Source: Bacillota bacterium (GTDB lineage: Bacteria; Bacillota; Bacilli; Alicyclobacillales; SLC66). Taken from it: a DNA stretch of 64,000 nucleotides. The position numbers and the translations under genes were made by a program. The stretch covers positions 1 through 64,000 of the forward strand of contig JAKADA010000006.1 of the NCBI GenBank assembly GCA_021820975.1, read 5' to 3'. Below are positions 1 to 64,000 of the stretch, in pieces. How positions within the stretch are numbered: position 1 is the stretch's first letter; the number at the start of each line of letters is the position of its first letter. Below the pieces are notes generated by a model. That model was not told the DNA's origin. It saw nothing but the letters and a program-made list of their open reading frames with translations, and did not search any database.

Positions 1-67
1 AGCTCAGCGGTAGAGCATCCGGCTGTTAACCGGAGGGTCGTAGGTTCGAATCCTACTCGGGGAGCCA
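1..67 (+). tRNA. tRNA-Asn (GTT), 5' end cut off by the window
   Basis: The D-arm (GCTC...GAGC), an anticodon loop CTGTTAA with anticodon GTT, the T-arm with TTCGAAT and an encoded CCA end at 65-67 are all readable. About the first eight nucleotides, including the 5' acceptor strand, lie before the window. It is followed after seven bases by tRNA-Ser, so the two belong to one tRNA cluster. Confidence 0.95.
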
Positions 68-74
68 TTTTTTT

Positions 75-168
75 GGAGTGATGGCCGAGTTGGTCGAAGG
101 CGCTCGCCTGCTAAGCGAGTATACACTTTAAAGGTGTATCGAGGGTTCGAATCCCTCTCACTCCGCCA
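75..168 (+). tRNA. tRNA-Ser (GCT)
   Basis: The acceptor strands GGAGTGA and TCACTCC pair, the anticodon loop contains GCT (reads AGC/AGT), and a long variable arm of the serine class (TACACTTTAAAGGTGTA) is present. The T-loop is TTCGAAT and CCA is encoded at 166-168. Confidence 0.96.
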
Positions 169-180
169 TAATGTTACTTG

Positions 181-215
181 GCAGTCCTAAGTGGATAACT
201 TAGGACTGCTTTGTT
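181..215 (+). terminator. Intrinsic terminator after the tRNA cluster
   Basis: A perfect 12-bp inverted repeat (181-192 with 198-209) with a 5-nt loop is followed by TTTGTTA. It closes the tRNA-Asn/tRNA-Ser transcript. Confidence 0.85.
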
Positions 216-257
216 ATAGTGTGTTTAGTTATGCAAATGTTGGGAGGGGTTTTACTC

Positions 258-1031
258 ATGGCTTTGATTCAATGTAATTTTTTTTCTGAAGTGTTAGGTC
301 TTAGTACATCAATGACAGTGATTTTGCCGCAAGAAACAAACGGACAGATTGGTATGCAAGGTGTATTACACGGAACCCGTCATAAAACACTCTATTTGCT
401 TCATGGTTTGTCTGATGACGATACCATATGGGTGAGGCGTACGTCGATTGAACGTTACGTGGCGCCATTAGGTCTTGCTGTTGTTATGCCACAGGTACAT
501 CGAAGTTTTTATGCTGATATGGCCTATGGTGGACGTTATTTTACGTTTATTAGCGAAGAATTACCACGTATCGCAAGATCGTTTTTTCCCTTATCGGATG
601 CACGCGAAGATAATTTTGTGGCTGGGCTATCGATGGGCGGTTATGGGGCTTTCAAACTTGCTCTAAAAAAACCAGATCAATACGCGGCTGCAGCCAGTTT
701 ATCTGGGGCTGTGAATATCGCTAATGTCGATACGAGTTCACCTGACTTTCGTTTAATTGTCGGAGATAAGCAACTAGCGGGGTCAGACGATGATTTGCTG
801 TGGTTGATCAAGCAAGTCGATCAACAAGACGGTCTAAAACCAAGCCTGTACCAATGCTGCGGAACAGAAGATTTTTTGTATGAAGACAATCAAGTATTTC
901 GAGAAGCGGCTAAAAAATCCAGTTTACCGTATCAGTATGAAGAAGAACCAGGTACCCATGAATGGGGATATTGGGACAAAAAAATTCAGGATGTACTCGC
1001 ATGGCTACCGCTTGGTTGCGAACGCTCATAG
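258..1031 (+). CDS. Esterase of the EstA / esterase-D-like alpha/beta-hydrolase family
   Basis: A 257-residue cytoplasmic alpha/beta-hydrolase, related to tributyrin esterases and acetylesterases that cleave short acyl esters. The nucleophile elbow GLSMGG puts the serine at about residue 125. The oxyanion region is LLHGLSDD near residue 48, and the likely acid and base are Asp about 205 (GTED) and His about 234 (GTHEWGYW). I start at ATG 258 because GGGAGGGG sits 8-9 bases upstream; an earlier in-frame start at 219 has no such site. It appears monocistronic, with a terminator on both sides. The natural substrate cannot be told from sequence. Confidence 0.85.
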
Positions 1032-1058
1032 GGTTGACTATAATATTTAGAACATCGG

Positions 1059-1093
1059 AGAACTCGACCCTGATGGGATGCGAGTTCTTTTTG
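1059..1093 (+). terminator. Intrinsic terminator between the esterase and leuS
   Basis: AGAACTCG (1059-1066) pairs with CGAGTTCT (1081-1088), followed by TTTTG. The hairpin lies only about 20 bases before the leuS start. I see no T-box motif here, so it reads as the esterase terminator rather than a leuS attenuator. Confidence 0.65.
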
Positions 1094-1114
1094 TTCGGAT
1101 GAGGAGGCGTGTTA

Positions 1115-3541
1115 ATGACTGCTTATACACCAAAACAGATCGAGCCTAAATGGCAATCCTACTGGGAAGAGCATCATAGTCATGAAGTCAATGATCATTC
1201 AAAACGACCGAAATACTATTGTTTAGATATGTTTCCTTATCCATCGGGTTCCGGACTGCATGTTGGCCACTGGCGGGGTTATGTTTTGTCTGACGCTTGG
1301 AGTCGTTACAAGAAATTACAAGGGTATGAAGTGCTACATCCCATGGGATGGGATGCTTTTGGCTTACCTGCAGAAAATGATGCGATTAAAAAGGGAATTC
1401 ATCCTTCTATAGGTACGGCACGTAATATTGCTAATTTTAAAAAACAATTGCAGCAAATGGGCGCGATGTTTGATTGGAGTCGCGAGATCAATACCAGTTC
1501 ACCCGAATACTATCAATTCACGCAATGGATTTTTGTGCAACTCTTTAAAATGGGACTTGCGTATCGTAAAGAAATGCCGATTAACTGGTGCCCGAGTTGT
1601 AAAACGGGTCTTGCTAATGAAGAAGTTGTTGATGGCGGTTGTGAACGCTGCGGATCTCCTGTTACAAAAAAGAACATGAATCAATGGATGCTACGAATTA
1701 CGAATTACGCAGATCGTTTGTTAGATGATCTCGATAAGCTACAGTGGCCAGATAAGGTTAAGAAGATGCAGGCAAATTGGATCGGCAAAAGTGTAGGGGC
1801 ACATGTTCGATTCTCACTTGTAGGTGCTGATGAGGAAATTGAAGTTTTTACAACACGTCCCGATACGTTATATGGTGCTACCTATATGGTGCTCGCACCG
1901 GAACACCCACTTGTCGCTAAAATCACGACAGCGGATGCACGTGATGCGGTCAATGACTATGTTTCACAAACTCTTCATAAGTCTGCCTTAGCTCGACAGA
2001 TCGTGGATAAAACGAAGACTGGCGTATTTACAGGTGCTTATGCCATTAATCCGGCTACGAAGAAACCTATTCCTGTATGGATTGCCGATTATGTTTTGCT
2101 TGATTACGGTACCGGTGCCATTATGGCCGTTCCAGCTCATGATGAACGCGATTTTGATTTTGCGAAAGCTTTTTCTTTGCCTATCGTGCAAGTGATTCGT
2201 CCCAACTCGCATGTGCAAGGCGAACTGCAAAATCTTCATGAAGCATATATAGGTGAAGGCGTATTGATGAACTCAGGTGCCCTTGATGGTCTGACAATAC
2301 AAGAAGCTAAAAAAGCTGTGATTGCGTTTCTTGAGGAAAGAAAAAAAGGTTCTGGCGCTACAACCTACAAATTGCGTGACTGGGTATTTGCTCGTCAACG
2401 TTATTGGGGTGAACCGATTCCTGTCGTTCATTGTGAACATTGCGGTATTGTACCTGTTCCTGAAGACGAGTTGCCTGTTTTGCTTCCTGATGTAGAACGT
2501 TATGAACCAACAGGTACAGGGGAGTCCCCACTAGCAGCTATTGAATCATTTGTACATACGACCTGTCCAACCTGCGGTGGTCCTGCAAGGCGTGAAACAG
2601 ATACCATGCCCCAATGGGCAGGGTCATGTTGGTATTTTTTACGTTTTGCGGATCCTCGAAATGATAAAGAACCCTTTGCAAAAGATAAAGTGAATCATTG
2701 GCTTCCTGTGGATATGTATATTGGTGGTGTAGAGCATGCTGTCTTGCATTTATTATATGCTCGTTTTTTCACGAAAGCCTTGTACGATCGTGGTGTAATC
2801 GGATTTGATGAGCCGTTTATTCATCTTTTCAACCAAGGTATGATGACGCTTGATGGTGCAAAAATGTCAAAATCTAAAGGCAACGTAGTCAGTCCGGAAG
2901 AATTAATTGAAAAATACGGAACCGATACGTTACGCATTTATGAACTGTTTGTCGGGCCTCCGGAAATTGACGCTGAATGGAACCCGCGTGCCATTGATGG
3001 TGTGCATCGGTTTTTAAGCAGGACATATCGTCTTGTGGAAGAAAATGTACAACATGCTCCGCATACAGGTACTTTACTGCGAAATAAATTGCGTCATCGT
3101 TTTTTACAGCAAGTGACAGAACGCCTGGAAAGTTTTCGTTTCAATACTGTCGTAAGTGCTTTTATGGAATTCACAGGCGCAATGGCCGATTATTCGGATC
3201 CGATTGATCGAGAAACACTCGAGACGTTAACTTTGTGTCTGGCTCCTTTTGCACCGCATTTGGCTGAAGAGTGTTGGCAGTTGTTAGGACATAACGATAG
3301 CGTTTTTATGGCTTTGTGGCCGACCGTGGATCCGACTATGTTGGTTGATGATGAAATTGAAATTGTTTTGCAAGTTAATGGTAAGATTCGTGATCGTATG
3401 GTGATTAACGTGTCATCTACGCAAGAAGAAGTTATCGCAGTTGCCTTGTCGCGCGACTCATTATCTCCATTCTTAGCAGGACGTACGATACAAAAACAGG
3501 TCTATGTGCAGGGCAAACTGGTGAATTTTGTCATTCGCTAA
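1115..3541 (+). CDS. leuS: Leucine-tRNA ligase
   Basis: Charges tRNA-Leu with leucine in the cytoplasm. The 808-residue length is usual for bacterial LeuRS. The class I signatures are present: the HIGH-type box HVGH (about residue 50, after PYPSGSGL) and KMSKS (about 590, in DGAKMSKSKGN). The CP1 editing domain contains TTRPDTLYGAT and the later MAVPAHDERD stretch. Zinc-type cysteines (CPSC...CERC) occur near 160-180. ATG 1115 is chosen because GAGGAGG at 1101-1107 is correctly spaced; a GTG at 1109 is too close. dapF follows after 21 bases. No T-box leader is visible, unlike many leuS genes in Firmicutes. Confidence 0.98.
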   Translation: MTAYTPKQIEPKWQSYWEEHHSHEVNDHSKRPKYYCLDMFPYPSGSGLHVGHWRGYVLSDAWSRYKKLQGYEVLHPMGWDAFGLPAENDAIKKGIHPSIGTARNIANFKKQLQQMGAMFDWSREINTSSPEYYQFTQWIFVQLFKMGLAYRKEMPINWCPSCKTGLANEEVVDGGCERCGSPVTKKNMNQWMLRITNYADRLLDDLDKLQWPDKVKKMQANWIGKSVGAHVRFSLVGADEEIEVFTTRPDTLYGATYMVLAPEHPLVAKITTADARDAVNDYVSQTLHKSALARQIVDKTKTGVFTGAYAINPATKKPIPVWIADYVLLDYGTGAIMAVPAHDERDFDFAKAFSLPIVQVIRPNSHVQGELQNLHEAYIGEGVLMNSGALDGLTIQEAKKAVIAFLEERKKGSGATTYKLRDWVFARQRYWGEPIPVVHCEHCGIVPVPEDELPVLLPDVERYEPTGTGESPLAAIESFVHTTCPTCGGPARRETDTMPQWAGSCWYFLRFADPRNDKEPFAKDKVNHWLPVDMYIGGVEHAVLHLLYARFFTKALYDRGVIGFDEPFIHLFNQGMMTLDGAKMSKSKGNVVSPEELIEKYGTDTLRIYELFVGPPEIDAEWNPRAIDGVHRFLSRTYRLVEENVQHAPHTGTLLRNKLRHRFLQQVTERLESFRFNTVVSAFMEFTGAMADYSDPIDRETLETLTLCLAPFAPHLAEECWQLLGHNDSVFMALWPTVDPTMLVDDEIEIVLQVNGKIRDRMVINVSSTQEEVIAVALSRDSLSPFLAGRTIQKQVYVQGKLVNFVIR

Positions 3542-3562
3542 TACGATAAGGGGGTACAATGG

Positions 3563-4420
3563 GTGAAGTTTTCAAAAATGCATGGTATAGGCAATAATTA
3601 CGTGTATGTTGAAACGAAGGATTTGGGTTCTTACGAACAAGATCTTGCCTCTTTAGCTATCGCTGTTGCCAATGTAAACACCGGTATCGGATCCGATGGG
3701 CTGATCACTATCGGACCATCAGATTGCGCCGATGTTCGTATGCGAATATTTAATGCAGACGGTTCAGAAGGGGAGAACTGTGGCAATGGTTTGCGCTGTG
3801 TTGGTAAATATGTGTATGATAAACGTATTTTGAAAAAAGATCGGCTCGATGTAGAGACGAAAGCTGGAATTATGCACCTTGAACTTCATATTGTGAGGGA
3901 AACGGACATCGTAGACGAGGTTACGGTTGATATGGGTGAGCCCAAATTGTCCCGAGCACAAGTGCCCGTCATATCCGGTGACGCTGATGGGATTGCCTTA
4001 CATGATGCTATCGATGTATTAGGTACGTCGATGACATTTACTGCCGTATCCATGGGGAATCCTCATGCTGTCTTTTTTGTCGATAACGTCTTAGATCTTG
4101 ATGTGGCACAGATCGGGCCTGTCATTGAAAGACATTCCGTCTTTCCGCAACGTGTAAATGCTGAGTTTGTTACACAGCTATCTGCTTTTGAGCTTGATTT
4201 TCGCGTGTGGGAACGCGGATCTGGAATTACACAAGCTTGTGGTACAGGCGCTTGTGCCAGTGTGGTGGCTTCCGTTTTGACTAATCGGGTCAAGCGCGGT
4301 GATGATATTTTGGTTCATCTGTTAGGTGGGGACTTACGTATACGGTATGATGAAGATGGTCACGTGTATATGCGGGGTCCTGCTGCTTTTATATGCCAAG
4401 GTGAATGGTTAGTCCCTTAG
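3563..4420 (+). CDS. dapF: Diaminopimelate epimerase
   Basis: Interconverts LL- and meso-diaminopimelate, which feeds lysine and peptidoglycan. At 285 residues it is of normal length. The two catalytic cysteines of the PLP-independent racemase fold lie at about residue 73 (ENCGNGLRC) and about 226 (QACGTGACAS). The start is GTG 3563, preceded by an AAGGGGG site; an ATG at 3559 is out of frame. It probably shares a transcript with leuS and is closed by a strong hairpin. dapB lies far away at 39943. Confidence 0.97.
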   Translation: MKFSKMHGIGNNYVYVETKDLGSYEQDLASLAIAVANVNTGIGSDGLITIGPSDCADVRMRIFNADGSEGENCGNGLRCVGKYVYDKRILKKDRLDVETKAGIMHLELHIVRETDIVDEVTVDMGEPKLSRAQVPVISGDADGIALHDAIDVLGTSMTFTAVSMGNPHAVFFVDNVLDLDVAQIGPVIERHSVFPQRVNAEFVTQLSAFELDFRVWERGSGITQACGTGACASVVASVLTNRVKRGDDILVHLLGGDLRIRYDEDGHVYMRGPAAFICQGEWLVP

Positions 4421-4433
4421 GCAATCACCCATG

Positions 4434-4471
4434 ACAAGGTTCTTGCGTATACTCGTAAGAACCTTGTTTAA
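4434..4471. terminator. Intrinsic terminator after dapF
   Basis: A 14-bp stem (4434-4447 with 4454-4467, one G-U pair) with a 6-nt loop is followed by only a short TTA tail. The stem is strong but the T-tract is weak. Confidence 0.7.
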
Positions 4472-4479
4472 AAAAGCGG

Positions 4480-5508
4480 GTGACGAAAGTGCCTAAAGGC
4501 AACATAACGCCAGAACGATCGAAAATCGAACCGATTTTGACTGAATTTGAGCATGGTCGGATTAGTGCACCCATGGCGCTCAAAAAATTACATCAAGCCT
4601 ATCAAAAACCTGATCGAGTGGCGCAAGACCATGGGACTACGGATGCACCCTATGGTCTTATGAGTCGTGAGCAAGTGTTGGCTCCCTTGTATCGTTTGGT
4701 GGGCTTATCTACCATAAAGCGCATGACAGAAGAAATGTTTGCACACGCTGTGGTACAGAGGCGTCGGCGTGAATTTGGTTTACAAGCGGACAAAACAGTT
4801 ACACACATGGTCTTTACCGGGCGCCCAGGAACGGGAAAGACACTTGTAGCGCGTACATTAGGCTCTATTTTTGCTGAACTTGGCATCTTGTCAAAAGGCG
4901 CGATGGTTGAAGTTGAGCGAGCTGATTTGGTTGGTGAATACGTAGGGCAAACGGCGCAAAAAACGAAAGCTTGTTTAGATCGCGCTGCAGGAGGCGTTCT
5001 GTTCATCGATGAAGCGTATGCGCTGGCTCGTGGCGGTGCACGTGATTTTGGTCGTGAAGCTGTGGACACACTGGTCAAAGGGATGGAAGATAAACGTGAT
5101 GATTTGATCGTGATTCTAGCTGGATACGAATCAGAGATGCAGGATTTTCTCGATCTCAATCCAGGTCTTCGATCGCGTTTTCCTATCACGGTTTCGTTCC
5201 CCGATTACTCCGAGCGCGAATTGCTTGCGATCGCGAAAGAAATGGTCAACGAACGAGATTACATCATGACACCTCAGGCCATAAACGTATTCTTGACGAT
5301 ATTGCGCCATGAACGATTAGAACCGTCTTTTGGTAATGGACGTACGGTACGAAATATTATCGAGAGTGCGATTCGCAGGCAAGCACTGCGCCTTTCAGAT
5401 CAACTTGAGGCTACGCGAAGTGATCTCATGGAACTTTGTGAACGTGATTTCTCAGGGGGTGACGTTCATGATCGATTGCCTCATGCTCGGCCAAACGAAT
5501 GTTGGTAA
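4480..5508 (+). CDS. spoVK: SpoVK-like AAA ATPase (CbbX/CfxQ family)
   Basis: A 342-residue AAA+ ATPase of the CbxX/CfqX family, matching stage V sporulation protein K of bacilli, which acts in the mother cell during spore maturation. Walker A GRPGTGKT is at about 114-121 and Walker B VLFIDEA at about 173-179. The family C-terminal motif FGNGRTVRNIIE follows near residue 285. An N-terminal stretch of about 70 residues is less conserved. The start is GTG 4480. The position upstream of hflX, a YnbB-like enzyme and glnRA repeats the B. subtilis order, which supports the spoVK assignment. Its 3' end overlaps the next gene by 41 bases. Confidence 0.88.
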   Translation: MTKVPKGNITPERSKIEPILTEFEHGRISAPMALKKLHQAYQKPDRVAQDHGTTDAPYGLMSREQVLAPLYRLVGLSTIKRMTEEMFAHAVVQRRRREFGLQADKTVTHMVFTGRPGTGKTLVARTLGSIFAELGILSKGAMVEVERADLVGEYVGQTAQKTKACLDRAAGGVLFIDEAYALARGGARDFGREAVDTLVKGMEDKRDDLIVILAGYESEMQDFLDLNPGLRSRFPITVSFPDYSERELLAIAKEMVNERDYIMTPQAINVFLTILRHERLEPSFGNGRTVRNIIESAIRRQALRLSDQLEATRSDLMELCERDFSGGDVHDRLPHARPNECW

Positions 5509-6073
5509 AACATTGTTATCGTTACAATTGTCCAAACATGCAGGCAATACATCCCTTTTTGTCATGCAACAGTTGCCGACAGGTGAAATTCGTGAACGTT
5601 TTTTTGTGAACACGAATGAAGCGATTAAAACACTCGTTTCTGATCATAGAAGTACAACGCTTGGTTTGCAAACGATGGGTGCGTCAGTCGGAACGCTTTT
5701 AAGTAGTCGCTTGTTGTTGCGTGATTCGACAGGACTGAGTTCACAAGCTGTTGAAGATAACATGGTGCGTCTAGGCATGGCACGTACTTTAGAAGCACTC
5801 GTTAAGACGGATATAGTGCTACTCGTTGTGGATGGCTCACGATTACAAGCAGGGTGTATATTGGATGAAGTCGATGAATGGGCATTGCGTTTTGCTATGA
5901 TGCGCAAAATTCGTCGAGCAGTAGTTGTCAATAAATTGGATCTACCTGGTGTTAAACGCATGTCTGATGGATTAAAGAAACATTGGCGTCAAGAACAGAT
6001 TTTTACCACGAGTGCCTTACAAGAAAAAGGCCTTGGCCCAGTTCTGCAATTTTTACAACGAAAAGAGGAATGA
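5468..6073 (+). CDS. Small Era-like GTPase of unknown function
   Basis: A 201-residue stand-alone G domain. All motifs are readable: G1 GQTNVGKT (residues 8-15), G3 DSTG (in LRDSTGLSS, about 90), G4 NKLD (about 158) and G5-like TSAL (about 184). There is no KH, NfeD or other extra domain. ATG 5468 is chosen because CAGGGGGTG precedes it; this makes it overlap spoVK by 41 bases, so the two are translationally linked. The gene sits between spoVK and hflX, where B. subtilis has none. The role is unknown; the context suggests a function in late growth or sporulation, or alongside ribosome-associated HflX. Confidence 0.8.
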   Translation: MIDCLMLGQTNVGKTLLSLQLSKHAGNTSLFVMQQLPTGEIRERFFVNTNEAIKTLVSDHRSTTLGLQTMGASVGTLLSSRLLLRDSTGLSSQAVEDNMVRLGMARTLEALVKTDIVLLVVDGSRLQAGCILDEVDEWALRFAMMRKIRRAVVVNKLDLPGVKRMSDGLKKHWRQEQIFTTSALQEKGLGPVLQFLQRKEE

Positions 6074-6076
6074 CTC

Positions 6077-7372
6077 CTGGACAATAGCCATGTCACTCGC
6101 GAACGTGCAATCGTCATGCATGTATCCACAAGTACGATGACTGAAGAAGATAAAGAAAGTAGGTATCTAGAACTTGATCTTCTTTCTGAGACAGCGGGAG
6201 CACACGTGGTTGGACATTGTTATCAGACGATTGAGAAAGAAAATGCAGCAACCATGATCGGTTCAGGAAAACTGGATGAACTTCATGAAAGGGCAACACA
6301 ATGCGAAGCGAACTTGATTATTTTTAGTGTTGATTTAACAGGAAGTCAGTTACGCAATATTGAAGTGGAATGTGCTTGTCGTGTCATTGATCGCACACAA
6401 CTTATTTTGGATATTTTTGCAAACCGTGCGATGAGTTTTGAAGGTAAAGCACAAGTCCGACTTGCGCAACTCATGTACCTATTACCTCGCCTTACTGGTC
6501 GGGGTGTTGCTATGTCGCGTCTTGGAGCAGGTATTGGCACGCGTGGCCCTGGCGAGACGAAACTTGAAACGGATCGACGAAAAATTCGTACGGAAATTCA
6601 TGACTTACGTCGCGTTGTGCAGGCGCAAGGTAAACGCCGAACGGAATTACGTCGTAGACGGTCTCGGCAAGGCGTGTATTCCGTGGGCATCGTCGGGTAT
6701 ACCAATGCTGGAAAGACAACATTATTATCTCGGCTTGCCAAACGTTTTGGTGAACGAAATTTGGAGCAAGGGAAAAATCGACTTTTTGACACGTTAGATC
6801 TTGTCAGTCGTCGTATAACTTATGGTGGCAGGACGTTTGTTTTTACAGACACGGTAGGATTTTTACGTGACTTACCTCACCATCTAGTTGACGCTTTTCG
6901 TGCTACGTTAGAAGAAGCTGTGGATGCAGACGTTTTAGTTCATGTGGTGGATGCCACATCAGAACAGATGGCAAAAGAGATGCACACTGTTTATGAGGTA
7001 CTCGAACAATCGTTGCATGTGAATAAACCGGTCATTACCGTTTTTAATGAGAAACAAAACAAAGATAACGATTTGCTTTTGGTTGACAAAAAGGCTATAA
7101 GTGTGGTCTGGGGCTCGATCTTAGAAGATCTCGTGATTGAAGAACTGGTGCAAAAAGTGGATGAGGTTGCAGGTGCACGTGTTCATTTGCGTCTTGTGAT
7201 TCCTCATGAACGTTCGGATGTTCTGGCACTTGCCTATCAGAAGGCAAAAGTCGAGCAATCTGTTCAACTCGATGATGGACTTTATGTGACCTTGGAAATA
7301 GATCGTCGCGATGCCGGGGCTTTTTTGCCCTTTGTAGCTCACGATGGAAATGGGGAAGATTACTTTACATGA
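6077..7372 (+). CDS. hflX: HflX-type GTPase, ribosome-associated
   Basis: HflX proteins bind the 50S subunit and split stalled or hibernating ribosomes. Seen here: the HflX N-domain, the glycine-rich linker (SRLGAGIGTRGPGE), G1 GYTNAGKT and G3 DTVG. The G4 position reads NEKQ instead of NKxD, and the G5 SA(K) is also lost. The family N-terminus ERAI is coded upstream of the first conventional start (ATG 6116), and ATG 6116 has no ribosome site. AAGAGGA at 6063-6069 is well placed for CTG 6077, so I extend to that codon (431 aa); the conservative start is 6116. The stop overlaps the next ATG. Confidence 0.9.
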   Translation: MDNSHVTRERAIVMHVSTSTMTEEDKESRYLELDLLSETAGAHVVGHCYQTIEKENAATMIGSGKLDELHERATQCEANLIIFSVDLTGSQLRNIEVECACRVIDRTQLILDIFANRAMSFEGKAQVRLAQLMYLLPRLTGRGVAMSRLGAGIGTRGPGETKLETDRRKIRTEIHDLRRVVQAQGKRRTELRRRRSRQGVYSVGIVGYTNAGKTTLLSRLAKRFGERNLEQGKNRLFDTLDLVSRRITYGGRTFVFTDTVGFLRDLPHHLVDAFRATLEEAVDADVLVHVVDATSEQMAKEMHTVYEVLEQSLHVNKPVITVFNEKQNKDNDLLLVDKKAISVVWGSILEDLVIEELVQKVDEVAGARVHLRLVIPHERSDVLALAYQKAKVEQSVQLDDGLYVTLEIDRRDAGAFLPFVAHDGNGEDYFT

Positions 7373-8604
7373 TGTCAATTGATTGGTTGAAAGTACATCG
7401 TCTTGAAAAGGAAGTTGCTCCACAATTACAAGCGATCGATGAACTCGTTGAACGTAATCAAGAGAAAGTGCTGACGGCGTTTCACGATGCGGCGATTGCG
7501 GAAACTCATTTACTTGGTTCCACGGGTTACGGATTTGATGATCGTGGTCGTGAGCAATTGGACGAAGTATTTGCTCGAGCGTTTGGCGCACAACAGGCGC
7601 TTGTACGACCGACGTTTGTTTCAGGTACACATGCCTTAGCTGTCAGTCTGTTTGCATTACTGCGCCCAGGTGATAACCTTTTGTATGCAACAGGGATGCC
7701 TTATGACACTTTGCGACCTGTGATTGGGCTACAAGGGGCGAATCAAGGTTCGCTATGCGACTATGGTGTATCGTTTGACTATGTAGATCTTACAGAACAA
7801 GGGACACTGCAGATTGAAGCGATACTAGAGCACCTTTTGCCAGTGACGAAAGTTGTAGCGATTCAACGTTCGGCAGGCTATGCTTGGCGCAGAGCGCTGA
7901 CGATTGCCGAAATTAGCGAAGCTATAGCTGCAATTAAGTCAGTACGTAAAGACATCTTTGTTTTGGTGGATAATTGTTATGGAGAATTTACGGAACTTAG
8001 CGAACCTAGTGATGTAGGTGCTGATTTGACGGTGGGATCGCTGATCAAAAATCCAGGTGGTGGACTAGCGCCAACGGGAGGTTATATAGTCGGCACCGAG
8101 GCTGCTGTCACGCAGGCAGCGTACCGGCTAACAGCACCGGGTATCGGATCCCATAGCGGTTCGTACGAAAATTATCGCCTTTTTTATCAAGGATTATTTC
8201 TTGCACCGCATGTTGTTGGACAAGCATTAAAAGGTAATGTGTTTTCTGCAAAGGCATTGACCGAAGCAGGGTACACGTGTGAGCCATCGGTGCAAGATAC
8301 GCACGGTGACATTGTACTACGCGTGCGCCTCGGACGCGCTGAGCGTCTGATTGCGTTTTGTCAAGCGATTCAAAGATATTCACCGATCGATGCGCACGTT
8401 TTGCCAGAGCCTTGGCAAATGCCTGGTTATAGCGATGAGGTGATTATGGCATCGGGCGCTTTTATTTCGGGGTCTTCGATTGAACTCTCAGCGGATGGCC
8501 CATTGCGCGAACCTTACATTGCCTATCTGCAAGGTGGTTTAACGTATGAACATGTTAAAATTGCTGTTACGCAAGCCATTGAAGAAATGAATCGTCGATG
8601 CTAA
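7369..8604 (+). CDS. YnbB-like PLP enzyme (methionine gamma-lyase / aluminium-resistance family)
   Basis: A 411-residue fold-type I PLP enzyme of the family annotated as methionine gamma-lyase-like or aluminium resistance protein. B. subtilis YnbB holds the same place between hflX and glnR. The PLP-lysine region is SLIKNPGGGLAPTGGY (about 224-239), and the aspartate binding the pyridine nitrogen is probably in LVDNCYGEF (about 200). The start ATG 7369 overlaps the hflX stop (ATGA), so it is translationally coupled. The reaction in vivo is not established; a C-S lyase role is inferred from the family. Confidence 0.87.
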   Translation: MMSIDWLKVHRLEKEVAPQLQAIDELVERNQEKVLTAFHDAAIAETHLLGSTGYGFDDRGREQLDEVFARAFGAQQALVRPTFVSGTHALAVSLFALLRPGDNLLYATGMPYDTLRPVIGLQGANQGSLCDYGVSFDYVDLTEQGTLQIEAILEHLLPVTKVVAIQRSAGYAWRRALTIAEISEAIAAIKSVRKDIFVLVDNCYGEFTELSEPSDVGADLTVGSLIKNPGGGLAPTGGYIVGTEAAVTQAAYRLTAPGIGSHSGSYENYRLFYQGLFLAPHVVGQALKGNVFSAKALTEAGYTCEPSVQDTHGDIVLRVRLGRAERLIAFCQAIQRYSPIDAHVLPEPWQMPGYSDEVIMASGAFISGSSIELSADGPLREPYIAYLQGGLTYEHVKIAVTQAIEEMNRRC

Positions 8605-8641
8605 ACTTAACACTGCGTGTAAAGTTAGGTTCGGGGAGGCG

Positions 8642-9079
8642 ATGACCTTGGATGAAGAGACACGGCGAAATCTTGCGCTTTTCCCCATTGGTATTGTACA
8701 ACGTTTAACGGATTTGACCGCACGTCAGATTCGGTATTACGAACAGCATGAGTTAATACATCCAGAACGCACAGAGGGGAATCAAAGACTATTTTCGTTT
8801 AATGATGTTGAAAGGCTGTTAGAAATAAAAGCATTGATTGATAAGGGACTTAACATCGCTGGTATAAAGGCCGTGATTGAAAAGGCACCGCTCGCAGATA
8901 AAGATGAGGCACAAAGTTTGGCTCAAGCGGCCAAGGAAGTGCGTGCTGAACTCACGGAAGCGGAATTGCACGAACTTTTACTGCGTGAGCTTGCTGATCG
9001 AGCGGGCCGGCAGGGAAATCCTGCGTCGATGATTCAGGGAGAATTATCGCGCTTTTTTCATGGTAACGGTAAAGGCTAA
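8642..9079 (+). CDS. glnR: Nitrogen repressor GlnR (MerR family)
   Basis: Represses glnRA and other nitrogen genes when glutamine is plentiful, by binding DNA under the control of feedback-inhibited glutamine synthetase. The MerR-type winged helix spans about residues 14-80 (TARQIRYYEQHELI...NQRLFSFNDVERL). The C-terminus QGELSRFFH resembles the autoinhibitory tail of B. subtilis GlnR. It has 145 residues, start ATG 8642, with GGGGAGG upstream. glnA follows after 39 bases. I looked for the GlnR box TGTNA-N7-TNACA just upstream and found no clear match; a weak imperfect hairpin lies at about 8602-8629 instead. Confidence 0.95.
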   Translation: MTLDEETRRNLALFPIGIVQRLTDLTARQIRYYEQHELIHPERTEGNQRLFSFNDVERLLEIKALIDKGLNIAGIKAVIEKAPLADKDEAQSLAQAAKEVRAELTEAELHELLLRELADRAGRQGNPASMIQGELSRFFHGNGKG

Positions 9080-9118
9080 AAAGTATTCGTGATCATGACG
9101 GGGAAGGTGTTGTAATCG

Positions 9119-10456
9119 ATGCGCAAAGACTATACGCGAGACGATATCGTACGTTTGGCAAAAGAACAGGATGTGCGCTATTTACGCCTGCAATTTACCG
9201 ATTTATTAGGGGTAATTAAAAATGTTGAAGTGCCCATCAGTCAGCTTTCCAAGGCATTAGATAACAAAATTATGTTTGACGGTTCCTCCATCGAAGGCTT
9301 TGTGCGCATCGAAGAGTCTGATATGTATCTTTATCCTGATTTGTCGTCATGGTTGGTGTTTCCATGGCATAGCGGACAAGGGAAGGTAGCTCGTCTGATC
9401 TGCGATATTCATATGCCGGATGGGTTACCTTTTGCAGGAGATCCAAGGAGTATCTTAAAAAGAGCTTTGGATTATGCTAGTTCATTAGGTTTTCCTACAA
9501 TGAATGTGGGATCAGAGCCTGAGTTCTTTCTTTTGCAAATGGATGAACATGGGAACCCAACAACAGAAGTAAATGATCAAGGCGGTTATTTTGATTTGGC
9601 ACCTGTTGATCTTGGCGAAAATTGCCGCAGGGAGATTGTGTTGGTTCTCGAATCGCTTGGTTTTGAAATTGAGGCATCGCATCATGAAGTCGCACCAGGA
9701 CAACACGAGATTGATTTTAAGTACGCTCACGCACTGGAAGCGGCCGACAACATCATGACCTTCAAGCTTGTCGTGAAAACGGTAGCAAGACAGTTTGGTT
9801 TACACGCAACCTTTATGCCAAAGCCCTTATTTGGGCTAAATGGTTCAGGTATGCATTGTCATCAATCCCTTTTTAATGAAACAGGCAATGTGTTTTATGA
9901 TGCGTCCGATGAGTTTGGGTTAAGTATCACTGCAAGGCACTATCTTGCTGGTATTTTAACGCATGCGCGGGGATTTACTGCCGTTACGAATCCGATTGTG
10001 AACTCGTATAAACGCCTTGTCCCAGGATATGAAGCGCCATGCCATATTGCATGGTCAGGTAAGAATCGCTCACCTCTTGTGCGCGTGCCCGCATCGCGCG
10101 GAATTGGCACACGTATCGAAGTGCGCAGCCCTGATCCTTCAACGAATCCCTATCTCGCGATTGCTGTTATGTTGCGTGCGGGGCTTGACGGTGTCGAAAG
10201 GAAGTTAATGCCACCGGCTCCAGTCAATCGCAATATTTATATTATGAATGAAATGGAGCGCGTTCGTGCAGGGATACACAGTTTGCCTGATAACTTGCGC
10301 GAAGCACTTGATGAATTGGCCAATGATGAAGTGATTCGTGGCGCCTTAGGGGAACATGCTTATGCACATTTTCATGAAGCCAAGATGATTGAATGGGATA
10401 TGTTTCGTACAGCGGTTCATCCATGGGAAAGAGAACAATATCTATCATTATATTGA
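9119..10456 (+). CDS. glnA: Glutamine synthetase, type I-alpha
   Basis: Makes glutamine from glutamate, ammonia and ATP; a dodecameric cytoplasmic enzyme. At 445 residues and without an adenylylation loop it fits the GSI-alpha form of Firmicutes, which is controlled by feedback and by contact with GlnR. Seen: DGSSIEGF followed by [13 protein letters not shown], whose Arg corresponds to the feedback-sensing Arg62 of B. subtilis; the metal-site glutamates ([20 protein letters not shown]); the HCHQS motif; and [12 protein letters not shown]. It forms an operon with glnR. Confidence 0.98.
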
Positions 10457-10478
10457 CAAAAAGGAAAGTAAGGGTATG

Positions 10479-10512
10479 AGGCGGCGATCGATTTCTTTCG
10501 CTGCCTTTTTAT
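10479..10512. terminator. Intrinsic terminator after glnA
   Basis: AGGCGGCGA (10479-10487) pairs with TCGCTGCCT (10498-10506, one G-U), followed by TTTT. It lies between the convergent glnA and lexA ends. Confidence 0.8.
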
Positions 10513-11123
10513 AGTAAGCGCCATAAGCCAATGACTTTACCGATAACGGAAATGTTACGATAGTATAGAGGCTCCATCGAATCATTCTCAGGTTGTAAAC
10601 GAATTCGATCCTTTTCGCGAAAGTAACGTTTCACTGTGGCCTCACCGTCTTCTGTCATTGCTACGATTACATCGCCATTGACTGCTGTTACTTGTCTTTT
10701 TACATAGACAATATCTCCTGAAAATATCCCTGCATTAATCATACTATCACCAACGACGCGCAAGGCGAATACGGTGTCCGCATCCTGCATAGGAGTCAGT
10801 AACGGAATATATCCCTCAATATCTTCTACAGCAGTGATAGGGATACCTGCCGTCACCTTTCCAATAAGAGGGATTATCGGAAAAGCACCCATATGTTGGT
10901 GGTTTTCGTCGGTTACTTCGATCGCTCGAGGTTTGGTTTTGTTACGGCGAATTAAGCCTCGCTTTTCAAGCTGGGAAAGATGTCCATGAACCGTTGAGGT
11001 ACTCATGACGCCTACAGCTTCACCAATCTCACGCACGGACGGTGGATAGCCTCGAAGCATGACTTCACTTTTTATAAAGGCAAGAATCGCATCTTGCTTT
11101 TCAATGGCGTTTGTGCGCCCCAT
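10509..11123 (-). CDS. lexA: SOS repressor LexA
   Basis: Represses the SOS regulon and self-cleaves when RecA filaments form on damaged DNA. The N-terminal winged helix (YPPSVREIGEAVGV...STSTVHGHLSQLEKRGLI) is followed by the S24 peptidase domain. The cleavage site is Ala-Gly in KVTAGIPI, the catalytic Ser is in GDSMINAGI and the catalytic Lys in EATVKRYF. I take the ATG at 11123 (MGRTNAIEK, 204 aa) because AAAAGGGGA lies nine bases before it; an upstream TTG would add eight residues. A LexA box overlaps its promoter. Confidence 0.96.
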   Translation of the reverse strand: MGRTNAIEKQDAILAFIKSEVMLRGYPPSVREIGEAVGVMSTSTVHGHLSQLEKRGLIRRNKTKPRAIEVTDENHQHMGAFPIIPLIGKVTAGIPITAVEDIEGYIPLLTPMQDADTVFALRVVGDSMINAGIFSGDIVYVKRQVTAVNGDVIVAMTEDGEATVKRYFREKDRIRLQPENDSMEPLYYRNISVIGKVIGLWRLL

Positions 11124-11165
11124 GCCGATCATTCCCCTTTTGTCCAAAAGTTTCTATGAGGAGTA

Positions 11166-11201
11166 TAGCATGCTCTAATGAGGTTAGCAAACACATGTTC
11201 G
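11166..11201 (-). promoter_or_regulatory. lexA promoter with overlapping LexA (DinR) box
   Basis: On the minus strand CGAACATGTGTTTG (11188-11201) matches the Bacillus SOS box CGAACRNRYGTTYC at 13 of 14 positions. It overlaps a -35-like TTGCTA, which is followed after 17 bases by the -10 element TATACT. This arrangement predicts autoregulation of lexA. Confidence 0.85.
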
Positions 11202-11202
11202 G

Positions 11203-12375
11203 TTAGGCTCGAGTTGGCCATACATGGATTATGTACGCGGTAATGACAAGGACAAGCGCAACAATACAAGCCCCTGTAAATCCATCAATGCCATAAAATA
11301 AACTACCTAGACCAGATCCCAAGGCACCGCCAAAAAAGTAGATTACCATATATATACTCGTTAAGCGACTACGAGCCGAGGAATTTAGCGCGTAGATTCT
11401 TGCTTGATTGCTGATCTGACCCGCTTGCGTTCCAAAATCAAGAGCGATGATGCCGACGATCAACCACAAAAGCTGATTACTAAAAAACAGTAAAATGATA
11501 TAGGATGCCAAGACAGTGAGGATACCGACTGCAATCATAAACCTCGGTCCGCGAATGTCGCTGATACGTCCTGTGATCGGCGCTCCAATGGCACCTGCCA
11601 TACCAACTAATCCAAACAGTCCGACAACGGCACTTCCAACGTGGTAAGGCGGTGCCGTTAAACGAAAGGATAACACAGTCCAAAGTACACTAAAAGCGCC
11701 AAAGAGCATAGCACCAATTAAGCTAGCCTGTCGCAATATGCTGTGCGCTCGCCAGAGAAGAAACATGGAACGGTATAATTCGCTATAGCGAAGGGACTGT
11801 TTGCGTGGTAAGGCGCGTAAATAACGCAGGAAGATGATTGCAAGGACAAGCATGGCCAAGGCAGCCACGAAAAACACGGTACGCCATGAAGAAATGGCGG
11901 CGATAAAACCACTTATTGTGCGGGCCGCAAGCACACCTAGCAAAAGGCCACCCATGACCGTTCCAATCACTTTGCCGCGCTGATGATCTGCGGCCAAATC
12001 GGCTGCAGTGGGTACGAGAATTTGTGGTATAACGGTCACGATGCCTAAAAGTAAGCTAAGTATATACAACACGGCCATAGATGGGGCGAATGCCATAAAA
12101 AGAAGGATGACGGCACTGATAAAAGATAAGAGAATAAGTAATGGTTTTCGAGGTACCATGTCGCCTAATGGTGCGATAAAAAGTAAACCTAAAGCATAAC
12201 CCGTTTGCGTCAGTGTGGATAGCAAGCCAGATTGTGCTGTGGTTTTTCCAAAGGTCTTGCCTAACAGTCCGAGAATGGGTTGATTATAATATAAATTGGC
12301 GACAGCAATGGCGGCACCTACCGCAAAAAGCACGGTGAGACTTTTTGATAATGTGAGTGAGTCTTCGTTTAACAT
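11203..12375 (-). CDS. MFS efflux transporter
   Basis: A 390-residue, mostly hydrophobic protein with about 12 membrane spans, of the drug-efflux-like major facilitator superfamily (YnfM/arabinose-efflux type). The A-type motif is GDMVPRKPLL between spans 2 and 3, with a weaker copy GRISDIRGPR in the second half. ATG 12375 is chosen because GAAGGGGGATGG precedes it; the longer in-frame extension has no ribosome site. It ends 80 bases before lexA on the same strand but is separated from it by the lexA operator. The substrate cannot be inferred. Confidence 0.88.
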   Translation of the reverse strand: MLNEDSLTLSKSLTVLFAVGAAIAVANLYYNQPILGLLGKTFGKTTAQSGLLSTLTQTGYALGLLFIAPLGDMVPRKPLLILLSFISAVILLFMAFAPSMAVLYILSLLLGIVTVIPQILVPTAADLAADHQRGKVIGTVMGGLLLGVLAARTISGFIAAISSWRTVFFVAALAMLVLAIIFLRYLRALPRKQSLRYSELYRSMFLLWRAHSILRQASLIGAMLFGAFSVLWTVLSFRLTAPPYHVGSAVVGLFGLVGMAGAIGAPITGRISDIRGPRFMIAVGILTVLASYIILLFFSNQLLWLIVGIIALDFGTQAGQISNQARIYALNSSARSRLTSIYMVIYFFGGALGSGLGSLFYGIDGFTGACIVALVLVITAYIIHVWPTRA

Positions 12376-12476
12376 AATCCATCCCCCTTCTGTGTATTTC
12401 AGTATTTCTACAGCATCAATCCGTATAGTGAGAGACGGCATTCTTTTATGATTATAACCTGCTGGAGATGATATGG

Positions 12477-13157
12477 TTGCCAAAGATACTTTTAGTTGAA
12501 GATGATGCTATGCTAGGACCCGCTCTCGTTGATCTACTTCACGAAGAACAATATGACGTTACGCTAGCGACAGATGGGATATCAGCTGTTCAATATGCCG
12601 AAGATGGTGTATACGATGTTGTGGTTCTCGATGTGATGCTTCCGGAACTAGATGGTTTTTCTGTGGTTAAACAATTGCGTAAAGATAAAAATCTTATTCC
12701 TGTCCTTATGCTCACAGCCAGAGACAGTGTGCATGATCGTGTTCATGGCCTTGACGTAGGTGCTGACGATTATTTGGTAAAACCGTTTGCTACGACCGAA
12801 TTGCTGGCTCGCGTGCGTGCTCTATTGCGTCGTTTAGGTGGCGAATTCGAGGACCCTGATGTCGTAACGCTAGGTGCTATATCTTTTCATACGGCAGCGC
12901 GTGAACTGATGGTAGGCGATGAAATCTCTATATTACCCCCGAAGGAGGCCGTTTTACTGGAGTTATTACTACGCCATCGGGGACAAGTATTGACGAGATC
13001 ACAGTTAATGGACAGAATTTGGGGTTTTGAGGGTGATGTTTTGGAAAACACGCTAGAAACTTATATTTCTAAGTTACGCAAGCGATTGGAGTGCGATGGA
13101 TGTCCGACCATTCAAACCGTTCGCGGTCTTGGGTATCGCTTACAGATAAGTGGCTGA
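12477..13157 (+). CDS. OmpR/PhoB-family response regulator
   Basis: The receiver domain (1-115) has the acidic pocket EDD, the phosphoacceptor Asp in VVLDVMLPELDG, the switch Thr in MLTARD and Lys in LVKPF. The winged-helix DNA-binding domain (about 130-225) contains LPPKEAVLLELL and the wing RGLGYRL. TTG 12477 gives the usual MPKILLVEDD start and is spaced nine bases from GGAG; ATG 12468 directly abuts that site. It overlaps the kinase gene by 58 bases. The regulon is unknown. Confidence 0.92.
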   Translation: MPKILLVEDDAMLGPALVDLLHEEQYDVTLATDGISAVQYAEDGVYDVVVLDVMLPELDGFSVVKQLRKDKNLIPVLMLTARDSVHDRVHGLDVGADDYLVKPFATTELLARVRALLRRLGGEFEDPDVVTLGAISFHTAARELMVGDEISILPPKEAVLLELLLRHRGQVLTRSQLMDRIWGFEGDVLENTLETYISKLRKRLECDGCPTIQTVRGLGYRLQISG

Positions 13158-14428
13158 TTCGTAAGCAACGTGTCCGCCTTGCTCTAGTAAATATGGCTGT
13201 TCTTACTGTTATTTGGAGCGGACTATCTTTACTAGTCTATACGTTGCTTGTTCAAGACACTGATCACTCGATTGATCAGCGGTTAGCAGGTATGGCGCAA
13301 CAAGTCATTTCACAACAAATGGCTTCTGGATTCACCTTAGAGATCCCAGAACTTCATGGCTTTGATGGTGACTTATTTATCTCCATTTGGAATAAAGTTC
13401 CTCAATTTCAAATGCAACCAAATATTTCTGAGGGTGCGATTTATTCCCAAAATTTGTTATTAAAATTGTCGCAGATGGCCCAGCAAAACTTCGGAAAAAC
13501 AAGCTATAAGGATATCGCACTCAATGATACGACGTTTCGCGTGTTACAGGTACAACTAACTAATCATCCGCGTCGTATCTTACAAATCACGGAAGATATA
13601 GGGCCTCAATTAGAGGTTTTATACAGGCTGCTTGGCTTGTTGCTACTTGCTGGTCTCATTGGCGTATTGTTTACTATTATCGGCGGTTATTCCCTAGGAT
13701 TGTGGACACTGCGTCCGCTGATGGCGGCAAGGAAACGAGAACAGGAATTTGTCACGGATATTTCTCATGAGTTGCGCACGCCACTTTCCGTAATGATGAC
13801 GCATCTGGAATTGTTATTGCGGCATGTAGAAGATCCATTACAGGATCATCTCAATTGGATGGAAGCCATTTATAGTGAAAATCGGCGTATGGCACATTTA
13901 GTGGATGACCTGCTTGATATGGCAAGAATTGAAGCAGGGGAACAATTTGTGAAAGCGGCTCCAGTGTCTATCGTGGAAGTTTGTCAAGAAGTTACAGCGG
14001 TTTTTGAGATGGTAATCGCAGAAAAAGGGTTGGGGTTTACGATCTCCTTACCGGAAAAAGGCTATGTTTTTGGAGACTCGTTACGCCTTCGTCAACTGTT
14101 GACGATTTTGCTTGATAACGCACAAAAATATACTGAAAAAGGAAAAATTTCACTTTCTGTTATAAAGATAGGCAGTTATTTTGATATTACTGTGGCGGAT
14201 ACCGGTTTTGGTATTGCTCCTGATTTATTAGCGAAAGTAACGGAACGATTTGTACGCGGTGATGTTGCGCGTACGCGAGCGAAATCGACAGGGCTAGGTT
14301 TGGCTATTGCCAAGCGGATCGTTTCATCGCATCAAGGTAAAATGACGATTCTAAGTGAATTGGGAAAAGGCACGGAAATTACGATTCGATTACGCGCTTA
14401 TGATCAATCGATTGATAAATTACGTTAG
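13100..14428 (+). CDS. Sensor histidine kinase
   Basis: Partner of the preceding response regulator. It has a first membrane span at about residues 30-52, an extracytoplasmic sensor region of about 125 residues, a second span at about 178-202, then HisKA with the H-box SHELRTP. The ATPase motifs are N-box DNAQKY, G1 DTGFGIAP and G2 GLGLAIAK. No clear HAMP domain is visible. ATG 13100 follows GGAG by eight bases and makes a 58-base overlap with the regulator gene. The signal is unknown. Confidence 0.92.
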   Translation: MSDHSNRSRSWVSLTDKWLIRKQRVRLALVNMAVLTVIWSGLSLLVYTLLVQDTDHSIDQRLAGMAQQVISQQMASGFTLEIPELHGFDGDLFISIWNKVPQFQMQPNISEGAIYSQNLLLKLSQMAQQNFGKTSYKDIALNDTTFRVLQVQLTNHPRRILQITEDIGPQLEVLYRLLGLLLLAGLIGVLFTIIGGYSLGLWTLRPLMAARKREQEFVTDISHELRTPLSVMMTHLELLLRHVEDPLQDHLNWMEAIYSENRRMAHLVDDLLDMARIEAGEQFVKAAPVSIVEVCQEVTAVFEMVIAEKGLGFTISLPEKGYVFGDSLRLRQLLTILLDNAQKYTEKGKISLSVIKIGSYFDITVADTGFGIAPDLLAKVTERFVRGDVARTRAKSTGLGLAIAKRIVSSHQGKMTILSELGKGTEITIRLRAYDQSIDKLR

Positions 14429-14521
14429 ATAGGCGTGACTTTGTTCACATTCTGCATAAGGAATGGTACAGTTAGCAGGGAAGTATCAGATACGTCAGAA
14501 TCAGCGGAGGTGGCAACGACC

Positions 14522-15475
14522 GTGGTAGATAGTCATTTCACAGGTACATCGTACCGATTGTTTTCAGGATCGTCCAATCGTAAATTGGCAGAACAAGTAG
14601 CACATATTCTTGGTGTTGAACTCGGTCAGGTCCACCTTTCTAAGTTCAAGAGTGGCGAATTATATGCTCAATTTCCTGATAGTGTTCGCGGTGTCGATGT
14701 TTATTTGCTTCAATCCTTCTCACCCCCTATTAATGATCACTTTGTTGAATTATTACTTATGATTGATGCACTTAAACGTAGTTCGGTAGGGCGTATAAAT
14801 GTGATCATTCCTTACTTTGGTTATGGTAGGCAAGAAAAACAGGGCATTTCTCGAGAACCGATTTCGGCTAAAGTCGTTGCGGACGTGTTAACTACAGTAG
14901 GGGCTCATCGCGTGATTACGCTCGATTTGCACGCGGCTGCGATTCAGGGTTTTTTCAATATTCCGGTAGATCATCTGACGGCACTTCAGGTTCTTGCAGA
15001 TGAAGTTCGCTCAATGAATCTTGAAAATGCCGTTGTTGTTTCTCCTGATGCAGGACGAGCCAAAACGGCTGAAAAGTTTGCTGCCATTCTTGATTTGCCC
15101 ATGGCTATCATGCATAAAGGCAGACCTAGTCATAACGAAGCTGTGATTACGCATCTCATCGGCGACGTGAAAGATAAAACACCTGTTGTTATTGAAGATA
15201 TCATTGATACCGGGGGAACGATCGTACAAGTAGTTGACACGCTCGTTGCCATGGGAGCTAGGCAAAATGCCGTATTGTGTGCAACACACGGAGTCTTTTC
15301 AACACCGGCTGAGACACGACTTCAGCACAAGGCCATCGCTCAGGTGCTTGTGACTGACAGTATTCCTTTGCCGGACACCATGAAGGATGTGCCGATTAAA
15401 GTCCTGCCTATTGCTCCGCTATTGGCTCGCACGATAGATCGTGTACATCAAAATCTAGCACTTAGCACGATGTGA
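14522..15475 (+). CDS. Ribose-phosphate pyrophosphokinase-like enzyme (divergent Prs)
   Basis: PRPP synthetases make 5-phosphoribosyl-1-diphosphate from ribose 5-phosphate and ATP. The PRPP loop VVIEDIIDTGGT, TLDLHA with the conserved His, and the catalytic loop Lys/Arg (MHKGRP) are present. The flexible loop FGYGRQEKQGISREP differs from the usual YGYARQDRKARSREP. With GTG 14522 (after CGGAGG) the length is 317, which is normal. Housekeeping prs of bacilli sits next to gcaD; this one follows a two-component system, so it may be a second copy. The gene symbol is left open for that reason. Confidence 0.85.
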   Translation: MVDSHFTGTSYRLFSGSSNRKLAEQVAHILGVELGQVHLSKFKSGELYAQFPDSVRGVDVYLLQSFSPPINDHFVELLLMIDALKRSSVGRINVIIPYFGYGRQEKQGISREPISAKVVADVLTTVGAHRVITLDLHAAAIQGFFNIPVDHLTALQVLADEVRSMNLENAVVVSPDAGRAKTAEKFAAILDLPMAIMHKGRPSHNEAVITHLIGDVKDKTPVVIEDIIDTGGTIVQVVDTLVAMGARQNAVLCATHGVFSTPAETRLQHKAIAQVLVTDSIPLPDTMKDVPIKVLPIAPLLARTIDRVHQNLALSTM

Positions 15476-15553
15476 TTTTTCTTTAGCTATGGACCAAGCT
15501 CTTGCTGCGTATAGTGGTTGTAACACCATTATATGGCGGGAAGGGGTTTGTGC

Positions 15554-16192
15554 ATGCAACAACGGCAACATCACGATCCTATGAAGCAGCAAATGAAGCC
15601 TCGCGTCAGAAAGATGCCTGTACGAAAAAAGCGTCCTGTGAGGGAAGCCATCAAGGCGATTCGACTCGAACCTTTGACGTTCACGGTGCGTCCTATGGAC
15701 CCAGTCCGCGATGCGGAACGAGTGTCGCGGTATCATGTAGAGTTGGTCTTGTTGCAAAATGAATTGTGGCACCAATTGGCCCATCAGTCTTTTGATATTC
15801 AGGAAACTCGCAGACAAATTGCCAGCCGTGCCGAAACGCAGAATTTTTTGCGGCAAGTCGGTGCTATGATGTCCCGTCGCGAAGGTATGGTGTACCTCCT
15901 TGAATCAGCCAATCGAGAGCCTGCAGGCTACGTGTTTGTCACGGAGACGCTCGACCCCAATACGTGGGATCGAACGGGTATTATTGGCGAAATTTATATT
16001 GAAGATGCTTTTCGAGGCAGGGGTGCAGGAAAGCAGGCTTTACAAGCTGCAGAATCATGGCTTGCTAGTCGTGGGTTACGGTCATATCAGGTATTTGTTA
16101 CGAAAAGCAATGTTCACGCGATCGAACTTTATCAAAAAAATGGCTATGCTATCTATGACTATCGCATGGTGAAAAAACAGATCGCAGATTAA
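15554..16192 (+). CDS. GNAT-family N-acetyltransferase with basic N-terminus
   Basis: A 212-residue protein. The first 45 residues are rich in Lys, Arg, Gln and His and are likely unstructured. The GNAT fold follows (about 50-205): acetyl-CoA-binding motif A is EIYIEDAFRGRGAGKQAL (about 152-169) and motif B ends in YQKNGY. ATG 15554 is used because GGGAAGGGG precedes it. The acceptor is unknown; the basic tail could contact nucleic acid or acidic protein, which is inference. Confidence 0.85.
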   Translation: MQQRQHHDPMKQQMKPRVRKMPVRKKRPVREAIKAIRLEPLTFTVRPMDPVRDAERVSRYHVELVLLQNELWHQLAHQSFDIQETRRQIASRAETQNFLRQVGAMMSRREGMVYLLESANREPAGYVFVTETLDPNTWDRTGIIGEIYIEDAFRGRGAGKQALQAAESWLASRGLRSYQVFVTKSNVHAIELYQKNGYAIYDYRMVKKQIAD

Positions 16193-16222
16193 TATAGTGG
16201 CAAAATGCGTTGCGGGCTTGCG

Positions 16223-16825
16223 TTAGATGACGCTTTGCCCGCGCGCTGCTTGCTCGACAGCTTGAATTGGCAAGGAAATCACAAGATCCCTTGTAGCTTG
16301 ATCATAACCAGCCAATTGATAGGAGCCAAACGTTTTTTCTACATAAAGGGTATCTTTGGTATCGTTGACGTGAATGCCGTATTTGACTCCATCCATAGCG
16401 ATAGCACCTAGTAAAAGGTTGGTCGGAACAGGGATACTATCGACGGATCCATGTACATTTTGTAACGTGAAATACCCGTGCGTGACATCCGGAACACCGG
16501 CTATGTCCACCGCAACATGAAATTGAAAAGCTGGGATGATGAGGGCTGAGAGTCGTACGTGCACGGTATCTCCTTGCATGGAAAGCTTTAATTCAGATGT
16601 GGAACGCCAAGCTAAAAATCGTTCTAAAGGAAAGTAAAGTTGAACACGATTGCCGGTGTTTGAACCATCAGGTGTCACGGCGTACACGGCACTTTGCTGT
16701 TCATGCTTTTGCACATAGGATAGGGCACCGATTGCAGAAACAAAAATCAATCCGATCGTCAGGACGAATCCTGAAAGTAGCCCTAAAACGAAGGTATAAC
16801 GTGGCCGATGGCGTTGTCTGTGCAT
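16223..16825 (-). CDS. ypmS: YpmS-like membrane-anchored protein
   Basis: A 200-residue protein with a basic start, one membrane span (about residues 11-35) and an extracytoplasmic domain. It resembles B. subtilis YpmS (DUF2140), whose function is unknown. The family features seen are the YFPLERFLAW segment, the TVHVRLSALI strand region and the C-terminal VISLPIQAV. It is divergent from the pseudouridine synthase gene, with about 80 bases between the start codons for both promoters. Confidence 0.8.
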   Translation of the reverse strand: MHRQRHRPRYTFVLGLLSGFVLTIGLIFVSAIGALSYVQKHEQQSAVYAVTPDGSNTGNRVQLYFPLERFLAWRSTSELKLSMQGDTVHVRLSALIIPAFQFHVAVDIAGVPDVTHGYFTLQNVHGSVDSIPVPTNLLLGAIAMDGVKYGIHVNDTKDTLYVEKTFGSYQLAGYDQATRDLVISLPIQAVEQAARGQSVI

Positions 16826-16903
16826 GCGTTTGATTCCTTTCTTTTATCCTTGTACAAGTATACACATGCATCTTTTATCCATGCCAGAAAGTTGTGGATT
16901 GTC

Positions 16904-17806
16904 TTGCTGTATTTTGATCATGTGGTCACGGTTTCAGAAGATGGTATGATGTTGGAAACTCTCTTGCGGCCTCTTCATATGGGACGAATCTTACGACGAA
17001 CTCTTCAACAACAGCAGGCTGTTTTGGTGAATGGGCAGCCCTATTTTTGGCGCAATCGTGTGCATGTGGGCGATCATATTACCGTATCGGCACCTCAAGA
17101 TGACCGCGAGATTGTGAGTCCGGAACCGCTTGATATCGCTATCGCCTATGAGGACGATCATGTTCTTGTAGTTGATAAACCTGCACATATGTTGACTCAT
17201 CCTGTTGGCAGGCGCCGTACAGGCACACTTCTTGCTGGCGTTGTTTATTATCTCAGGTTGCAACAAAAGAATGGACGCATTTTTTTATTGCACCGTTTAG
17301 ATCAGGATACATCAGGACTGGTATTGTTGGCCAAGCACAAACTTGCGCAAGAACGATTGTCACGCATGTTTCTAACGCATGAGATTCAACGTGGATATAC
17401 AGCTTTTATACAAGGAGGCATGAAATGGGACGAACGTAGCATAGTAGCACCGATTATCGCAGTCCCACAGACGCCAACGCGGCACGCTGTTGCCGCTTAC
17501 GGACTTCAGGCGATAACGCACGTCAAGGTGATAGAACGCTATTTGAGTTGTGGTGCTACAAAGGTTTCTTTGCGCTTAGAAACGGGTAGAACCCATCAAA
17601 TCAGGGTGCATCTGTCTTACATTGGCTATCCTATCCTTGGTGATGCCCTTTATGGTCCAAGCGTGCCCGATCTTGTTGCAGGTAGACTTGATCGACAAGC
17701 ATTACATGCGAGTTCATTAACTTTTTTGCATCCGATAACCAAAGCGCTGATCACGGTACAATCTCCTTTGCCGCGTGATCTTCATGAGTTTGAAACATTT
17801 CTATAG
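16904..17806 (+). CDS. RluA-family pseudouridine synthase
   Basis: Isomerises uridine in rRNA or tRNA. The catalytic Asp is in HRLDQDTSGL (about residue 132), and the later family motif RLETGRTHQIRVHLSYIGYPILGD is complete except that it is split over two lines of sequence. An N-terminal S4-like region (about 15-60) is degenerate. No start has a strong ribosome site. TTG 16904 (LLYFDHVV) fits the family length at 300 residues; TTG 16892 is equally possible, and 16808 is unlikely because it would overlap ypmS. The target base is unknown. Confidence 0.88.
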   Translation: MLYFDHVVTVSEDGMMLETLLRPLHMGRILRRTLQQQQAVLVNGQPYFWRNRVHVGDHITVSAPQDDREIVSPEPLDIAIAYEDDHVLVVDKPAHMLTHPVGRRRTGTLLAGVVYYLRLQQKNGRIFLLHRLDQDTSGLVLLAKHKLAQERLSRMFLTHEIQRGYTAFIQGGMKWDERSIVAPIIAVPQTPTRHAVAAYGLQAITHVKVIERYLSCGATKVSLRLETGRTHQIRVHLSYIGYPILGDALYGPSVPDLVAGRLDRQALHASSLTFLHPITKALITVQSPLPRDLHEFETFL

Positions 17807-17822
17807 AAACGCAGGTGAAAAC

Positions 17823-18890
17823 GTGGATGGTAAAGAGTTTTTAATGCGCTTGTCTGAAGTGCCTGGAGGTAGTGGTGATGAACGAAACGTGGGCAAGTTT
17901 CTCATTGAACACACAAAAAACTTGGTGGATTCAGCGACTGTTGATGCCATCGGCAATGTCGTGCTATTTCGTCAAGGGACAGGTCAGATAAATGGCCCTA
18001 AGGTGATGATTGCGGCGCACATGGACGAGATCACATTAATGGTGCAAAAAATCGATCAAGGCGGTTTTTTACGGGTTGTTCAGGTTGGAGGATTTGATCC
18101 GCGCACCTTGCTTGGGCAAGAAGTTGTGGTGCACGGTCAAACTGGCAATTATGTTGGCGTCATTGGGGCTAAACCACCGCATCTTTCAACACCGGAAGAA
18201 CGCAAAAAAACAGTCCCATTGCAAGATCTCTTCGTCGATGTGGCGATGCCTGAAACGATGGTTCAAGCGTGCATTCAAGTGGGGGACCGTATTACAATTC
18301 GCCGTACATGTATGCCCTTGTTGAACGAGCGACTTGCGGGAAAGGCTATGGATAACCGCGCGAGTGTGACGGCTTTGATGGTTTGCTTGCAAGAATTACA
18401 AGGAAAACATACGCAAGCCGATGTGTATGCCGTAGGTACTGTTCAAGAGGAAATAGGCAGCAAAGGTGCGCAAACTGCTGCTTTTGCCATTATGCCAGAT
18501 GTAGCTATCGCGGTTGACGTATGCCATGGTGAAACACCTGGTGTGGCAAGCGATCTGGTACAAGAAATTGGCGGCGGACCTGTGCTTTCTTTTGGACCGA
18601 ACATTCATCCGAAGATTTTCACGCGTTTAAAAGAGATAGCAAAACAGCACGGTATTGCTGTACAAGTGGAAGTAACCCAGGGTGCTACATGGACTGATGC
18701 TGATCCTATGCAAATCGTTCAAGCTGGCATTGCTACCGGACTTATCTCCATTGCACTTCGTTACATGCATACATCTGTAGAAACTTTATCTTACGACGAT
18801 GTTCATCAAGTGGGTAAACTTCTTGCACGATTCATTGAAAGCTTGGATCACGCGTTTGTGGAGGGTTTGACATGTTACTTAAACAACTGA
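17823..18890 (+). CDS. M42-family aminopeptidase, paralogue 1
   Basis: M42 glutamyl/leucyl aminopeptidases are two-metal exopeptidases that form large cytosolic TET particles. All key residues are visible: metal His in AHMDE, the bridging Asp in MDNRAS, the catalytic Glu pair in VQEEIGSKGA, Asp in VDVCHGE and the final metal His in RYMHTSVE. GTG 17823 (after GCAGGTG) gives 355 residues. It is the first of three tandem M42 genes; the next start lies inside its 3' end (19-base overlap). Confidence 0.93.
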   Translation: MDGKEFLMRLSEVPGGSGDERNVGKFLIEHTKNLVDSATVDAIGNVVLFRQGTGQINGPKVMIAAHMDEITLMVQKIDQGGFLRVVQVGGFDPRTLLGQEVVVHGQTGNYVGVIGAKPPHLSTPEERKKTVPLQDLFVDVAMPETMVQACIQVGDRITIRRTCMPLLNERLAGKAMDNRASVTALMVCLQELQGKHTQADVYAVGTVQEEIGSKGAQTAAFAIMPDVAIAVDVCHGETPGVASDLVQEIGGGPVLSFGPNIHPKIFTRLKEIAKQHGIAVQVEVTQGATWTDADPMQIVQAGIATGLISIALRYMHTSVETLSYDDVHQVGKLLARFIESLDHAFVEGLTCYLNN

Positions 18891-19912
18891 CAGAAGCGGT
18901 CGGACCGTCTGGTTTTGAAACGCAGGTACGCAATCTCATTTATAAAGAAGCAAATCCATTCGCACAAAATGTCTATACAGACTCGTTAGGAACGCTTTTT
19001 ATCGAAAAAAACATGACTGCAAAAGGTCCCAAGGTATTGTTAACAGCTCATATGGATGAAGTGAGTTTTATGATTGTTGGTATTGAGGAAACTGGGCTAA
19101 TGCGCTTTCGACCTATCGGTGGCGTGGATGTTCGGATTCTTGTCTCAAAAGTGGTTCTCGTGGGAGATAAAGGTCTTTATGGTGTGATCGGCTCAAAAGC
19201 CGTTCATTTGCAGAAAAAAGAAGAACGTGAGCATCCACTTGAGCTAGACCAATTGTTTATTGACATTGGTGCATCGTCCAAGCAAGAAGCCGAAGAACAT
19301 GTTGCCGTAGGCGATATTGCGGTATTTGCAACGACGTATGAAGAGATTGGTGATGAATGTGCCAAATCAAAATCGTTTGATGACCGCGTAGGGTGTGCTG
19401 TTTTATTAGAAACTTTGAAGAAAGATTTTGCCCTACCTTTGGTATTCGCCTTTACCGTTCAGGAGGAAATCGGCTTACGTGGTGCTGCTCCTGCCGCCTA
19501 TCGTACGAATCCTGATTTGGCTATCGTTCTTGAAGGTACAGTGTGTTCCGATGGACCTGATACACCATCACATGGTCAAGCTACGCAAGTTGATCGTGGT
19601 CCTGCCTTATCCGTTGTGGATGCAAAAACGATCGCACATCGCGATTTTTTACAGCATATTTCTCAAGTTGCCAAGGATGCGCATATTCCTTATCAATGGC
19701 GAAGAACGATTGGTGGCGCTAACGACGTTGGAGCTATTCATTTGACTCGAGAAGGGATCGTTAGTGCAGCGATATCCATTCCGACACGGTATATCCATGC
19801 CCCCTCACAAGTGATTAGTTTACGCGATTATAAGCATGCTGTCGACTTGGTTGAAGCGGTATTGCGAAGCATTGAACAAGGGGGATTTGTGAATGACAAA
19901 AACATGGTTTGA
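18872..19912 (+). CDS. M42-family aminopeptidase, paralogue 2
   Basis: A 346-residue M42 peptidase with the complete metal and catalytic set: AHMDE, FDDRVG (bridging Asp), VQEEIGLRGA (catalytic Glu), VLEGTV (Glu in the position that is Asp in paralogue 1) and RYIHAPS. The Glu-for-Asp ligand change occurs in active members of the family and may signal a different substrate preference. ATG 18872 has GGAGGG upstream and lies inside paralogue 1; its own 3' end overlaps paralogue 3 by 20 bases, so the three are co-translated. Confidence 0.93.
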   Translation: MLLKQLTEAVGPSGFETQVRNLIYKEANPFAQNVYTDSLGTLFIEKNMTAKGPKVLLTAHMDEVSFMIVGIEETGLMRFRPIGGVDVRILVSKVVLVGDKGLYGVIGSKAVHLQKKEEREHPLELDQLFIDIGASSKQEAEEHVAVGDIAVFATTYEEIGDECAKSKSFDDRVGCAVLLETLKKDFALPLVFAFTVQEEIGLRGAAPAAYRTNPDLAIVLEGTVCSDGPDTPSHGQATQVDRGPALSVVDAKTIAHRDFLQHISQVAKDAHIPYQWRRTIGGANDVGAIHLTREGIVSAAISIPTRYIHAPSQVISLRDYKHAVDLVEAVLRSIEQGGFVNDKNMV

Positions 19913-20891
19913 ACAATTGATGCATCTGAAGAGCCCTACTGGGGAAGAAAAATTAATGGCTTCATGGCTAAAAGAGACCTTAAAAACGATAGCTGATGAT
20001 GTATTTGAAGATGTGCTAGGTAATGTATATGCGGTGAAAAATCCGCGCCGGGAAATGTCTGAAGTTAAAGAAACGATCATGCTATCAGCTCATATGGATG
20101 AACCCTCCTTCACTGTGATCGACATAGATGATGGTGGATTTTTACGTATTGAAGGCATCGGGGATTGGCATGCGGTTAATCTTATTGGTGCGCGCCTCTT
20201 ATTTGCGCGTACGCAAACCATTGGCGTGGTAGGTGTAGAACCTCATGTGGAATTAGCTGATGTTGCATTTCGCCATCTTTTTGTCGATATAGCAGCAAAA
20301 AATCGGAAAGATGCGGAACAACGAATTGCTGTTGGTGATTTGGCTACGGTGCATGGTGCGGTGGAAACGATGACGTCTGATGTCTTCGTCGGCCCCGTTC
20401 TTAGTAACCGTATTTCCTGTGCTGTGTTGCTTGAAGTATTACAAAAAGCAAACAATCAAAGTAAAATGGTGGCTGTTTTCACGGTACAAAAGCAAGTAGG
20501 GTCGCGAGGTGCACGCGTAGCATCGTATCGGGTAAATTCAGACTTAGCTGTGGTGATAGATGTAACTAAAGCAGGAGATACTCCGCATGCAGAAAGACCT
20601 TCTTTAGCGTTAGGGCAAGGCCCAGCTATTAAAATGCTCGATGCCACTATGGTCGTAGCACCCACGGTGCGTGATCGTTTGATCGATTGTGCAAATAAGG
20701 CAGGCGTAACGTATCAACGTGAAGTTTCACCTGCAACGACAAGTGATGCCAATGCATTGTTTGTAAGTCGTGGTGGTATTCCGACGGGTGGAGTATCGAT
20801 TGTCACGAGGCAAGCGTCTTTCTTTTCAAACATGGTACATGTTGCTGATATGAAGAAGGCTGTAACTTTGTTGACGACATTGGTAGAATAG
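19893..20891 (+). CDS. M42-family homologue lacking catalytic residues, paralogue 3
   Basis: A 332-residue M42-fold protein that keeps the first ligand (AHMDE) and an Asp (VIDVTK). It has lost the bridging Asp (SNRIS in place of DNR/DDR), both glutamates (VQKQVGSRGA in place of VQEEIG) and the final His (TRQASFFSN in place of RYMHTS). The frame is intact with a good ribosome site (AAGGGGGA), so it is a conserved-looking pseudo-enzyme rather than a decayed gene. A structural or regulatory subunit in a mixed TET particle is a reasonable inference. Confidence 0.87.
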   Translation: MTKTWFEQLMHLKSPTGEEKLMASWLKETLKTIADDVFEDVLGNVYAVKNPRREMSEVKETIMLSAHMDEPSFTVIDIDDGGFLRIEGIGDWHAVNLIGARLLFARTQTIGVVGVEPHVELADVAFRHLFVDIAAKNRKDAEQRIAVGDLATVHGAVETMTSDVFVGPVLSNRISCAVLLEVLQKANNQSKMVAVFTVQKQVGSRGARVASYRVNSDLAVVIDVTKAGDTPHAERPSLALGQGPAIKMLDATMVVAPTVRDRLIDCANKAGVTYQREVSPATTSDANALFVSRGGIPTGGVSIVTRQASFFSNMVHVADMKKAVTLLTTLVE

Positions 20892-20913
20892 CGTAATAAT
20901 TATAACTTTGTAG

Positions 20914-20919
20914 TATAAT
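20914..20919 (+). promoter_or_regulatory. Possible -10 element for aroC
   Basis: TATAAT lies 31 bases before the aroC start. No good -35 hexamer is seen 16-18 bases upstream, so this is a weak promoter call. Confidence 0.35.
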
Positions 20920-20949
20920 GTAACAAACACGAGGTGAGGAGTGGGCGAT

Positions 20950-22122
20950 GTGCTGCGCTATTTGACCGCAGGAGAATCACACGGTCCATCCCTCACGGCT
21001 ATTCTTGAGGGATTACCAGCAAATTTGAAGATTGATATCGAAGCTGTCAACCACCAACTGTGGCGCAGACAGCAAGGGCATGGACGCGGATTTCGCATGA
21101 AAATCGAGTCGGATACTATTGAAATTTTATCTGGCGTTCGTTTTTTGCACACGCTTGGCACACCACTTGCATTTGTGATTGCTAACCGTGATTACAAGAA
21201 TTGGACCAATCGTATGGATCCTACAGCCACGAAACCTGAAAATCTGGCTGTGGTCACTAAACCTCGCCCAGGGCATGCGGATTTGTCAGGATATTTAAAG
21301 TATGAATTAGACGATATTCGGGATGTCTTAGAGCGTGCTAGCGCTAGAAATACGGCGACATTAGTTGCTGTCGGCGCAATTGCAAGACAACTCTTAGCTG
21401 AATTTTCGATTACTGTTTACTCACATGTTGTGCAAATTGGTCATGAGTCGATACAAGAAGACCGTTTGCAAGGACAGAGTATTGAAGAGATTGCTCTTCA
21501 TGCAGAGGCGTCTTCTGTGCGAGTTGCAGATGAAAAGGCGCAAAAGAACATGATCGCAGAGATTGATCGCGCAAAAGAGGCAGGTAACACTGTTGGCGGT
21601 ATCTTTGAGGTCGTGGCCACTGGTGTTCCCGTTGGACTGGGTAGTTACGCTATGCCAGATCGCCGTCTTGACGCTCGTCTTGCAGGAGCCGTTATGGGTA
21701 TACAGGCAATCAAAGGTGTAGAGATTGGACTTGGTTTTGAAGCGGCAAGAAAACCAGGTTCACAAGTTCATGATGCGATATATCATCAGGAGCAAAAAGG
21801 ATTTTATCGTGATCGTAATGGTGCCGGCGGAATAGAAGGCGGTGTGTCAAATGGTGAGCCCATTGTCGTACGTGCAGCCATGAAACCGATCCCTACACTC
21901 TACAAACCTCTTGATAGTGTAGATGTCGTAACCAAAGAGGCTTTTGTGGCTGCAATTGAACGGTCAGATGCTTGTGCTGTTCCGGCAGCAAGTGTCGTTG
22001 GTGAAAACACAGTAGCTTTTGTTTTAGCCGAGGCGTTGATCGAAAAATTTGGCGGCGATTCGATTCAAGAAATGCGGAGAAATTACGATAGCTATATAAA
22101 ACGGATGCAAGAGAGGTCCTAG
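20950..22122 (+). CDS. aroC: Chorismate synthase
   Basis: Converts EPSP to chorismate with reduced flavin; called aroF in B. subtilis. The N-terminus LRYLTAGESHGPSLTAILEG and the later GGIEGGVSNGEPIVVRAAMKP region are diagnostic. GTG 20950 is preferred over GTG 20941 because GAGGTGAGGAG ends at 20941, and because the protein then begins at the family start (390 aa). It opens the aromatic supraoperon, and aroB begins four bases after its stop. Confidence 0.97.
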   Translation: MLRYLTAGESHGPSLTAILEGLPANLKIDIEAVNHQLWRRQQGHGRGFRMKIESDTIEILSGVRFLHTLGTPLAFVIANRDYKNWTNRMDPTATKPENLAVVTKPRPGHADLSGYLKYELDDIRDVLERASARNTATLVAVGAIARQLLAEFSITVYSHVVQIGHESIQEDRLQGQSIEEIALHAEASSVRVADEKAQKNMIAEIDRAKEAGNTVGGIFEVVATGVPVGLGSYAMPDRRLDARLAGAVMGIQAIKGVEIGLGFEAARKPGSQVHDAIYHQEQKGFYRDRNGAGGIEGGVSNGEPIVVRAAMKPIPTLYKPLDSVDVVTKEAFVAAIERSDACAVPAASVVGENTVAFVLAEALIEKFGGDSIQEMRRNYDSYIKRMQERS

Positions 22123-22125
22123 AGG

Positions 22126-23238
22126 ATGACATCACCTTATACACTTTCGATCTCCTCTTTATCCGGCTCGTATGAGGTGATCATTGGTCATGAGTTGCTC
22201 GCCCAAGTGGATCTTTATTTGTCACGGGTTGTAGAACCTGAATCGCCGCTTTTGATTGTCTACGATGAGCGACTTGAAAACTTGGGATATGTTGATATCG
22301 TTCATGCGAGTTTGCGTAACGTTTTTGCACAGGTGCATAAAATTTCTGTGCCATCGGGTGAAGCATCGAAGTCGTTGTCACAAGCCGCTCGACTGTATGA
22401 AACATGCGTAGCCTGTGGCCTTGATCGACAAGCGGTTTTGGTGGCACTTGGTGGTGGTGTCATCGGTGATTTGACGGGATTCGTTGCCGCTACTTACATG
22501 CGTGGTGTGCGATTTGTTCAAGTACCAACAACACTTCTTGCACACGATTCGAGTATTGGCGGCAAGGTGGCTATTGATATCGCGCAAGGTAAAAATCTCG
22601 TCGGTGCTTTTCATGCACCAAAACTTGTTTTATACGATGTGGCGACGCTAGCGTCTTTAACGCCAAGAGATCTCTCAAGTGGACTCGCAGAAGCGATTAA
22701 GCATGGTATGATTAAAGATCATGAACTCTTTTTTTGGATTCGTGATCATGCGAACGCGCTTGTTCGTGCGGATGTACAGGCGCTAGAAAGACTATTGGCA
22801 CGATCTTGTCAGGTTAAAGCGGATATTGTCTCTGTCGATGAACGAGAAGCAGGACTACGAGCCATTCTTAATTTCGGGCATACGATTGGGCATGCTCTAG
22901 AGATGTTAGCAGAGGGCGAACTTACGCATGGCGAAGCAGTAAGTCTTGGTATGGTGCTTGAAACGCAAGTTGCCATCCACATGGGTCTGGCTCATGAGCA
23001 AGTGCTTCAGGATCTTAATTTCATTCTTCAAGAAGTTCACTTACCGATAGCTATTCCCGCATCGCTACTTGGTAAATTTCAGCTTGCTGCAGTGTTAGAA
23101 TTGATGCGCCATGACAAAAAATCAGTACGACGCAGTTTGTCTTTTGTTTTGCCAAAGGCTATCGGTGAGGTGGTCATTAGAAAGGACGTGCCAGAAGAAC
23201 ACGTATTGGCTGTTCTTGAGGCCTTATTGCCCTATTGA
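22126..23238 (+). CDS. aroB: 3-dehydroquinate synthase
   Basis: Makes 3-dehydroquinate from DAHP, the second step of the shikimate pathway, using NAD and zinc. The glycine-rich NAD-binding segment is ALGGGVIGDLTGFVA and the metal ligands lie in EAIKHG, NFGHTIGHALE and THGEAV. It is 370 residues long, start ATG 22126 after TAGAGG. In bacilli aroB is followed by aroH; here the trp leader follows directly. Confidence 0.97.
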   Translation: MTSPYTLSISSLSGSYEVIIGHELLAQVDLYLSRVVEPESPLLIVYDERLENLGYVDIVHASLRNVFAQVHKISVPSGEASKSLSQAARLYETCVACGLDRQAVLVALGGGVIGDLTGFVAATYMRGVRFVQVPTTLLAHDSSIGGKVAIDIAQGKNLVGAFHAPKLVLYDVATLASLTPRDLSSGLAEAIKHGMIKDHELFFWIRDHANALVRADVQALERLLARSCQVKADIVSVDEREAGLRAILNFGHTIGHALEMLAEGELTHGEAVSLGMVLETQVAIHMGLAHEQVLQDLNFILQEVHLPIAIPASLLGKFQLAAVLELMRHDKKSVRRSLSFVLPKAIGEVVIRKDVPEEHVLAVLEALLPY

Positions 23239-23503
23239 CCAAAACAGCAGCATCGTAGTAGGATGTAACAAAGTAATAACCGTGCGGATCGGATAGCCGA
23301 TGCGGCGGACGAGAGACAGAAGGCAGTCTTGCCTTAGTTAGCGTGAGCGGAGCAGAGTAGAGCTGAAAATATGACAGGTGAAACCGTTCGACAGTGATAC
23401 GGATTCTCTTGTCGTCTATACAGCGACGTTCACGAACTAAGGAAAATCCTTAGTTCTTTTTTATGATTACGTATGCTGTTGCAGATAGACGGGAGGAGAT
23501 AGT
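23239..23503 (+). promoter_or_regulatory. trp operon leader: antiterminator/terminator with UAG/GAG triplets
   Basis: A 265-base leader between aroB and trpD. An intrinsic terminator occupies 23434-23462. Its 5' arm can instead pair with upstream sequence: 23332-23349 pairs with 23427-23442 (16 bp, one AG bulge, one G-U), forming an antiterminator. Six (T/G)AG triplets at 23335, 23339, 23345, 23350, 23355 and 23360 overlap that antiterminator strand; the last four are spaced exactly five bases apart. A hairpin AAGGCA/TGCCTT (23320-23335) competes too. No TGG occurs in 23239-23433, which speaks against a tryptophan leader peptide or a Trp T-box. The layout resembles TRAP-controlled attenuation, but with fewer triplets than B. 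subtilis (11). Confidence 0.75.
23434..23462 (+). terminator. Attenuator terminator before trpD
   Basis: GAACTAAGGA (23434-23443) and TCCTTAGTTC (23447-23456) form a perfect 10-bp stem with an AAA loop, followed by six T residues. Its 5' arm is shared with the proposed antiterminator. Confidence 0.9.
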
Positions 23504-24532
23504 ATGAAAGATATTTTATTAGCGTTATCACGTGGTGAAAATCTTTCTGAGCCAGCTGCGCAAGATGCGATGCACCAGATGATGAGTGGTTCTGCGAGTC
23601 CAGCTCAGATTGCAGCTTATTTGACGTTATTGCAAGTGAAAGGTGAAACGATTGAAGAACTTACTGGCAGTGTACGTGCCATGAGGGATCATGCTATTCA
23701 ATTGGCCTTGCCATACGACAATGTAATCGATACGTGTGGAACCGGTGGAGACCATGCAGGGACGTTTAATATCTCAACAGCAGCCTCTTTCGTTCTTGCG
23801 GCAGGTTCCGTACGAGTAGCGAAGCACGGAAATCGTGCTGCTTCAAGCCTTACGGGTAGTGCGGACGTACTAGCAGAACTGGGTGTAGCGATTGATTTGA
23901 CTCCGCTTCAAGCGAAACGCTGTCTTGATGAGACAGGTTTTTGTTTCTTGTTTGCTCAGTCGTATCATCCAGCAATGAGATATGTAGCGCCTATTCGTAA
24001 AGAACTTGGATTTCGTACGATGTTCAATTTCCTCGGGCCATTGACGAATCCAGCGAGTCCGAAATTCCAAGTGCTTGGTACTCCTTCTATTGAAGTGGCT
24101 GAAAAAATGGCAAGCGTATTAGCGGCTCTTGGCTGTCAGCGCGCGCTCGTCGTACATGCGCAAGATGGTTTAGATGAATTATCGATTGCAGGTATGTCCT
24201 ATGTATACGAGGTTAACCAAGGAACTGTGCAATCCTACAACGTTACACCGGCAGATTTCGGCTTACAATCGCATCCACTTCAAGCTATTGCTGGAGGTGA
24301 TTCGGCAGAGAATGCAGATATTATTCGGCAGATTTTTCAAGGTGAAAAAGGAGCCCGGCGTAATGTGGTTGTGATGAATGCGGCTGCTGGTTTCTATGCT
24401 GCCAAACAGGTGACATCGTATCTTGAGGGAGCACGTTTGGCAGAAAGATTAATCGATGAGGGCAAAGCGGCGCAAAAACTACACGAGGTCTGCGCATTTA
24501 GTCAAAGCGTGACGGAGGGATTGCTTGCGTGA
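23504..24532 (+). CDS. trpD: Anthranilate phosphoribosyltransferase
   Basis: Joins anthranilate and PRPP. The PRPP-binding motif DTCGTGGDHAGTFNIST (about 79-95), KHGNRAASS and the anthranilate-pocket region PAMRYVAPIRKELGFRTMFNFLGPLTNP are present. It has 342 residues and starts at ATG 23504 after GGGAGGAG. It is the first gene after the attenuator, whereas in bacilli trpE comes first. The stop overlaps the trpC start (GTGA). Confidence 0.98.
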   Translation: MKDILLALSRGENLSEPAAQDAMHQMMSGSASPAQIAAYLTLLQVKGETIEELTGSVRAMRDHAIQLALPYDNVIDTCGTGGDHAGTFNISTAASFVLAAGSVRVAKHGNRAASSLTGSADVLAELGVAIDLTPLQAKRCLDETGFCFLFAQSYHPAMRYVAPIRKELGFRTMFNFLGPLTNPASPKFQVLGTPSIEVAEKMASVLAALGCQRALVVHAQDGLDELSIAGMSYVYEVNQGTVQSYNVTPADFGLQSHPLQAIAGGDSAENADIIRQIFQGEKGARRNVVVMNAAAGFYAAKQVTSYLEGARLAERLIDEGKAAQKLHEVCAFSQSVTEGLLA

Positions 24533-25323
24533 GTATTTTAGATGACATTTTAGCGACAAAAGAGCAAGAGGTACTGCGTTTACGCGATTCTGTATCGTAT
24601 GAAGATTTTAGGGTTATTATCGATGCAATGCCTGCGCCACGCTCTTTGGCACAGGCATTGCGTAACAAAAAACATGTAGGACTTATTGCAGAAATAAAAA
24701 AAGCTTCGCCATCCAAAGGCATCATTTCTACAGATTTTCAGCCGATAAGGCAAGCGCAAGCTTATCAGCAAGGTGGGGCTGATGCCATATCTGTATTGAC
24801 CGATGAAACCTATTTTCAAGGATCGACAGCTGTTCTACAACAAGTCGCTCAAGTCGCTGAGATCCCGATTTTGCGTAAAGATTTTATCATCGATGAATGG
24901 CAAGTATATGAGTCGCGAGTCATTGGTGCTGATGCGATTTTACTTATTGCCTCTGCCTTACCTGATGATAAATTAACCACACTTTATGCGCTTAGTATGC
25001 AGTTAGGAATGGATGTTCTGCTTGAGGTACACAGCATAGAGGAATTGCAACGTGTCTTGCCTATCAGTCCCTGCATTATTGGCATTAATAATCGTGATTT
25101 GCGAACTTTTCAAGTTGACTTGCAGCAAACGGTTGCAATCGCTGCCTTAGTTCCACCAACAACGGTTCTTGTTAGTGAAAGTGGCCTAACTCGGAATGAG
25201 GACATTGTTATAGTAAAACAAGCAGGTGCTCATGCGGTGTTAGTGGGAGAATCTCTTATGCGCTCAGGTATTGCAGGGGCAGCCTTAGCCATTAAAGAGT
25301 TATTGTACGGATCTTCGTTATGA
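24529..25323 (+). CDS. trpC: Indole-3-glycerol phosphate synthase
   Basis: Closes the indole ring from CdRP. The TIM barrel carries the family motifs AEIKKASPSKGII (about 53-65), LRKDFIID and GINNRDLRTFQVD, with catalytic Lys and Glu residues in these segments. It is 264 residues long. GTG 24529 overlaps the trpD stop, and its own stop overlaps trpF by four bases, so the genes are translationally coupled. Confidence 0.98.
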   Translation: MSILDDILATKEQEVLRLRDSVSYEDFRVIIDAMPAPRSLAQALRNKKHVGLIAEIKKASPSKGIISTDFQPIRQAQAYQQGGADAISVLTDETYFQGSTAVLQQVAQVAEIPILRKDFIIDEWQVYESRVIGADAILLIASALPDDKLTTLYALSMQLGMDVLLEVHSIEELQRVLPISPCIIGINNRDLRTFQVDLQQTVAIAALVPPTTVLVSESGLTRNEDIVIVKQAGAHAVLVGESLMRSGIAGAALAIKELLYGSSL

Positions 25324-25976
25324 CAAAAGTTAAGTTTTGCGGATTGATGTCGTCAAGCGATGTCGTGGAAGCTACCTTGGCAGGTGCTGATTACGTAGGT
25401 TTTGTCCTTGCACCAAGTAAGCGACGTGTTGATCAAAACAATGTTATGCGGTGGCTTGATCAAGCACAGCAACAAACGGGCATAAAAAAGGAAGCTGTAT
25501 TGGTTCTTGTGGATGCAAATCGTGATGAAATATTGCATTTAGTTGAACAAACTGGAGTGCGGCATGTGCAACTTTGCGGACAAGAATCACCAGATTTATG
25601 TAAAGAATTGCGCGCAAACGATGCTATAACTGTTTGGAAAGCATGGCGTGTACGTAATGATGATCGTGACATGCAATTTTGCAAGTATGCAAAAAATGTC
25701 GATGCACTTTTGCTTGACACCTATAAACCTGGCATGGCTGGAGGTTCCGGTGAGACGTTTGCTTGGGATGAGATCGATCGTCTACAATCCTACCTAGATG
25801 CGACGTCAATTGTTGTGGCAGGCGGATTAACACCGGATAATGTTGCTGATTTGTTGCAGCATCATTCGGTTGATGTGGTTGATGTGTCATCAGGCATCGA
25901 AACGGATGGTTGCAAGGATACTTATAAAATGCAACGTTTTATAGAAGAAGTTAGGAGAGTGTCTTATGATTCCTGA
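25320..25976 (+). CDS. trpF: Phosphoribosylanthranilate isomerase
   Basis: Performs the Amadori rearrangement of PRA to CdRP. The catalytic Cys is in VKFCGLM (residue 7) and the catalytic Asp in [17 protein letters not shown] (about 132); the phosphate-binding GGLTPDNV and [11 protein letters not shown] segments are present. It has 218 residues. It overlaps trpC by four bases and trpB by 11 bases. Confidence 0.97.
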
Positions 25977-27159
25977 TGAGTATGGTCGTTTTGGTGAATT
26001 TGGCGGCAAGTATGTTCCCGAAACTTTGATGTCCGCGTTAACGACATTAGAGAAAGATTACCTGAGGTTGTCGCATGATCCTGAATTTACGAAACAACTA
26101 TCGTTTTATCTAGAACATTACCTAGGAAGACAAACGCCTCTTTATTATGCAGAACACCTAACAAAATTGATCGGCGGTGCAAAGATCTATTTAAAGCGTG
26201 AGGATCTTAATCATACAGGCGCACACAAAATGAACAATACGTTAGGTCAGGGTTTGTTGGCTAAAATGACGGGTAAAAAACACGTTATTGCCGAGACTGG
26301 AGCTGGTCAACATGGTGTTGCTTCAGCTACTGTTGCTGCGTTATTAGGGCTTGATTGCACGGTGTTTATGGGTGAAGAGGATATGGAACGCCAAGCGTTG
26401 AATGTTTTTCGAATGCGACTTTTAGGCGCAAAGGTGGTTCCTGCTGTGTCTGGCACCAAAACGCTAAAAGATGCAACGAATGAAGCTTTACGCTTTTGGG
26501 TAGAGCACGTGGAGGATACCTATTATATTATTGGATCGGTGGTAGGGCCTCATCCTTATCCGATGATCGTACGTAATTTTCAACGCATTATAGGTGATGA
26601 GACAAAAGAGCAAATCCTGCTGCAAGAAGGCAGATTGCCTGATTCGATCATCGCTTGTGTTGGTGGCGGAAGTAATGCCATGGGTATTTTTTATCCCTTT
26701 GTTCTGGATAAAGATGTGCGTCTCATCGGCGTAGAAGCCGCTGGTGAAGGAGTTGATACGGCACGTCATGCTGCTTCCATTAGCCGTGGGTCAAAAGGCG
26801 TATTACATGGTGCTATGACCTTGCTATTACAAGATACGTATGGACAGGTTCAGCCTGCTCATTCGGTGTCTGCCGGTTTGGATTACCCTGGGGTGGGACC
26901 AGAACATGCCTATTTGCATGATACGGGAAGAGCGACTTACGTCTCTATAACGGATAAGGAAGCTTTAGATGCTTTTCAACAGCTTGCGCAAGTTGAAGGT
27001 ATTATTCCGGCGCTTGAGTCAGCACACGCGATCGCTTATGCTGTCAAACTCGCTAAGGAATTGCCAAAAGAACATCTCATGGTAGTAAATTTATCCGGCC
27101 GTGGCGATAAGGATGTACACACAGTACAGCAATATTTGGGTGGTGAGTTCCATGGTTAA
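25966..27159 (+). CDS. trpB: Tryptophan synthase beta chain
   Basis: Condenses indole with serine on PLP. The PLP lysine is in HTGAHKMNN (about 87), with the phosphate-binding loop [10 protein letters not shown] and the [14 protein letters not shown] region. The N-terminal [17 protein letters not shown] is the typical TrpB1 sequence. It is 397 residues long. The start is ATG 25966, inside the 3' end of trpF, and it overlaps trpA by eight bases. Confidence 0.98.
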
Positions 27160-27997
27160 TCGTGGACGTAAGGCGATTGAGGATCGATTTGCAAAAGATG
27201 GTAAGAAAGCAGCATTTATCGCTTTTGCTATGGCAGGTGATCCAACACTTGAAGAAAGTTATGAAATTATTCTAGAATTATCACAATATGCTGACATTAT
27301 TGAAGTTGGTATCCCTTATTCAGATCCACTCGCTGATGGTCCTGTCATTCAAGGGGCATCCTTGCGAGCTTTACGTGCAGGTACCACAATGGATCACGCA
27401 ATGACTATGATGCGTCGCTTGCGTGAACATACGGATGTGCCGTTAATCGCATTTACGTATGTGAATCCAGTGATTCAGTATGGCATAGAACGGATGGTTA
27501 AGGCTCTTTTGGAGGCGGGTGTCGATGGTATGATCGTGCCTGACTTGCCCTATGAAGAAAGTGGTCCGTTGCGCGAGGCTCTTCATCAAGCCGGCCTTGC
27601 TTTCATACCGTTGATTGCTTTGACGAGTCAGGATCGCATTCATACAATCGCCGCTTCAGCGACTGGGTTCGCTTATTGTGTCTCCTCTCTTGGAGTTACA
27701 GGAGAAAGAAGCAAGTTTTCAAACCAGCTTGAGGAGTTTGTTTCGAAGGTCAAGGAATATAGTCCTGTGCCAGTTGCTGTTGGCTTTGGTGTGCGAGAAG
27801 CAGCACAAGTTGATTTCTTAAAGACGTTCGCTGACGGTGTCATTGTTGGTAGCGCTATAGTGCGTTATGTAGAATCTATCTATAAGGCACATCAACAAGG
27901 AAACATCGAAGCCGCCCAAAAAGCAAGGCAAAACCTGATGGACTTCGCAAAAAGTTTAGCGTTTGCTACAGGACGTAAAGGGGATAAAGACGAGTGA
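27152..27997 (+). CDS. trpA: Tryptophan synthase alpha chain
   Basis: Cleaves indole-3-glycerol phosphate and passes indole to TrpB. Catalytic Glu is in [20 protein letters not shown] (about 55) and Asp in the same motif. The mobile loop and phosphate site ([27 protein letters not shown]) are present. ATG 27152 gives 281 residues and is preceded by GGTGAG; the longer in-frame version would run deep into trpB. Confidence 0.98.
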
Positions 27998-29115
27998 CAC
28001 GCGCGTTTACACAAGTTTGTCTTATCGGTTGTGGGCTGATTGGTGGTTCACTTAGTCTAGCCTTAAAAAAAACAGGATTGGTTACTCGAGTGGTTGGTGT
28101 TGATGTCCATCCACGCGTCTTAGAGGTGGCCATAGCACGCGGAGTCATTGATGAGGGTACATCTGACTTACATTTTGGGTTGACAAACGCTAATCTTGTG
28201 ATCGTCGCGACTCCTGTACCAGCGACGATAGAGCTAATCCCGAAAATTGCAAAATGGGAACATATACTTGCTAAAGACGCCATTGTGACTGATGTATCTG
28301 GTGTTAAAAATCATGTGGTGGAACTGGCGTCAGAAGTGTTTCATAGCGTATCTTTTGTTGGTGGCCATCCGATGGCAGGTTCTGAGAAGTCGGGCATTTG
28401 GGCTGCTCATGACAAGTTGTTAGAAAATGCCGTATACGTGATGACACCAGATGATAAGACCTCTCAAGCGGCTCTTGCTGACTTAGCTGAACTGTTGCGA
28501 CGGACAGGAGCTCTTATTCGAACTATGTCACCTTTACTTCATGATCGCGTGGTAGCAGCTATTAGTCATGTTCCGCATATTATAGCGGCGACGTTAGTGA
28601 ATCAAGTACAGGCTCTATCAGGGCAAGATGCTTCTTATGTAGAATTAGCCGCTGGTGGATTTCGGGATATCACGCGTATTGCCTCTAGTGATCCAGCCTT
28701 GTGGCGTGATATTTCCCTTGAAAACAGAATGGAAATAGAACCTTTGCTTGATGCATGGATTCGTCGCTTAACGCAGTGCAAAGCCGCCATTTCTGATGGT
28801 GATTCAAGTCAACTCGAAGAATTTTTTACAACCGCACGGACATTTCGTGATGCGCTTCCGGCTAAAAGTAGTGGTGCTATAAGACCGTTATACAGTATGA
28901 CAGTGTCTGTTCCTGATGAACCTGGAATAATCGGTGAGGTGGCATCACTTTTAGGAAAGAAGAATATTAGTATTCGTAATATCGGCATTTTAGAAAGTCG
29001 TGAAGACGATGATGGGCAATTATTATTGCAATTTGATACGGTAGTTTTTTATGATCGAGCGGCAAAAGAATTGACGCAAAGTGGTTACCCGATCATTGAT
29101 CGTGTAATGAGTTGA
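27994..29115 (+). CDS. tyrA: Prephenate dehydrogenase with C-terminal ACT domain
   Basis: Oxidatively decarboxylates prephenate to 4-hydroxyphenylpyruvate for tyrosine. The NAD-binding motif GCGLIGGSLS is at about 8-17, the catalytic-region His in GGHPMAGSEKSG, and the ACT domain starts near residue 300 (YSMTVSVPDEPGIIGEVASLL), which probably senses tyrosine. It is 373 residues long. GTG 27994 overlaps the trpA stop. tyrA closes the operon, as in the bacillus aro/trp supraoperon but without hisC before it or aroE after it. Confidence 0.97.
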   Translation: MTRAFTQVCLIGCGLIGGSLSLALKKTGLVTRVVGVDVHPRVLEVAIARGVIDEGTSDLHFGLTNANLVIVATPVPATIELIPKIAKWEHILAKDAIVTDVSGVKNHVVELASEVFHSVSFVGGHPMAGSEKSGIWAAHDKLLENAVYVMTPDDKTSQAALADLAELLRRTGALIRTMSPLLHDRVVAAISHVPHIIAATLVNQVQALSGQDASYVELAAGGFRDITRIASSDPALWRDISLENRMEIEPLLDAWIRRLTQCKAAISDGDSSQLEEFFTTARTFRDALPAKSSGAIRPLYSMTVSVPDEPGIIGEVASLLGKKNISIRNIGILESREDDDGQLLLQFDTVVFYDRAAKELTQSGYPIIDRVMS

Positions 29116-29191
29116 CTTCCAAACGATTGGTCGGTAAGATAGATGATGATGTGAGATGTAGTTTCTCTCCACTCCTAGTAATCTCTCTCTT

Positions 29192-29222
29192 GACTCGCAT
29201 GAACGTTGCGAGTCCTTTTTTA
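29192..29222 (+). terminator. Intrinsic terminator of the aro/trp supraoperon
   Basis: GACTCGCA (29192-29199) and TGCGAGTC (29207-29214) form an 8-bp stem, followed by CTTTTTTAT. The rest of the 191-base gap after tyrA is pyrimidine-rich and shows nothing else. Confidence 0.88.
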
Positions 29223-29306
29223 TGGATATTTTATCAAAAGTGGGTATAGGCGCAACCAAACTGGATGATCCTAAAAAGGAAAGCCTAGGACTAGTGAGGG
29301 ATCTTC

Positions 29307-30944
29307 GTGCGACTCGCAGATTGCTTGAACCAAAGTGATTTTACCAACCTGCAAAAAATAGCAAAGCGACATGCTTTATCGTGTCCTTTGTATTCCAAAA
29401 ATACTGTTCTTCAAGAAATTTTATCGCGTTTTTTTGAACCCCACTATGTCGAGCAAAGAGCACGACTTGTCTCACCACAGGCTCAAAAAGCACTCGAACA
29501 AGTCGTCCTAGATGGACGAACTACTTTTGTTAAAGAAGAGCTCACGGGATTACTTAAGGATGTCTGTGGTAATGTGGAGAATGAGCGTAAGGCTGTGTCC
29601 TCAATCTTAAATGAACTGATTCAAGAAGGGTTTGTATTTGAACATTTTACGGCGTCCTCCGTAACGTACCTATGTCCAGAAGATGTTTGGATAAAACTTC
29701 GTGAAAACACGTATCACATTCTCCAAACACGTGTGCAAAAAGCCGCGATGACACCTGTGATTTATCGCTATGATGAGACAGCTGCGGCACGAGATGCGGC
29801 TGTACTCTTATTTTTTGTAGCTAAGCAGCCGATAAAATTAACCCAAGAGGGCGTTATCTTTAAACGCAGTCAGCAACAAATTGCGCAACTGTTTGAAGTA
29901 TCAGAGAGGCCATTAAACTCATCGAACGTATGGCGTTTTGGCTATGGTCGGCGTTATCATGATTATGCTGAAAGATTTGCTCTTCTATATGATCATCTAT
30001 ATGACGAAGGTTGTTTGTTTGAGCAAGAAGATGGTACCTTAGTGGTCAATCCAGTAAAATGTGATACCTACTTAAAGCAATCTGATGAAGAACGTGCGTA
30101 TCATATCTTTCTCTATTGGCTAAAAACGTATCGACAGGCGATTAAGAATATAAGGCGCATTGTCGCTCAGATAGCTCAGATGGCAGGCCATGACTGGATT
30201 TATGCCGAGTCTTTAAAAGCGATTTTACAGAGTCAGGTTAGAGAATTTTATTATGAATCAGCCGAACAAGTGTATGAATTGCATGTTTTACAAATGTTAG
30301 TGTATACAGGAGCGTTAATGAGGGGTCAAGGTGAATCAGGTACCGTGCTCTATCGATTATCCAAACTGGGAGAAAAGTGGTTGATTCATGCACTATCCCT
30401 CGAATCGGATGAGGATACGGAAAAACAGGCAATGGAAGAATCATTGGCAATTGTATCTCCCAATTTTGAAATTCTTGTACCTGTTGGTGGTGATACGTTG
30501 TACGGTTGGGACCTACAAATGATAGCTGATCTTATTAAAAATCAGAAATGGCGTACCTATCAATTGACGCGCGACAGCATCTATCGCGCATTGCTTGCTG
30601 GTTTTGATCAATCCTCGATCTTAGCATTCTTATCCCGTATCGCAGCGTATGAAGTACCTACTAACGTCATCAAAACCATTACAGATTGGTGCAACGAATA
30701 TGGCAAAGTACGTATGGAAATCTGTTGTATGGTCACGGCAAAAGATGATACGACAGCACTAGAAATTGAACGTATTCAAGCACTTCGTGAACGTATGGTG
30801 CAAAAAATTGGGGATCATGTTTATGTATTTCGGGTTAATGATGAAGGTGTGGTGCTCGCGGTGTTAAGGAAACTCGGAATGATGGTACAGGTGGCTAGCT
30901 CAGGTTCCATAATGCGAGAAATTCCGGAAATTCCTGAAATTTAG
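29307..30944 (+). CDS. Helicase-associated-domain protein without a motor domain
   Basis: A 545-residue protein. The C-terminal part (about 385-470, SPNFEILVPVGGD ... YQLTRDSIYRALLAG ... ILAFLSRIAAYEVP) matches the helicase-associated domain found in XPB/Ssl2-like proteins (Helicase_C_3). No Walker A or DEAD box is present. The N-terminal 380 residues look helical with winged-helix-like stretches and are not recognised. The start is GTG 29307 with GTGAGGGATC upstream. The function is unknown; DNA binding or repair support is an inference from the domain. It stands where B. subtilis has the TPR gene ypiA, before reoY. Confidence 0.75.
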   Translation: MRLADCLNQSDFTNLQKIAKRHALSCPLYSKNTVLQEILSRFFEPHYVEQRARLVSPQAQKALEQVVLDGRTTFVKEELTGLLKDVCGNVENERKAVSSILNELIQEGFVFEHFTASSVTYLCPEDVWIKLRENTYHILQTRVQKAAMTPVIYRYDETAAARDAAVLLFFVAKQPIKLTQEGVIFKRSQQQIAQLFEVSERPLNSSNVWRFGYGRRYHDYAERFALLYDHLYDEGCLFEQEDGTLVVNPVKCDTYLKQSDEERAYHIFLYWLKTYRQAIKNIRRIVAQIAQMAGHDWIYAESLKAILQSQVREFYYESAEQVYELHVLQMLVYTGALMRGQGESGTVLYRLSKLGEKWLIHALSLESDEDTEKQAMEESLAIVSPNFEILVPVGGDTLYGWDLQMIADLIKNQKWRTYQLTRDSIYRALLAGFDQSSILAFLSRIAAYEVPTNVIKTITDWCNEYGKVRMEICCMVTAKDDTTALEIERIQALRERMVQKIGDHVYVFRVNDEGVVLAVLRKLGMMVQVASSGSIMREIPEIPEI

Positions 30945-30978
30945 GCTTGTAAGAAGGAAAGCGTGGACGGTTTCTCGA

Positions 30979-31036
30979 ATAAACAAAGAACAAAGCCGTA
31001 ATTTTCACCGACTGCTAGGCATGTCTCTTTGTTTAT
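30979..31036. repeat. 11-bp perfect inverted repeat before reoY
   Basis: ATAAACAAAGA (30979-30989) is the exact reverse complement of TCTTTGTTTAT (31026-31036), with 36 bases between. It fills much of the 110-base gap and ends 18 bases before the reoY start. It could be a terminator-like hairpin or an operator. Confidence 0.6.
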
Positions 31037-31054
31037 GGAAGGGGAGAAGACGCC

Positions 31055-31609
31055 ATGAAGGAAATGATCACGGTTGCGGATAAGAAACGATTTATTCACT
31101 GGTTTTTAGAACACTTCAACCTGAAAAACCCCGAAGCTGAATGGCTTTTGCAATATGTGGCGTCCAATGAAAGCCTACTTGAAAAAACACATTTTACCGA
31201 TCGTCTTGAACGTTCACCCAAAGCTCTCTTTATGTCTACGACTTGTGTGAATATGACGGCCTTTAAGTTTTATAAGAATCGTCGCGTCACATCAGACGTG
31301 GAAAAAGCTTTTCTCGATTTGCACAATCATCCTAATGAAGAATTGTATATCACACTTTACTTTCGCGATCGTGCACACTGCGTAGAATATGCTGCTGTCT
31401 TGGAGAGTCAAGAGGCTGAATTAAAAGTGCAGTCGAAACGCGACATTATGATAGGGCTTGAAGCAGAGATGTGGCTAGATCATGTACAATTTGATCATCA
31501 GTGCACATTTTTACGACAGCGTATCGACGAAGCTCTTGACCGTAAAGACCGTAACGCATTTACATTACTATCTTGTCAGTATAAGGCTTTGCTTAAAACG
31601 CGTCAGTAG
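31055..31609 (+). CDS. reoY: ReoY / YpiB family regulator of MurA degradation
   Basis: Matches YpiB of B. subtilis (UPF0302; ReoY in Listeria), which together with ReoM controls ClpCP-dependent breakdown of MurA and so the entry step of peptidoglycan synthesis. Seen are the family segments FIHWFLEHFNLKNPEAEWLLQ..., ERSPKALFMST, and the C-terminal UPF0302-type region QFDHQCTFLRQRIDEALDRKD, in 184 residues. The start is ATG 31055 after GGGGAGA. The position upstream of ypiF-qcr agrees with bacilli. Apparent length and motifs are normal. Confidence 0.88.
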   Translation: MKEMITVADKKRFIHWFLEHFNLKNPEAEWLLQYVASNESLLEKTHFTDRLERSPKALFMSTTCVNMTAFKFYKNRRVTSDVEKAFLDLHNHPNEELYITLYFRDRAHCVEYAAVLESQEAELKVQSKRDIMIGLEAEMWLDHVQFDHQCTFLRQRIDEALDRKDRNAFTLLSCQYKALLKTRQ

Positions 31610-31645
31610 GCTACAATAAGATCGTACCATTCAAATAAAGCATAG

Positions 31646-31763
31646 GCCTAGTTCCAAAGTTTTTGGAAGCGGGGGAACCGTGTTGTAGGGGTGTATCCGG
31701 TATTCTCCGGTAGGGAATCTCTTTTCCCAAACCCGTCAGCTAACCTCGTCGGCAAAAAGAGAG
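31646..31763 (+). ncRNA. c-di-AMP riboswitch (ydaO-yuaA type)
   Basis: The conserved core of the ydaO-yuaA leader is present in order: GCGGGGGAACC (31669-31679), GGGGTGTATCCGG, TAGGG, then CCCAAACCCGTCAGC and TAACCTCGT (31726-31749). P1 can form from GCC 31646-31648 with GGC 31751-31753. These RNAs bind cyclic di-AMP and usually switch genes for K+ transport, osmoprotection or wall turnover off. No terminator lies between aptamer and the next start codon, 16 bases on. Loop bases TCTCTTTT (31718-31725) are complementary to AAAAGAGA (31755-31762), which includes the start of the ribosome site. Confidence 0.93.
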
Positions 31764-31769
31764 GTGTTT

Positions 31770-32234
31770 ATGGTGGATTTAGTTATGGATGATTTTCGTA
31801 TTGGCCAACTCGAACCAAGTAGGATTGGACCCGTACTCAGTCAAGAAGTGGCGTCAACGGTCACGTACCTAGAGGAACCATCTGAGCGTATCTTACAAGT
31901 TGAGGAAACGGCATATAATGCCATGATGGTGATACTTAGATCGAATCAACCATTTCATGCTTGGACGATAGCACAAGCTACTCGAGGCATTTTGCATGGG
32001 TTTGTGCAGGTAGGATACGATATCTCACATGTTGCTCCATTTGTTGCAGCTGCTATTTCAAAAGCGATAAGCTCTGCCTATTCTTTGTCTTTGCAGGCAG
32101 AAAAAGGAATCCGTGCTGGCGTTCAGATGACGATGCGTGATTTAGGGTTGACACATGGGGAAAATGATCGAGTACATCATGTGCCTACAATAGACCAGGA
32201 TGAGACCATATTCTTTGTACAATCAGCTCTTTAA
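31770..32234 (+). CDS. Unknown protein under c-di-AMP riboswitch control
   Basis: I do not recognise this 154-residue protein. It has no signal peptide or membrane span. Residues about 40-125 look largely helical (ILQVEETAYNAMMVIL, ISHVAPFVAAAISKAI, LSLQAEKGIRAGVQM), with an acidic variable tail. ATG 31770 follows AGAGAGG by five bases; GTG 31764 lies within the ribosome site. It is monocistronic: the riboswitch precedes it and a strong terminator follows. The regulation predicts a role in turgor, K+ or envelope homeostasis, and the neighbour reoY is a wall-synthesis regulator; both points are inference. Confidence 0.85.
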   Translation: MVDLVMDDFRIGQLEPSRIGPVLSQEVASTVTYLEEPSERILQVEETAYNAMMVILRSNQPFHAWTIAQATRGILHGFVQVGYDISHVAPFVAAAISKAISSAYSLSLQAEKGIRAGVQMTMRDLGLTHGENDRVHHVPTIDQDETIFFVQSAL

Positions 32235-32253
32235 TCACTTGTGTACTTACTAA

Positions 32254-32296
32254 ACAGGCAATTCCTGTCCTCGCGGGCAGGGATTGCCTGTTTTTG
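32254..32296 (+). terminator. Intrinsic terminator after the riboswitch-controlled gene
   Basis: ACAGGCAAT (32254-32262) pairs with ATTGCCTGT (32283-32291), extended inward by five more pairs (32263-32267 with 32278-32282), followed by a T-tract. Confidence 0.92.
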
Positions 32297-32338
32297 GTGG
32301 ATCGTGCGATACTATGTGGCAGAAAGGATGCGATAGCT

Positions 32339-32962
32339 TTGCGTGTAGAAGAAATGAACGCTCAAGAATTACGCGAGACCACAGCTTATCACGATACAAT
32401 TTTATTTACTTTTTGTGGTTTGACACAACGGCCAAGTCACTTACCTATCGGTTCATCATGGTTTATTATACGTAAAATTCGGGATACGCTTGAACAACGA
32501 TTAGGGGGGCGTGTATTAACCATTCCTGTTCAAGGCGTAGACCTCGCGGGTGATGATAATGCATTTTTTTCCTTACCCCAAGAACAATTCTGCGCACTCT
32601 TGCAAGAATCAATACGTGCTTTTTTACGCTATTTGCCAATTAACTATGTAGTGCTTTTAAGTGATAGCTTACATAAAGAACAAGCTTTCTTTGAAGCATT
32701 TTCAAATACTTCTATGAAGACTACTTCTTTTGTATGGTGGCGAGATGGTTTGGATATTGAGACTGATGCATACGTACCGTCTGGTGAGCATGATACATCC
32801 CTCATGTTAACTATTGCTAAAGGACTAGTTGATGTCGATCAAAAATCTGCTGACCGCCTGAAAGCGAACCGTGCCACAGCGCAAGCAGGTGAAAAGTACT
32901 TGCAACAGGTGTCCAATCGCTTACAAATGGCCGTTGAGACGCTTTGGAACCAAAAATATTAA
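32339..32962 (+). CDS. ypiF: YpiF-like protein (DUF2487)
   Basis: Matches the YpiF family by position (reoY - ypiF - qcr in bacilli) and by the N-terminal pattern YHDTILFTFCGLT. No function is known. TTG 32339 (MRVEEMNAQ, 207 aa) is proposed because AGAAAGGA lies ten bases upstream and a longer version would run into the preceding terminator. The C-terminus (ADRLKANRATAQAGEKYLQQVSNRL) looks helical. No signal peptide or membrane span is seen. Confidence 0.75.
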   Translation: MRVEEMNAQELRETTAYHDTILFTFCGLTQRPSHLPIGSSWFIIRKIRDTLEQRLGGRVLTIPVQGVDLAGDDNAFFSLPQEQFCALLQESIRAFLRYLPINYVVLLSDSLHKEQAFFEAFSNTSMKTTSFVWWRDGLDIETDAYVPSGEHDTSLMLTIAKGLVDVDQKSADRLKANRATAQAGEKYLQQVSNRLQMAVETLWNQKY

Positions 32963-33201
32963 ATACCTGTCGAGTTTTCGTCACACAGCCTACTTGTGCT
33001 AGTATCCAGAAAACCGTAAAACTAATCATAGGGGAATTTGCTAAGGCAAACGTGACAGTCTATATCAACCTAATTACTTTTTGGCAAGTTGTTTTGTCAA
33101 GACCTGCGTCAGGGGTTTCAGGAGGTGAGAGGGCTCGCAGGTAAGGTTTTAGACAATATAAACGTTTGCGGCGAAATGACATGGGTAGGTGAACCACATA
33201 A
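32963..33201 (+). other. 239-base leader before qcrB; no qcrA (Rieske) gene
   Basis: No reading frame with Rieske motifs (CTHLGC / CPCHGS) is present, although qcrA sits here in bacilli. The stretch holds two hairpins: TTGGCAA/TTGTCAA (33081-33100) and ACCTGCG/CGCAGGT (33102-33108 with 33136-33142). A TATAAA at 33157-33162 lacks a good -35 element. AGGTG at 33187-33191 is the qcrB ribosome site. Confidence 0.7.
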
Positions 33202-33873
33202 ATGATCAAACGTACTTATGATTGGATTGACGAACGTCTCAATATTACCCCTTTATGGCGTGATATTGCCGATCATGATGTGCCGGCTCATGTGAATCCG
33301 GCGGTCAAGATGTCGTCTTTTGTGTATTGCTTTGGTGGTCTGACATTTCTTATCATCGTAACGCAAATTCTTTCTGGCATGTTTTTGGCGATGTACTATG
33401 TGCCTGACATTCATAACGCCTATTATAGTGTGCAATACATCTCCAATCAGGTGTTACTCGGCCAAGTTGTTCGTGGTATGCACTTTTGGGGCGCATCGCT
33501 TGCTATTATCATGATGTTTTTACACATGTTGCGCGTGTTTTTTACAGGAGCCTATCGTGCACCGCGCGAACTCAACTGGATTATCGGTGTTTTGATTTTT
33601 GTCGTCGTTTTAGCCTTTGGTTTTACCGGTTATTTATTGCCCTGGGATCAACAGGCTTATTGGGCTACTGACGTCGGCGCCAATATTGCGGCTTCTGTTC
33701 CGATTATCGGACCTTACATTAAGCTTCTTTTGACGGGTGGATCTACACTTGGGGCTTTAACCTTAACACGGTTTTTCGCCATACATGTGTTTTTCCTTCC
33801 TGCCGCTTTGTTGGTCTTGTTAGGACTGCACTTTATTATGATTCGTAAAGCGGGCATCGCTGGACCGATGTAA
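33202..33873 (+). CDS. qcrB: Menaquinol:cytochrome c reductase cytochrome b subunit
   Basis: The b6-type subunit of the menaquinol-cytochrome c reductase, 223 residues with four membrane spans. The two haem-binding histidine pairs are visible: His in VVRGMHFWGASL and MMFLHMLRVF (span 2) and in FAIHVFFLPAAL and LLGLHFIMI (span 4). The Cys near the N-terminus (VYCFGGLTF, about residue 43) fits the covalently bound haem of the b6/Firmicutes type. The start is ATG 33202. qcrC follows after 17 bases. Confidence 0.95.
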   Translation: MIKRTYDWIDERLNITPLWRDIADHDVPAHVNPAVKMSSFVYCFGGLTFLIIVTQILSGMFLAMYYVPDIHNAYYSVQYISNQVLLGQVVRGMHFWGASLAIIMMFLHMLRVFFTGAYRAPRELNWIIGVLIFVVVLAFGFTGYLLPWDQQAYWATDVGANIAASVPIIGPYIKLLLTGGSTLGALTLTRFFAIHVFFLPAALLVLLGLHFIMIRKAGIAGPM

Positions 33874-33890
33874 CTAGGGAGGTAGACAAG

Positions 33891-34679
33891 GTGTCTGCGG
33901 AAGATTCGAAAGATAGAATTAAAGGAGCCCCTCGCAAGCGATGGGTGAATCGCAAGATGCATGATGGACGCGAACCGTTTTTTCCTAACTTTTTGTTAAA
34001 AGAATGGATAGCAGGAGCTATGTTCTTGACAGCGTTTATGATCTGGGTGATCAATAACCATGTTCATTTAGGCTCTATCGCAAATCCAAGTGATTCGACG
34101 TACATTCCTATGCCTGACTGGTATTTTTATTTTCTGTACCAATTCTTAAAATACTTCCCAGGTCCCGATCTTGCGTGGGGGACTGTCGCTGTTCCTATTA
34201 TTAGCATATTGTTGTTGATGTTTGTTCCTTGGTTAGATCGCGGTAAGTCGCGCAGACCAATCCATCGTCCGATTGCGGCGACAGCAATGGTACTGTTTGT
34301 CTTCATGTCCATTTGGCTGACGGCAGAGGCTTATCAACAACATCAATACGAAGTTAGCGGATCCGCTGGTGGAGGGACGAAGAGTGCAGCTGGTGGTTTG
34401 CCTTTCGCTGTATCGCATCCGACAAGTACTGCCTTGTTAAATACATCTATGCCAGGGTATACTGTTTTTCAAAACACGTGCTCAGGTTGTCACGGAACGG
34501 ATCTTAAAGGTGGCTTTGGTCCAGAATTACTTGGCATCGGTAATGAAGCGACATCTAGCCAGTTGCTTCCGGTCGTCAAAAAAGGGTTTAATCCCAATAT
34601 GCCACCTGCTGGCGGTTTGACAAGCAGTGTTCAAATACAACAAGTAGTTGACTGGCTCGCTACGCAAACGCAAAAATAA
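33891..34679 (+). CDS. qcrC: Menaquinol:cytochrome c reductase, fused subunit IV / cytochrome c
   Basis: A 262-residue fusion as in bacilli. Residues about 35-150 form a subunit-IV-like part with three membrane spans (PMPDWYFYFLYQFLK is typical), and the C-terminal 80 residues are a cytochrome c domain. The haem c motif CSGCH is at about residue 197 and the axial Met is in NPNMPPAGG. GTG 33891 follows GGAGG. The complex passes electrons from menaquinol to cytochrome c but normally needs QcrA, which is not encoded here. Confidence 0.95.
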   Translation: MSAEDSKDRIKGAPRKRWVNRKMHDGREPFFPNFLLKEWIAGAMFLTAFMIWVINNHVHLGSIANPSDSTYIPMPDWYFYFLYQFLKYFPGPDLAWGTVAVPIISILLLMFVPWLDRGKSRRPIHRPIAATAMVLFVFMSIWLTAEAYQQHQYEVSGSAGGGTKSAAGGLPFAVSHPTSTALLNTSMPGYTVFQNTCSGCHGTDLKGGFGPELLGIGNEATSSQLLPVVKKGFNPNMPPAGGLTSSVQIQQVVDWLATQTQK

Positions 34680-34710
34680 TTAAGTAGGTAGTAAACTTTA
34701 ACATTCTTTT

Positions 34711-34752
34711 AAGTGCAGTTACGTACCGATTGTACGTAACTGCACTTTTTTT
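34711..34752 (+). terminator. Intrinsic terminator after qcrC
   Basis: A perfect 15-bp stem (34711-34725 with 34733-34747), a 7-nt loop and a run of seven T residues. Confidence 0.95.
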
Positions 34753-34822
34753 ATCTAGTGTATGAGAAGGAATAGGTCGAGTCAAACTATAAATGTTTGA
34801 AAAAGTGAAAGGAGATAATTTT

Positions 34823-35425
34823 GTGGTTACATGGTTAACCAAGGAATGGTTCCTGTGGATCGCTTTAACCTTGAATGCAATCGGAGCCGTCCTAGGATAT
34901 TGGTGGTATGCTGGACAAATACAACGTACTTTGTGGTATTTGATACCATTTGTACCTGATAGTCCACTTTCTGTAACTTTTTTTATTATTGCAATGTGGT
35001 TAACGATTCGCCGTAGCCATAGTCGTTTACGACAGGTTATTTCAGCTGTAGCAGTGACATGGATGATGAAGTACGGCTTGTGGTGCGTATATATTCTTTT
35101 ATTTGCCCGAGCTACAGGCAGTTCGTTGTATTTTGAAGGTTGGTTGCTTATCGTAACACATTTTCTTATGGCTTTTGAGGCAGTATTGTATGCGAATGTT
35201 ATACGATTTTTACGTTTTGATAGGACTGGGTTGCTAATCGCCTTAGTCACCCTATTGATCAATGATTATGGGGACTATGTGTATGGTGTATTTCCATACC
35301 TGCCAAAATTGTCAATGCTGCCAATGATGACTGTAGTAACCCCCCTCTTAACGCTCCTTATCATAACTTTCTGTTTATCTACAATCGTGGTTCAAAAGGT
35401 GAACCCTTCTCCAAGTACGTCATGA
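34823..35425 (+). CDS. ypjA: YpjA-like membrane protein (DUF1405)
   Basis: A 200-residue polytopic membrane protein with about six spans, placed after qcrC as ypjA is in B. subtilis. Family-type segments are WYAGQIQRTLWYLIPFVPDSP and the NDYGDYVYGVFPYLP loop. GTG 34823 follows AAAGGAGAT; a longer version from 34793 would start upstream of that site. No function is known. Its 3' end overlaps the convergent YitT gene by 34 bases. Confidence 0.85.
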   Translation: MVTWLTKEWFLWIALTLNAIGAVLGYWWYAGQIQRTLWYLIPFVPDSPLSVTFFIIAMWLTIRRSHSRLRQVISAVAVTWMMKYGLWCVYILLFARATGSSLYFEGWLLIVTHFLMAFEAVLYANVIRFLRFDRTGLLIALVTLLINDYGDYVYGVFPYLPKLSMLPMMTVVTPLLTLLIITFCLSTIVVQKVNPSPSTS

Positions 35426-36216
35426 ACGTCATTGGAAACTAAAAAAGCCAAGGGATCTTCCTCGTATACCAATGCCTGCAAACGGACAAGTTCATTGCGG
35501 TTGACTACACAATAAATTACTTGTTTTGCTTTTTCTGTATAACCTCCATAACCTTGTAAAAACGTTGTACCTCTGCCTAATTCAACATGAATGCGTGTTG
35601 CAATGGCGGGTGCATGCTCACTGATAATCATTGTGGCACGCGAAGATGAGATGCCATCAATCACAAAATCAATCACTCGACTGGCAACAAATAATGCAAC
35701 TAGAGAATACATAGCAATCTCTTTACCGAGAACTAACGCAACGAGTGAAATTATAAGAACATCGGAGGCAAACATGACTTTCCCCATGGAATGTCCCCAA
35801 AAATGTCCTACTATGCGCGCGAGAATATCCGTACCACCCGTAGTTCCTCCGCTACGGAAAATCAAGCCCAATCCTGCTCCACAAATCACGCCACCATATA
35901 AGGCCGCAAGCAGTCGATCATGAACATGCTGGCCAAAATGTGTAGTCAATATACTAAAAACAGAAACGGCTACAACGCCAAGAACGGTTTTTACAATAAA
36001 ATGACGCCCAAAAAATTTCCATCCAAGAAGTAGAACCGGAATGTTAAACACAAAAAAAGACAGTCCGACAATCACATGAAACTTGTAATAAAGAACAAGT
36101 GATATACCTACAAAACCGCCTTCAGCTAGGCCGTTTCCGATTATAAATGCATTGAGACCTACCGCATAAATAAATGAACCTAAAAGGATAAGGAAATAGG
36201 GAAGGATTCTCTTCAT
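35392..36216 (-). CDS. YitT-family membrane protein (YpjC-like)
   Basis: A 274-residue protein: five or six spans in the first 180 residues (GLNAFIIGNGLAEGGFVGISLVLYY is typical, as is the GGTTGGTDILA loop), then a soluble DUF2179 domain (about 195-274, SEHAPAIATRIHVELGRGTTFLQGYGGYTEKAK...). The ATG at 36216 follows AAGGAG. YpjC of B. subtilis occupies this region, but here the gene is inverted relative to ypjA. The function is unknown. Confidence 0.88.
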   Translation of the reverse strand: MKRILPYFLILLGSFIYAVGLNAFIIGNGLAEGGFVGISLVLYYKFHVIVGLSFFVFNIPVLLLGWKFFGRHFIVKTVLGVVAVSVFSILTTHFGQHVHDRLLAALYGGVICGAGLGLIFRSGGTTGGTDILARIVGHFWGHSMGKVMFASDVLIISLVALVLGKEIAMYSLVALFVASRVIDFVIDGISSSRATMIISEHAPAIATRIHVELGRGTTFLQGYGGYTEKAKQVIYCVVNRNELVRLQALVYEEDPLAFLVSNDVHDVLGEGFTF

Positions 36217-36275
36217 CAAGGCACACTCCTTAGGATGCTTACCGCTCCCATTATAACCTGATTTAGGGCATTTCA

Positions 36276-37295
36276 CTAAACGAGTACAGCCACTAACATA
36301 ACGATGCCGATATAACCAAAAATCGGGTAGACGTGAGATACCATCGTGCTAAATCCAATTTGACTACCAAAGAACGTAAGAGCAAGAATCATGGCTATGA
36401 TAGCCAGGTACCTACGGCGATGATGTTGAACCATTTCATGCGCCATTCCATAGACGTTTGAAACGAGTGTAGAGAAAATTTCTGCCCATAATGTTCCAAT
36501 GAAGAGTAGACGAAACAGTGGCGGGAGTTGCTTTGCGATATAGCCCATAGGAATCTCTATAAAAAATGGTCCGTGAAATGTGTTAACAAGCAGGAGATGT
36601 ATGAATAGCAGCATGACGCCAAGAGCGATTGCACCAAAAAGAGCCCCCAATTGCAGCGTGCGTTTGTCGAAAGACTGTTTACCAAGTGGAATGAGCACCG
36701 TCAGGGATAACCCAACGTTAAAGCCGACGTACGATAAAGCTGATAAGACGCTTTGTAGTGGGTAAGAGATGGTTGTGTCTATCGATAAAGCATCGTGTGG
36801 CGTCACACGAGATAAAAACACGATAACAATAAAAATAATCATGATTGGAACGATGAATGAGTTAGCTGATATAACGCCACGCATGCCAAAGGAGAGAACA
36901 ATACCCGTTAGAATGACGGTCAATAGAGAACCCAAGGCGATAGGAATATGCAATTGTTCATAAAGGAGGGCACCGCTACCCGCAACCATCGTGATCGTAA
37001 CACCACATAGCATAATGAGCATGATAATTTGCAAGATTTTCCCGAATTTCTCTCCTACTAGAGAAGATATCACGAGACCAAAAGATGAAGCATCTGTTTT
37101 TCTCCCTACCTGCATCACTTTTGCTCCAAGTAGATAAAACAATACCGTAGTAAGAAAGATGGAGATGATTGCCATGCTTCCAAACCGCGTAAAAAACTGC
37201 ATTACCTCTTGGCCGGATGCAAAACCGGCGCCGACAACTGTTCCAATATAGGTAGCAGCGATTTTCCAGGCATCAGTTAAGGCCATGCGACGCAC
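36276..37295 (-). CDS. YkvI-like transporter-family membrane protein
   Basis: A 339-residue protein with about ten membrane spans, resembling the YkvI family of the APC/LeuT-like superfamily. The N-terminal motif AATYIGTVVGAGFASGQEVMQFF is typical: it has the broken-helix glycine pattern used for substrate binding. GTG 37295 is chosen because GGAGGA precedes it by six bases; upstream extensions have no site. It is divergent from uppP. The substrate is unknown. Confidence 0.82.
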   Translation of the reverse strand: MRRMALTDAWKIAATYIGTVVGAGFASGQEVMQFFTRFGSMAIISIFLTTVLFYLLGAKVMQVGRKTDASSFGLVISSLVGEKFGKILQIIMLIMLCGVTITMVAGSGALLYEQLHIPIALGSLLTVILTGIVLSFGMRGVISANSFIVPIMIIFIVIVFLSRVTPHDALSIDTTISYPLQSVLSALSYVGFNVGLSLTVLIPLGKQSFDKRTLQLGALFGAIALGVMLLFIHLLLVNTFHGPFFIEIPMGYIAKQLPPLFRLLFIGTLWAEIFSTLVSNVYGMAHEMVQHHRRRYLAIIAMILALTFFGSQIGFSTMVSHVYPIFGYIGIVMLVAVLV

Positions 37296-37405
37296 TCGGA
37301 TTCCTCCATTTCTTTTAAGAACGTATTCAAGGGTAGGATGATTCATGCTGCTTGTACTCTTTTTGCCGACTCGTCCATAGATTATTTTTAAGGAGGGATG
37401 TCTGT

Positions 37406-38188
37406 GTGACCATTTGGCAAGCAATTGTACTTGGTGCCATTCAAGGATTGACAGAATTTTTACCTGTTAGCAGTTCAGGGCACTTGGTTTTGATGGATAA
37501 GTTGCTTTATCTAAAAGGGAATTCTCTGACCCTAGATGTCTTTTTGCACACAGGCACTTTAATGGCGGTAGTATCGTATTATTTCCGTGAAATTTTAGCG
37601 CTTCTACGGCGCCCTTTTTCGAAGTTGGGGTTGCGTTTACTTGTATCCACCATGCCAACTGTGATTATCGCCTTGCTCTTTGAAAAGACGTTTGAACAAA
37701 TTTTTCATTCGGGGGCGACCTTGGGTATTGAATTCGTCATAACAGGGGTGCTTTTGCTCTATGTCGAATCAAGACTCGATCAAAGAGGTATCCCTAAAGA
37801 AAAAATTTCAATGTCTGGTGCTTTTTTTATCGGTTTAGCTCAAGGAGCAGCTATTTTACCGGCATTGTCTCGCTCAGCTTTGACGTTGTGTACAGCACTT
37901 GGCTTTGGTATGAAACGAGATGACGCTGTTAAGTATAGTTTTTTGTTATCCGTTCCCATCGTGTTTGGTGCCACCATTTTTGAAGTGAAAGATATTGGCG
38001 CTACTTCTTTTGCGATGGGGGGAACACTTTGGTTAGCTTTAGCGGCATCGGCATGTACCGGATACCTCGCTATTTTTGGTATGACGAAACTCATTAAAAC
38101 GATGAGCCTGCGTCCGTTTGGCTATTATACGTTGCTTGTAGGTCTTTTCGTTATGATGGATCAGGCTTTGTTTCATCGGTTTTTTTAA
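37406..38188 (+). CDS. uppP: Undecaprenyl-diphosphatase (UppP/BacA)
   Basis: Dephosphorylates undecaprenyl pyrophosphate at the membrane to recycle the wall-lipid carrier; overexpression gives bacitracin resistance. The first active-site motif QGLTEFLPVSSSGHL is intact (about 11-25). The second, normally PGxSRSGxT, reads LPALSRSALT, so two glycines are alanines while the SRS core remains. GTG 37406 follows AGGAGG by nine bases and gives 260 residues with about eight spans. Confidence 0.92.
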   Translation: MTIWQAIVLGAIQGLTEFLPVSSSGHLVLMDKLLYLKGNSLTLDVFLHTGTLMAVVSYYFREILALLRRPFSKLGLRLLVSTMPTVIIALLFEKTFEQIFHSGATLGIEFVITGVLLLYVESRLDQRGIPKEKISMSGAFFIGLAQGAAILPALSRSALTLCTALGFGMKRDDAVKYSFLLSVPIVFGATIFEVKDIGATSFAMGGTLWLALAASACTGYLAIFGMTKLIKTMSLRPFGYYTLLVGLFVMMDQALFHRFF

Positions 38189-38190
38189 GT

Positions 38191-38230
38191 AAAAAACGGC
38201 TGCGCCTAGACTTTTGCGCAACCGTTTTTT
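38191..38230. terminator. Bidirectional terminator between uppP and ylbJ
   Basis: AAAAAACGGCTGCGC (38191-38205) pairs with GCGCAACCGTTTTTT (38216-38230) with one mismatch. T-tracts occur on both strands, serving both convergent genes. Confidence 0.9.
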
Positions 38231-38245
38231 GTCTTATAAAGCTAT

Positions 38246-39502
38246 TTACGTTGTTTTGCTGTACCAAGCCGTGATTTTTAAACGCATAACGATGTAGATG
38301 GCAAGTGACAAGAGCATGCAACCGAGCAGCAAGGCTACCCAAGCACCCACCTCAGAAATGGATAAAAACCAATGTGACAGGTCAAACGAAGTGCTTGGCG
38401 CTATGGTCGTAACCACTTTCGGTATGTAGGTAACCGCTTTTGTCCCAATGCCGAAGCGAAAAAGGATATAGGTCATACTACCAGCAAGGAGAGCATGGTA
38501 GATTCGAGCAATGAAGTAAGGGCGCATACGAATATCGGTATTTGTCAAAACACTGGCTACCTGCGCGTGCACAGAAAGTCCGCTCCATGCGATAATTGCA
38601 CTAGCAATACTGACTTTTTCAATCAGTGGCGCATTAGCTGCAGCGGTTGCTGCGGAACCAATGTCGATCTCAAGTAAACCGGCGATAAACGGGGGAACGA
38701 GATGGATCGACATATGTAATGCTTCAAATAAAAAGGTTAGCGGAATCGCTACTAACGCTACAACGCCAACTTGTGTTAAGACGCGTAAAAAAACGGAGAA
38801 AAAGATGATAAAACCGCCAATCATCAATAAAGTGCGTATGGAGTCATTGACGGCATCTCCTAATAACTTGCCAAAGGGTCGTGCGTCTTCAATATGTGCT
38901 TGAATCATCGCGCGATATGCCCGCAAAAATAGTTTCCCTTGGTGAGCCTGTGAACGCATTGGCTTGATGAAGCGTTCTTCTTTTCGCCCATACAGTTTGA
39001 AGGTTACGCCGACGATGAGAGAAGAAATGTAATGGGCGATGGCGAGTAAAATACCCAGTTGCGGTGATTTGAACATGCCTACGGCGACAGCACCAAACAT
39101 AAAAAGTGGATCCGCCGTGTTCGTGAAAGCTAAAAGACGCTCACCTTCAATACGCGTGCATAAACCTCCTTGACGAAATTTTGCGGTGATCACAGCGTCC
39201 ATCGGATACCCTGCAGCCAGCCCCATCGACAAGGCAAACGCACCAACGCCAGGAACGCTAAATAAGGGTCGCATGAGAGGTTCGAGGATGACACCAAATG
39301 CATTAACTATGCCCAAGCCAAGCAAAAGCTCTGACAAAATAAAAAACGGCAACAACGACGGGAAGACAACATCCCAGAAAACTTTTAGCCCGGCTATGGC
39401 GGCGTCCATTCCTTGTTCCGGATATACGACAAGGGCGATGGTAAACAAAATGGCAAGACAGGCTAGAACAACGATAGATAGATGTTTACGGCGATTGGGC
39501 AA
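38246..39502 (-). CDS. ylbJ: Sporulation integral membrane protein YlbJ
   Basis: A 418-residue membrane protein with about nine spans and the repeated nucleoside-transporter-gate fold. Sequence features include VVFPSLLPFFILSELLLGLG, GLAAGYPMDAVITAKFRQ and TNTADPLFM. YlbJ is expressed in the mother cell in bacilli and is needed for normal spore resistance. The proposed start is TTG 39502, seven bases after AGGAGG; ATG 39541 is an alternative. In B. subtilis ylbJ is elsewhere, so its place here is a local difference. Confidence 0.85.
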   Translation of the reverse strand: MPNRRKHLSIVVLACLAILFTIALVVYPEQGMDAAIAGLKVFWDVVFPSLLPFFILSELLLGLGIVNAFGVILEPLMRPLFSVPGVGAFALSMGLAAGYPMDAVITAKFRQGGLCTRIEGERLLAFTNTADPLFMFGAVAVGMFKSPQLGILLAIAHYISSLIVGVTFKLYGRKEERFIKPMRSQAHQGKLFLRAYRAMIQAHIEDARPFGKLLGDAVNDSIRTLLMIGGFIIFFSVFLRVLTQVGVVALVAIPLTFLFEALHMSIHLVPPFIAGLLEIDIGSAATAAANAPLIEKVSIASAIIAWSGLSVHAQVASVLTNTDIRMRPYFIARIYHALLAGSMTYILFRFGIGTKAVTYIPKVVTTIAPSTSFDLSHWFLSISEVGAWVALLLGCMLLSLAIYIVMRLKITAWYSKTT

Positions 39503-39610
39503 CCCGATTCCTCCTTTTTCGAGCGTGTCCGGATTGTTCATTGTAAACCTATGATGGCTGTCCACGTGTTATGAGGATATAATAATGGCAGAATGAAGGG
39601 AGTATCTAGC

Positions 39611-39946
39611 ATGGATAAGACTCTGCGTAGTATTCAACAAGAAATAGACGATTACATAGGGCAGTTTGAAGAAGGTTATTTTCAACCCATGACGCTGATT
39701 GTGAGACTTGTAGAAGAGTTAGGTGAACTAGCTCGTGAGGTCAATCACAGCTACGGTGAAAAACCTAAAAAAGACACGGAACCACAAGGTGATATTGCGC
39801 TTGAATTAGGGGACATGCTGTTTGTTATAGCATGTCTTGCCAATAGCTTACACATAGATCTTACGCAAGCTCATGATCGTGTGATGGAGAAATTTCAGAC
39901 GAGAGACAAAAATCGATGGACAAGAAAGGCGGGTTATACTTTGTGA
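39611..39946 (+). CDS. ypjD: MazG-type nucleotide pyrophosphohydrolase (YpjD-like)
   Basis: A 111-residue MazG-fold enzyme expected to hydrolyse NTPs to NMP and PPi. The metal-binding pattern EExxE...ExxD is seen as VEELGELAREV (about 38-48) and ELGDMLFVIAC (about 70-80). ATG 39611 follows AAGGGAG. It precedes dapB exactly as ypjD does in B. subtilis, with the stop overlapping the dapB start (GTGA). Confidence 0.92.
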   Translation: MDKTLRSIQQEIDDYIGQFEEGYFQPMTLIVRLVEELGELAREVNHSYGEKPKKDTEPQGDIALELGDMLFVIACLANSLHIDLTQAHDRVMEKFQTRDKNRWTRKAGYTL

Positions 39947-40719
39947 GAAAAATTCGCGTGGCTGTTGCAGGAATAAAAGGTAAAATGGGTAACCAGGTAG
40001 CGAAGACTGTGCTGTCAGCACCTGATATGGAACTTGTAGCCGGTATTGAAAGAGTGGCAGAACAAGATTTCAAGGTCGAATCGGTCACCGTGCCAGTCTT
40101 TGATTCAGCTGATGCGTGTTTTCCAAAAACAAAACCGCATGTTGTTGTGGATTTCACTCATGCAACCGCGGCTGCGCCAACCATAGAGACGGCAATCGCA
40201 CATTTGGTTCGACCGGTGATAGGTACAACGGGGTTATCTCCAGACTTTTTGCGCGAAGTTGGGCAGGCACTTGAAGAACGTTCTCTTGGCGGCTTGTATG
40301 CACCGAATTTTGCCATCGGTGCACTGTTGATGATGCGTGCTGCTGAATTAGCCGCAAGATATTTACCCTATGCAGAAATTGTTGAGTATCACCATGATCA
40401 AAAGCGTGATGCTCCATCGGGTACGGCACAAAAAACCGCAGAACGAATGGCTAAAGCGCGCAAAGAAGCGGGGGTCATCCCTGTACCACTTGCCAATGCG
40501 GCTGCTTTACATAACGTACTTGGAACGCCGATTCATAGCGTGCGACTACCTGGTTTTGTGGCTCACCAGGAAGTGATTTTTGGTGGCACAGGGGAACGAC
40601 TTACGATTCGCCATGATTCTATGTCTCGAGAAAGTTTTATGCCAGGCGTATTGCTTGGTGTTCGTCAGGTCATGAACGTGACAGGATTGATCGATGGCCT
40701 AGAACATTTTTTATTTTAA
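39943..40719 (+). CDS. dapB: 4-hydroxy-tetrahydrodipicolinate reductase
   Basis: Second committed step of the lysine/DAP pathway, NAD(P)H-dependent. The N-terminal cofactor motif VAGIKGKMG replaces the usual GAxGRMG, followed by VDFTHA and GTTGLS. The catalytic region [15 protein letters not shown] carries the His and Lys. GTG 39943 starts in the ypjD stop; the protein has 258 residues. It is followed by mgsA, as in bacilli. Confidence 0.96.
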
Positions 40720-40738
40720 TCTTGGGAGGAGAATATCG

Positions 40739-41143
40739 GTGAATATTGCACTTGTTGCACACGATCGCAAAAAAGACGATATGGTTAACTTTGCAACTGC
40801 TTATCAAGCATTATTTAACGGTCATGTTTTATACGCCACGGGTACCACAGGCGCACGTATTGCTATGGCAACCGAACTTACGATTCATCGTTTCCAAAGT
40901 GGACCAATGGGCGGGGATCAACAAATTGGTGCACTGATTGCCGAAAATCGCTTGGACCTATTGATTTTTTTGCGTGATCCACTGATGGCACAACCTCATG
41001 AACCAGATATTATCGCTTTATTGCGTTTGTGCGATGTGCATAACATTCCTGTGGCGACAAATCTTGCATCTGCTGAGATGCTTTTGCGTGGGTTATGGCG
41101 AGGGGATCTTGCCTGGCGAGATGTCATCGAAGAGAAGTCGTAA
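40739..41143 (+). CDS. mgsA: Methylglyoxal synthase
   Basis: Converts dihydroxyacetone phosphate to methylglyoxal, a bypass when phosphate is short. The family motifs [10 protein letters not shown] (His and Lys), [16 protein letters not shown] with the catalytic Asp, FLRDPL and [10 protein letters not shown] are complete in 134 residues. GTG 40739 follows GGGAGGAG. Confidence 0.97.
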
Positions 41144-41155
41144 GGAGGCCTTACT

Positions 41156-41854
41156 ATGTCTGGAATATTTTTAATAGCTTTTGGAGCGCATCCGGATGAT
41201 GTTGAGTTGGGTGCGGGCGGGCTTTGTGCGTTACATGCAAGTGATGGTGTTGTTGTTTGTGATTTGACTCAAGCGGAGTTGTCGACAAATGGCGATCCGA
41301 TCACGCGTCGTAAAGAGGCTTTGGCTTCTGCCGATATTTTAGGTGTATCAGAGAGGCTTTGCTTATCAATGCCAGATCGAGGTATTGTCATCGATAAAGA
41401 GTCAATTGCATCGATTGTGCGTGTGATTCGTACCTATAAACCCACAGTTATCGTCGCTCCAATGGCAAGCGATCGGCATCCTGATCATGGGATGTGTGCT
41501 CGACTTATTTATGAGGCATTTTTTTCTTCTGGCTTACGACGATATGATGATGGACTTGCACCGCACCGACCTAAAGCGATGTATCATTATATGATTAATA
41601 GCATTGATAAACCTTCCTTTGTCGTTGATGTGACTCATGTATACGACAAAAAAAAGGCAGCCTTAGCACAGTATAAATCGCAATTCGTAAAAACACATGG
41701 CGTAGATACCCCGATCACCAGAGGTTCCTTTATGCCAATGATTGAAGGTCGCGATCGTTATTATGGACAACAGACCGGGGTCGCTTATGCTGAAGGTTTT
41801 TGGCGTGAGGAGCCTGTCGTTGTGTCGTCGCTTGCTGTAACACTTGCACCATAG
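41156..41854 (+). CDS. bshB1: Bacillithiol N-acetylglucosaminyl-malate deacetylase
   Basis: A zinc deacetylase of the LmbE/PIG-L family that makes glucosaminyl-malate in bacillithiol synthesis. The zinc and catalytic motif AHPDDVELGAGG is at about 11-22, and the third ligand lies in RHPDH (about 107). It is 232 residues long, start ATG 41156 after AAGGAGG. The direct link to bshA supports the bacillithiol role. Confidence 0.94.
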   Translation: MSGIFLIAFGAHPDDVELGAGGLCALHASDGVVVCDLTQAELSTNGDPITRRKEALASADILGVSERLCLSMPDRGIVIDKESIASIVRVIRTYKPTVIVAPMASDRHPDHGMCARLIYEAFFSSGLRRYDDGLAPHRPKAMYHYMINSIDKPSFVVDVTHVYDKKKAALAQYKSQFVKTHGVDTPITRGSFMPMIEGRDRYYGQQTGVAYAEGFWREEPVVVSSLAVTLAP

Positions 41855-41876
41855 GTAAAGACAGGAGGCGAACGAT

Positions 41877-43031
41877 GTGCGCATCGGTATCAGTTGTTAT
41901 GCTACTTTAGGAGGTTCTGGAGCGGTTGCTACAGAACTTGGGAAAGCTTTGGCAAGACGAGGTCACGAAGTACATTTTATCGTGTCTGGAATCCCTTTTC
42001 GTTTAGGATTATTTCAAGAAAACATCTATGTACATGAAGTAGAAACAGAGAATTATCCGGTTTTGCAAACATCACCACATGACTTGGCCCTCGCTGCAAA
42101 AATGGCTGAGGTAGTAAAACATTATGATTTGGATTTGTTGCATGTTCATTATGCGATTCCTTATGCGGTATGTGCTTTTTTGGCCAAACAAATGTTAGGG
42201 GACAAAAGTATCCCGGTCATCACGACACTGCATGGTACAGATGTTACCGTGCTTGCGCAAGATCCGTTGTTACAAGATGCCATACGCCTTGGCATAGAAA
42301 AAAGTGATGTAGTGACGGCTGTATCGCAAAGCTTAATCGATCAAACGAATGAATTATTTAAACCACGCTGTCCTATCGTGAAGTTGTATAACTTCGTCGA
42401 TCCTACTGTTTATGACCGTGCATATGAGAACGGATGGAGAAAACATCTAGCTCCAAATAATGAACCCATCTTAATGCATATGTCTAATTTTCGTGCCGTT
42501 AAGCGAGTTCCAGATGTTATTGCGATTTTTCAAAAAGTTCACGCAACGATGCCGTGTAAGTTACTGCTTGTTGGTGAAGGACCCGATTTAGATGTTGCCT
42601 GGAAACTTGTGGAGCGGCATAACTTGAAGAGGGATGTCGTCTTTTTAGGAAAACGTGATGAAGTGGCTCCGTTGCTATCGTTAGCTGACATTTTATTGTT
42701 GCCTTCGGAAAAGGAAAGCTTTGGCTTAGTGGCATTGGAAGCTATGGCTTGCGGTGTTCCTGTCATCGGTTCGACAGCCGGCGGTATTCCTGAGGTTGTT
42801 GAACACGGTCGGTCTGGATTTTTGTCTCCCATAGGTGACATAGAGGATATGTCCAATAATGCGATTACTCTCTTACAAGATCACGCTAAATGGGAAACTT
42901 TTTCAAGGCAAGCTCGTGAACGTGCTAAATTATTCTCGTTGGAAGAAAAAGTAAGCGATTATGAACAGTTGTATGAGATGGTTATTGCTAAGGGGAAAGG
43001 CGGCTTATCGTGTGCGTCCGGACATGCTTGA
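41877..43031 (+). CDS. bshA: Bacillithiol glycosyltransferase BshA
   Basis: A GT4-family enzyme that joins GlcNAc from UDP-GlcNAc to L-malate, the first step of bacillithiol synthesis. N-terminal GISCYATLGGSGAVATELG and the GT-B C-domain motif EKESFGLVALEAMACGVPVIGS with donor-binding glutamates are present, in 384 residues. GTG 41877 follows AGGAGG. birA overlaps its 3' end; B. subtilis has cca between them, which is missing here. Confidence 0.96.
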   Translation: MRIGISCYATLGGSGAVATELGKALARRGHEVHFIVSGIPFRLGLFQENIYVHEVETENYPVLQTSPHDLALAAKMAEVVKHYDLDLLHVHYAIPYAVCAFLAKQMLGDKSIPVITTLHGTDVTVLAQDPLLQDAIRLGIEKSDVVTAVSQSLIDQTNELFKPRCPIVKLYNFVDPTVYDRAYENGWRKHLAPNNEPILMHMSNFRAVKRVPDVIAIFQKVHATMPCKLLLVGEGPDLDVAWKLVERHNLKRDVVFLGKRDEVAPLLSLADILLLPSEKESFGLVALEAMACGVPVIGSTAGGIPEVVEHGRSGFLSPIGDIEDMSNNAITLLQDHAKWETFSRQARERAKLFSLEEKVSDYEQLYEMVIAKGKGGLSCASGHA

Positions 43032-43815
43032 TGAAGATCGCGTGCGCAGCTATTTAGGGCCAACGTTTACCGCCGTACCATTATATTTTTATGATCGTTT
43101 GCGCTCTACGAACGATACGGCAGCAAGGTTATTTCAGCAGCAAATTGATGAGGTTTTTTTGGCTGTGATGGCTGAAAAGCAAGAGGCAGGAAGAGGTAGG
43201 CAAGGACGAACTTGGATTTCACCTGCTCATGCCAGCCTATTGTTGTCTATTGCTTTTCGTTATCCTTCTTATGCCACAATAAAATTAGAACAATGGCCGC
43301 TTCTTGCCGCTCTTTGTGTACAACGTGTTCTCGATTATGATATGGGTCTCAATGTCACGATTAAGTGGCCCAATGATATACGCATTGCGGGTAAAAAAGT
43401 GGCAGGGATTCTTACGGAAAGACGCGATGCTCATACACAAAGTTTGATCTTAGGTATCGGGATGAATGTCACGACAAAGCAAGACGAGTTTGCGTTAGAA
43501 TTGCGCGATAAAGCAGGCTCTTTAGCCATGTTTACGGCAAATCCGATCGATCGTAATCATTTAGCGGCAACGCTACTTCGTGAAATTCATCAGATGTACT
43601 TGGCTACACTTCAAGGTCTTACCTTTCATGATGTTCATCATGAGTTTATTTCCCATTGTGATACAGTAGGGCAGCGCGTCCGGTTATCCCAAGGTTCTGT
43701 TTTGTTTGATGGATTAGTAAAAACGATAGACGATGAAGGCACTCTACATTTTGTCACAGGTGATGGTCGATCACTCACTTTCATTAGTGGAGAAATTATT
43801 GAGGTCTTATCATAA
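43012..43815 (+). CDS. birA: Biotin-[acetyl-CoA-carboxylase] ligase without repressor domain
   Basis: Attaches biotin to carrier proteins via biotinyl-5'-AMP. The catalytic core is complete: STNDTA, GRGRQGRTW (biotin loop), KWPNDI and the GIGMNV segment, then the C-terminal SH3-like domain. The N-terminal winged helix of bifunctional BirA is absent, since only about 30 residues precede STNDTA. GTG 43012 (after AAGGGGAAAGG) overlaps bshA by 20 bases; ATG 43024 is an alternative. With this start the length is 267. It cannot act as the biotin-operon repressor. Confidence 0.92.
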   Translation: MRPDMLDEDRVRSYLGPTFTAVPLYFYDRLRSTNDTAARLFQQQIDEVFLAVMAEKQEAGRGRQGRTWISPAHASLLLSIAFRYPSYATIKLEQWPLLAALCVQRVLDYDMGLNVTIKWPNDIRIAGKKVAGILTERRDAHTQSLILGIGMNVTTKQDEFALELRDKAGSLAMFTANPIDRNHLAATLLREIHQMYLATLQGLTFHDVHHEFISHCDTVGQRVRLSQGSVLFDGLVKTIDDEGTLHFVTGDGRSLTFISGEIIEVLS

Positions 43816-43829
43816 AGGAGTTTATGCTG

Positions 43830-44660
43830 ATGCCACAACAGCCAAAAAAGCAAACGATACCAGGCGTTCATGCCAAAAAGTTGCAGGGAAGCCCAATTGT
43901 TATGTTGACGGCTTATGATGCGACGCAGGCAGCCCTTGTACAAAAAGCTGAGATTGACATCATTCTCGTCGGTGATTCTTTGGGTATGACAGTTCTTGGT
44001 TATGACTCCACTGTGCCCGTAACTATCGATGACATGGTGCATCATGCTAAAGCGGTACGTCATGGCGCACCAGATACGATGGTCGTCGTTGATATGCCAT
44101 TTTTAACCTACCATCAAAATATTGAGACAACAGTTCGGTTGGCGGGCCGTCTTATGCAAGAGGCACATGCCGATGCCGTAAAACTTGAGGGAGGAGCAGC
44201 TATTGTTACGCATATAAAGGCTTTGGTTCAAGCAGGAATTCCTGTATGTGGGCATCTTGGCCTTACACCGCAAGCGGTTTTACATATGGGTGGCTATAAA
44301 GTGCAAGCAAAAGATGTAGTCAGTGCAGATCAACTTATGGATGATGCTTTGGCTGTGGAACAAGCTGGTGCATTTGCTGTTGTTTTGGAATGTATTCCAT
44401 CGGTTGTAGCGAAACGAGTTACAGAAACTGTAAGGATTCCTACGATCGGTATTGGTGCTGGTGAATTCTGTGATGGTCAAGTTTTAGTTTTTCATGATGT
44501 GGTTGGTTTAACGCAGGGAAGTCGCCCGAAATTTGTAAAACAATATGCTGCTTTGGGAGATAGCGCCCTTGATGCACTAAAAGCTTATCGTGACGAAGTA
44601 GTTTCGCGGCGATTTCCTGACCTTGATCATCAATACAACATTTCAATTAGTGAGCCTTGA
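43830..44660 (+). CDS. panB: 3-methyl-2-oxobutanoate hydroxymethyltransferase
   Basis: First pantothenate-specific step: transfers a hydroxymethyl group from methylene-THF to ketoisovalerate. The TIM-barrel metal and substrate residues are in GDSLGM, DMPF, KLEGG and LECIP, and the PTIGIGAGEFCDGQVLV segment is typical. ATG 43830 is nine bases from AAAGGAG (an ATG at 43824 is too near), giving 276 residues. panC follows after nine bases. Confidence 0.97.
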   Translation: MPQQPKKQTIPGVHAKKLQGSPIVMLTAYDATQAALVQKAEIDIILVGDSLGMTVLGYDSTVPVTIDDMVHHAKAVRHGAPDTMVVVDMPFLTYHQNIETTVRLAGRLMQEAHADAVKLEGGAAIVTHIKALVQAGIPVCGHLGLTPQAVLHMGGYKVQAKDVVSADQLMDDALAVEQAGAFAVVLECIPSVVAKRVTETVRIPTIGIGAGEFCDGQVLVFHDVVGLTQGSRPKFVKQYAALGDSALDALKAYRDEVVSRRFPDLDHQYNISISEP

Positions 44661-44669
44661 AAGGGGATC

Positions 44670-45542
44670 ATGAGCTTGATAGTGTTTCACACGATTGCCG
44701 ATTGTAAAGCATGGCTTTCAGAAGAAAGAGCACAAAAAGAGGGTAAAAGTGATACGGGATTTGTTCCTACGATGGGATATTTGCATGAAGGTCACGCTTC
44801 CTTGATCCAAAAGGCTCGTGCAGAAAATGATATCGTTGTGGTATCGATTTTTGTAAATCCTTTGCAATTCGGGCCATCCGAGGACTTAGATCGTTATCCA
44901 CGAAGCCTAAAACAGGATCTTGCGCTTTGTGAGACGCTTGGAGTAGACCTTGTCTTTGCACCGAGCGTTTACGAAATGTACGGCGAAACTCCTATAATGA
45001 CCAGGATACATGTTGATCAATTGGGTGAGTATTTGTGTGGTGCATCGAGACCTGGACATTTTGATGGTGTGTGTACTGTAGTTGCCAAACTTTTTCAGAT
45101 CTTTGCGCCGACTAAAGCTTACTTTGGTAAAAAGGATGCACAACAATGGCGTATCCTACGGCGGATGGTCGCTGATTTGTCCATTGATGTATCCATTATC
45201 CCATGTCCGATCGTAAGGGAAAATGACGGCTTAGCTAAGAGTTCAAGAAATGTCTATCTTACTGCAGAACAGAGGCGAGAAGCGCCTGCTTTGCAACAAG
45301 CACTTCAGCAAGTTCTGCGACGTTTTCAAGAGGGCGAACGCAACGTGGACAAATTACGAGATGTTGCGATGGATAGGCTAAACGCCGTGCCGGGGTTACG
45401 TCTTGATTATCTGTCTTTTGTCGACGATGAGACGTTAACTAAAGTAATGACAGTGGATGAGCATCATACTGTGCTATGTGCAGTTGCAGCGTATTTTGGT
45501 TCTACGCGTTTAATTGATAACCAGGAACTGGTTGGTTTGTAA
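44670..45542 (+). CDS. panC: Pantoate-beta-alanine ligase
   Basis: Makes pantothenate from pantoate and beta-alanine with ATP. The HIGH-like nucleotide motif is in PTMGYLHEGHASL (about 30-42) and the KMSKS-like site in VRENDGLAKSSRN (about 184-196); FGKKDAQQWRIL is also typical. It is 290 residues long. In bacilli panD follows panC; here a TPR gene follows, so the beta-alanine source is encoded elsewhere. Confidence 0.97.
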   Translation: MSLIVFHTIADCKAWLSEERAQKEGKSDTGFVPTMGYLHEGHASLIQKARAENDIVVVSIFVNPLQFGPSEDLDRYPRSLKQDLALCETLGVDLVFAPSVYEMYGETPIMTRIHVDQLGEYLCGASRPGHFDGVCTVVAKLFQIFAPTKAYFGKKDAQQWRILRRMVADLSIDVSIIPCPIVRENDGLAKSSRNVYLTAEQRREAPALQQALQQVLRRFQEGERNVDKLRDVAMDRLNAVPGLRLDYLSFVDDETLTKVMTVDEHHTVLCAVAAYFGSTRLIDNQELVGL

Positions 45543-45565
45543 TAAACGAATAAAAATGTGTTATA

Positions 45566-45603
45566 AAGGGATACCCTAAGATAAAATACAGGGGGTGTCC
45601 CTT
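45566..45603 (+). promoter_or_regulatory. Hairpin covering the ribosome site of the TPR gene
   Basis: AAGGGATACCCT (45566-45577) pairs with GGGGTGTCCCTT (45592-45603), 12 bp including one G-U pair, with a 14-nt loop. The right arm contains the ribosome site GGGGGTG, and the start codon is two bases beyond. There is no T-tract, so a translational role is more likely than termination. Confidence 0.6.
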
Positions 45604-45604
45604 C

Positions 45605-47038
45605 ATGCTATTTGAACAATCCTACGCGCAATTGCAACGGGCAGTTATTCGTATTGCTGGTCAATTACATGATGCTGATGAAGAGCAACGTACTTATTTG
45701 TATCAGGAATTACAAGCATTGCATGCTATGAATGCGCATTGTTTAGAGCTATGGATGGACTTTGAGGATCAAGTTCAGGATTTATATGAACAATACTTTC
45801 CTGATTCGCAGGAAATTCAAGTTTCAACTCCACTACCGTCTTTGGTCGATGATGCTGTTCCTCGAGACGATTATGATGTGTTGTTCCAATTAGAAAACGG
45901 CATTTTTATGTTAAAAAAGGGATTAGGTTACTTTGACCTCCTTATGTACGACGAATCGATAGATACTTTTGAACGTATGCTTGCTACGAATCCTGATTTG
46001 GCCATGGTTCGTTTATTGCTTGCTATTAGTTATCTTGCCAAAAATCGCTATGAGGAGTCAGAGCGTCAAGTCATGATCGTTGAGCTAACTGCCCAAAATT
46101 CACTCTTAAAAGTCGCTGCCCACGAGGCAAAAGCACAGATTTTTGTGCGAAAAGGCCGCTATGATAATGCATTGACTGAACTTCAGTACGTGACAGACAA
46201 ACGACCTGATTACATTGATGCCCATGTGAATTCATCTATCTGTGCTTATATAATTAAAGATTATAGTAAAGCGGCACATGCGGCACATCACGCTGTGACG
46301 CTTGATGAGAAAGATGCCATTGCTTGGCGTCTTTACGGTGCTGCGTTGTTTGCCCTTAAACGACCGAAAAAAGCGTTAGCTTGTTATCGAAAAGCGGTAC
46401 AATATAATCCGTCAGATACCGATACGAACATGGAATTAGCTCATATTTTGCGAGTTTTACATAAAGTGGAGGAAGCGCAACAAGTATATCAACGCATGAT
46501 ACGTGAACATAAAGCCGTCGATAAATCATTATCAGGTCTTGGCGAATTAGCCTTACAAATGGGCGAATTTCGGACTGCGGTAGCTTTGTACAAAAAGTTG
46601 GCTTCTTTACAACCACAAGCCAAAAAACCTTTAGCTCGATTAGCATGGGCGATGTATAGTTGTGGATTACTCGATGATGCCGAGCGGATATTTACGGTTT
46701 ATACCAATCAGCATGGGGCTGATTTAACTGTTTTGACAGGATTGACGCGCATCGCCACAGCACGCAAACAATTTGCTGAAGCCCGACGATATTTGTCTCG
46801 CATTCTTCAGGTAAAAAATGAACGGGCTAAAGTCCATGGCTTAACCGAATTAGGTCGGTTTTACTTAGAAACGGGTAATGCAGCTAAAGCCGTACGATAT
46901 CTTCAAGGAGCCTTAGCAGTGGATCGAACCCATAAAGATGCACTGATGTATTTGACCGTAGCTGCACACCAGACGCAAGCAAATGCCGATGAAGTTATGA
47001 GTGAAAACTGCAAAGATTCTCCCTTGAAGTATTCTTAA
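45605..47038 (+). CDS. Tetratricopeptide-repeat protein
   Basis: A 477-residue soluble protein made mostly of TPR units from about residue 100 to the end. Repeats such as YFDLLMYDESIDTFERML, GRYDNALTELQYV, KRPKKALACYRKAVQYNPSD and GNAAKAVRYLQGALAVDRTHKD show the alternating W/L/Y, G, A, A, P pattern. The N-terminal 90 residues are acidic and probably coiled. B. subtilis has a TPR gene (ypiA) in the wider region but not at this place. Partners are unknown. Its ribosome site lies in a hairpin. Confidence 0.85.
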   Translation: MLFEQSYAQLQRAVIRIAGQLHDADEEQRTYLYQELQALHAMNAHCLELWMDFEDQVQDLYEQYFPDSQEIQVSTPLPSLVDDAVPRDDYDVLFQLENGIFMLKKGLGYFDLLMYDESIDTFERMLATNPDLAMVRLLLAISYLAKNRYEESERQVMIVELTAQNSLLKVAAHEAKAQIFVRKGRYDNALTELQYVTDKRPDYIDAHVNSSICAYIIKDYSKAAHAAHHAVTLDEKDAIAWRLYGAALFALKRPKKALACYRKAVQYNPSDTDTNMELAHILRVLHKVEEAQQVYQRMIREHKAVDKSLSGLGELALQMGEFRTAVALYKKLASLQPQAKKPLARLAWAMYSCGLLDDAERIFTVYTNQHGADLTVLTGLTRIATARKQFAEARRYLSRILQVKNERAKVHGLTELGRFYLETGNAAKAVRYLQGALAVDRTHKDALMYLTVAAHQTQANADEVMSENCKDSPLKYS

Positions 47039-47104
47039 ATTGACAGAATGGCATACATTCTCGGATACTGATTTCAAATGAGGTTTTACGAGGGTGGCTT
47101 GTCT

Positions 47105-49924
47105 TTGAATCAGCAGTATAGTTTATTAGCCTGGCGATTTGTATCTTTATCGCAGGGAGAAGATGTTGTTCAGGAAATTAGTTTATACAATCCAAATTCA
47201 CATGTACAGGTATACGCCTTTTTTGAGGGAAACTCAGATCATTATCGTTTCTTTGATGGAAATACGGACCAGGCTCAGGTTATTCAGGATTTTGGCCGAG
47301 TGTGGACTTTGCTTTGCGAAAAATTTGAACATTCCTATGTAGTCGTAGAGTCAGAGGAAGCTCTTAATAAGCTTGACGTATTCATAGAGAAATTTGGTTA
47401 TGAACCACTTCATGTCGATCAATGTATCGATTATGGATCGTTAGTACGAATTGTTATTCCTACTTTATCACGTCGTCTTGTGTTTGACGCGGCAGCATTT
47501 TATGGATTGATTAAGGGTACCGTCCATAATCCCTCTACGATGACACTTCATGACATAATTCAGTTATATGAGCAAACTTGTGAGCGATTGTTTCAAGGTC
47601 TTTTTGACTTGCCATTAATCACGTTACAAACGATCGTCTTAGCACCATCGTTGTCACATTCGCTTCGCCAAATCATTCAAGAAGCCATCACGTTTGTATT
47701 CTCCCGTGAACCTATAGCCTCGGTGAAACCCACCAAAGTACTCTTTGACCTTGCGTTTCGAGAAGCTGTTAAAGTGGCTGAGCATGCTGTAGATCGTGAC
47801 AACAATCCTTTGCAAGAAGATTTTGTGGAAACTACAGTTGAGCATTTGCGACATTCCCTTAAAGGTATCACGAATTTTGCTTTTGAACGGCGAATTGGGC
47901 AGGAAGAGATGGTGGAAAAAGTAGCCCAGGCTTTTGCTTTGTCGCGGTATCTTGTCGTTGAAGCAGGTACGGGTACGGGGAAATCTTTAGGTTACTTATT
48001 ACCAGCTATCTCGTATGCTGTTCAAACAGGCCAACGTGTAGTTGTAGCAACACATACAGTAGCTTTGCAAGAGCAATTACAAAACCAGGATATACAGATC
48101 GCAAAAAAGGCATTGCCTTTTACTTTTAGTAGTGCCGTCTTGAAAGGGCGCAATAACTATGTGTGTTTACGAAAGGTCGCTCAAAAAGCTCAGGCATTGC
48201 CCGTTTTACTTAATGATGAAGCTCATTTTCTTATTGCCGTCCTTAGTTGGCTAACACAATCGGGTACGGGTGATCGCGAAGAACTAGCTATGGAAAATAA
48301 AGAGATGGAATTTTGGCGTACTATTCAAAGTGAGACAGAATCATGTCTTGGAAAAAGGTGCCCATTTTTTCATGATTGTTATTTCTTTGTTGCACGTCAA
48401 CGTGCTATGTCATCGGATATTTTGATTACAAACCACTCTTTGATACTTTCCGATGTTATGGCTGATCATCGAGTTTTACCGCCACACAAGAATGTGATCC
48501 TTGACGAAGCACACCACTTAGAAGAACAAGCCACAAAAAACCTAGGTGCTGAAGCTAAAGAAGAAGAATTACGTCGATTTATGGATCGACTTATCCAATC
48601 TCGCACGGGTCAATTGCCTGAACTAGAGGCGATGTTAGCAGCATCCATCGTTCAAGGTAAGGCAGAGTGGCAGGCGTATCTTACCTTAGTGCAAAAAGCG
48701 TATCGCACAGTATTGGAACTCGCCAAAGAAAGTAAAACGCTTTTTCAAACGATCCATCGTTTTTTAGAGGGGCAAGATAAGCGACCAGAAGTACGCATTA
48801 CACAATCCCTTTTGCAAGATGAAAGGTTCGCTCATGTATTGGAACGTGCACAGTTACTACAGCAAGCCAATCAGGTTTTAGGCACTGTAATTAAAGAGTA
48901 TGAGCGATTGATTGAAGAGATTGAACGAACTGATACAATGGCTGGTCGTATGGAAGATGTTTTTGGTTTGGTGAGACATATCTCTTATGGGTTCACTGTT
49001 ATTCTTGATGTCATTTTGCTTACTCAAAGTGAAGATGAGTTTGTGGGTTGGCTAACAAAATGGACGCGCAAAACCGGTGTAAGTGTCTCTTTTCATCTGG
49101 CACCGTTATCCGTTGGTGGGATTCTTCGATCATCGCTCTATGATAAACGTGACAGCATCATATTTACATCGGCAACATTGACGGTTGATCGATCATTTAC
49201 TTATTTCTTGTCACAAATTGGCTTATTACCGTTGATGAAAGAAGGAAAAGTGGACGATCTTATCGTAAGTTCGCCTTTTTTATATGATCGACAAGCTATT
49301 TTATGTATGCCGACTGATTTGCCTAAGGTAAACGATCCGAGTTTTACAGAAGCCATTGGCCATGCAGTACAATCGATCGCCGTAAAAGCCAGAGGGCGAA
49401 CTTTGGTTTTATTCACTTCCTACCAAATGTTGGAGATGGTCTATCGAAAACAGCATCAATCCTTTTCACAACAGGGGATTCGGCTTTTAGCACAGGGCCA
49501 TGATGACCATCGTCGTTCGCGCTTGATTGAAACATTTCGACATACGAATCAAGCCGTTTTATTTGGTGTCAATAGTTTTTGGGAAGGAATAGACATTAAA
49601 GGGGAAGACTTATCTTGTATCATCATTGTTAAGTTACCTTTTGATGTGCCAACCAATCCTATTGTCGAAGCAAGAACAGAGCGACTTAAACAACAGGGTA
49701 AACATCCATTTATGGATTATTCCGTACCGCAAGCCGTTATTCGATTTACCCAAGGATTTGGTCGTCTCATCCGTTCTAGTCAGGATCGAGGTGCTGTATT
49801 TGTTTTGGACAACCGTATTTTTCAAGCCTCTTATGGTAAACTTTTTTTACGGTCATTGCCTCGACTTTCGAAGTACACGGGTTCACTCGAGGATAGCGTA
49901 CAGAAAGCGGACGCCTATTTCTAA
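47105..49924 (+). CDS. dinG: DinG-family helicase with degenerate exonuclease domain
   Basis: A superfamily 2 XPD/DinG-type helicase for DNA repair. Walker A EAGTGTGKS (about 292-300), DEAH in LDEAHHLEE, and the iron-sulphur cysteines in NNYVCLRK and SCLGKRCPFFHDCYFF are present, with C-terminal motif VI QGFGRLIRS. In bacilli the N-terminus is an active DnaQ-like exonuclease. Here the first 200 residues keep the length and some pattern, but the DxE metal motif is absent (SLLAWRFVSLSQG). TTG 47105 follows AGGGTGG by eight bases; ATG 47078 has no ribosome site. It is 939 residues long. Confidence 0.92.
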   Translation: MNQQYSLLAWRFVSLSQGEDVVQEISLYNPNSHVQVYAFFEGNSDHYRFFDGNTDQAQVIQDFGRVWTLLCEKFEHSYVVVESEEALNKLDVFIEKFGYEPLHVDQCIDYGSLVRIVIPTLSRRLVFDAAAFYGLIKGTVHNPSTMTLHDIIQLYEQTCERLFQGLFDLPLITLQTIVLAPSLSHSLRQIIQEAITFVFSREPIASVKPTKVLFDLAFREAVKVAEHAVDRDNNPLQEDFVETTVEHLRHSLKGITNFAFERRIGQEEMVEKVAQAFALSRYLVVEAGTGTGKSLGYLLPAISYAVQTGQRVVVATHTVALQEQLQNQDIQIAKKALPFTFSSAVLKGRNNYVCLRKVAQKAQALPVLLNDEAHFLIAVLSWLTQSGTGDREELAMENKEMEFWRTIQSETESCLGKRCPFFHDCYFFVARQRAMSSDILITNHSLILSDVMADHRVLPPHKNVILDEAHHLEEQATKNLGAEAKEEELRRFMDRLIQSRTGQLPELEAMLAASIVQGKAEWQAYLTLVQKAYRTVLELAKESKTLFQTIHRFLEGQDKRPEVRITQSLLQDERFAHVLERAQLLQQANQVLGTVIKEYERLIEEIERTDTMAGRMEDVFGLVRHISYGFTVILDVILLTQSEDEFVGWLTKWTRKTGVSVSFHLAPLSVGGILRSSLYDKRDSIIFTSATLTVDRSFTYFLSQIGLLPLMKEGKVDDLIVSSPFLYDRQAILCMPTDLPKVNDPSFTEAIGHAVQSIAVKARGRTLVLFTSYQMLEMVYRKQHQSFSQQGIRLLAQGHDDHRRSRLIETFRHTNQAVLFGVNSFWEGIDIKGEDLSCIIIVKLPFDVPTNPIVEARTERLKQQGKHPFMDYSVPQAVIRFTQGFGRLIRSSQDRGAVFVLDNRIFQASYGKLFLRSLPRLSKYTGSLEDSVQKADAYF

Positions 49925-49939
49925 GGCGGGGCTATAACG

Positions 49940-50794
49940 ATGTGGCGACACTTTACAATCGTGATCGTGTGTATAGTGTCTTTGTGGTCAGGGCTTGTTG
50001 TGCTTCTTGCACCTGCAAAAGCTGCGACGAGTTCTGATGTGCCTGATACTTCGCACCTTGAAGTGTATGCTGCACCACCAGGATTTCGCGTTCAGGTACG
50101 GGATAAAATACTGTATGCCATTCCTTATGATTCCTTGAAGACAGTTGCAATGAAAATTTTGCAACAACGTACGCGCATGAATGTCGTGATTTTATATGGT
50201 GTTCCGATACGTCATCTTACCAAAAATGACTTTGCTCTTTATCAACGTGTGTGCGCCAATCTGCATGCTTCTGTTCGGTTGCTCATCGGTGATCAGTTCA
50301 GTGAAAAACCTAACTTTGACATGGCAGGGGTAAGCATTTATCATCGCAAGGAAAATTTACATTTTGATGGCATTGGATCTGTTACGGCGTCCATTTTGCC
50401 ACAAAATGAGCAAGGTTTAGCGCACTCCTTTATGATGCTACATCTTGAAGTGCCAAATATGGATGTCGCAACGGTCCTGCAAGTTCCGCGCCAGAGTTCT
50501 GATCCATGGCCACGAGAACAGGACGTTTTACTTTTACAATTATCGAAGTTACAAGGCGGTCCACAGCCTAAAGTTTTAACGATTCTTGACCCTAAAATAG
50601 CTGTTGTTATCGATGATACAGCGAGGAACATAGCAAACAAAAAAGTTGAGCTCGTTGAAAATCTTTATGAATTATGGGCAGATGTCTATCGTGTCGAGGG
50701 GGCAGGCACTTTGACGTTAGTGGCTGGTCCGCACGGCCTGATGTTGCCAATACGTGGCAAGCATGCTCATTTATACGGTATAATAGTAAAGTAA
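49940..50794 (+). CDS. Secreted protein of unknown function
   Basis: I do not recognise this 284-residue protein. A Sec signal peptide is clear: basic MWRH, a hydrophobic core of about 20 residues and cleavage near APAKAA. The exported part begins with a short segment (EVYAAPPGFRVQVRDKILYAIPYDSLKTVAMKIL) suggestive of an alpha/beta fold. No lipobox, enzyme motif or repeats are seen. It starts 15 bases after dinG with weak ribosome-site sequence (AAGGCGGGG) and precedes tpx by 33 bases. Confidence 0.75.
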   Translation: MWRHFTIVIVCIVSLWSGLVVLLAPAKAATSSDVPDTSHLEVYAAPPGFRVQVRDKILYAIPYDSLKTVAMKILQQRTRMNVVILYGVPIRHLTKNDFALYQRVCANLHASVRLLIGDQFSEKPNFDMAGVSIYHRKENLHFDGIGSVTASILPQNEQGLAHSFMMLHLEVPNMDVATVLQVPRQSSDPWPREQDVLLLQLSKLQGGPQPKVLTILDPKIAVVIDDTARNIANKKVELVENLYELWADVYRVEGAGTLTLVAGPHGLMLPIRGKHAHLYGIIVK

Positions 50795-50827
50795 TAACAG
50801 ATAGATGGATGGAAAGGGTGGAGTACA

Positions 50828-51352
50828 ATGTCTCAAGAACGTAATGGTGCAGTTACATTTGCTGGAGGGGCTGTGACCCTTGTTGGGCCTGAAGTGAAAG
50901 TTGGGGACAAAGCGCCGGATGCGACGCTTTTAAGTAATGCTCTTAAGGATGTACAATTATCATCGTATTTTGGCCGTGTTGTCTTACTTAGCGTAGTTCC
51001 CTCGTTGGATACTGGCGTTTGTGATGCACAAACAAGGCGTTTTAACGAAGTGGCAAGTCAACTTGGCAATGATGTTGTTATACTTACGATTAGTGCTGAT
51101 CTGCCATTTGCTCAAAAACGTTGGTGTGGTGCAACTGGGATCGATCAAGTCGAAACGTTATCGGATCATCGCGCGATGTCATTTGGTACCGCGTTTGGTA
51201 CATACATCAAAGAACTCCGACTTGAAGCTCGCGCTGTATTCGTTGTCAATCAACAAGGCGTTTTTACGTATGTGGAGTATGTACCTGAAGTAACGCAGCA
51301 TCCTAATTATGAGGCTGCTATTGAAGCTGCAAAGGCAGCCCTGAAAAAGTAA
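50828..51352 (+). CDS. tpx: Thiol peroxidase (atypical 2-Cys peroxiredoxin)
   Basis: Reduces hydrogen peroxide and lipid peroxides with thioredoxin. The peroxidatic Cys is at about residue 65 in PSLDTGVC and the resolving Cys at about 100 in KRWCG, the Tpx spacing. The catalytic Thr and Arg contexts (TGVCDAQTRRFN, LEARAVFVV) are present in 174 residues. ATG 50828 follows a GGGTGGAG site. A terminator follows. Confidence 0.97.
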   Translation: MSQERNGAVTFAGGAVTLVGPEVKVGDKAPDATLLSNALKDVQLSSYFGRVVLLSVVPSLDTGVCDAQTRRFNEVASQLGNDVVILTISADLPFAQKRWCGATGIDQVETLSDHRAMSFGTAFGTYIKELRLEARAVFVVNQQGVFTYVEYVPEVTQHPNYEAAIEAAKAALKK

Positions 51353-51363
51353 ACGATAAACGA

Positions 51364-51402
51364 AAAGGCGGAGATCTTTTATCTTCAAGATCTCCGCCTT
51401 TG
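51364..51402. terminator. Bidirectional terminator between tpx and tRNA-Lys
   Basis: A perfect 15-bp stem, 51364-51378 with 51387-51401, with an 8-nt loop. It has short T runs on both strands and separates the convergent tpx and tRNA-Lys. Confidence 0.9.
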
Positions 51403-51405
51403 TAT

Positions 51406-51481
51406 TGGTGGGTCGTACAGGAATCGAACCTGCAACCCTCCGATTAAGAGTCGGATGCTCTACCAGTTGAGCTAACGGCCC
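51406..51481 (-). tRNA. tRNA-Lys (CTT)
   Basis: On the minus strand the cloverleaf is complete: D-stem GCTC/GAGC, anticodon stem TCCGA/TCGGA with loop CTCTTAA (anticodon CTT, reads AAG), T-loop TTCGATT and encoded CCA. Acceptor strands GGGCCGT and ACGACCC leave one C-A mismatch at the fourth pair. Confidence 0.95.
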
Positions 51482-51495
51482 GTAACATTAACTTT

Positions 51496-51524
51496 ATAAT
51501 ACGCCACTTAGTATGAGAACTCAA
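51496..51524 (-). promoter_or_regulatory. Promoter of tRNA-Lys
   Basis: On the minus strand TTGAGT (-35) and TATTAT (-10) are 17 bases apart, and the -10 element lies 14 bases before the mature tRNA end. Confidence 0.65.
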
Positions 51525-51592
51525 GTGAGAAGGGATTAGTGGTATTTATCACGAAGTAAGTAGGTAATCGGCAAAAGGGGATGTAATTAGGT

Positions 51593-52216
51593 ATGAAAGA
51601 GGCAAAGATTTCGCCTTCCGTGGTTCGACGATTACCCATTTATCTACGACATGTCCAGGATCTTTTAGACGCTGGCATTGATACGGTATCGTCTAAAGAA
51701 ATGGGCGCCAAACTTGATTTGAATCCTGCACAGATCCGAAAAGATTTGGCTTATTTTGGAGAGTTTGGACGAAAAGGTGTAGGTTATGAAGTGGAGTATC
51801 TGGCACGAAAACTCGAGCAGATTTTGCATTTGGATCAACAAATTCGAGTGGCTCTTGTGGGCGTAGGCCATCTTGGTATGGCATTATCAAATTATACGCG
51901 TTTTCAAAATGAACGTATAACTATAGCCGGTTTATACGATCAAGACCCTAAAAAGATGAATATGCAAGTGGGAAAATTACGTGTCAAGCCTCTATTGAAG
52001 ATTGAGGAAGATGCAAAAACAATTGGATTTCAAATTGGAATTATTGCTGTGCCAGCATTTTCTGCTCAAGAAGTTTGTGATGTGATGATTCGCTGCGGCA
52101 TTCGTGTTATTTTGAATTTTGCACCATCAAGTTTAAAGGTTCCTGCAAACATTCATGTTCGAAGTACAGACATGACGACAGAACTACAATCATTGGCATA
52201 CTATATCAGTGAATAG
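51593..52216 (+). CDS. rex: Redox-sensing repressor Rex
   Basis: Senses the NADH/NAD+ ratio and represses fermentation and respiratory genes. The N-terminal winged helix (about 10-75: RLPIYLRHVQDL..., SSKEMGAKLDLNPAQIRKDLAYFG) is followed by a Rossmann domain with VGVGHLG (about 88-94). The DLAYFGEFGRKGVGY link is highly characteristic. It is 207 residues long, start ATG 51593. The imperfect palindrome at 51537-51556 is not a convincing Rex site. Confidence 0.96.
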   Translation: MKEAKISPSVVRRLPIYLRHVQDLLDAGIDTVSSKEMGAKLDLNPAQIRKDLAYFGEFGRKGVGYEVEYLARKLEQILHLDQQIRVALVGVGHLGMALSNYTRFQNERITIAGLYDQDPKKMNMQVGKLRVKPLLKIEEDAKTIGFQIGIIAVPAFSAQEVCDVMIRCGIRVILNFAPSSLKVPANIHVRSTDMTTELQSLAYYISE

Positions 52217-52233
52217 CAAGGGGACAAGCATTT

Positions 52234-53010
52234 ATGGAAGTAGCTCATTACGCCATTATCGGTGGAACGGGTGTCTATGATGCAGGTGCATTGCTTGATG
52301 CTCATGATGTTAATATCGAGACACCCTATGGGACAGCAACGTGTACAGTCGGAATTTATCATGACAAAGCCGTCACTTTCATGCCTAGGCATGGCAAAAA
52401 CCATCACGTACCCCCGCACCAAGTCAATTATAAAGCGAACATTTGGGCACTCAAGGAACTTGGTGTTACGCAAATTTTTGCTACAGCAGCGGTTGGTAGT
52501 CTACGTTTGTCCTTACCGCCTGGAACGCTTGTAATAGTTGATCAATTTCTGGACTTTACTAAGGCGCGTTCGGTGACATTTTTCGAAGACGGAAATAAAG
52601 TCATACACACGGATATGACAGATCCTTATTGTGGTCGATTGCGTCAACATCTTAAACGCACAGCTATAGAAAAAAACATTGGTATAACATATGGTGCAAC
52701 GTATGTTTGTGCTGAGGGTCCACGTTTTGAAACTCCAGCAGAGATTCGTTTTTATACGCAAATCGGCGGTGATGTTGTAGGCATGACAACTGTTCCTGAA
52801 GTTGTTTTAGCAAAAGAATTGGGGATATGCTATGCCACCGTTGCTATGGTGACTAATTTTGCAGCAGGAATGACAGGACAACCTTTGAGTCATCAGGAGG
52901 TCCTGTCTGTTATGGCCGATAATGTCCACCAAGTACGGGATTTATTTTTTGCAGCTATTGATTCTTTAGATCGTCAAGTTTCTTGTGTTTGTCAAAGTGA
53001 AACGAGGTGA
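52234..53010 (+). CDS. mtnP: S-methyl-5'-thioadenosine phosphorylase (PNP family 2)
   Basis: Splits methylthioadenosine (or a related nucleoside) with phosphate. Family 2 motifs are visible: IIGGTGVYD (residues 8-16), MPRHGKNHHVPPHQVNYKANI (phosphate/ribose site), EGPRFETPAEI and VVGMTTVPEVVLAKE. It is 258 residues long. The next gene, an MTA/SAH deaminase, overlaps it by a few bases at its possible start, so both act in one nucleoside pathway. Methylthioinosine phosphorylase is an alternative activity given that neighbour. Confidence 0.92.
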   Translation: MEVAHYAIIGGTGVYDAGALLDAHDVNIETPYGTATCTVGIYHDKAVTFMPRHGKNHHVPPHQVNYKANIWALKELGVTQIFATAAVGSLRLSLPPGTLVIVDQFLDFTKARSVTFFEDGNKVIHTDMTDPYCGRLRQHLKRTAIEKNIGITYGATYVCAEGPRFETPAEIRFYTQIGGDVVGMTTVPEVVLAKELGICYATVAMVTNFAAGMTGQPLSHQEVLSVMADNVHQVRDLFFAAIDSLDRQVSCVCQSETR

Positions 53011-53015
53011 CCCTT

Positions 53016-54323
53016 TTGGTACGTATGCTGATTCGCGATGTGTTGTATTTTACGAACAACGAAGGATCTTTCGAGTTGGGGTATGCTATCGTACAAGATG
53101 GTAAATTTGTTACTTTAAAACCGGGTACGTGCGATTCTCCAGTATATGAATTCGACGATGTGATATGGGGAAAAGGCATGTTGATTCTTCCGGGATTTAT
53201 CAACACGCATGGTCATGCGGCCATGTCCTTATTACGAGGATATGCAGATGATTTGCCATTGCAAACGTGGTTATCGGATTATATCTGGCCTGCTGAAGAA
53301 ACACTGACAGCTAATGACATCGCTGTAGGATCACAGCTAGCTATGATGGAAATGCTAGAAACAGGAACCACGTGCTTTACAGATATGTACTTTCATATGG
53401 AAGAAGTAGCACAAACTGTCGTTAATTCGGGAATGCGTGCAGTGCTTGGAAGCGCTTTGCTCTCTACTTTGCCTGACAGTGACGAAAAGCTCCAAGCTGC
53501 TGTAGCTTTTGTAAAGGATTTTCAAGGAGCAGGACAGGGTAGAATTGTGACTACGATGGCACCCCATTCTCCCTACACATGTTCTCCGGAATACATGAAA
53601 AAAATCATGGGGCAAGCGCATAAATTAAATGTGATGGTTCAGATACACTTGTCGGAGACTCGGTCCGAGAACAAAGAGATAAAACAACAATATGGTGTTT
53701 CACCAACCATTTTCTTACGTAATTCAGGATTGTTGTCGCAACGTGTTTTAGTGGCTCACGCTATTTATTTAGATGATCAGGATATCGATATTTTGGCACA
53801 CCATGATGTGCATGTTGCTCATAACCCTGGATCGAATCTTAAGCTAGGTAGTGGCGTCGCTCCTGTAATATCGATGATGGCACGAAAAATGCATGTTGGA
53901 CTTGGTACTGATGGTGCCTCAAGTAATAATAAACTTGATATGTATGAAGAAATGCGCCTTGTTGCATTGTTACACAAAGGCGCATTAGAATATCCTACAG
54001 CGATATCAGCTTCTGAAGCTCTCTATATGGCAACGGAAGGGGGAGCCAACGCCTTATTTTTACCTAAAGGTTTTGGAACCTTAGAGATTGGCGCACCCGC
54101 TGATTTTCAGTTGCTTGATGTCTCGGGACCAAGGTATCAGCCAGCAGATCGTCTGCTGTCGCATGTTGTTTATGCCTCGCATGCGGGTGATGTACGCCGC
54201 GTCTTTGTAGCGGGAAAAGAGCTTTACAGAAACGGTGAATTTCTTACCATAGATAAACAGCGAATTACTTTTGAAGTCAACCAAATTGTTCGCAAGTTTC
54301 CACAAAATAAGTGCAGATCGTAA
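53016..54323 (+). CDS. mtaD: 5'-methylthioadenosine / S-adenosylhomocysteine deaminase
   Basis: An amidohydrolase that deaminates MTA and SAH to inosine forms. The metal ligands are in INTHGHAAMSLLRG (HxH), IHLSETRSE (His, Glu), VLVAHAIYLDD and LGTDGASSNNKLD (Asp). TTG 53016 follows GAGGTG by six bases, giving 435 residues; GTG 53007 lies inside that site. Direct linkage to the phosphorylase suggests MTA to MTI to hypoxanthine plus methylthioribose 1-phosphate, which is inference. Confidence 0.92.
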   Translation: MVRMLIRDVLYFTNNEGSFELGYAIVQDGKFVTLKPGTCDSPVYEFDDVIWGKGMLILPGFINTHGHAAMSLLRGYADDLPLQTWLSDYIWPAEETLTANDIAVGSQLAMMEMLETGTTCFTDMYFHMEEVAQTVVNSGMRAVLGSALLSTLPDSDEKLQAAVAFVKDFQGAGQGRIVTTMAPHSPYTCSPEYMKKIMGQAHKLNVMVQIHLSETRSENKEIKQQYGVSPTIFLRNSGLLSQRVLVAHAIYLDDQDIDILAHHDVHVAHNPGSNLKLGSGVAPVISMMARKMHVGLGTDGASSNNKLDMYEEMRLVALLHKGALEYPTAISASEALYMATEGGANALFLPKGFGTLEIGAPADFQLLDVSGPRYQPADRLLSHVVYASHAGDVRRVFVAGKELYRNGEFLTIDKQRITFEVNQIVRKFPQNKCRS

Positions 54324-54328
54324 ATTCT

Positions 54329-54436
54329 TTAAAACGATGGAAAACGATACAGTGTCAAAGGTTCATGCAAAAGAATAAGATAGGTTTCATCTTGTAAACA
54401 ATGAGGTAGGGCTTTAGTCAACTCGTTTACATACAT
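54329..54436 (-). CDS. Possible 35-residue small protein
   Basis: An ATG frame (MYVNELTKALPHCL..., ending LYRFPSF) on the minus strand in the gap between mtaD and surE. The start is preceded seven bases upstream by a near-perfect ribosome site, GGAGGTGG. No family is recognised and no promoter was confirmed, so coding is unproven. Confidence 0.4.
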   Translation of the reverse strand: MYVNELTKALPHCLQDETYLILLHEPLTLYRFPSF

Positions 54437-54498
54437 GGCGTACCACCTCCAAGACGTAGTATAAGCAGAGATGCACGAACACATGAGGAGAAGAATCT

Positions 54499-55266
54499 AT
54501 GCATATCTTGGTTGCAAATGATGATGGTATTCACGCACAGGGTATTTTGTCTTTAGCATCATTTCTTGCGACTTTTGCAACTGTTACTGTAGTTGCACCG
54601 GATCGGCCGCAAAGTGCTTCTAGTCATGCCATTACCTTGCATAAACCGCTTTATAGTGATCGTGTTGACTTTGCGCCCGGTATCGCCGCTTATCAGGTGA
54701 ATGGCACACCTGCTGACTGTGTTAAGTTGGGGGTGGGTGCTTTATGTGCTGAAGCCTTCACAGAACCGCTTGACTTAGTTGTAAGTGGTATTAACGCGGG
54801 GGCCAATTTAGGGCATGATATTGTGTATTCTGGTACAGCATCCGCAGCAGCGGAAGGGGCTTTACTTGGACTTCCAGCTATGGCTTTGTCCTTAACTGAT
54901 GCACCATTTGATTATACGGCTGGTACATTTATTGCAAAACTACTTATTTACAATATTTTGAAATATGGATTACCACAAGGCACTTACTTAAATGTGAATA
55001 TTCCTCCAGGTGCTTATGATGAATTTCAAGGTATTGCGATGACAAAAGTGGGTATTCGCAAGTACCACAATGACTATACGAAACGTATCGATCCTCTAGG
55101 ACGCCATTATTATTGGCAAGTGGGCGAACCTATTGATATGGAAAACGAACCAGATTCGGATGTATCGGCCATTTCTCAAGGTATGGTTAGTGTGACACCG
55201 ATAAAACGGGATTTTACAAACACAGAAGTGCTTGCTACACTAAGGCAATGGAAGATTACGTTGTAG
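54499..55266 (+). CDS. surE: 5'-nucleotidase SurE
   Basis: A metal-dependent phosphatase for nucleoside monophosphates. The acidic metal site is in LVANDDGIHAQGI (Asp 8, Asp 9), Ser/Asn are in SASSHAIT and SGINAGANLGHDIVYSGTASAAAEG, and the C-terminal DSDVSAISQGMVSVTPI is typical. It is 255 residues long. ATG 54499 follows GAGGAG. ypmA follows 40 bases after the stop. Confidence 0.97.
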   Translation: MHILVANDDGIHAQGILSLASFLATFATVTVVAPDRPQSASSHAITLHKPLYSDRVDFAPGIAAYQVNGTPADCVKLGVGALCAEAFTEPLDLVVSGINAGANLGHDIVYSGTASAAAEGALLGLPAMALSLTDAPFDYTAGTFIAKLLIYNILKYGLPQGTYLNVNIPPGAYDEFQGIAMTKVGIRKYHNDYTKRIDPLGRHYYWQVGEPIDMENEPDSDVSAISQGMVSVTPIKRDFTNTEVLATLRQWKITL

Positions 55267-55306
55267 AGGAAAAATGAGAAGATCATAAGAAAGGATTTAC
55301 CCGCGT

Positions 55307-55477
55307 ATGGATCGTGAACACTTAATTTTAGCCACTCAAGAAATTGCTGCATCGTCTGATTTATATATTTTGATCGATTTTCTAAATCGGACATTGAAAC
55401 ACAAGGACCTGATTTTTGGACTTTCTAAATCGCAAGATGAGGGAAAGTTCACCGTCACGGTGTATAAAACGAGTTGA
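55307..55477 (+). CDS. ypmA: YpmA-like small protein (DUF4264)
   Basis: A 56-residue protein starting MDREHLIL and ending TVTVYKTS. The middle SDLYILIDFLNRTLKHKDL and FGLSK match B. subtilis YpmA, a conserved protein of unknown function, and ypmB follows as in bacilli. ATG 55307 has AAGGA about 11 bases upstream. Its stop overlaps the TTG start of ypmB (TTGA), indicating coupled translation. Confidence 0.88.
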   Translation: MDREHLILATQEIAASSDLYILIDFLNRTLKHKDLIFGLSKSQDEGKFTVTVYKTS

Positions 55478-56007
55478 AACGCAAACTTATTGCTTCCTTG
55501 TCTACCCTTTGCGTCATTATTGTAGCAGTGGCTATTTGGGGTGTATTCTTTATTATGCCAAGGCTAACCTCAATTGATGCGCAAAATGCAGCAGTGGCTC
55601 AGTTTGCACTTAATCACACACCGATGACGCGGGTAAGTCGGGTATATTGGTATACAGGTGGGCCGTTAGAAACGACGGCAGTAGGTACAGATGCTTTCCA
55701 TCGTACGCTATATGTATTTGTACGTGGTGAGCAGGCTACAGTCATCTATCAAAAAGATGTTTTGACACTGACTCGCGCTAAAACATTGGCGCTTGCACGG
55801 TTCAAAGGGAGTTCCGTTGTTTCTGTAATTCCTGGATTTATAATTCCTGGTTCAAAGGAAGTAGCTTTTGCCAATTCAGCATCAGGCGGGGCCGTATTTG
55901 AAGTGACTCTGCGATTAACTGATGGATCGTTTGCCTATGTTTACATAGATATGTATACAGGCCGTATCTTGTGGACATTGACAACTGATTTGAAAATTTC
56001 TTTATAA
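55474..56007 (+). CDS. ypmB: YpmB-like PepSY-domain membrane-anchored protein
   Basis: A 177-residue protein with a single N-terminal membrane span (about 4-28) and an extracytoplasmic part holding two PepSY-type units (KDVLTLTRAKTLALARFKG and FEVTLRLTDGSFAYVYIDMYTGRIL, the latter with the typical YVY.D..TG.I ending). TTG 55474 overlaps the ypmA stop. PepSY domains are thought to modulate proteases or germination enzymes; its exact role is not known. Confidence 0.88.
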   Translation: MKRKLIASLSTLCVIIVAVAIWGVFFIMPRLTSIDAQNAAVAQFALNHTPMTRVSRVYWYTGGPLETTAVGTDAFHRTLYVFVRGEQATVIYQKDVLTLTRAKTLALARFKGSSVVSVIPGFIIPGSKEVAFANSASGGAVFEVTLRLTDGSFAYVYIDMYTGRILWTLTTDLKISL

Positions 56008-56040
56008 AAAGCGTCCACTGTGGATTTTGTGACGCTTTTT
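56006..56040 (+). terminator. Intrinsic terminator after ypmB
   Basis: AAAAAGCGTC (56006-56015) pairs with GACGCTTTTT (56031-56040), with the T-tract contained in the right arm. Confidence 0.85.
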
Positions 56041-56160
56041 ACCTATTTTGTAAGAAAACTTCCAAGGGATTTATTTGACTGACTGGTCGACATTGCGTGC
56101 TGAAACTAGGATGTACTCATGATATACTCGTGCTAGATCATCGGAAAGGATGTGGTGCTC

Positions 56161-56688
56161 ATGCCAAGGATTCGCGTTGTCCCTGCCATGATCGCGCTGA
56201 TCCTAACCTTTGCGGTGCTATTTGGCGGATTGCAGGTTTATCGACATTATGAATTGACGCAGCCATTACAACAGCAACTGCGTGCGATACCTTCTATAAC
56301 GTCTGTTTCTGTAGATCTCTCTGCGGCAACACCTATTGTGTCAGTGCATTTAGGTCCAAACGCCGATCTTGAAAACACGTTCACTCGCATGGAGACCGTC
56401 ATTTCGAATGCTCTCGGCACTCAAGTCACGATTCGTTTAAATGATCGCAGATCAACCGTCTTGCGAAATGACTACAGTACGATCTTTCGTCCTATTATTT
56501 TTACTGGGATTGCACAAGGCAACTTTGTTTCTATGTTTGCAGCATTTAAAAAAGCCGCAAACGTGAACGAATTGCATGGTAAAATAACAATGAATAGTCG
56601 AGATCTTTTTATCGAACTTACACAAGGACAATCATACTTGTATGATGTCGTACCTTTTTCCATACGAGCTTCGGGGGTGACCGGATGA
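56161..56688 (+). CDS. Membrane-anchored protein paired with short FtsH
   Basis: A 175-residue protein with one N-terminal membrane span (about 8-30) and an extracytoplasmic or cytoplasmic domain of about 140 residues (alpha/beta pattern, SITSVSVDLSAATPIVSVHLG). I do not recognise a family. ATG 56161 follows AAAGGA by ten bases; GTG 56152 and 56155 are alternatives. Its stop overlaps the ATG of the FtsH-like gene (ATGATG), so the pair is co-translated. It may be an adaptor or substrate regulator of that protease, which is inference. Confidence 0.78.
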   Translation: MPRIRVVPAMIALILTFAVLFGGLQVYRHYELTQPLQQQLRAIPSITSVSVDLSAATPIVSVHLGPNADLENTFTRMETVISNALGTQVTIRLNDRRSTVLRNDYSTIFRPIIFTGIAQGNFVSMFAAFKKAANVNELHGKITMNSRDLFIELTQGQSYLYDVVPFSIRASGVTG

Positions 56689-58181
56689 TGAAGGATTGGT
56701 TAATTGGTGCTGGTGTTGCAGTGCTGATTTTTCTTGCTCTCTTAGGTTACCCGGTCTTTCCGGTCCTTGCCTTGGCGGGACTCGGGTATCTCTTATATTC
56801 GTTAAACGGTAAGCGACAGGTGTTGCCTACGGGATCGCGTGAGGCAGCTATTTTACATGCTGTGAACTTCGAACATATTGGTGGGCAAGAAAATGCTAAG
56901 CGGGAATTGATGGAGGCGTTGGATTTCTTACGCTTGCGCGATAAGATAAAGAGTCTTGGTATTCGACCATTGCGAGGAATTTTGTTAACGGGACCACCTG
57001 GTACGGGGAAGACAATGATGGCAAAAGCTGCTGCTACGTATACAGATTCGGCATTTGTTTCTGCTTCAGGCAGTGAATTTGTAGAAATGTACGTAGGTGT
57101 TGGTGCACAGCGTATCCGTGAATTATTTCGTAAGGCTCGAGCAAGTGCCAAAAAACAGGGTAAAGACAGTGCTATTGTATTTATCGATGAAATCGATGTT
57201 GTGGGCGGAAAACGAGGAGCGCAAAATCATCAGGAATATGATCAGACGCTCAACCAACTGCTGACCGAAATGGACGGAATGCAGACCACTCAAAATCCAA
57301 TGGTGTTGGTTATTGCTGCGACAAATCGTGTTGATATGTTGGATAGTGCCTTGTTACGACCTGGACGGTTTGATCGACAAATTAAAGTGGATCTACCAGA
57401 TCGCGAAGGCCGTTTGCATATCTTGAAAATTCAGACTAAAGACAAACCGCTTTCGCCTGAAGTGGATCTAGATCATATCGCTAAAGAAAGCTTCGGTTTT
57501 TCTGGAGCACAGCTTGAGAGTTTGACGAATGAAGCGGCTATTATCGCTTTAAGAAATAATTCTCCTTTAATTTTGCAAGAGTATTTTAGAGATGCTGTCG
57601 ATAAAGTGTTAATGGGTGAAAAAACTGGACGCATCCCAACTCACGACGAACTTTTTCGCGTTGCTGTTCATGAATTGGGTCATGCTATTGCATCAGAGCA
57701 GGTTCGACCAGGTTCAGTCTCGCATATCACAATTGCTCCACGTGGCAATGCGTTGGGATTTGTTCGTCAGATTCCAGAGTCTGATGCTTACCTTTACACA
57801 AAGGAACAACTTGATCAACAAATTGTCGTGGCTTTAGGTGGCGCTATATCGGAAGAAAATATTTTTGGAAATCGATCAACCGGTGCTCAAAATGATTTTT
57901 TGCAAGCTAGCCGTATTGCTAAAACGGAAGTGATGTGTGGACTTAGCCGCATCGGTATTGTCGCTGAGGAACATCTACCAGAGAATATTCTTGATGAAGA
58001 AGTGCGTTTTATTCTGAGTGACATTGAGTCAAGGACCAAAGATGTTCTTGAACCATTTACTCTAGCTTTACGAACGTACGCTGAGTATGTGGTGGTGCAA
58101 GAGAGTATTTCCGGCACTGAGTTTCGCCAGTGGCTGGAAAATTCTTTGACAGAATCGTTGCCTGTGGCTAGTGGTCACTAA
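56685..58181 (+). CDS. Short FtsH-like AAA membrane metalloprotease
   Basis: A 498-residue AAA protease, compared with about 600-650 for FtsH. The N-terminus is two closely spaced hydrophobic segments (about 5-20 and 24-39), and the usual extracytoplasmic domain is missing. Walker A GPPGTGKT (103-110), pore motif EMYVGVG, Walker B IVFIDEID, SRH ATNRVDMLDSALLRPGRFDR, zinc motif HELGH (329-333) and third ligand Asp (about 404) are intact, so both ATPase and protease should be active. It forms an operon with the preceding membrane protein. It is probably additional to a housekeeping ftsH. Confidence 0.9.
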   Translation: MMKDWLIGAGVAVLIFLALLGYPVFPVLALAGLGYLLYSLNGKRQVLPTGSREAAILHAVNFEHIGGQENAKRELMEALDFLRLRDKIKSLGIRPLRGILLTGPPGTGKTMMAKAAATYTDSAFVSASGSEFVEMYVGVGAQRIRELFRKARASAKKQGKDSAIVFIDEIDVVGGKRGAQNHQEYDQTLNQLLTEMDGMQTTQNPMVLVIAATNRVDMLDSALLRPGRFDRQIKVDLPDREGRLHILKIQTKDKPLSPEVDLDHIAKESFGFSGAQLESLTNEAAIIALRNNSPLILQEYFRDAVDKVLMGEKTGRIPTHDELFRVAVHELGHAIASEQVRPGSVSHITIAPRGNALGFVRQIPESDAYLYTKEQLDQQIVVALGGAISEENIFGNRSTGAQNDFLQASRIAKTEVMCGLSRIGIVAEEHLPENILDEEVRFILSDIESRTKDVLEPFTLALRTYAEYVVVQESISGTEFRQWLENSLTESLPVASGH

Positions 58182-58205
58182 GGTACTTTTTAAAGAATTG
58201 GACAT

Positions 58206-58241
58206 AAAAGATCCACGGTAAAATTGCACCGTGGATCTTTT
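58206..58241. terminator. Intrinsic terminator before asnS
   Basis: AAAAGATCCACGGT (58206-58219) pairs with ACCGTGGATCTTTT (58228-58241), perfect 14 bp with an 8-nt loop; T residues are within the right arm. Confidence 0.88.
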
Positions 58242-58295
58242 GCCTTTACAATTGGATAGATATGATTCAGGTTTGTATGAGGGAGGGAATTGACC

Positions 58296-59588
58296 GTGGA
58301 AACGGTTTGGATTCAGTCGTTGCCAAACTATGTGGAGCAGACGGTGACGATTCATGGTTGGGTGCATCAAAAACGTTCGTCAGGAAAAATTCTTTTTTTA
58401 CAATTACGTGATGGGACAGGCTTTATCCAAGGCGTCGTGGCTAAAGACGAAATTAGTGAAGAAATGTTTGATGTGGTGAACTCGTTAACACAAGAAACAT
58501 CACTTTATGTAACAGGTGTTGTTCGTGCCGATGAACGTGCACCAAGTGGTGTAGAACTTTCTATTATCAACGTTGACGTGGTTCACTTAACACATGATTA
58601 TCCGATTACACCAAAAGCCCATGGTGTTGACTTTTTGATGGATCATCGACATTTGTGGATTCGCGCTCCACGTCAGAGGGCAATCTTAAAAATTCGCGCA
58701 GAAATTATAAAAGCAATTCGTGCTTTTCTTGATTCACATGATTTTACTCAGGTTGATCCTCCAATTCTTACGCCGTCATCTTGTGAAGGAACAACCAATT
58801 TATTCCATACGAAATATTTCGATGAAGATGCCTATCTAACACAAAGTGGACAGTTGTATATGGAATCGGCTGCGATGGCTTTAGGTCGCGTATATTCGTT
58901 TGGTCCGACATTTCGAGCAGAGAAATCAAAAACTAGACGTCACTTGATTGAATTTTGGATGATCGAACCGGAGATGGCCTTTGTAACCCATGAGGAGAGT
59001 ATACAAATACAAGAAGCATTGATTCAAGCAATCGTATCTCACGTACTTTCGACATGTAAGTTAGAACTGCATACGCTTGGACGTGATCTGACGAAATTGC
59101 AAAAAGTGCTAGAACCGTTTGCACGAATTACGTATGACGAAGCTATTACTTTCTTACAGCAAACTGGGCAGGAAATTACGTGGGGTGAGGATTTTGGTTC
59201 ACCTCATGAAACAGCCATTGCAGAACATTTTGATCGTCCTGTTTTTGTGGAGAAATACCCTGCTTCAATCAAAGCATTCTATATGAAACCTGATCCAACT
59301 CGTGAAGAGGTGGTTTTGTGCGCCGATTTGCTTGCACCAGAAGGTTATGGCGAAATCATTGGTGGATCGCAACGCATCGATGATGCTGATTTGTTGCAAG
59401 AACGTTTTTCACAGCATGATTTGTCCGAATCTGATTATGCTTGGTACCTTGATTTGCGCCGCTATGGTTCCGTACCTCACTCTGGGTTTGGGTTAGGCCT
59501 AGAACGTACAGTGGCATGGATTTGTGGCCTTGAGCATGTCCGCGAAACCATCACGTTTCCGCGTTTATTGTATCGCTTATACCCATGA
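58296..59588 (+). CDS. asnS: Asparagine-tRNA ligase
   Basis: A class II synthetase for tRNA-Asn. The N-terminal OB fold (about 15-100, [29 protein letters not shown]) leads to the catalytic core with motif 2 [21 protein letters not shown] and motif 3 [15 protein letters not shown]. It is 430 residues long. GTG 58296 lies eight bases after GGGAGGG; TTG 58290 is too close. In bacilli asnS also precedes dnaD. A tRNA-Asn gene lies at the window start. Confidence 0.97.
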
Positions 59589-59594
59589 TAATAG

Positions 59595-59640
59595 CATAGC
59601 TAGCTATGATCCGTTGCCAATGGCAACGGATTTTTTCTTT
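59595..59640 (+). terminator. Intrinsic terminator after asnS, with adjacent palindrome
   Basis: ATCCGTTGCCA (59609-59619) pairs with TGGCAACGGAT (59621-59631), followed by a run of six T residues. Directly before it lies a perfect 14-base palindrome, CATAGCTAGCTATG (59595-59608). Confidence 0.92.
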
Positions 59641-59712
59641 CGTAAAACGACCATGAGATTCTATGATCATGTATGGGAGAATGCTATACTATAAAAAGGA
59701 GGTGGGCTTGAC

Positions 59713-60483
59713 ATGAAGAGCCGGCCGCTCGATCAGGCCCTTGAAGCGTTGGAATGGAATTTTGCCACGTTTCCCTATATAGTGCTAACACATTATCATA
59801 CGCTTGGCCTATCTGATCATGATGCCATGGTAATTTTGCATATTATGGCGTATCAGCAAGTAGAGCACTCCTTTCCAAGTGTTGATGAACTATCGGATCG
59901 CATGAGCTTATCTAGGCAAGATATCGCTGCTACCTTGCAACGCTTGTTTGGTGATGGTCTCATGGTACATGAAGGACAGCGCGTTAGTATTCGGCCGCTC
60001 ATCACTCGTATGTTTGGTGTGGAAGACCAAGAAAAAGTTGTTTTGTCTGTGTTTACCCGTTTTGAAGAAGAATTTGGTCGCTTACTTTCACCCCTTGAAT
60101 ACGAACAAATCGTAAAATGGATGGAAGAGGATGACTATAAAGAATGGATGATTATCGAGGCGCTGCGTGAATCTGTTTTAGCTGGTGTTTATAATTTTCG
60201 TTATGTCGATACGATATTGCGCGATTGGGGTAGATCGAAGATTACATCGGAAAGTCAACTATCTGATTATTTGAAGCGGCATAGACAGCGACTCGATGAT
60301 AAAAGCAAGGAACGCCGATCATCACCACGCAAATCAGATGCTACAAGTGGCAAATTAACAACGAAGGATGAGCAGGAGGAACGTGTAGTGCCTGCTGCAC
60401 AACCGGGGAAGTATGAGCGATTTTATCAACTCTATCGACAAGCATCCGGAACTGCTTTTCCGCAGGAAAAATCAACACGGTAG
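59713..60483 (+). CDS. dnaD: Primosomal protein DnaD
   Basis: Helps load the replicative helicase in Firmicutes, and remodels DNA with DnaA and DnaB. N-terminal winged helix (about 25-100) and C-terminal DnaB_2/DnaD domain (about 118-195), which has the YxxxIxxxW signature as YVDTILRDW. The remaining 60 residues are charged and unstructured. It is 256 residues long, start ATG 59713, 12 bases after AGGAGG. In B. subtilis nth follows; here proB does. Confidence 0.94.
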   Translation: MKSRPLDQALEALEWNFATFPYIVLTHYHTLGLSDHDAMVILHIMAYQQVEHSFPSVDELSDRMSLSRQDIAATLQRLFGDGLMVHEGQRVSIRPLITRMFGVEDQEKVVLSVFTRFEEEFGRLLSPLEYEQIVKWMEEDDYKEWMIIEALRESVLAGVYNFRYVDTILRDWGRSKITSESQLSDYLKRHRQRLDDKSKERRSSPRKSDATSGKLTTKDEQEERVVPAAQPGKYERFYQLYRQASGTAFPQEKSTR

Positions 60484-60492
60484 TCATGATAT

Positions 60493-60522
60493 AATCCCTC
60501 TTATAATGAGAGGGATTTTTCT
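60493..60522 (+). terminator. Intrinsic terminator after dnaD
   Basis: AATCCCTCT (60493-60501) pairs with AGAGGGATT (60509-60517), followed by a short T-tract. It lies 23 bases before proB. Confidence 0.85.
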
Positions 60523-60544
60523 TTCAGAGTGAGGTATCAAAAGA

Positions 60545-61645
60545 ATGAAGCTACGACGAGTCGTTGTAAAAGTAGGTTCAAGTAGTGTGACCGATCTGCA
60601 TGGGCACCTTGATGGCTTGCGTTTGCAGAACATTGTTACTATGGTTCATGATGCCATTAGAAACTATGATGCTCAGATTGTCCTTGTTTCTTCTGGAGCA
60701 GTAGCTGCGGGACGCAGTCAGTTGGGTTGGACAAAGGCACACGACACGATGCCTGAAAAGCAAGCTGCTGCGGCCGTTGGCCAAGGCTTGCTGGTCGATG
60801 CATATCAAAAATTATTTTCTCAGGTACAATTAAACATCGGTCAGCTGTTATTAACTCGATCAGATATTGAACAACGGCATCGTTTTACCCATATGCGCAA
60901 TACAGTAGAAACATTATTGCGTCATGGAGTTGTTCCCATCGTCAATGAAAATGACACAGTTGCGGTTGAGGAAATTCGCTTTGGGGACAATGATACGTTA
61001 GCCAGTCTTGTTGCGTTAGCCACAGAAGCTGATTTACTTTTAATCTTGTCTGATATCGATGGCTTGTACACCGCAAACCCTCGTCAAGATAAGAGTGCCA
61101 CAAAATTGATTGATGTGTGGAATATCGATGAAGCAATTGATCGTATGGCTGGGGGAGCAGGTAGTTCTATCGGTACAGGTGGTATGCGAACGAAGATTAA
61201 AGCGGCTAAAATCGCGATTGATTCAGGTGTCGATGTGATCATTGCGCATCATCAAGATCCAAACGTGCTCGTGCAGATTTTGCAAGGCAAAGTCGTTGGA
61301 ACAAGATTTCATGCGCCACCTGATCCCTTGTCTTCAAGGCGATCTTGGGTAGCCCATGGAAGTCGTGTCCAAGGGTCTCTTATTCTTGACCATGGCGCTG
61401 TCCATGCACTAATGCATCAGTCGGCTAGTTTGCTCTTGCCAGGAATAGAGCGTGTCTGTGGAACTTTTTCGGAAGGTGCGACTGTAGAACTTTCTGAAGA
61501 GAATGGCCGAGTAATCGGCAAAGGTATGACGAATTTTGCTTCAACTGATCTTATTACATTATTGCAACGACGGCAGGCTGGAGAAAAGTTGCAAACGCTA
61601 CAAGAAATTGTTCATCGCAATCACATGGCATTACATAAGGAGTGA
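60545..61645 (+). CDS. proB: Glutamate 5-kinase with PUA domain
   Basis: First step of proline synthesis, phosphorylating glutamate. The amino-acid kinase domain shows VVVKVGSSSVTD (about 6-17), LVSSGAVAAGR, NENDTVAVEEIRFGDNDTLAS and GGAGSSIGTGGMRTKIKAA. A C-terminal PUA domain begins at about residue 278. It is 366 residues long. ATG 60545 follows GTGAGG. proA starts seven bases after the stop. No proline T-box leader is visible. Confidence 0.98.
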   Translation: MKLRRVVVKVGSSSVTDLHGHLDGLRLQNIVTMVHDAIRNYDAQIVLVSSGAVAAGRSQLGWTKAHDTMPEKQAAAAVGQGLLVDAYQKLFSQVQLNIGQLLLTRSDIEQRHRFTHMRNTVETLLRHGVVPIVNENDTVAVEEIRFGDNDTLASLVALATEADLLLILSDIDGLYTANPRQDKSATKLIDVWNIDEAIDRMAGGAGSSIGTGGMRTKIKAAKIAIDSGVDVIIAHHQDPNVLVQILQGKVVGTRFHAPPDPLSSRRSWVAHGSRVQGSLILDHGAVHALMHQSASLLLPGIERVCGTFSEGATVELSEENGRVIGKGMTNFASTDLITLLQRRQAGEKLQTLQEIVHRNHMALHKE

Positions 61646-61652
61646 TTTATGC

Positions 61653-62918
61653 GTGTTGGATCATATCACTACTGCAGCAAAACAGGCTTCTCGTCAGTGG
61701 GCAGTTTTATCCTCTGAGCGAAAGAATCACGCTTTACATGCCATGGCAGAAGCATTATGGGATTTTCGAGCACAGATTTTAGCCGCCAATGAACTAGATT
61801 ATCAAGCAGCTCGTTTTGCGTCCTATACAGAAGCAAAACTCGATCGATTGTTTGTCAATGACAAACGTATTCAAGATATGGCAGAAGGTTTGCGGCAAGT
61901 TGCTACGTTAAAAGATCCCATCGGTGAGACGATGGAAACGATCGAACGCCCCAATGGCCTAAAAATCGTAAAAGTGCGCGTGCCTATGGGTGTTATTGCA
62001 ATAATCTATGAATCTCGCCCCAATGTAACTGTGGATGCTGCTGGTTTGGCTTTGAAAACGGGTAATGCTGTCATTTTACGCGGAGGCAAAGAGGCCATCA
62101 ACACGAATATTGCACTGACGAAAATCTTACGGGGCGCCATTCTACAATGTGGGATTACACCTGATGGATTGCAAATCATCGAAAATATAACACATGAATC
62201 CGTCGATGAATTGCTACGTGCTCGAGGCAGTATAGACTTGATAATTCCTCGTGGCGGTGCAGGATTGATCCAACATGTTGTCGAACATTCTCTTGTGCCT
62301 GTTATTGAAACTGGTGTTGGTAATTGTCATGTTTACGTAGATGAAGCTGCTGATTTAGCAAAGGCGATGGACATCATCATGAATGCTAAGACGCAACGAC
62401 CATCAGTATGTAATGCGATCGAGACAGTTTTAGTCCATGACGCGGTAGCAAAAGAGTTTTTGCCTATGATGGCAAACCAATTGATAGCCAAAAATGTGCA
62501 GTTAAGAGTCTGTGAGAGGTCTCTATCCCTATTGAAAGTAGCGGACATTAAAGATATGACTCAAGTGCAATTAGCTAATGAATTTGACTATGAGACGGAG
62601 TTTCTTGATCTTATTCTTGCCGTACGTGTCGTTCGTGATCTTCAAGAGGCCATGGATCATATTGCTCGTTATGGAACCTTGCATTCCGAAGCCATTGTGA
62701 CGGAAAATGAAGATACAGCTCATACGTTTTTGATGGAGGTGGATGCAGCCGCTGTGTATCATAATGCATCAACAAGGTTTACAGATGGTTTTGAATTTGG
62801 GTTTGGAGCTGAAATCGGTATTTCTACGCAAAAATTACATGCTCGAGGTCCAATGGGTTTGCGTGAGTTAACGAGTTACAAATATCTTGTATATGGCAGT
62901 GGGCAGGTTCGCAGTTGA
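61653..62918 (+). CDS. proA: Glutamate-5-semialdehyde dehydrogenase
   Basis: Second step of proline synthesis: reduces glutamyl phosphate to the semialdehyde with NADPH. VPMGVIAIIYESRPNVTVDAAGLALKTGNAVILRGGKEA is diagnostic, and the catalytic Cys lies in QRPSVCNAIE. GTG 61653 (then TTG GAT CAT) is ten bases from AAGGAG and gives 421 residues; an overlapping ATG at 61649 is in another frame. It is co-transcribed with proB. Confidence 0.97.
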   Translation: MLDHITTAAKQASRQWAVLSSERKNHALHAMAEALWDFRAQILAANELDYQAARFASYTEAKLDRLFVNDKRIQDMAEGLRQVATLKDPIGETMETIERPNGLKIVKVRVPMGVIAIIYESRPNVTVDAAGLALKTGNAVILRGGKEAINTNIALTKILRGAILQCGITPDGLQIIENITHESVDELLRARGSIDLIIPRGGAGLIQHVVEHSLVPVIETGVGNCHVYVDEAADLAKAMDIIMNAKTQRPSVCNAIETVLVHDAVAKEFLPMMANQLIAKNVQLRVCERSLSLLKVADIKDMTQVQLANEFDYETEFLDLILAVRVVRDLQEAMDHIARYGTLHSEAIVTENEDTAHTFLMEVDAAAVYHNASTRFTDGFEFGFGAEIGISTQKLHARGPMGLRELTSYKYLVYGSGQVRS

Positions 62919-62961
62919 CAAGATATGTGAATGACAAGAGATAAAGAAGAGGTGTGTAACC

Positions 62962-63495
62962 ATGTTATTGAATGAAATTTTGGTGTATAACAAAAACTTT
63001 CTAGAGAAAAAAGAATATATGCCCTATCAATCGGGCAAAGTGGCACAAAAACAACTTCTTGTTTTCACGTGCATGGATACGCGTTTGACAGAACTCTTGC
63101 ATAAAGCGATGGGGTTACACGGTGGCGATGCAAAATTCGTAAAAAATGCGGGAGCTTCTCTGATCGGTTATCAAGATGATACGATTCGAAGTATTCTCAT
63201 TGCATTGTACGCCTTATCGATTAATCAGATTTTTGTTGTAGGGCACTATGATTGTGCCATGGAACGGGTTCATGGTGAAGAAATGGAAGCTATGCTACGA
63301 TCATCAGGCATGACTGATAAAGACACCAAGGATTTTTCCGTTTCTTCATGGTTGCAAGGTATCTCTGGTGCCAAAGAGAACGTAGAAAACAGTGTACATA
63401 TTTTGCGTACTCATCCGCTTTTACCTAAGGACACGAAAGTGTATGGTTTATTGATTGACCCTGCCACAGGGCGTTTAGATCCAGTTGTTACATGA
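62962..63495 (+). CDS. Beta-carbonic anhydrase
   Basis: A cytoplasmic zinc enzyme that interconverts CO2 and bicarbonate. The zinc ligands Cys 37 (CMDTR, with Asp 39 and Arg 41), His 95 and Cys 98 (GHYDC) are all present. It is 177 residues long, in the range of small prokaryotic clades. ATG 62962 follows AAGAGGTGTG. The gene is 21 bases before fhs, so co-transcription is likely. Confidence 0.95.
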   Translation: MLLNEILVYNKNFLEKKEYMPYQSGKVAQKQLLVFTCMDTRLTELLHKAMGLHGGDAKFVKNAGASLIGYQDDTIRSILIALYALSINQIFVVGHYDCAMERVHGEEMEAMLRSSGMTDKDTKDFSVSSWLQGISGAKENVENSVHILRTHPLLPKDTKVYGLLIDPATGRLDPVVT

Positions 63496-63516
63496 TAGGA
63501 GTGTAGTTTTTTTACA

Positions 63517-64000
63517 ATGAAACCTGATATCGCTATTGCTCGAGAAACAAAGATGACCCCTATTTCAACGATCGCGGATGACCTTCATGTTGCTTCAGAT
63601 TATGTCATTCCTTACGGTCGCTATAAGGCCAAACTCGATATGGCTTTGTTACAAGAATTTCAAGACCGCCCAAATGGCAAACTTATTTTAGTTACAGCCA
63701 TGAGCCCAACGCCAGCTGGAGAAGGCAAGTCCACAGTTACGATCGGTCTTGCGCAAGCTTTACAGAGAATCGGACACAAAGCTATTGCGGCGATTCGAGA
63801 ACCGTCTCTTGGTCCGAATTTTGGGCTTAAAGGGGGAGCTACAGGTGGTGGTTATGCTCAGGTTATTCCTATGGATGAGATCAACTTGCATTTTACCGGT
63901 GACTTTCATGCTGTGACCACAGCTCACAATCTTCTTGCAGCTATTCTTGACAATCACTTACATTTTGATAATCATTTAGGAATAGACCCTAATTCTATTA
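63517..64000 (+). CDS. fhs: Formate-tetrahydrofolate ligase, 3' part outside the window
   Basis: Activates formate on tetrahydrofolate with ATP. The first 161 residues are in the window, with ATP-binding [14 protein letters not shown] (about 66-79), [26 protein letters not shown] and the [12 protein letters not shown]-type region. ATG 63517 is the only good start, although the nearest GGAG site is about 15 bases away. The gene continues beyond 64000. Confidence 0.97.

Follow-up and report, generated by a model that had tools for sequence, protein, structure and literature searches.

A c-di-AMP riboswitch aptamer abutting the gene of a lineage-restricted helical protein family in the Alicyclobacillales

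Results

The window, the whole stretch of 64,000 nt that was analysed, holds a c-di-AMP riboswitch aptamer (RF00379, 31635-31768) and an ORF of 154 codons (31770-32234); all features of the window described here lie on the forward strand. Upstream is a gene at 31055-31609 with UPF0302 and IDEAL domains above the Pfam cut-off. It matched the NCBIfam ReoY model with an E-value of 1.4e-44 and 151.9 bits, below the cut-off of 182, and we call it reoY-like, in agreement with an earlier note on this DNA that placed the ORF next to reoY. Downstream, an intrinsic terminator (32252-32293) with 19-nt arms at 32252-32270 and 32275-32293, 89% complementary and followed by TTTTT, precedes a creatininase-like gene at 32294-32962 (PF02633, E 6.6e-07, 29.4 bits, below the cut-off of 31.3). 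The 154-codon gene had been described as monocistronic. The terminator that closes it is real, but the gap between the reoY-like gene and the aptamer is only 25 nt long and showed no consensus promoter. The transcript may therefore include reoY.

In eight of nine same-family contigs compared, a helicase-like gene and then reoY precede the gene, as in the window, and a creatininase-like gene is next downstream in six of the nine. This synteny supports orthology despite sequence divergence. Adjacency to reoY was absent in Ferroacidibacillus and in two more distant riboswitch-linked loci examined, and so says little about function.

The aptamer aligned to the RF00379 covariance model over its full length (positions 1-134 of 134) with a cmscan score of 95.9 bits (E 2.1e-21; curated cut-off 38 bits). 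The earlier note had seen a nearly complete core starting at 31646, a position inside this interval, and had held that a poor RF00379 score would speak against it; the score was far from poor. The element at 31635-31768 is thus predicted to sense c-di-AMP. In the RF00379 alignment, the structure line pairs the 5' strand of P1 (GGCC, 31645-31648) with 31751-31754, the outer pair being non-standard. One pseudoknot strand, TCTCTTTT at 31718-31725, lies within the loop preceding CCCAAACCCG and is a perfect 8-nt complement of the second, AAAAGAGA at 31755-31762, which overlaps the Shine-Dalgarno sequence. The ydaO pseudoknot is part of the crystallised aptamer (PMC5393176). Across 161 RF00379 leaders, loop-tail complementarity exceeded that of all 200 tail permutations (0/200 reached it); the same test was weak on the 22 leaders of the riboswitch-linked family itself, where 54 of 1000 permutations reached the observed value.

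A single nucleotide separates the end of the aptamer model from ATG 31770, and the window has no terminator in between, which sets the arrangement apart from a terminator-type switch. The presumed Shine-Dalgarno sequence, GAGAGG (31759-31764), lies 5 nt before this ATG; the pseudoknot strand covers its GAGA and leaves the final GG uncovered. Folding leaves the direction of the switch unsettled, because the ligand-free minimum-energy fold of the leader, calculated without pseudoknots, also pairs the Shine-Dalgarno sequence and the start codon. In that fold CCUC pairs with GAGG, as expected of an ON switch in which CCTC (31744-31747) would mask the Shine-Dalgarno sequence until c-di-AMP released it. 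We regard such a switch as very improbable: the pseudoknot of the bound state would cover the Shine-Dalgarno sequence, and characterised c-di-AMP riboswitches are OFF switches (PMC6488665, PMC9960051). The lack of a terminator in the window and the overlap of the Shine-Dalgarno sequence with a pseudoknot strand instead make translational OFF control the most likely mode.

Searches with the 154-aa protein returned nothing at E < 0.05 in Pfam or NCBIfam (best E 0.16 and 0.08, respectively) and no relative in a PDB sequence search. This agrees with the earlier statement that the protein matches no family; membership of a known K+ uptake, osmolyte or wall family, which that note had considered would count against a new factor, found no profile match in Pfam or NCBIfam. 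No long hydrophobic stretch was seen on inspection by eye, consistent with the membrane span and signal peptide having been reported absent. Two sets of weak matches were judged to be chance: one to TrpBP/MtrB at the C-terminal end (E 0.08-0.16), and one of 15-19 bits to proteins of about 870 aa, presumably AdhE-type dehydrogenases, confined to a short helical stretch that lies close to their N-terminus and ends in RGV. AlphaFold models were all-helical, with a mean pLDDT of 78 for the window protein and 85 for one relative. Foldseek comparison of the two models with the PDB gave no match at E < 0.001, the top hits being mostly designed helical repeats; structure prediction thus yielded an all-helical model with no natural counterpart in the PDB. 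Other possible in-frame starts of the ORF are GTG 31764 and ATG 31785.

A single-sequence search recovered 13 relatives in 17 other same-family genomes at 27-36% identity (E 3e-22 to 5e-16). Of all members, the window protein has diverged furthest, with 26-34% identity in the alignment of same-family copies. Its N-terminal region is shortened, a C-terminal RLEDDxALDLP motif is absent and its model is poor beyond residue 128, all of which would fit a decaying copy whose expression platform was destroyed by deletion and whose gene is drifting. We consider decay improbable, since the 154-aa frame is intact, R72, G73, H76, G77, G82 and D84 are invariant across all 14 aligned same-family copies, and the locus keeps an intact aptamer, good Shine-Dalgarno spacing and a terminator of its own.

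Elsewhere in the order a first profile found eight more copies, placing the family in 22 of 59 order genomes; G032, G038 and G040 (order), two G147 copies and one G216 copy came from a broader profile. Class and phylum samples (349 and 398 genomes) held hardly any copies, none convincing beyond those added. The family is therefore lineage-restricted, to the Alicyclobacillales and one genome from each of two further Bacilli families; named contigs with copies include those of Sulfoacidibacillus thermotolerans and Ferroacidibacillus organovorans.

RF00379 lies directly upstream of 24 of the 28 copies recovered. These comprise all 14 same-family copies including that of the window, seven from the rest of the order (G048, G056, G051, G035, G041, G032 and G038), both G147 copies and the G216 copy; the copies in G037, G054, G055 and G040 have no upstream RF00379. 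Because a genome carries only a handful of such aptamers, this pairing is far beyond chance, although its formal value takes no account of kinship. The link between aptamer and gene is old and has been conserved. Comparison of riboswitch-gene pairs thus strongly supports a dedicated c-di-AMP target, and with the same switch before 24 of 28 copies the protein is a strong candidate for a new component of the bacterial c-di-AMP response, which concerns potassium, turgor and the cell wall. As to regulation, there is good support for the earlier reading of a new factor under c-di-AMP control. The copies without a riboswitch in G055, G054 and G037 (L067, L069 and L070) are alike among themselves, and L069 sits between two genes resembling sigma-54-type regulators.

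The usual targets of c-di-AMP riboswitches are transporters and wall enzymes. The window genome encodes two diadenylate cyclase domains, and its other three RF00379 loci precede, as read from translations, a LysM-type wall protein, an osmolyte-type ABC ATPase and an NlpC/P60-type protein. Given these genes, the 154-aa protein probably belongs to an osmolyte and wall regulon and is made at low c-di-AMP. At two of the three loci (L046, L048) the start codon abuts the aptamer. Many aptamers of the order (L046, L048, L159-L171, L257-L316) abut start codons of genes with signal-peptide-like N-termini. An abutting ORF was counted in 77 of 193 leaders compared with 54 in a control window, a contrast blurred by control windows that frequently fall within those very genes.

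The 13 same-family orthologs have a different leader, with 98-127 nt between aptamer and gene. Two scans together found a terminator-like hairpin in all 13, each leader being called by one scan or both; one example is CCGTGAC...GTCACGG-TTTT. More distant relatives also carry a long leader, and by parsimony we read the window form as a deletion of the leader that the orthologs have kept. The window form may also be an assembly error.

An ATG lies within -4 to +10 nt of the aptamer end in 20 of 22 family leaders, against 27% of other leader windows. In leaders with both a terminator and this ATG, the ATG frame stopped within the 5' arm of the terminator in 22 of 35, compared with 3 and 9 of 35 for the other two frames, counts that include related, non-independent sequences and eight arms placed or adjusted manually once the data had been seen (L002, L003, L005, L006, L010, L023, L090 and L138). 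Counted by lineage, with labels that we assigned ourselves, the ATG frame had an in-arm stop in 13 of 16, compared with 1 and 5 (Fisher p 5e-5). Ten of the 13 same-family orthologs had such a stop, the exceptions being L002, L003 and L013. Sixty further leaders gave no replication, because nearly all abut a gene and have no terminator; the one usable for the frame test has an ATG that opens the gene itself.

These patterns are suggestive of a leader ORF gated by c-di-AMP in the same-family orthologs. The ORF would span about 10-15 codons and end inside the terminator; c-di-AMP would permit or forbid ribosome entry on the leader, and a ribosome reaching the stop codon would disrupt the terminator. 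Extended to the Alicyclobacillales, the pseudoknot strand would double as the Shine-Dalgarno sequence for either the gene or a leader ORF, forming a riboswitch-gated attenuator, and in the window the start would have been moved by leader deletion. We hold this broader scheme tentatively, at somewhat less than even odds.

RNA-only transcription control of the orthologs, as in ydaO/kimA, has a similar claim, again short of an even chance. The terminator 5' arm would pair with the aptamer core as an antiterminator, the start codon and its frame would be incidental, and the window copy would be unregulated or controlled by another route. Several ortholog leaders hold possible antiterminators complementary to the aptamer core, and many leaders contain exact complements between terminator region and aptamer core, for example CGCTTCCG/CGGAAGCG and CCCCCG/CGGGGG. 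A small, stable hairpin that could be kept as RNA encloses the start codon (mean z -1.40, 33 leaders), and the peptides encoded in the leaders show hardly any conservation (pN 0.12, pS 0.22); for these two reasons the RNA-only explanation keeps its place. Moreover, 29 of 64 terminator-bearing leaders have no ATG near the aptamer end. Incidental start codons would, however, leave the position of the ATG in the family leaders and the excess of in-arm stops in its frame unexplained, and the window leader has no terminator on which such control could act.

Pro-stop ends 23 of 50 leader ORFs, a figure confounded by C-rich terminator arms and kinship. L219 and L222 share a 32-codon leader ORF, MFQF...YLFxDDDFV (pN 0.07, pS 0.36). 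Of the leader ORFs compared, it gives the strongest sign of coding, and no other pair looks coding. Three Alicyclobacillus-like leaders (L201, L208 and L212) have a similar 28-codon ORF at +8, MLYTA...ADPPSNP-stop, with some synonymous change near its end.

Discussion

We propose that in the window the abutting aptamer exerts translational OFF control over the 154-aa helical protein, the leader having been lost by deletion, and put the probability of this reading at roughly 65%. High c-di-AMP would stabilise the aptamer, so that the 3' pseudoknot strand is paired, the Shine-Dalgarno sequence masked and translation blocked. When c-di-AMP falls, as it does under K+ limitation in Bacillus thuringiensis (PMC6488665), the Shine-Dalgarno sequence would be freed and the protein made. 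For the protein we favour, with low confidence, a function as a helical adaptor or regulator in the low-c-di-AMP response. General c-di-AMP biology suggests that it may take part in turgor or envelope balance.

The locus can be compared with three known systems. With terminator-type RF00379 riboswitches it shares the aptamer over its full length, and the orthologs share the leader with a terminator-like hairpin; the window differs in having no terminator, and the target is an uncharacterised protein rather than a transporter. The ydaO-type riboswitch of Corynebacterium glutamicum nlpC is closer to the window, as it too has no terminator and has been proposed to control translation through pairing of the ribosome-binding site (PMC9960051). 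Reporter measurements exist for that system, whose target is a wall peptidase, whereas the window case is drawn from sequence and its target is uncharacterised. For the orthologs, the B12 riboswitch before Mycobacterium tuberculosis ppe2 is a precedent for a riboswitch ahead of a short, translated upstream ORF (PMC11260477). That case involves another ligand and RNA and works by termination-reinitiation, whereas the ortholog frame ends in a terminator-like hairpin and its translation is presumed; a leader ORF is absent from the window. A search of a library of open-licence papers returned none that, by title and abstract, deals with a c-di-AMP riboswitch and a leader peptide.

New here is a lineage-restricted family with an all-helical model, 24 of whose 28 copies are riboswitch-linked. 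An uncharacterised family that stands behind a c-di-AMP switch in nearly every genome having it is a well-defined new regulon member, and one that can be tested directly. Comparison with the orthologs exposes a change of platform on one gene: a leader with a terminator on one side, a start codon that abuts the aptamer on the other. The testable idea that riboswitches gate leader ORFs also comes from this comparison. If this idea is true, the targets of a leader-ORF attenuator would include a new family of proteins of the c-di-AMP response.
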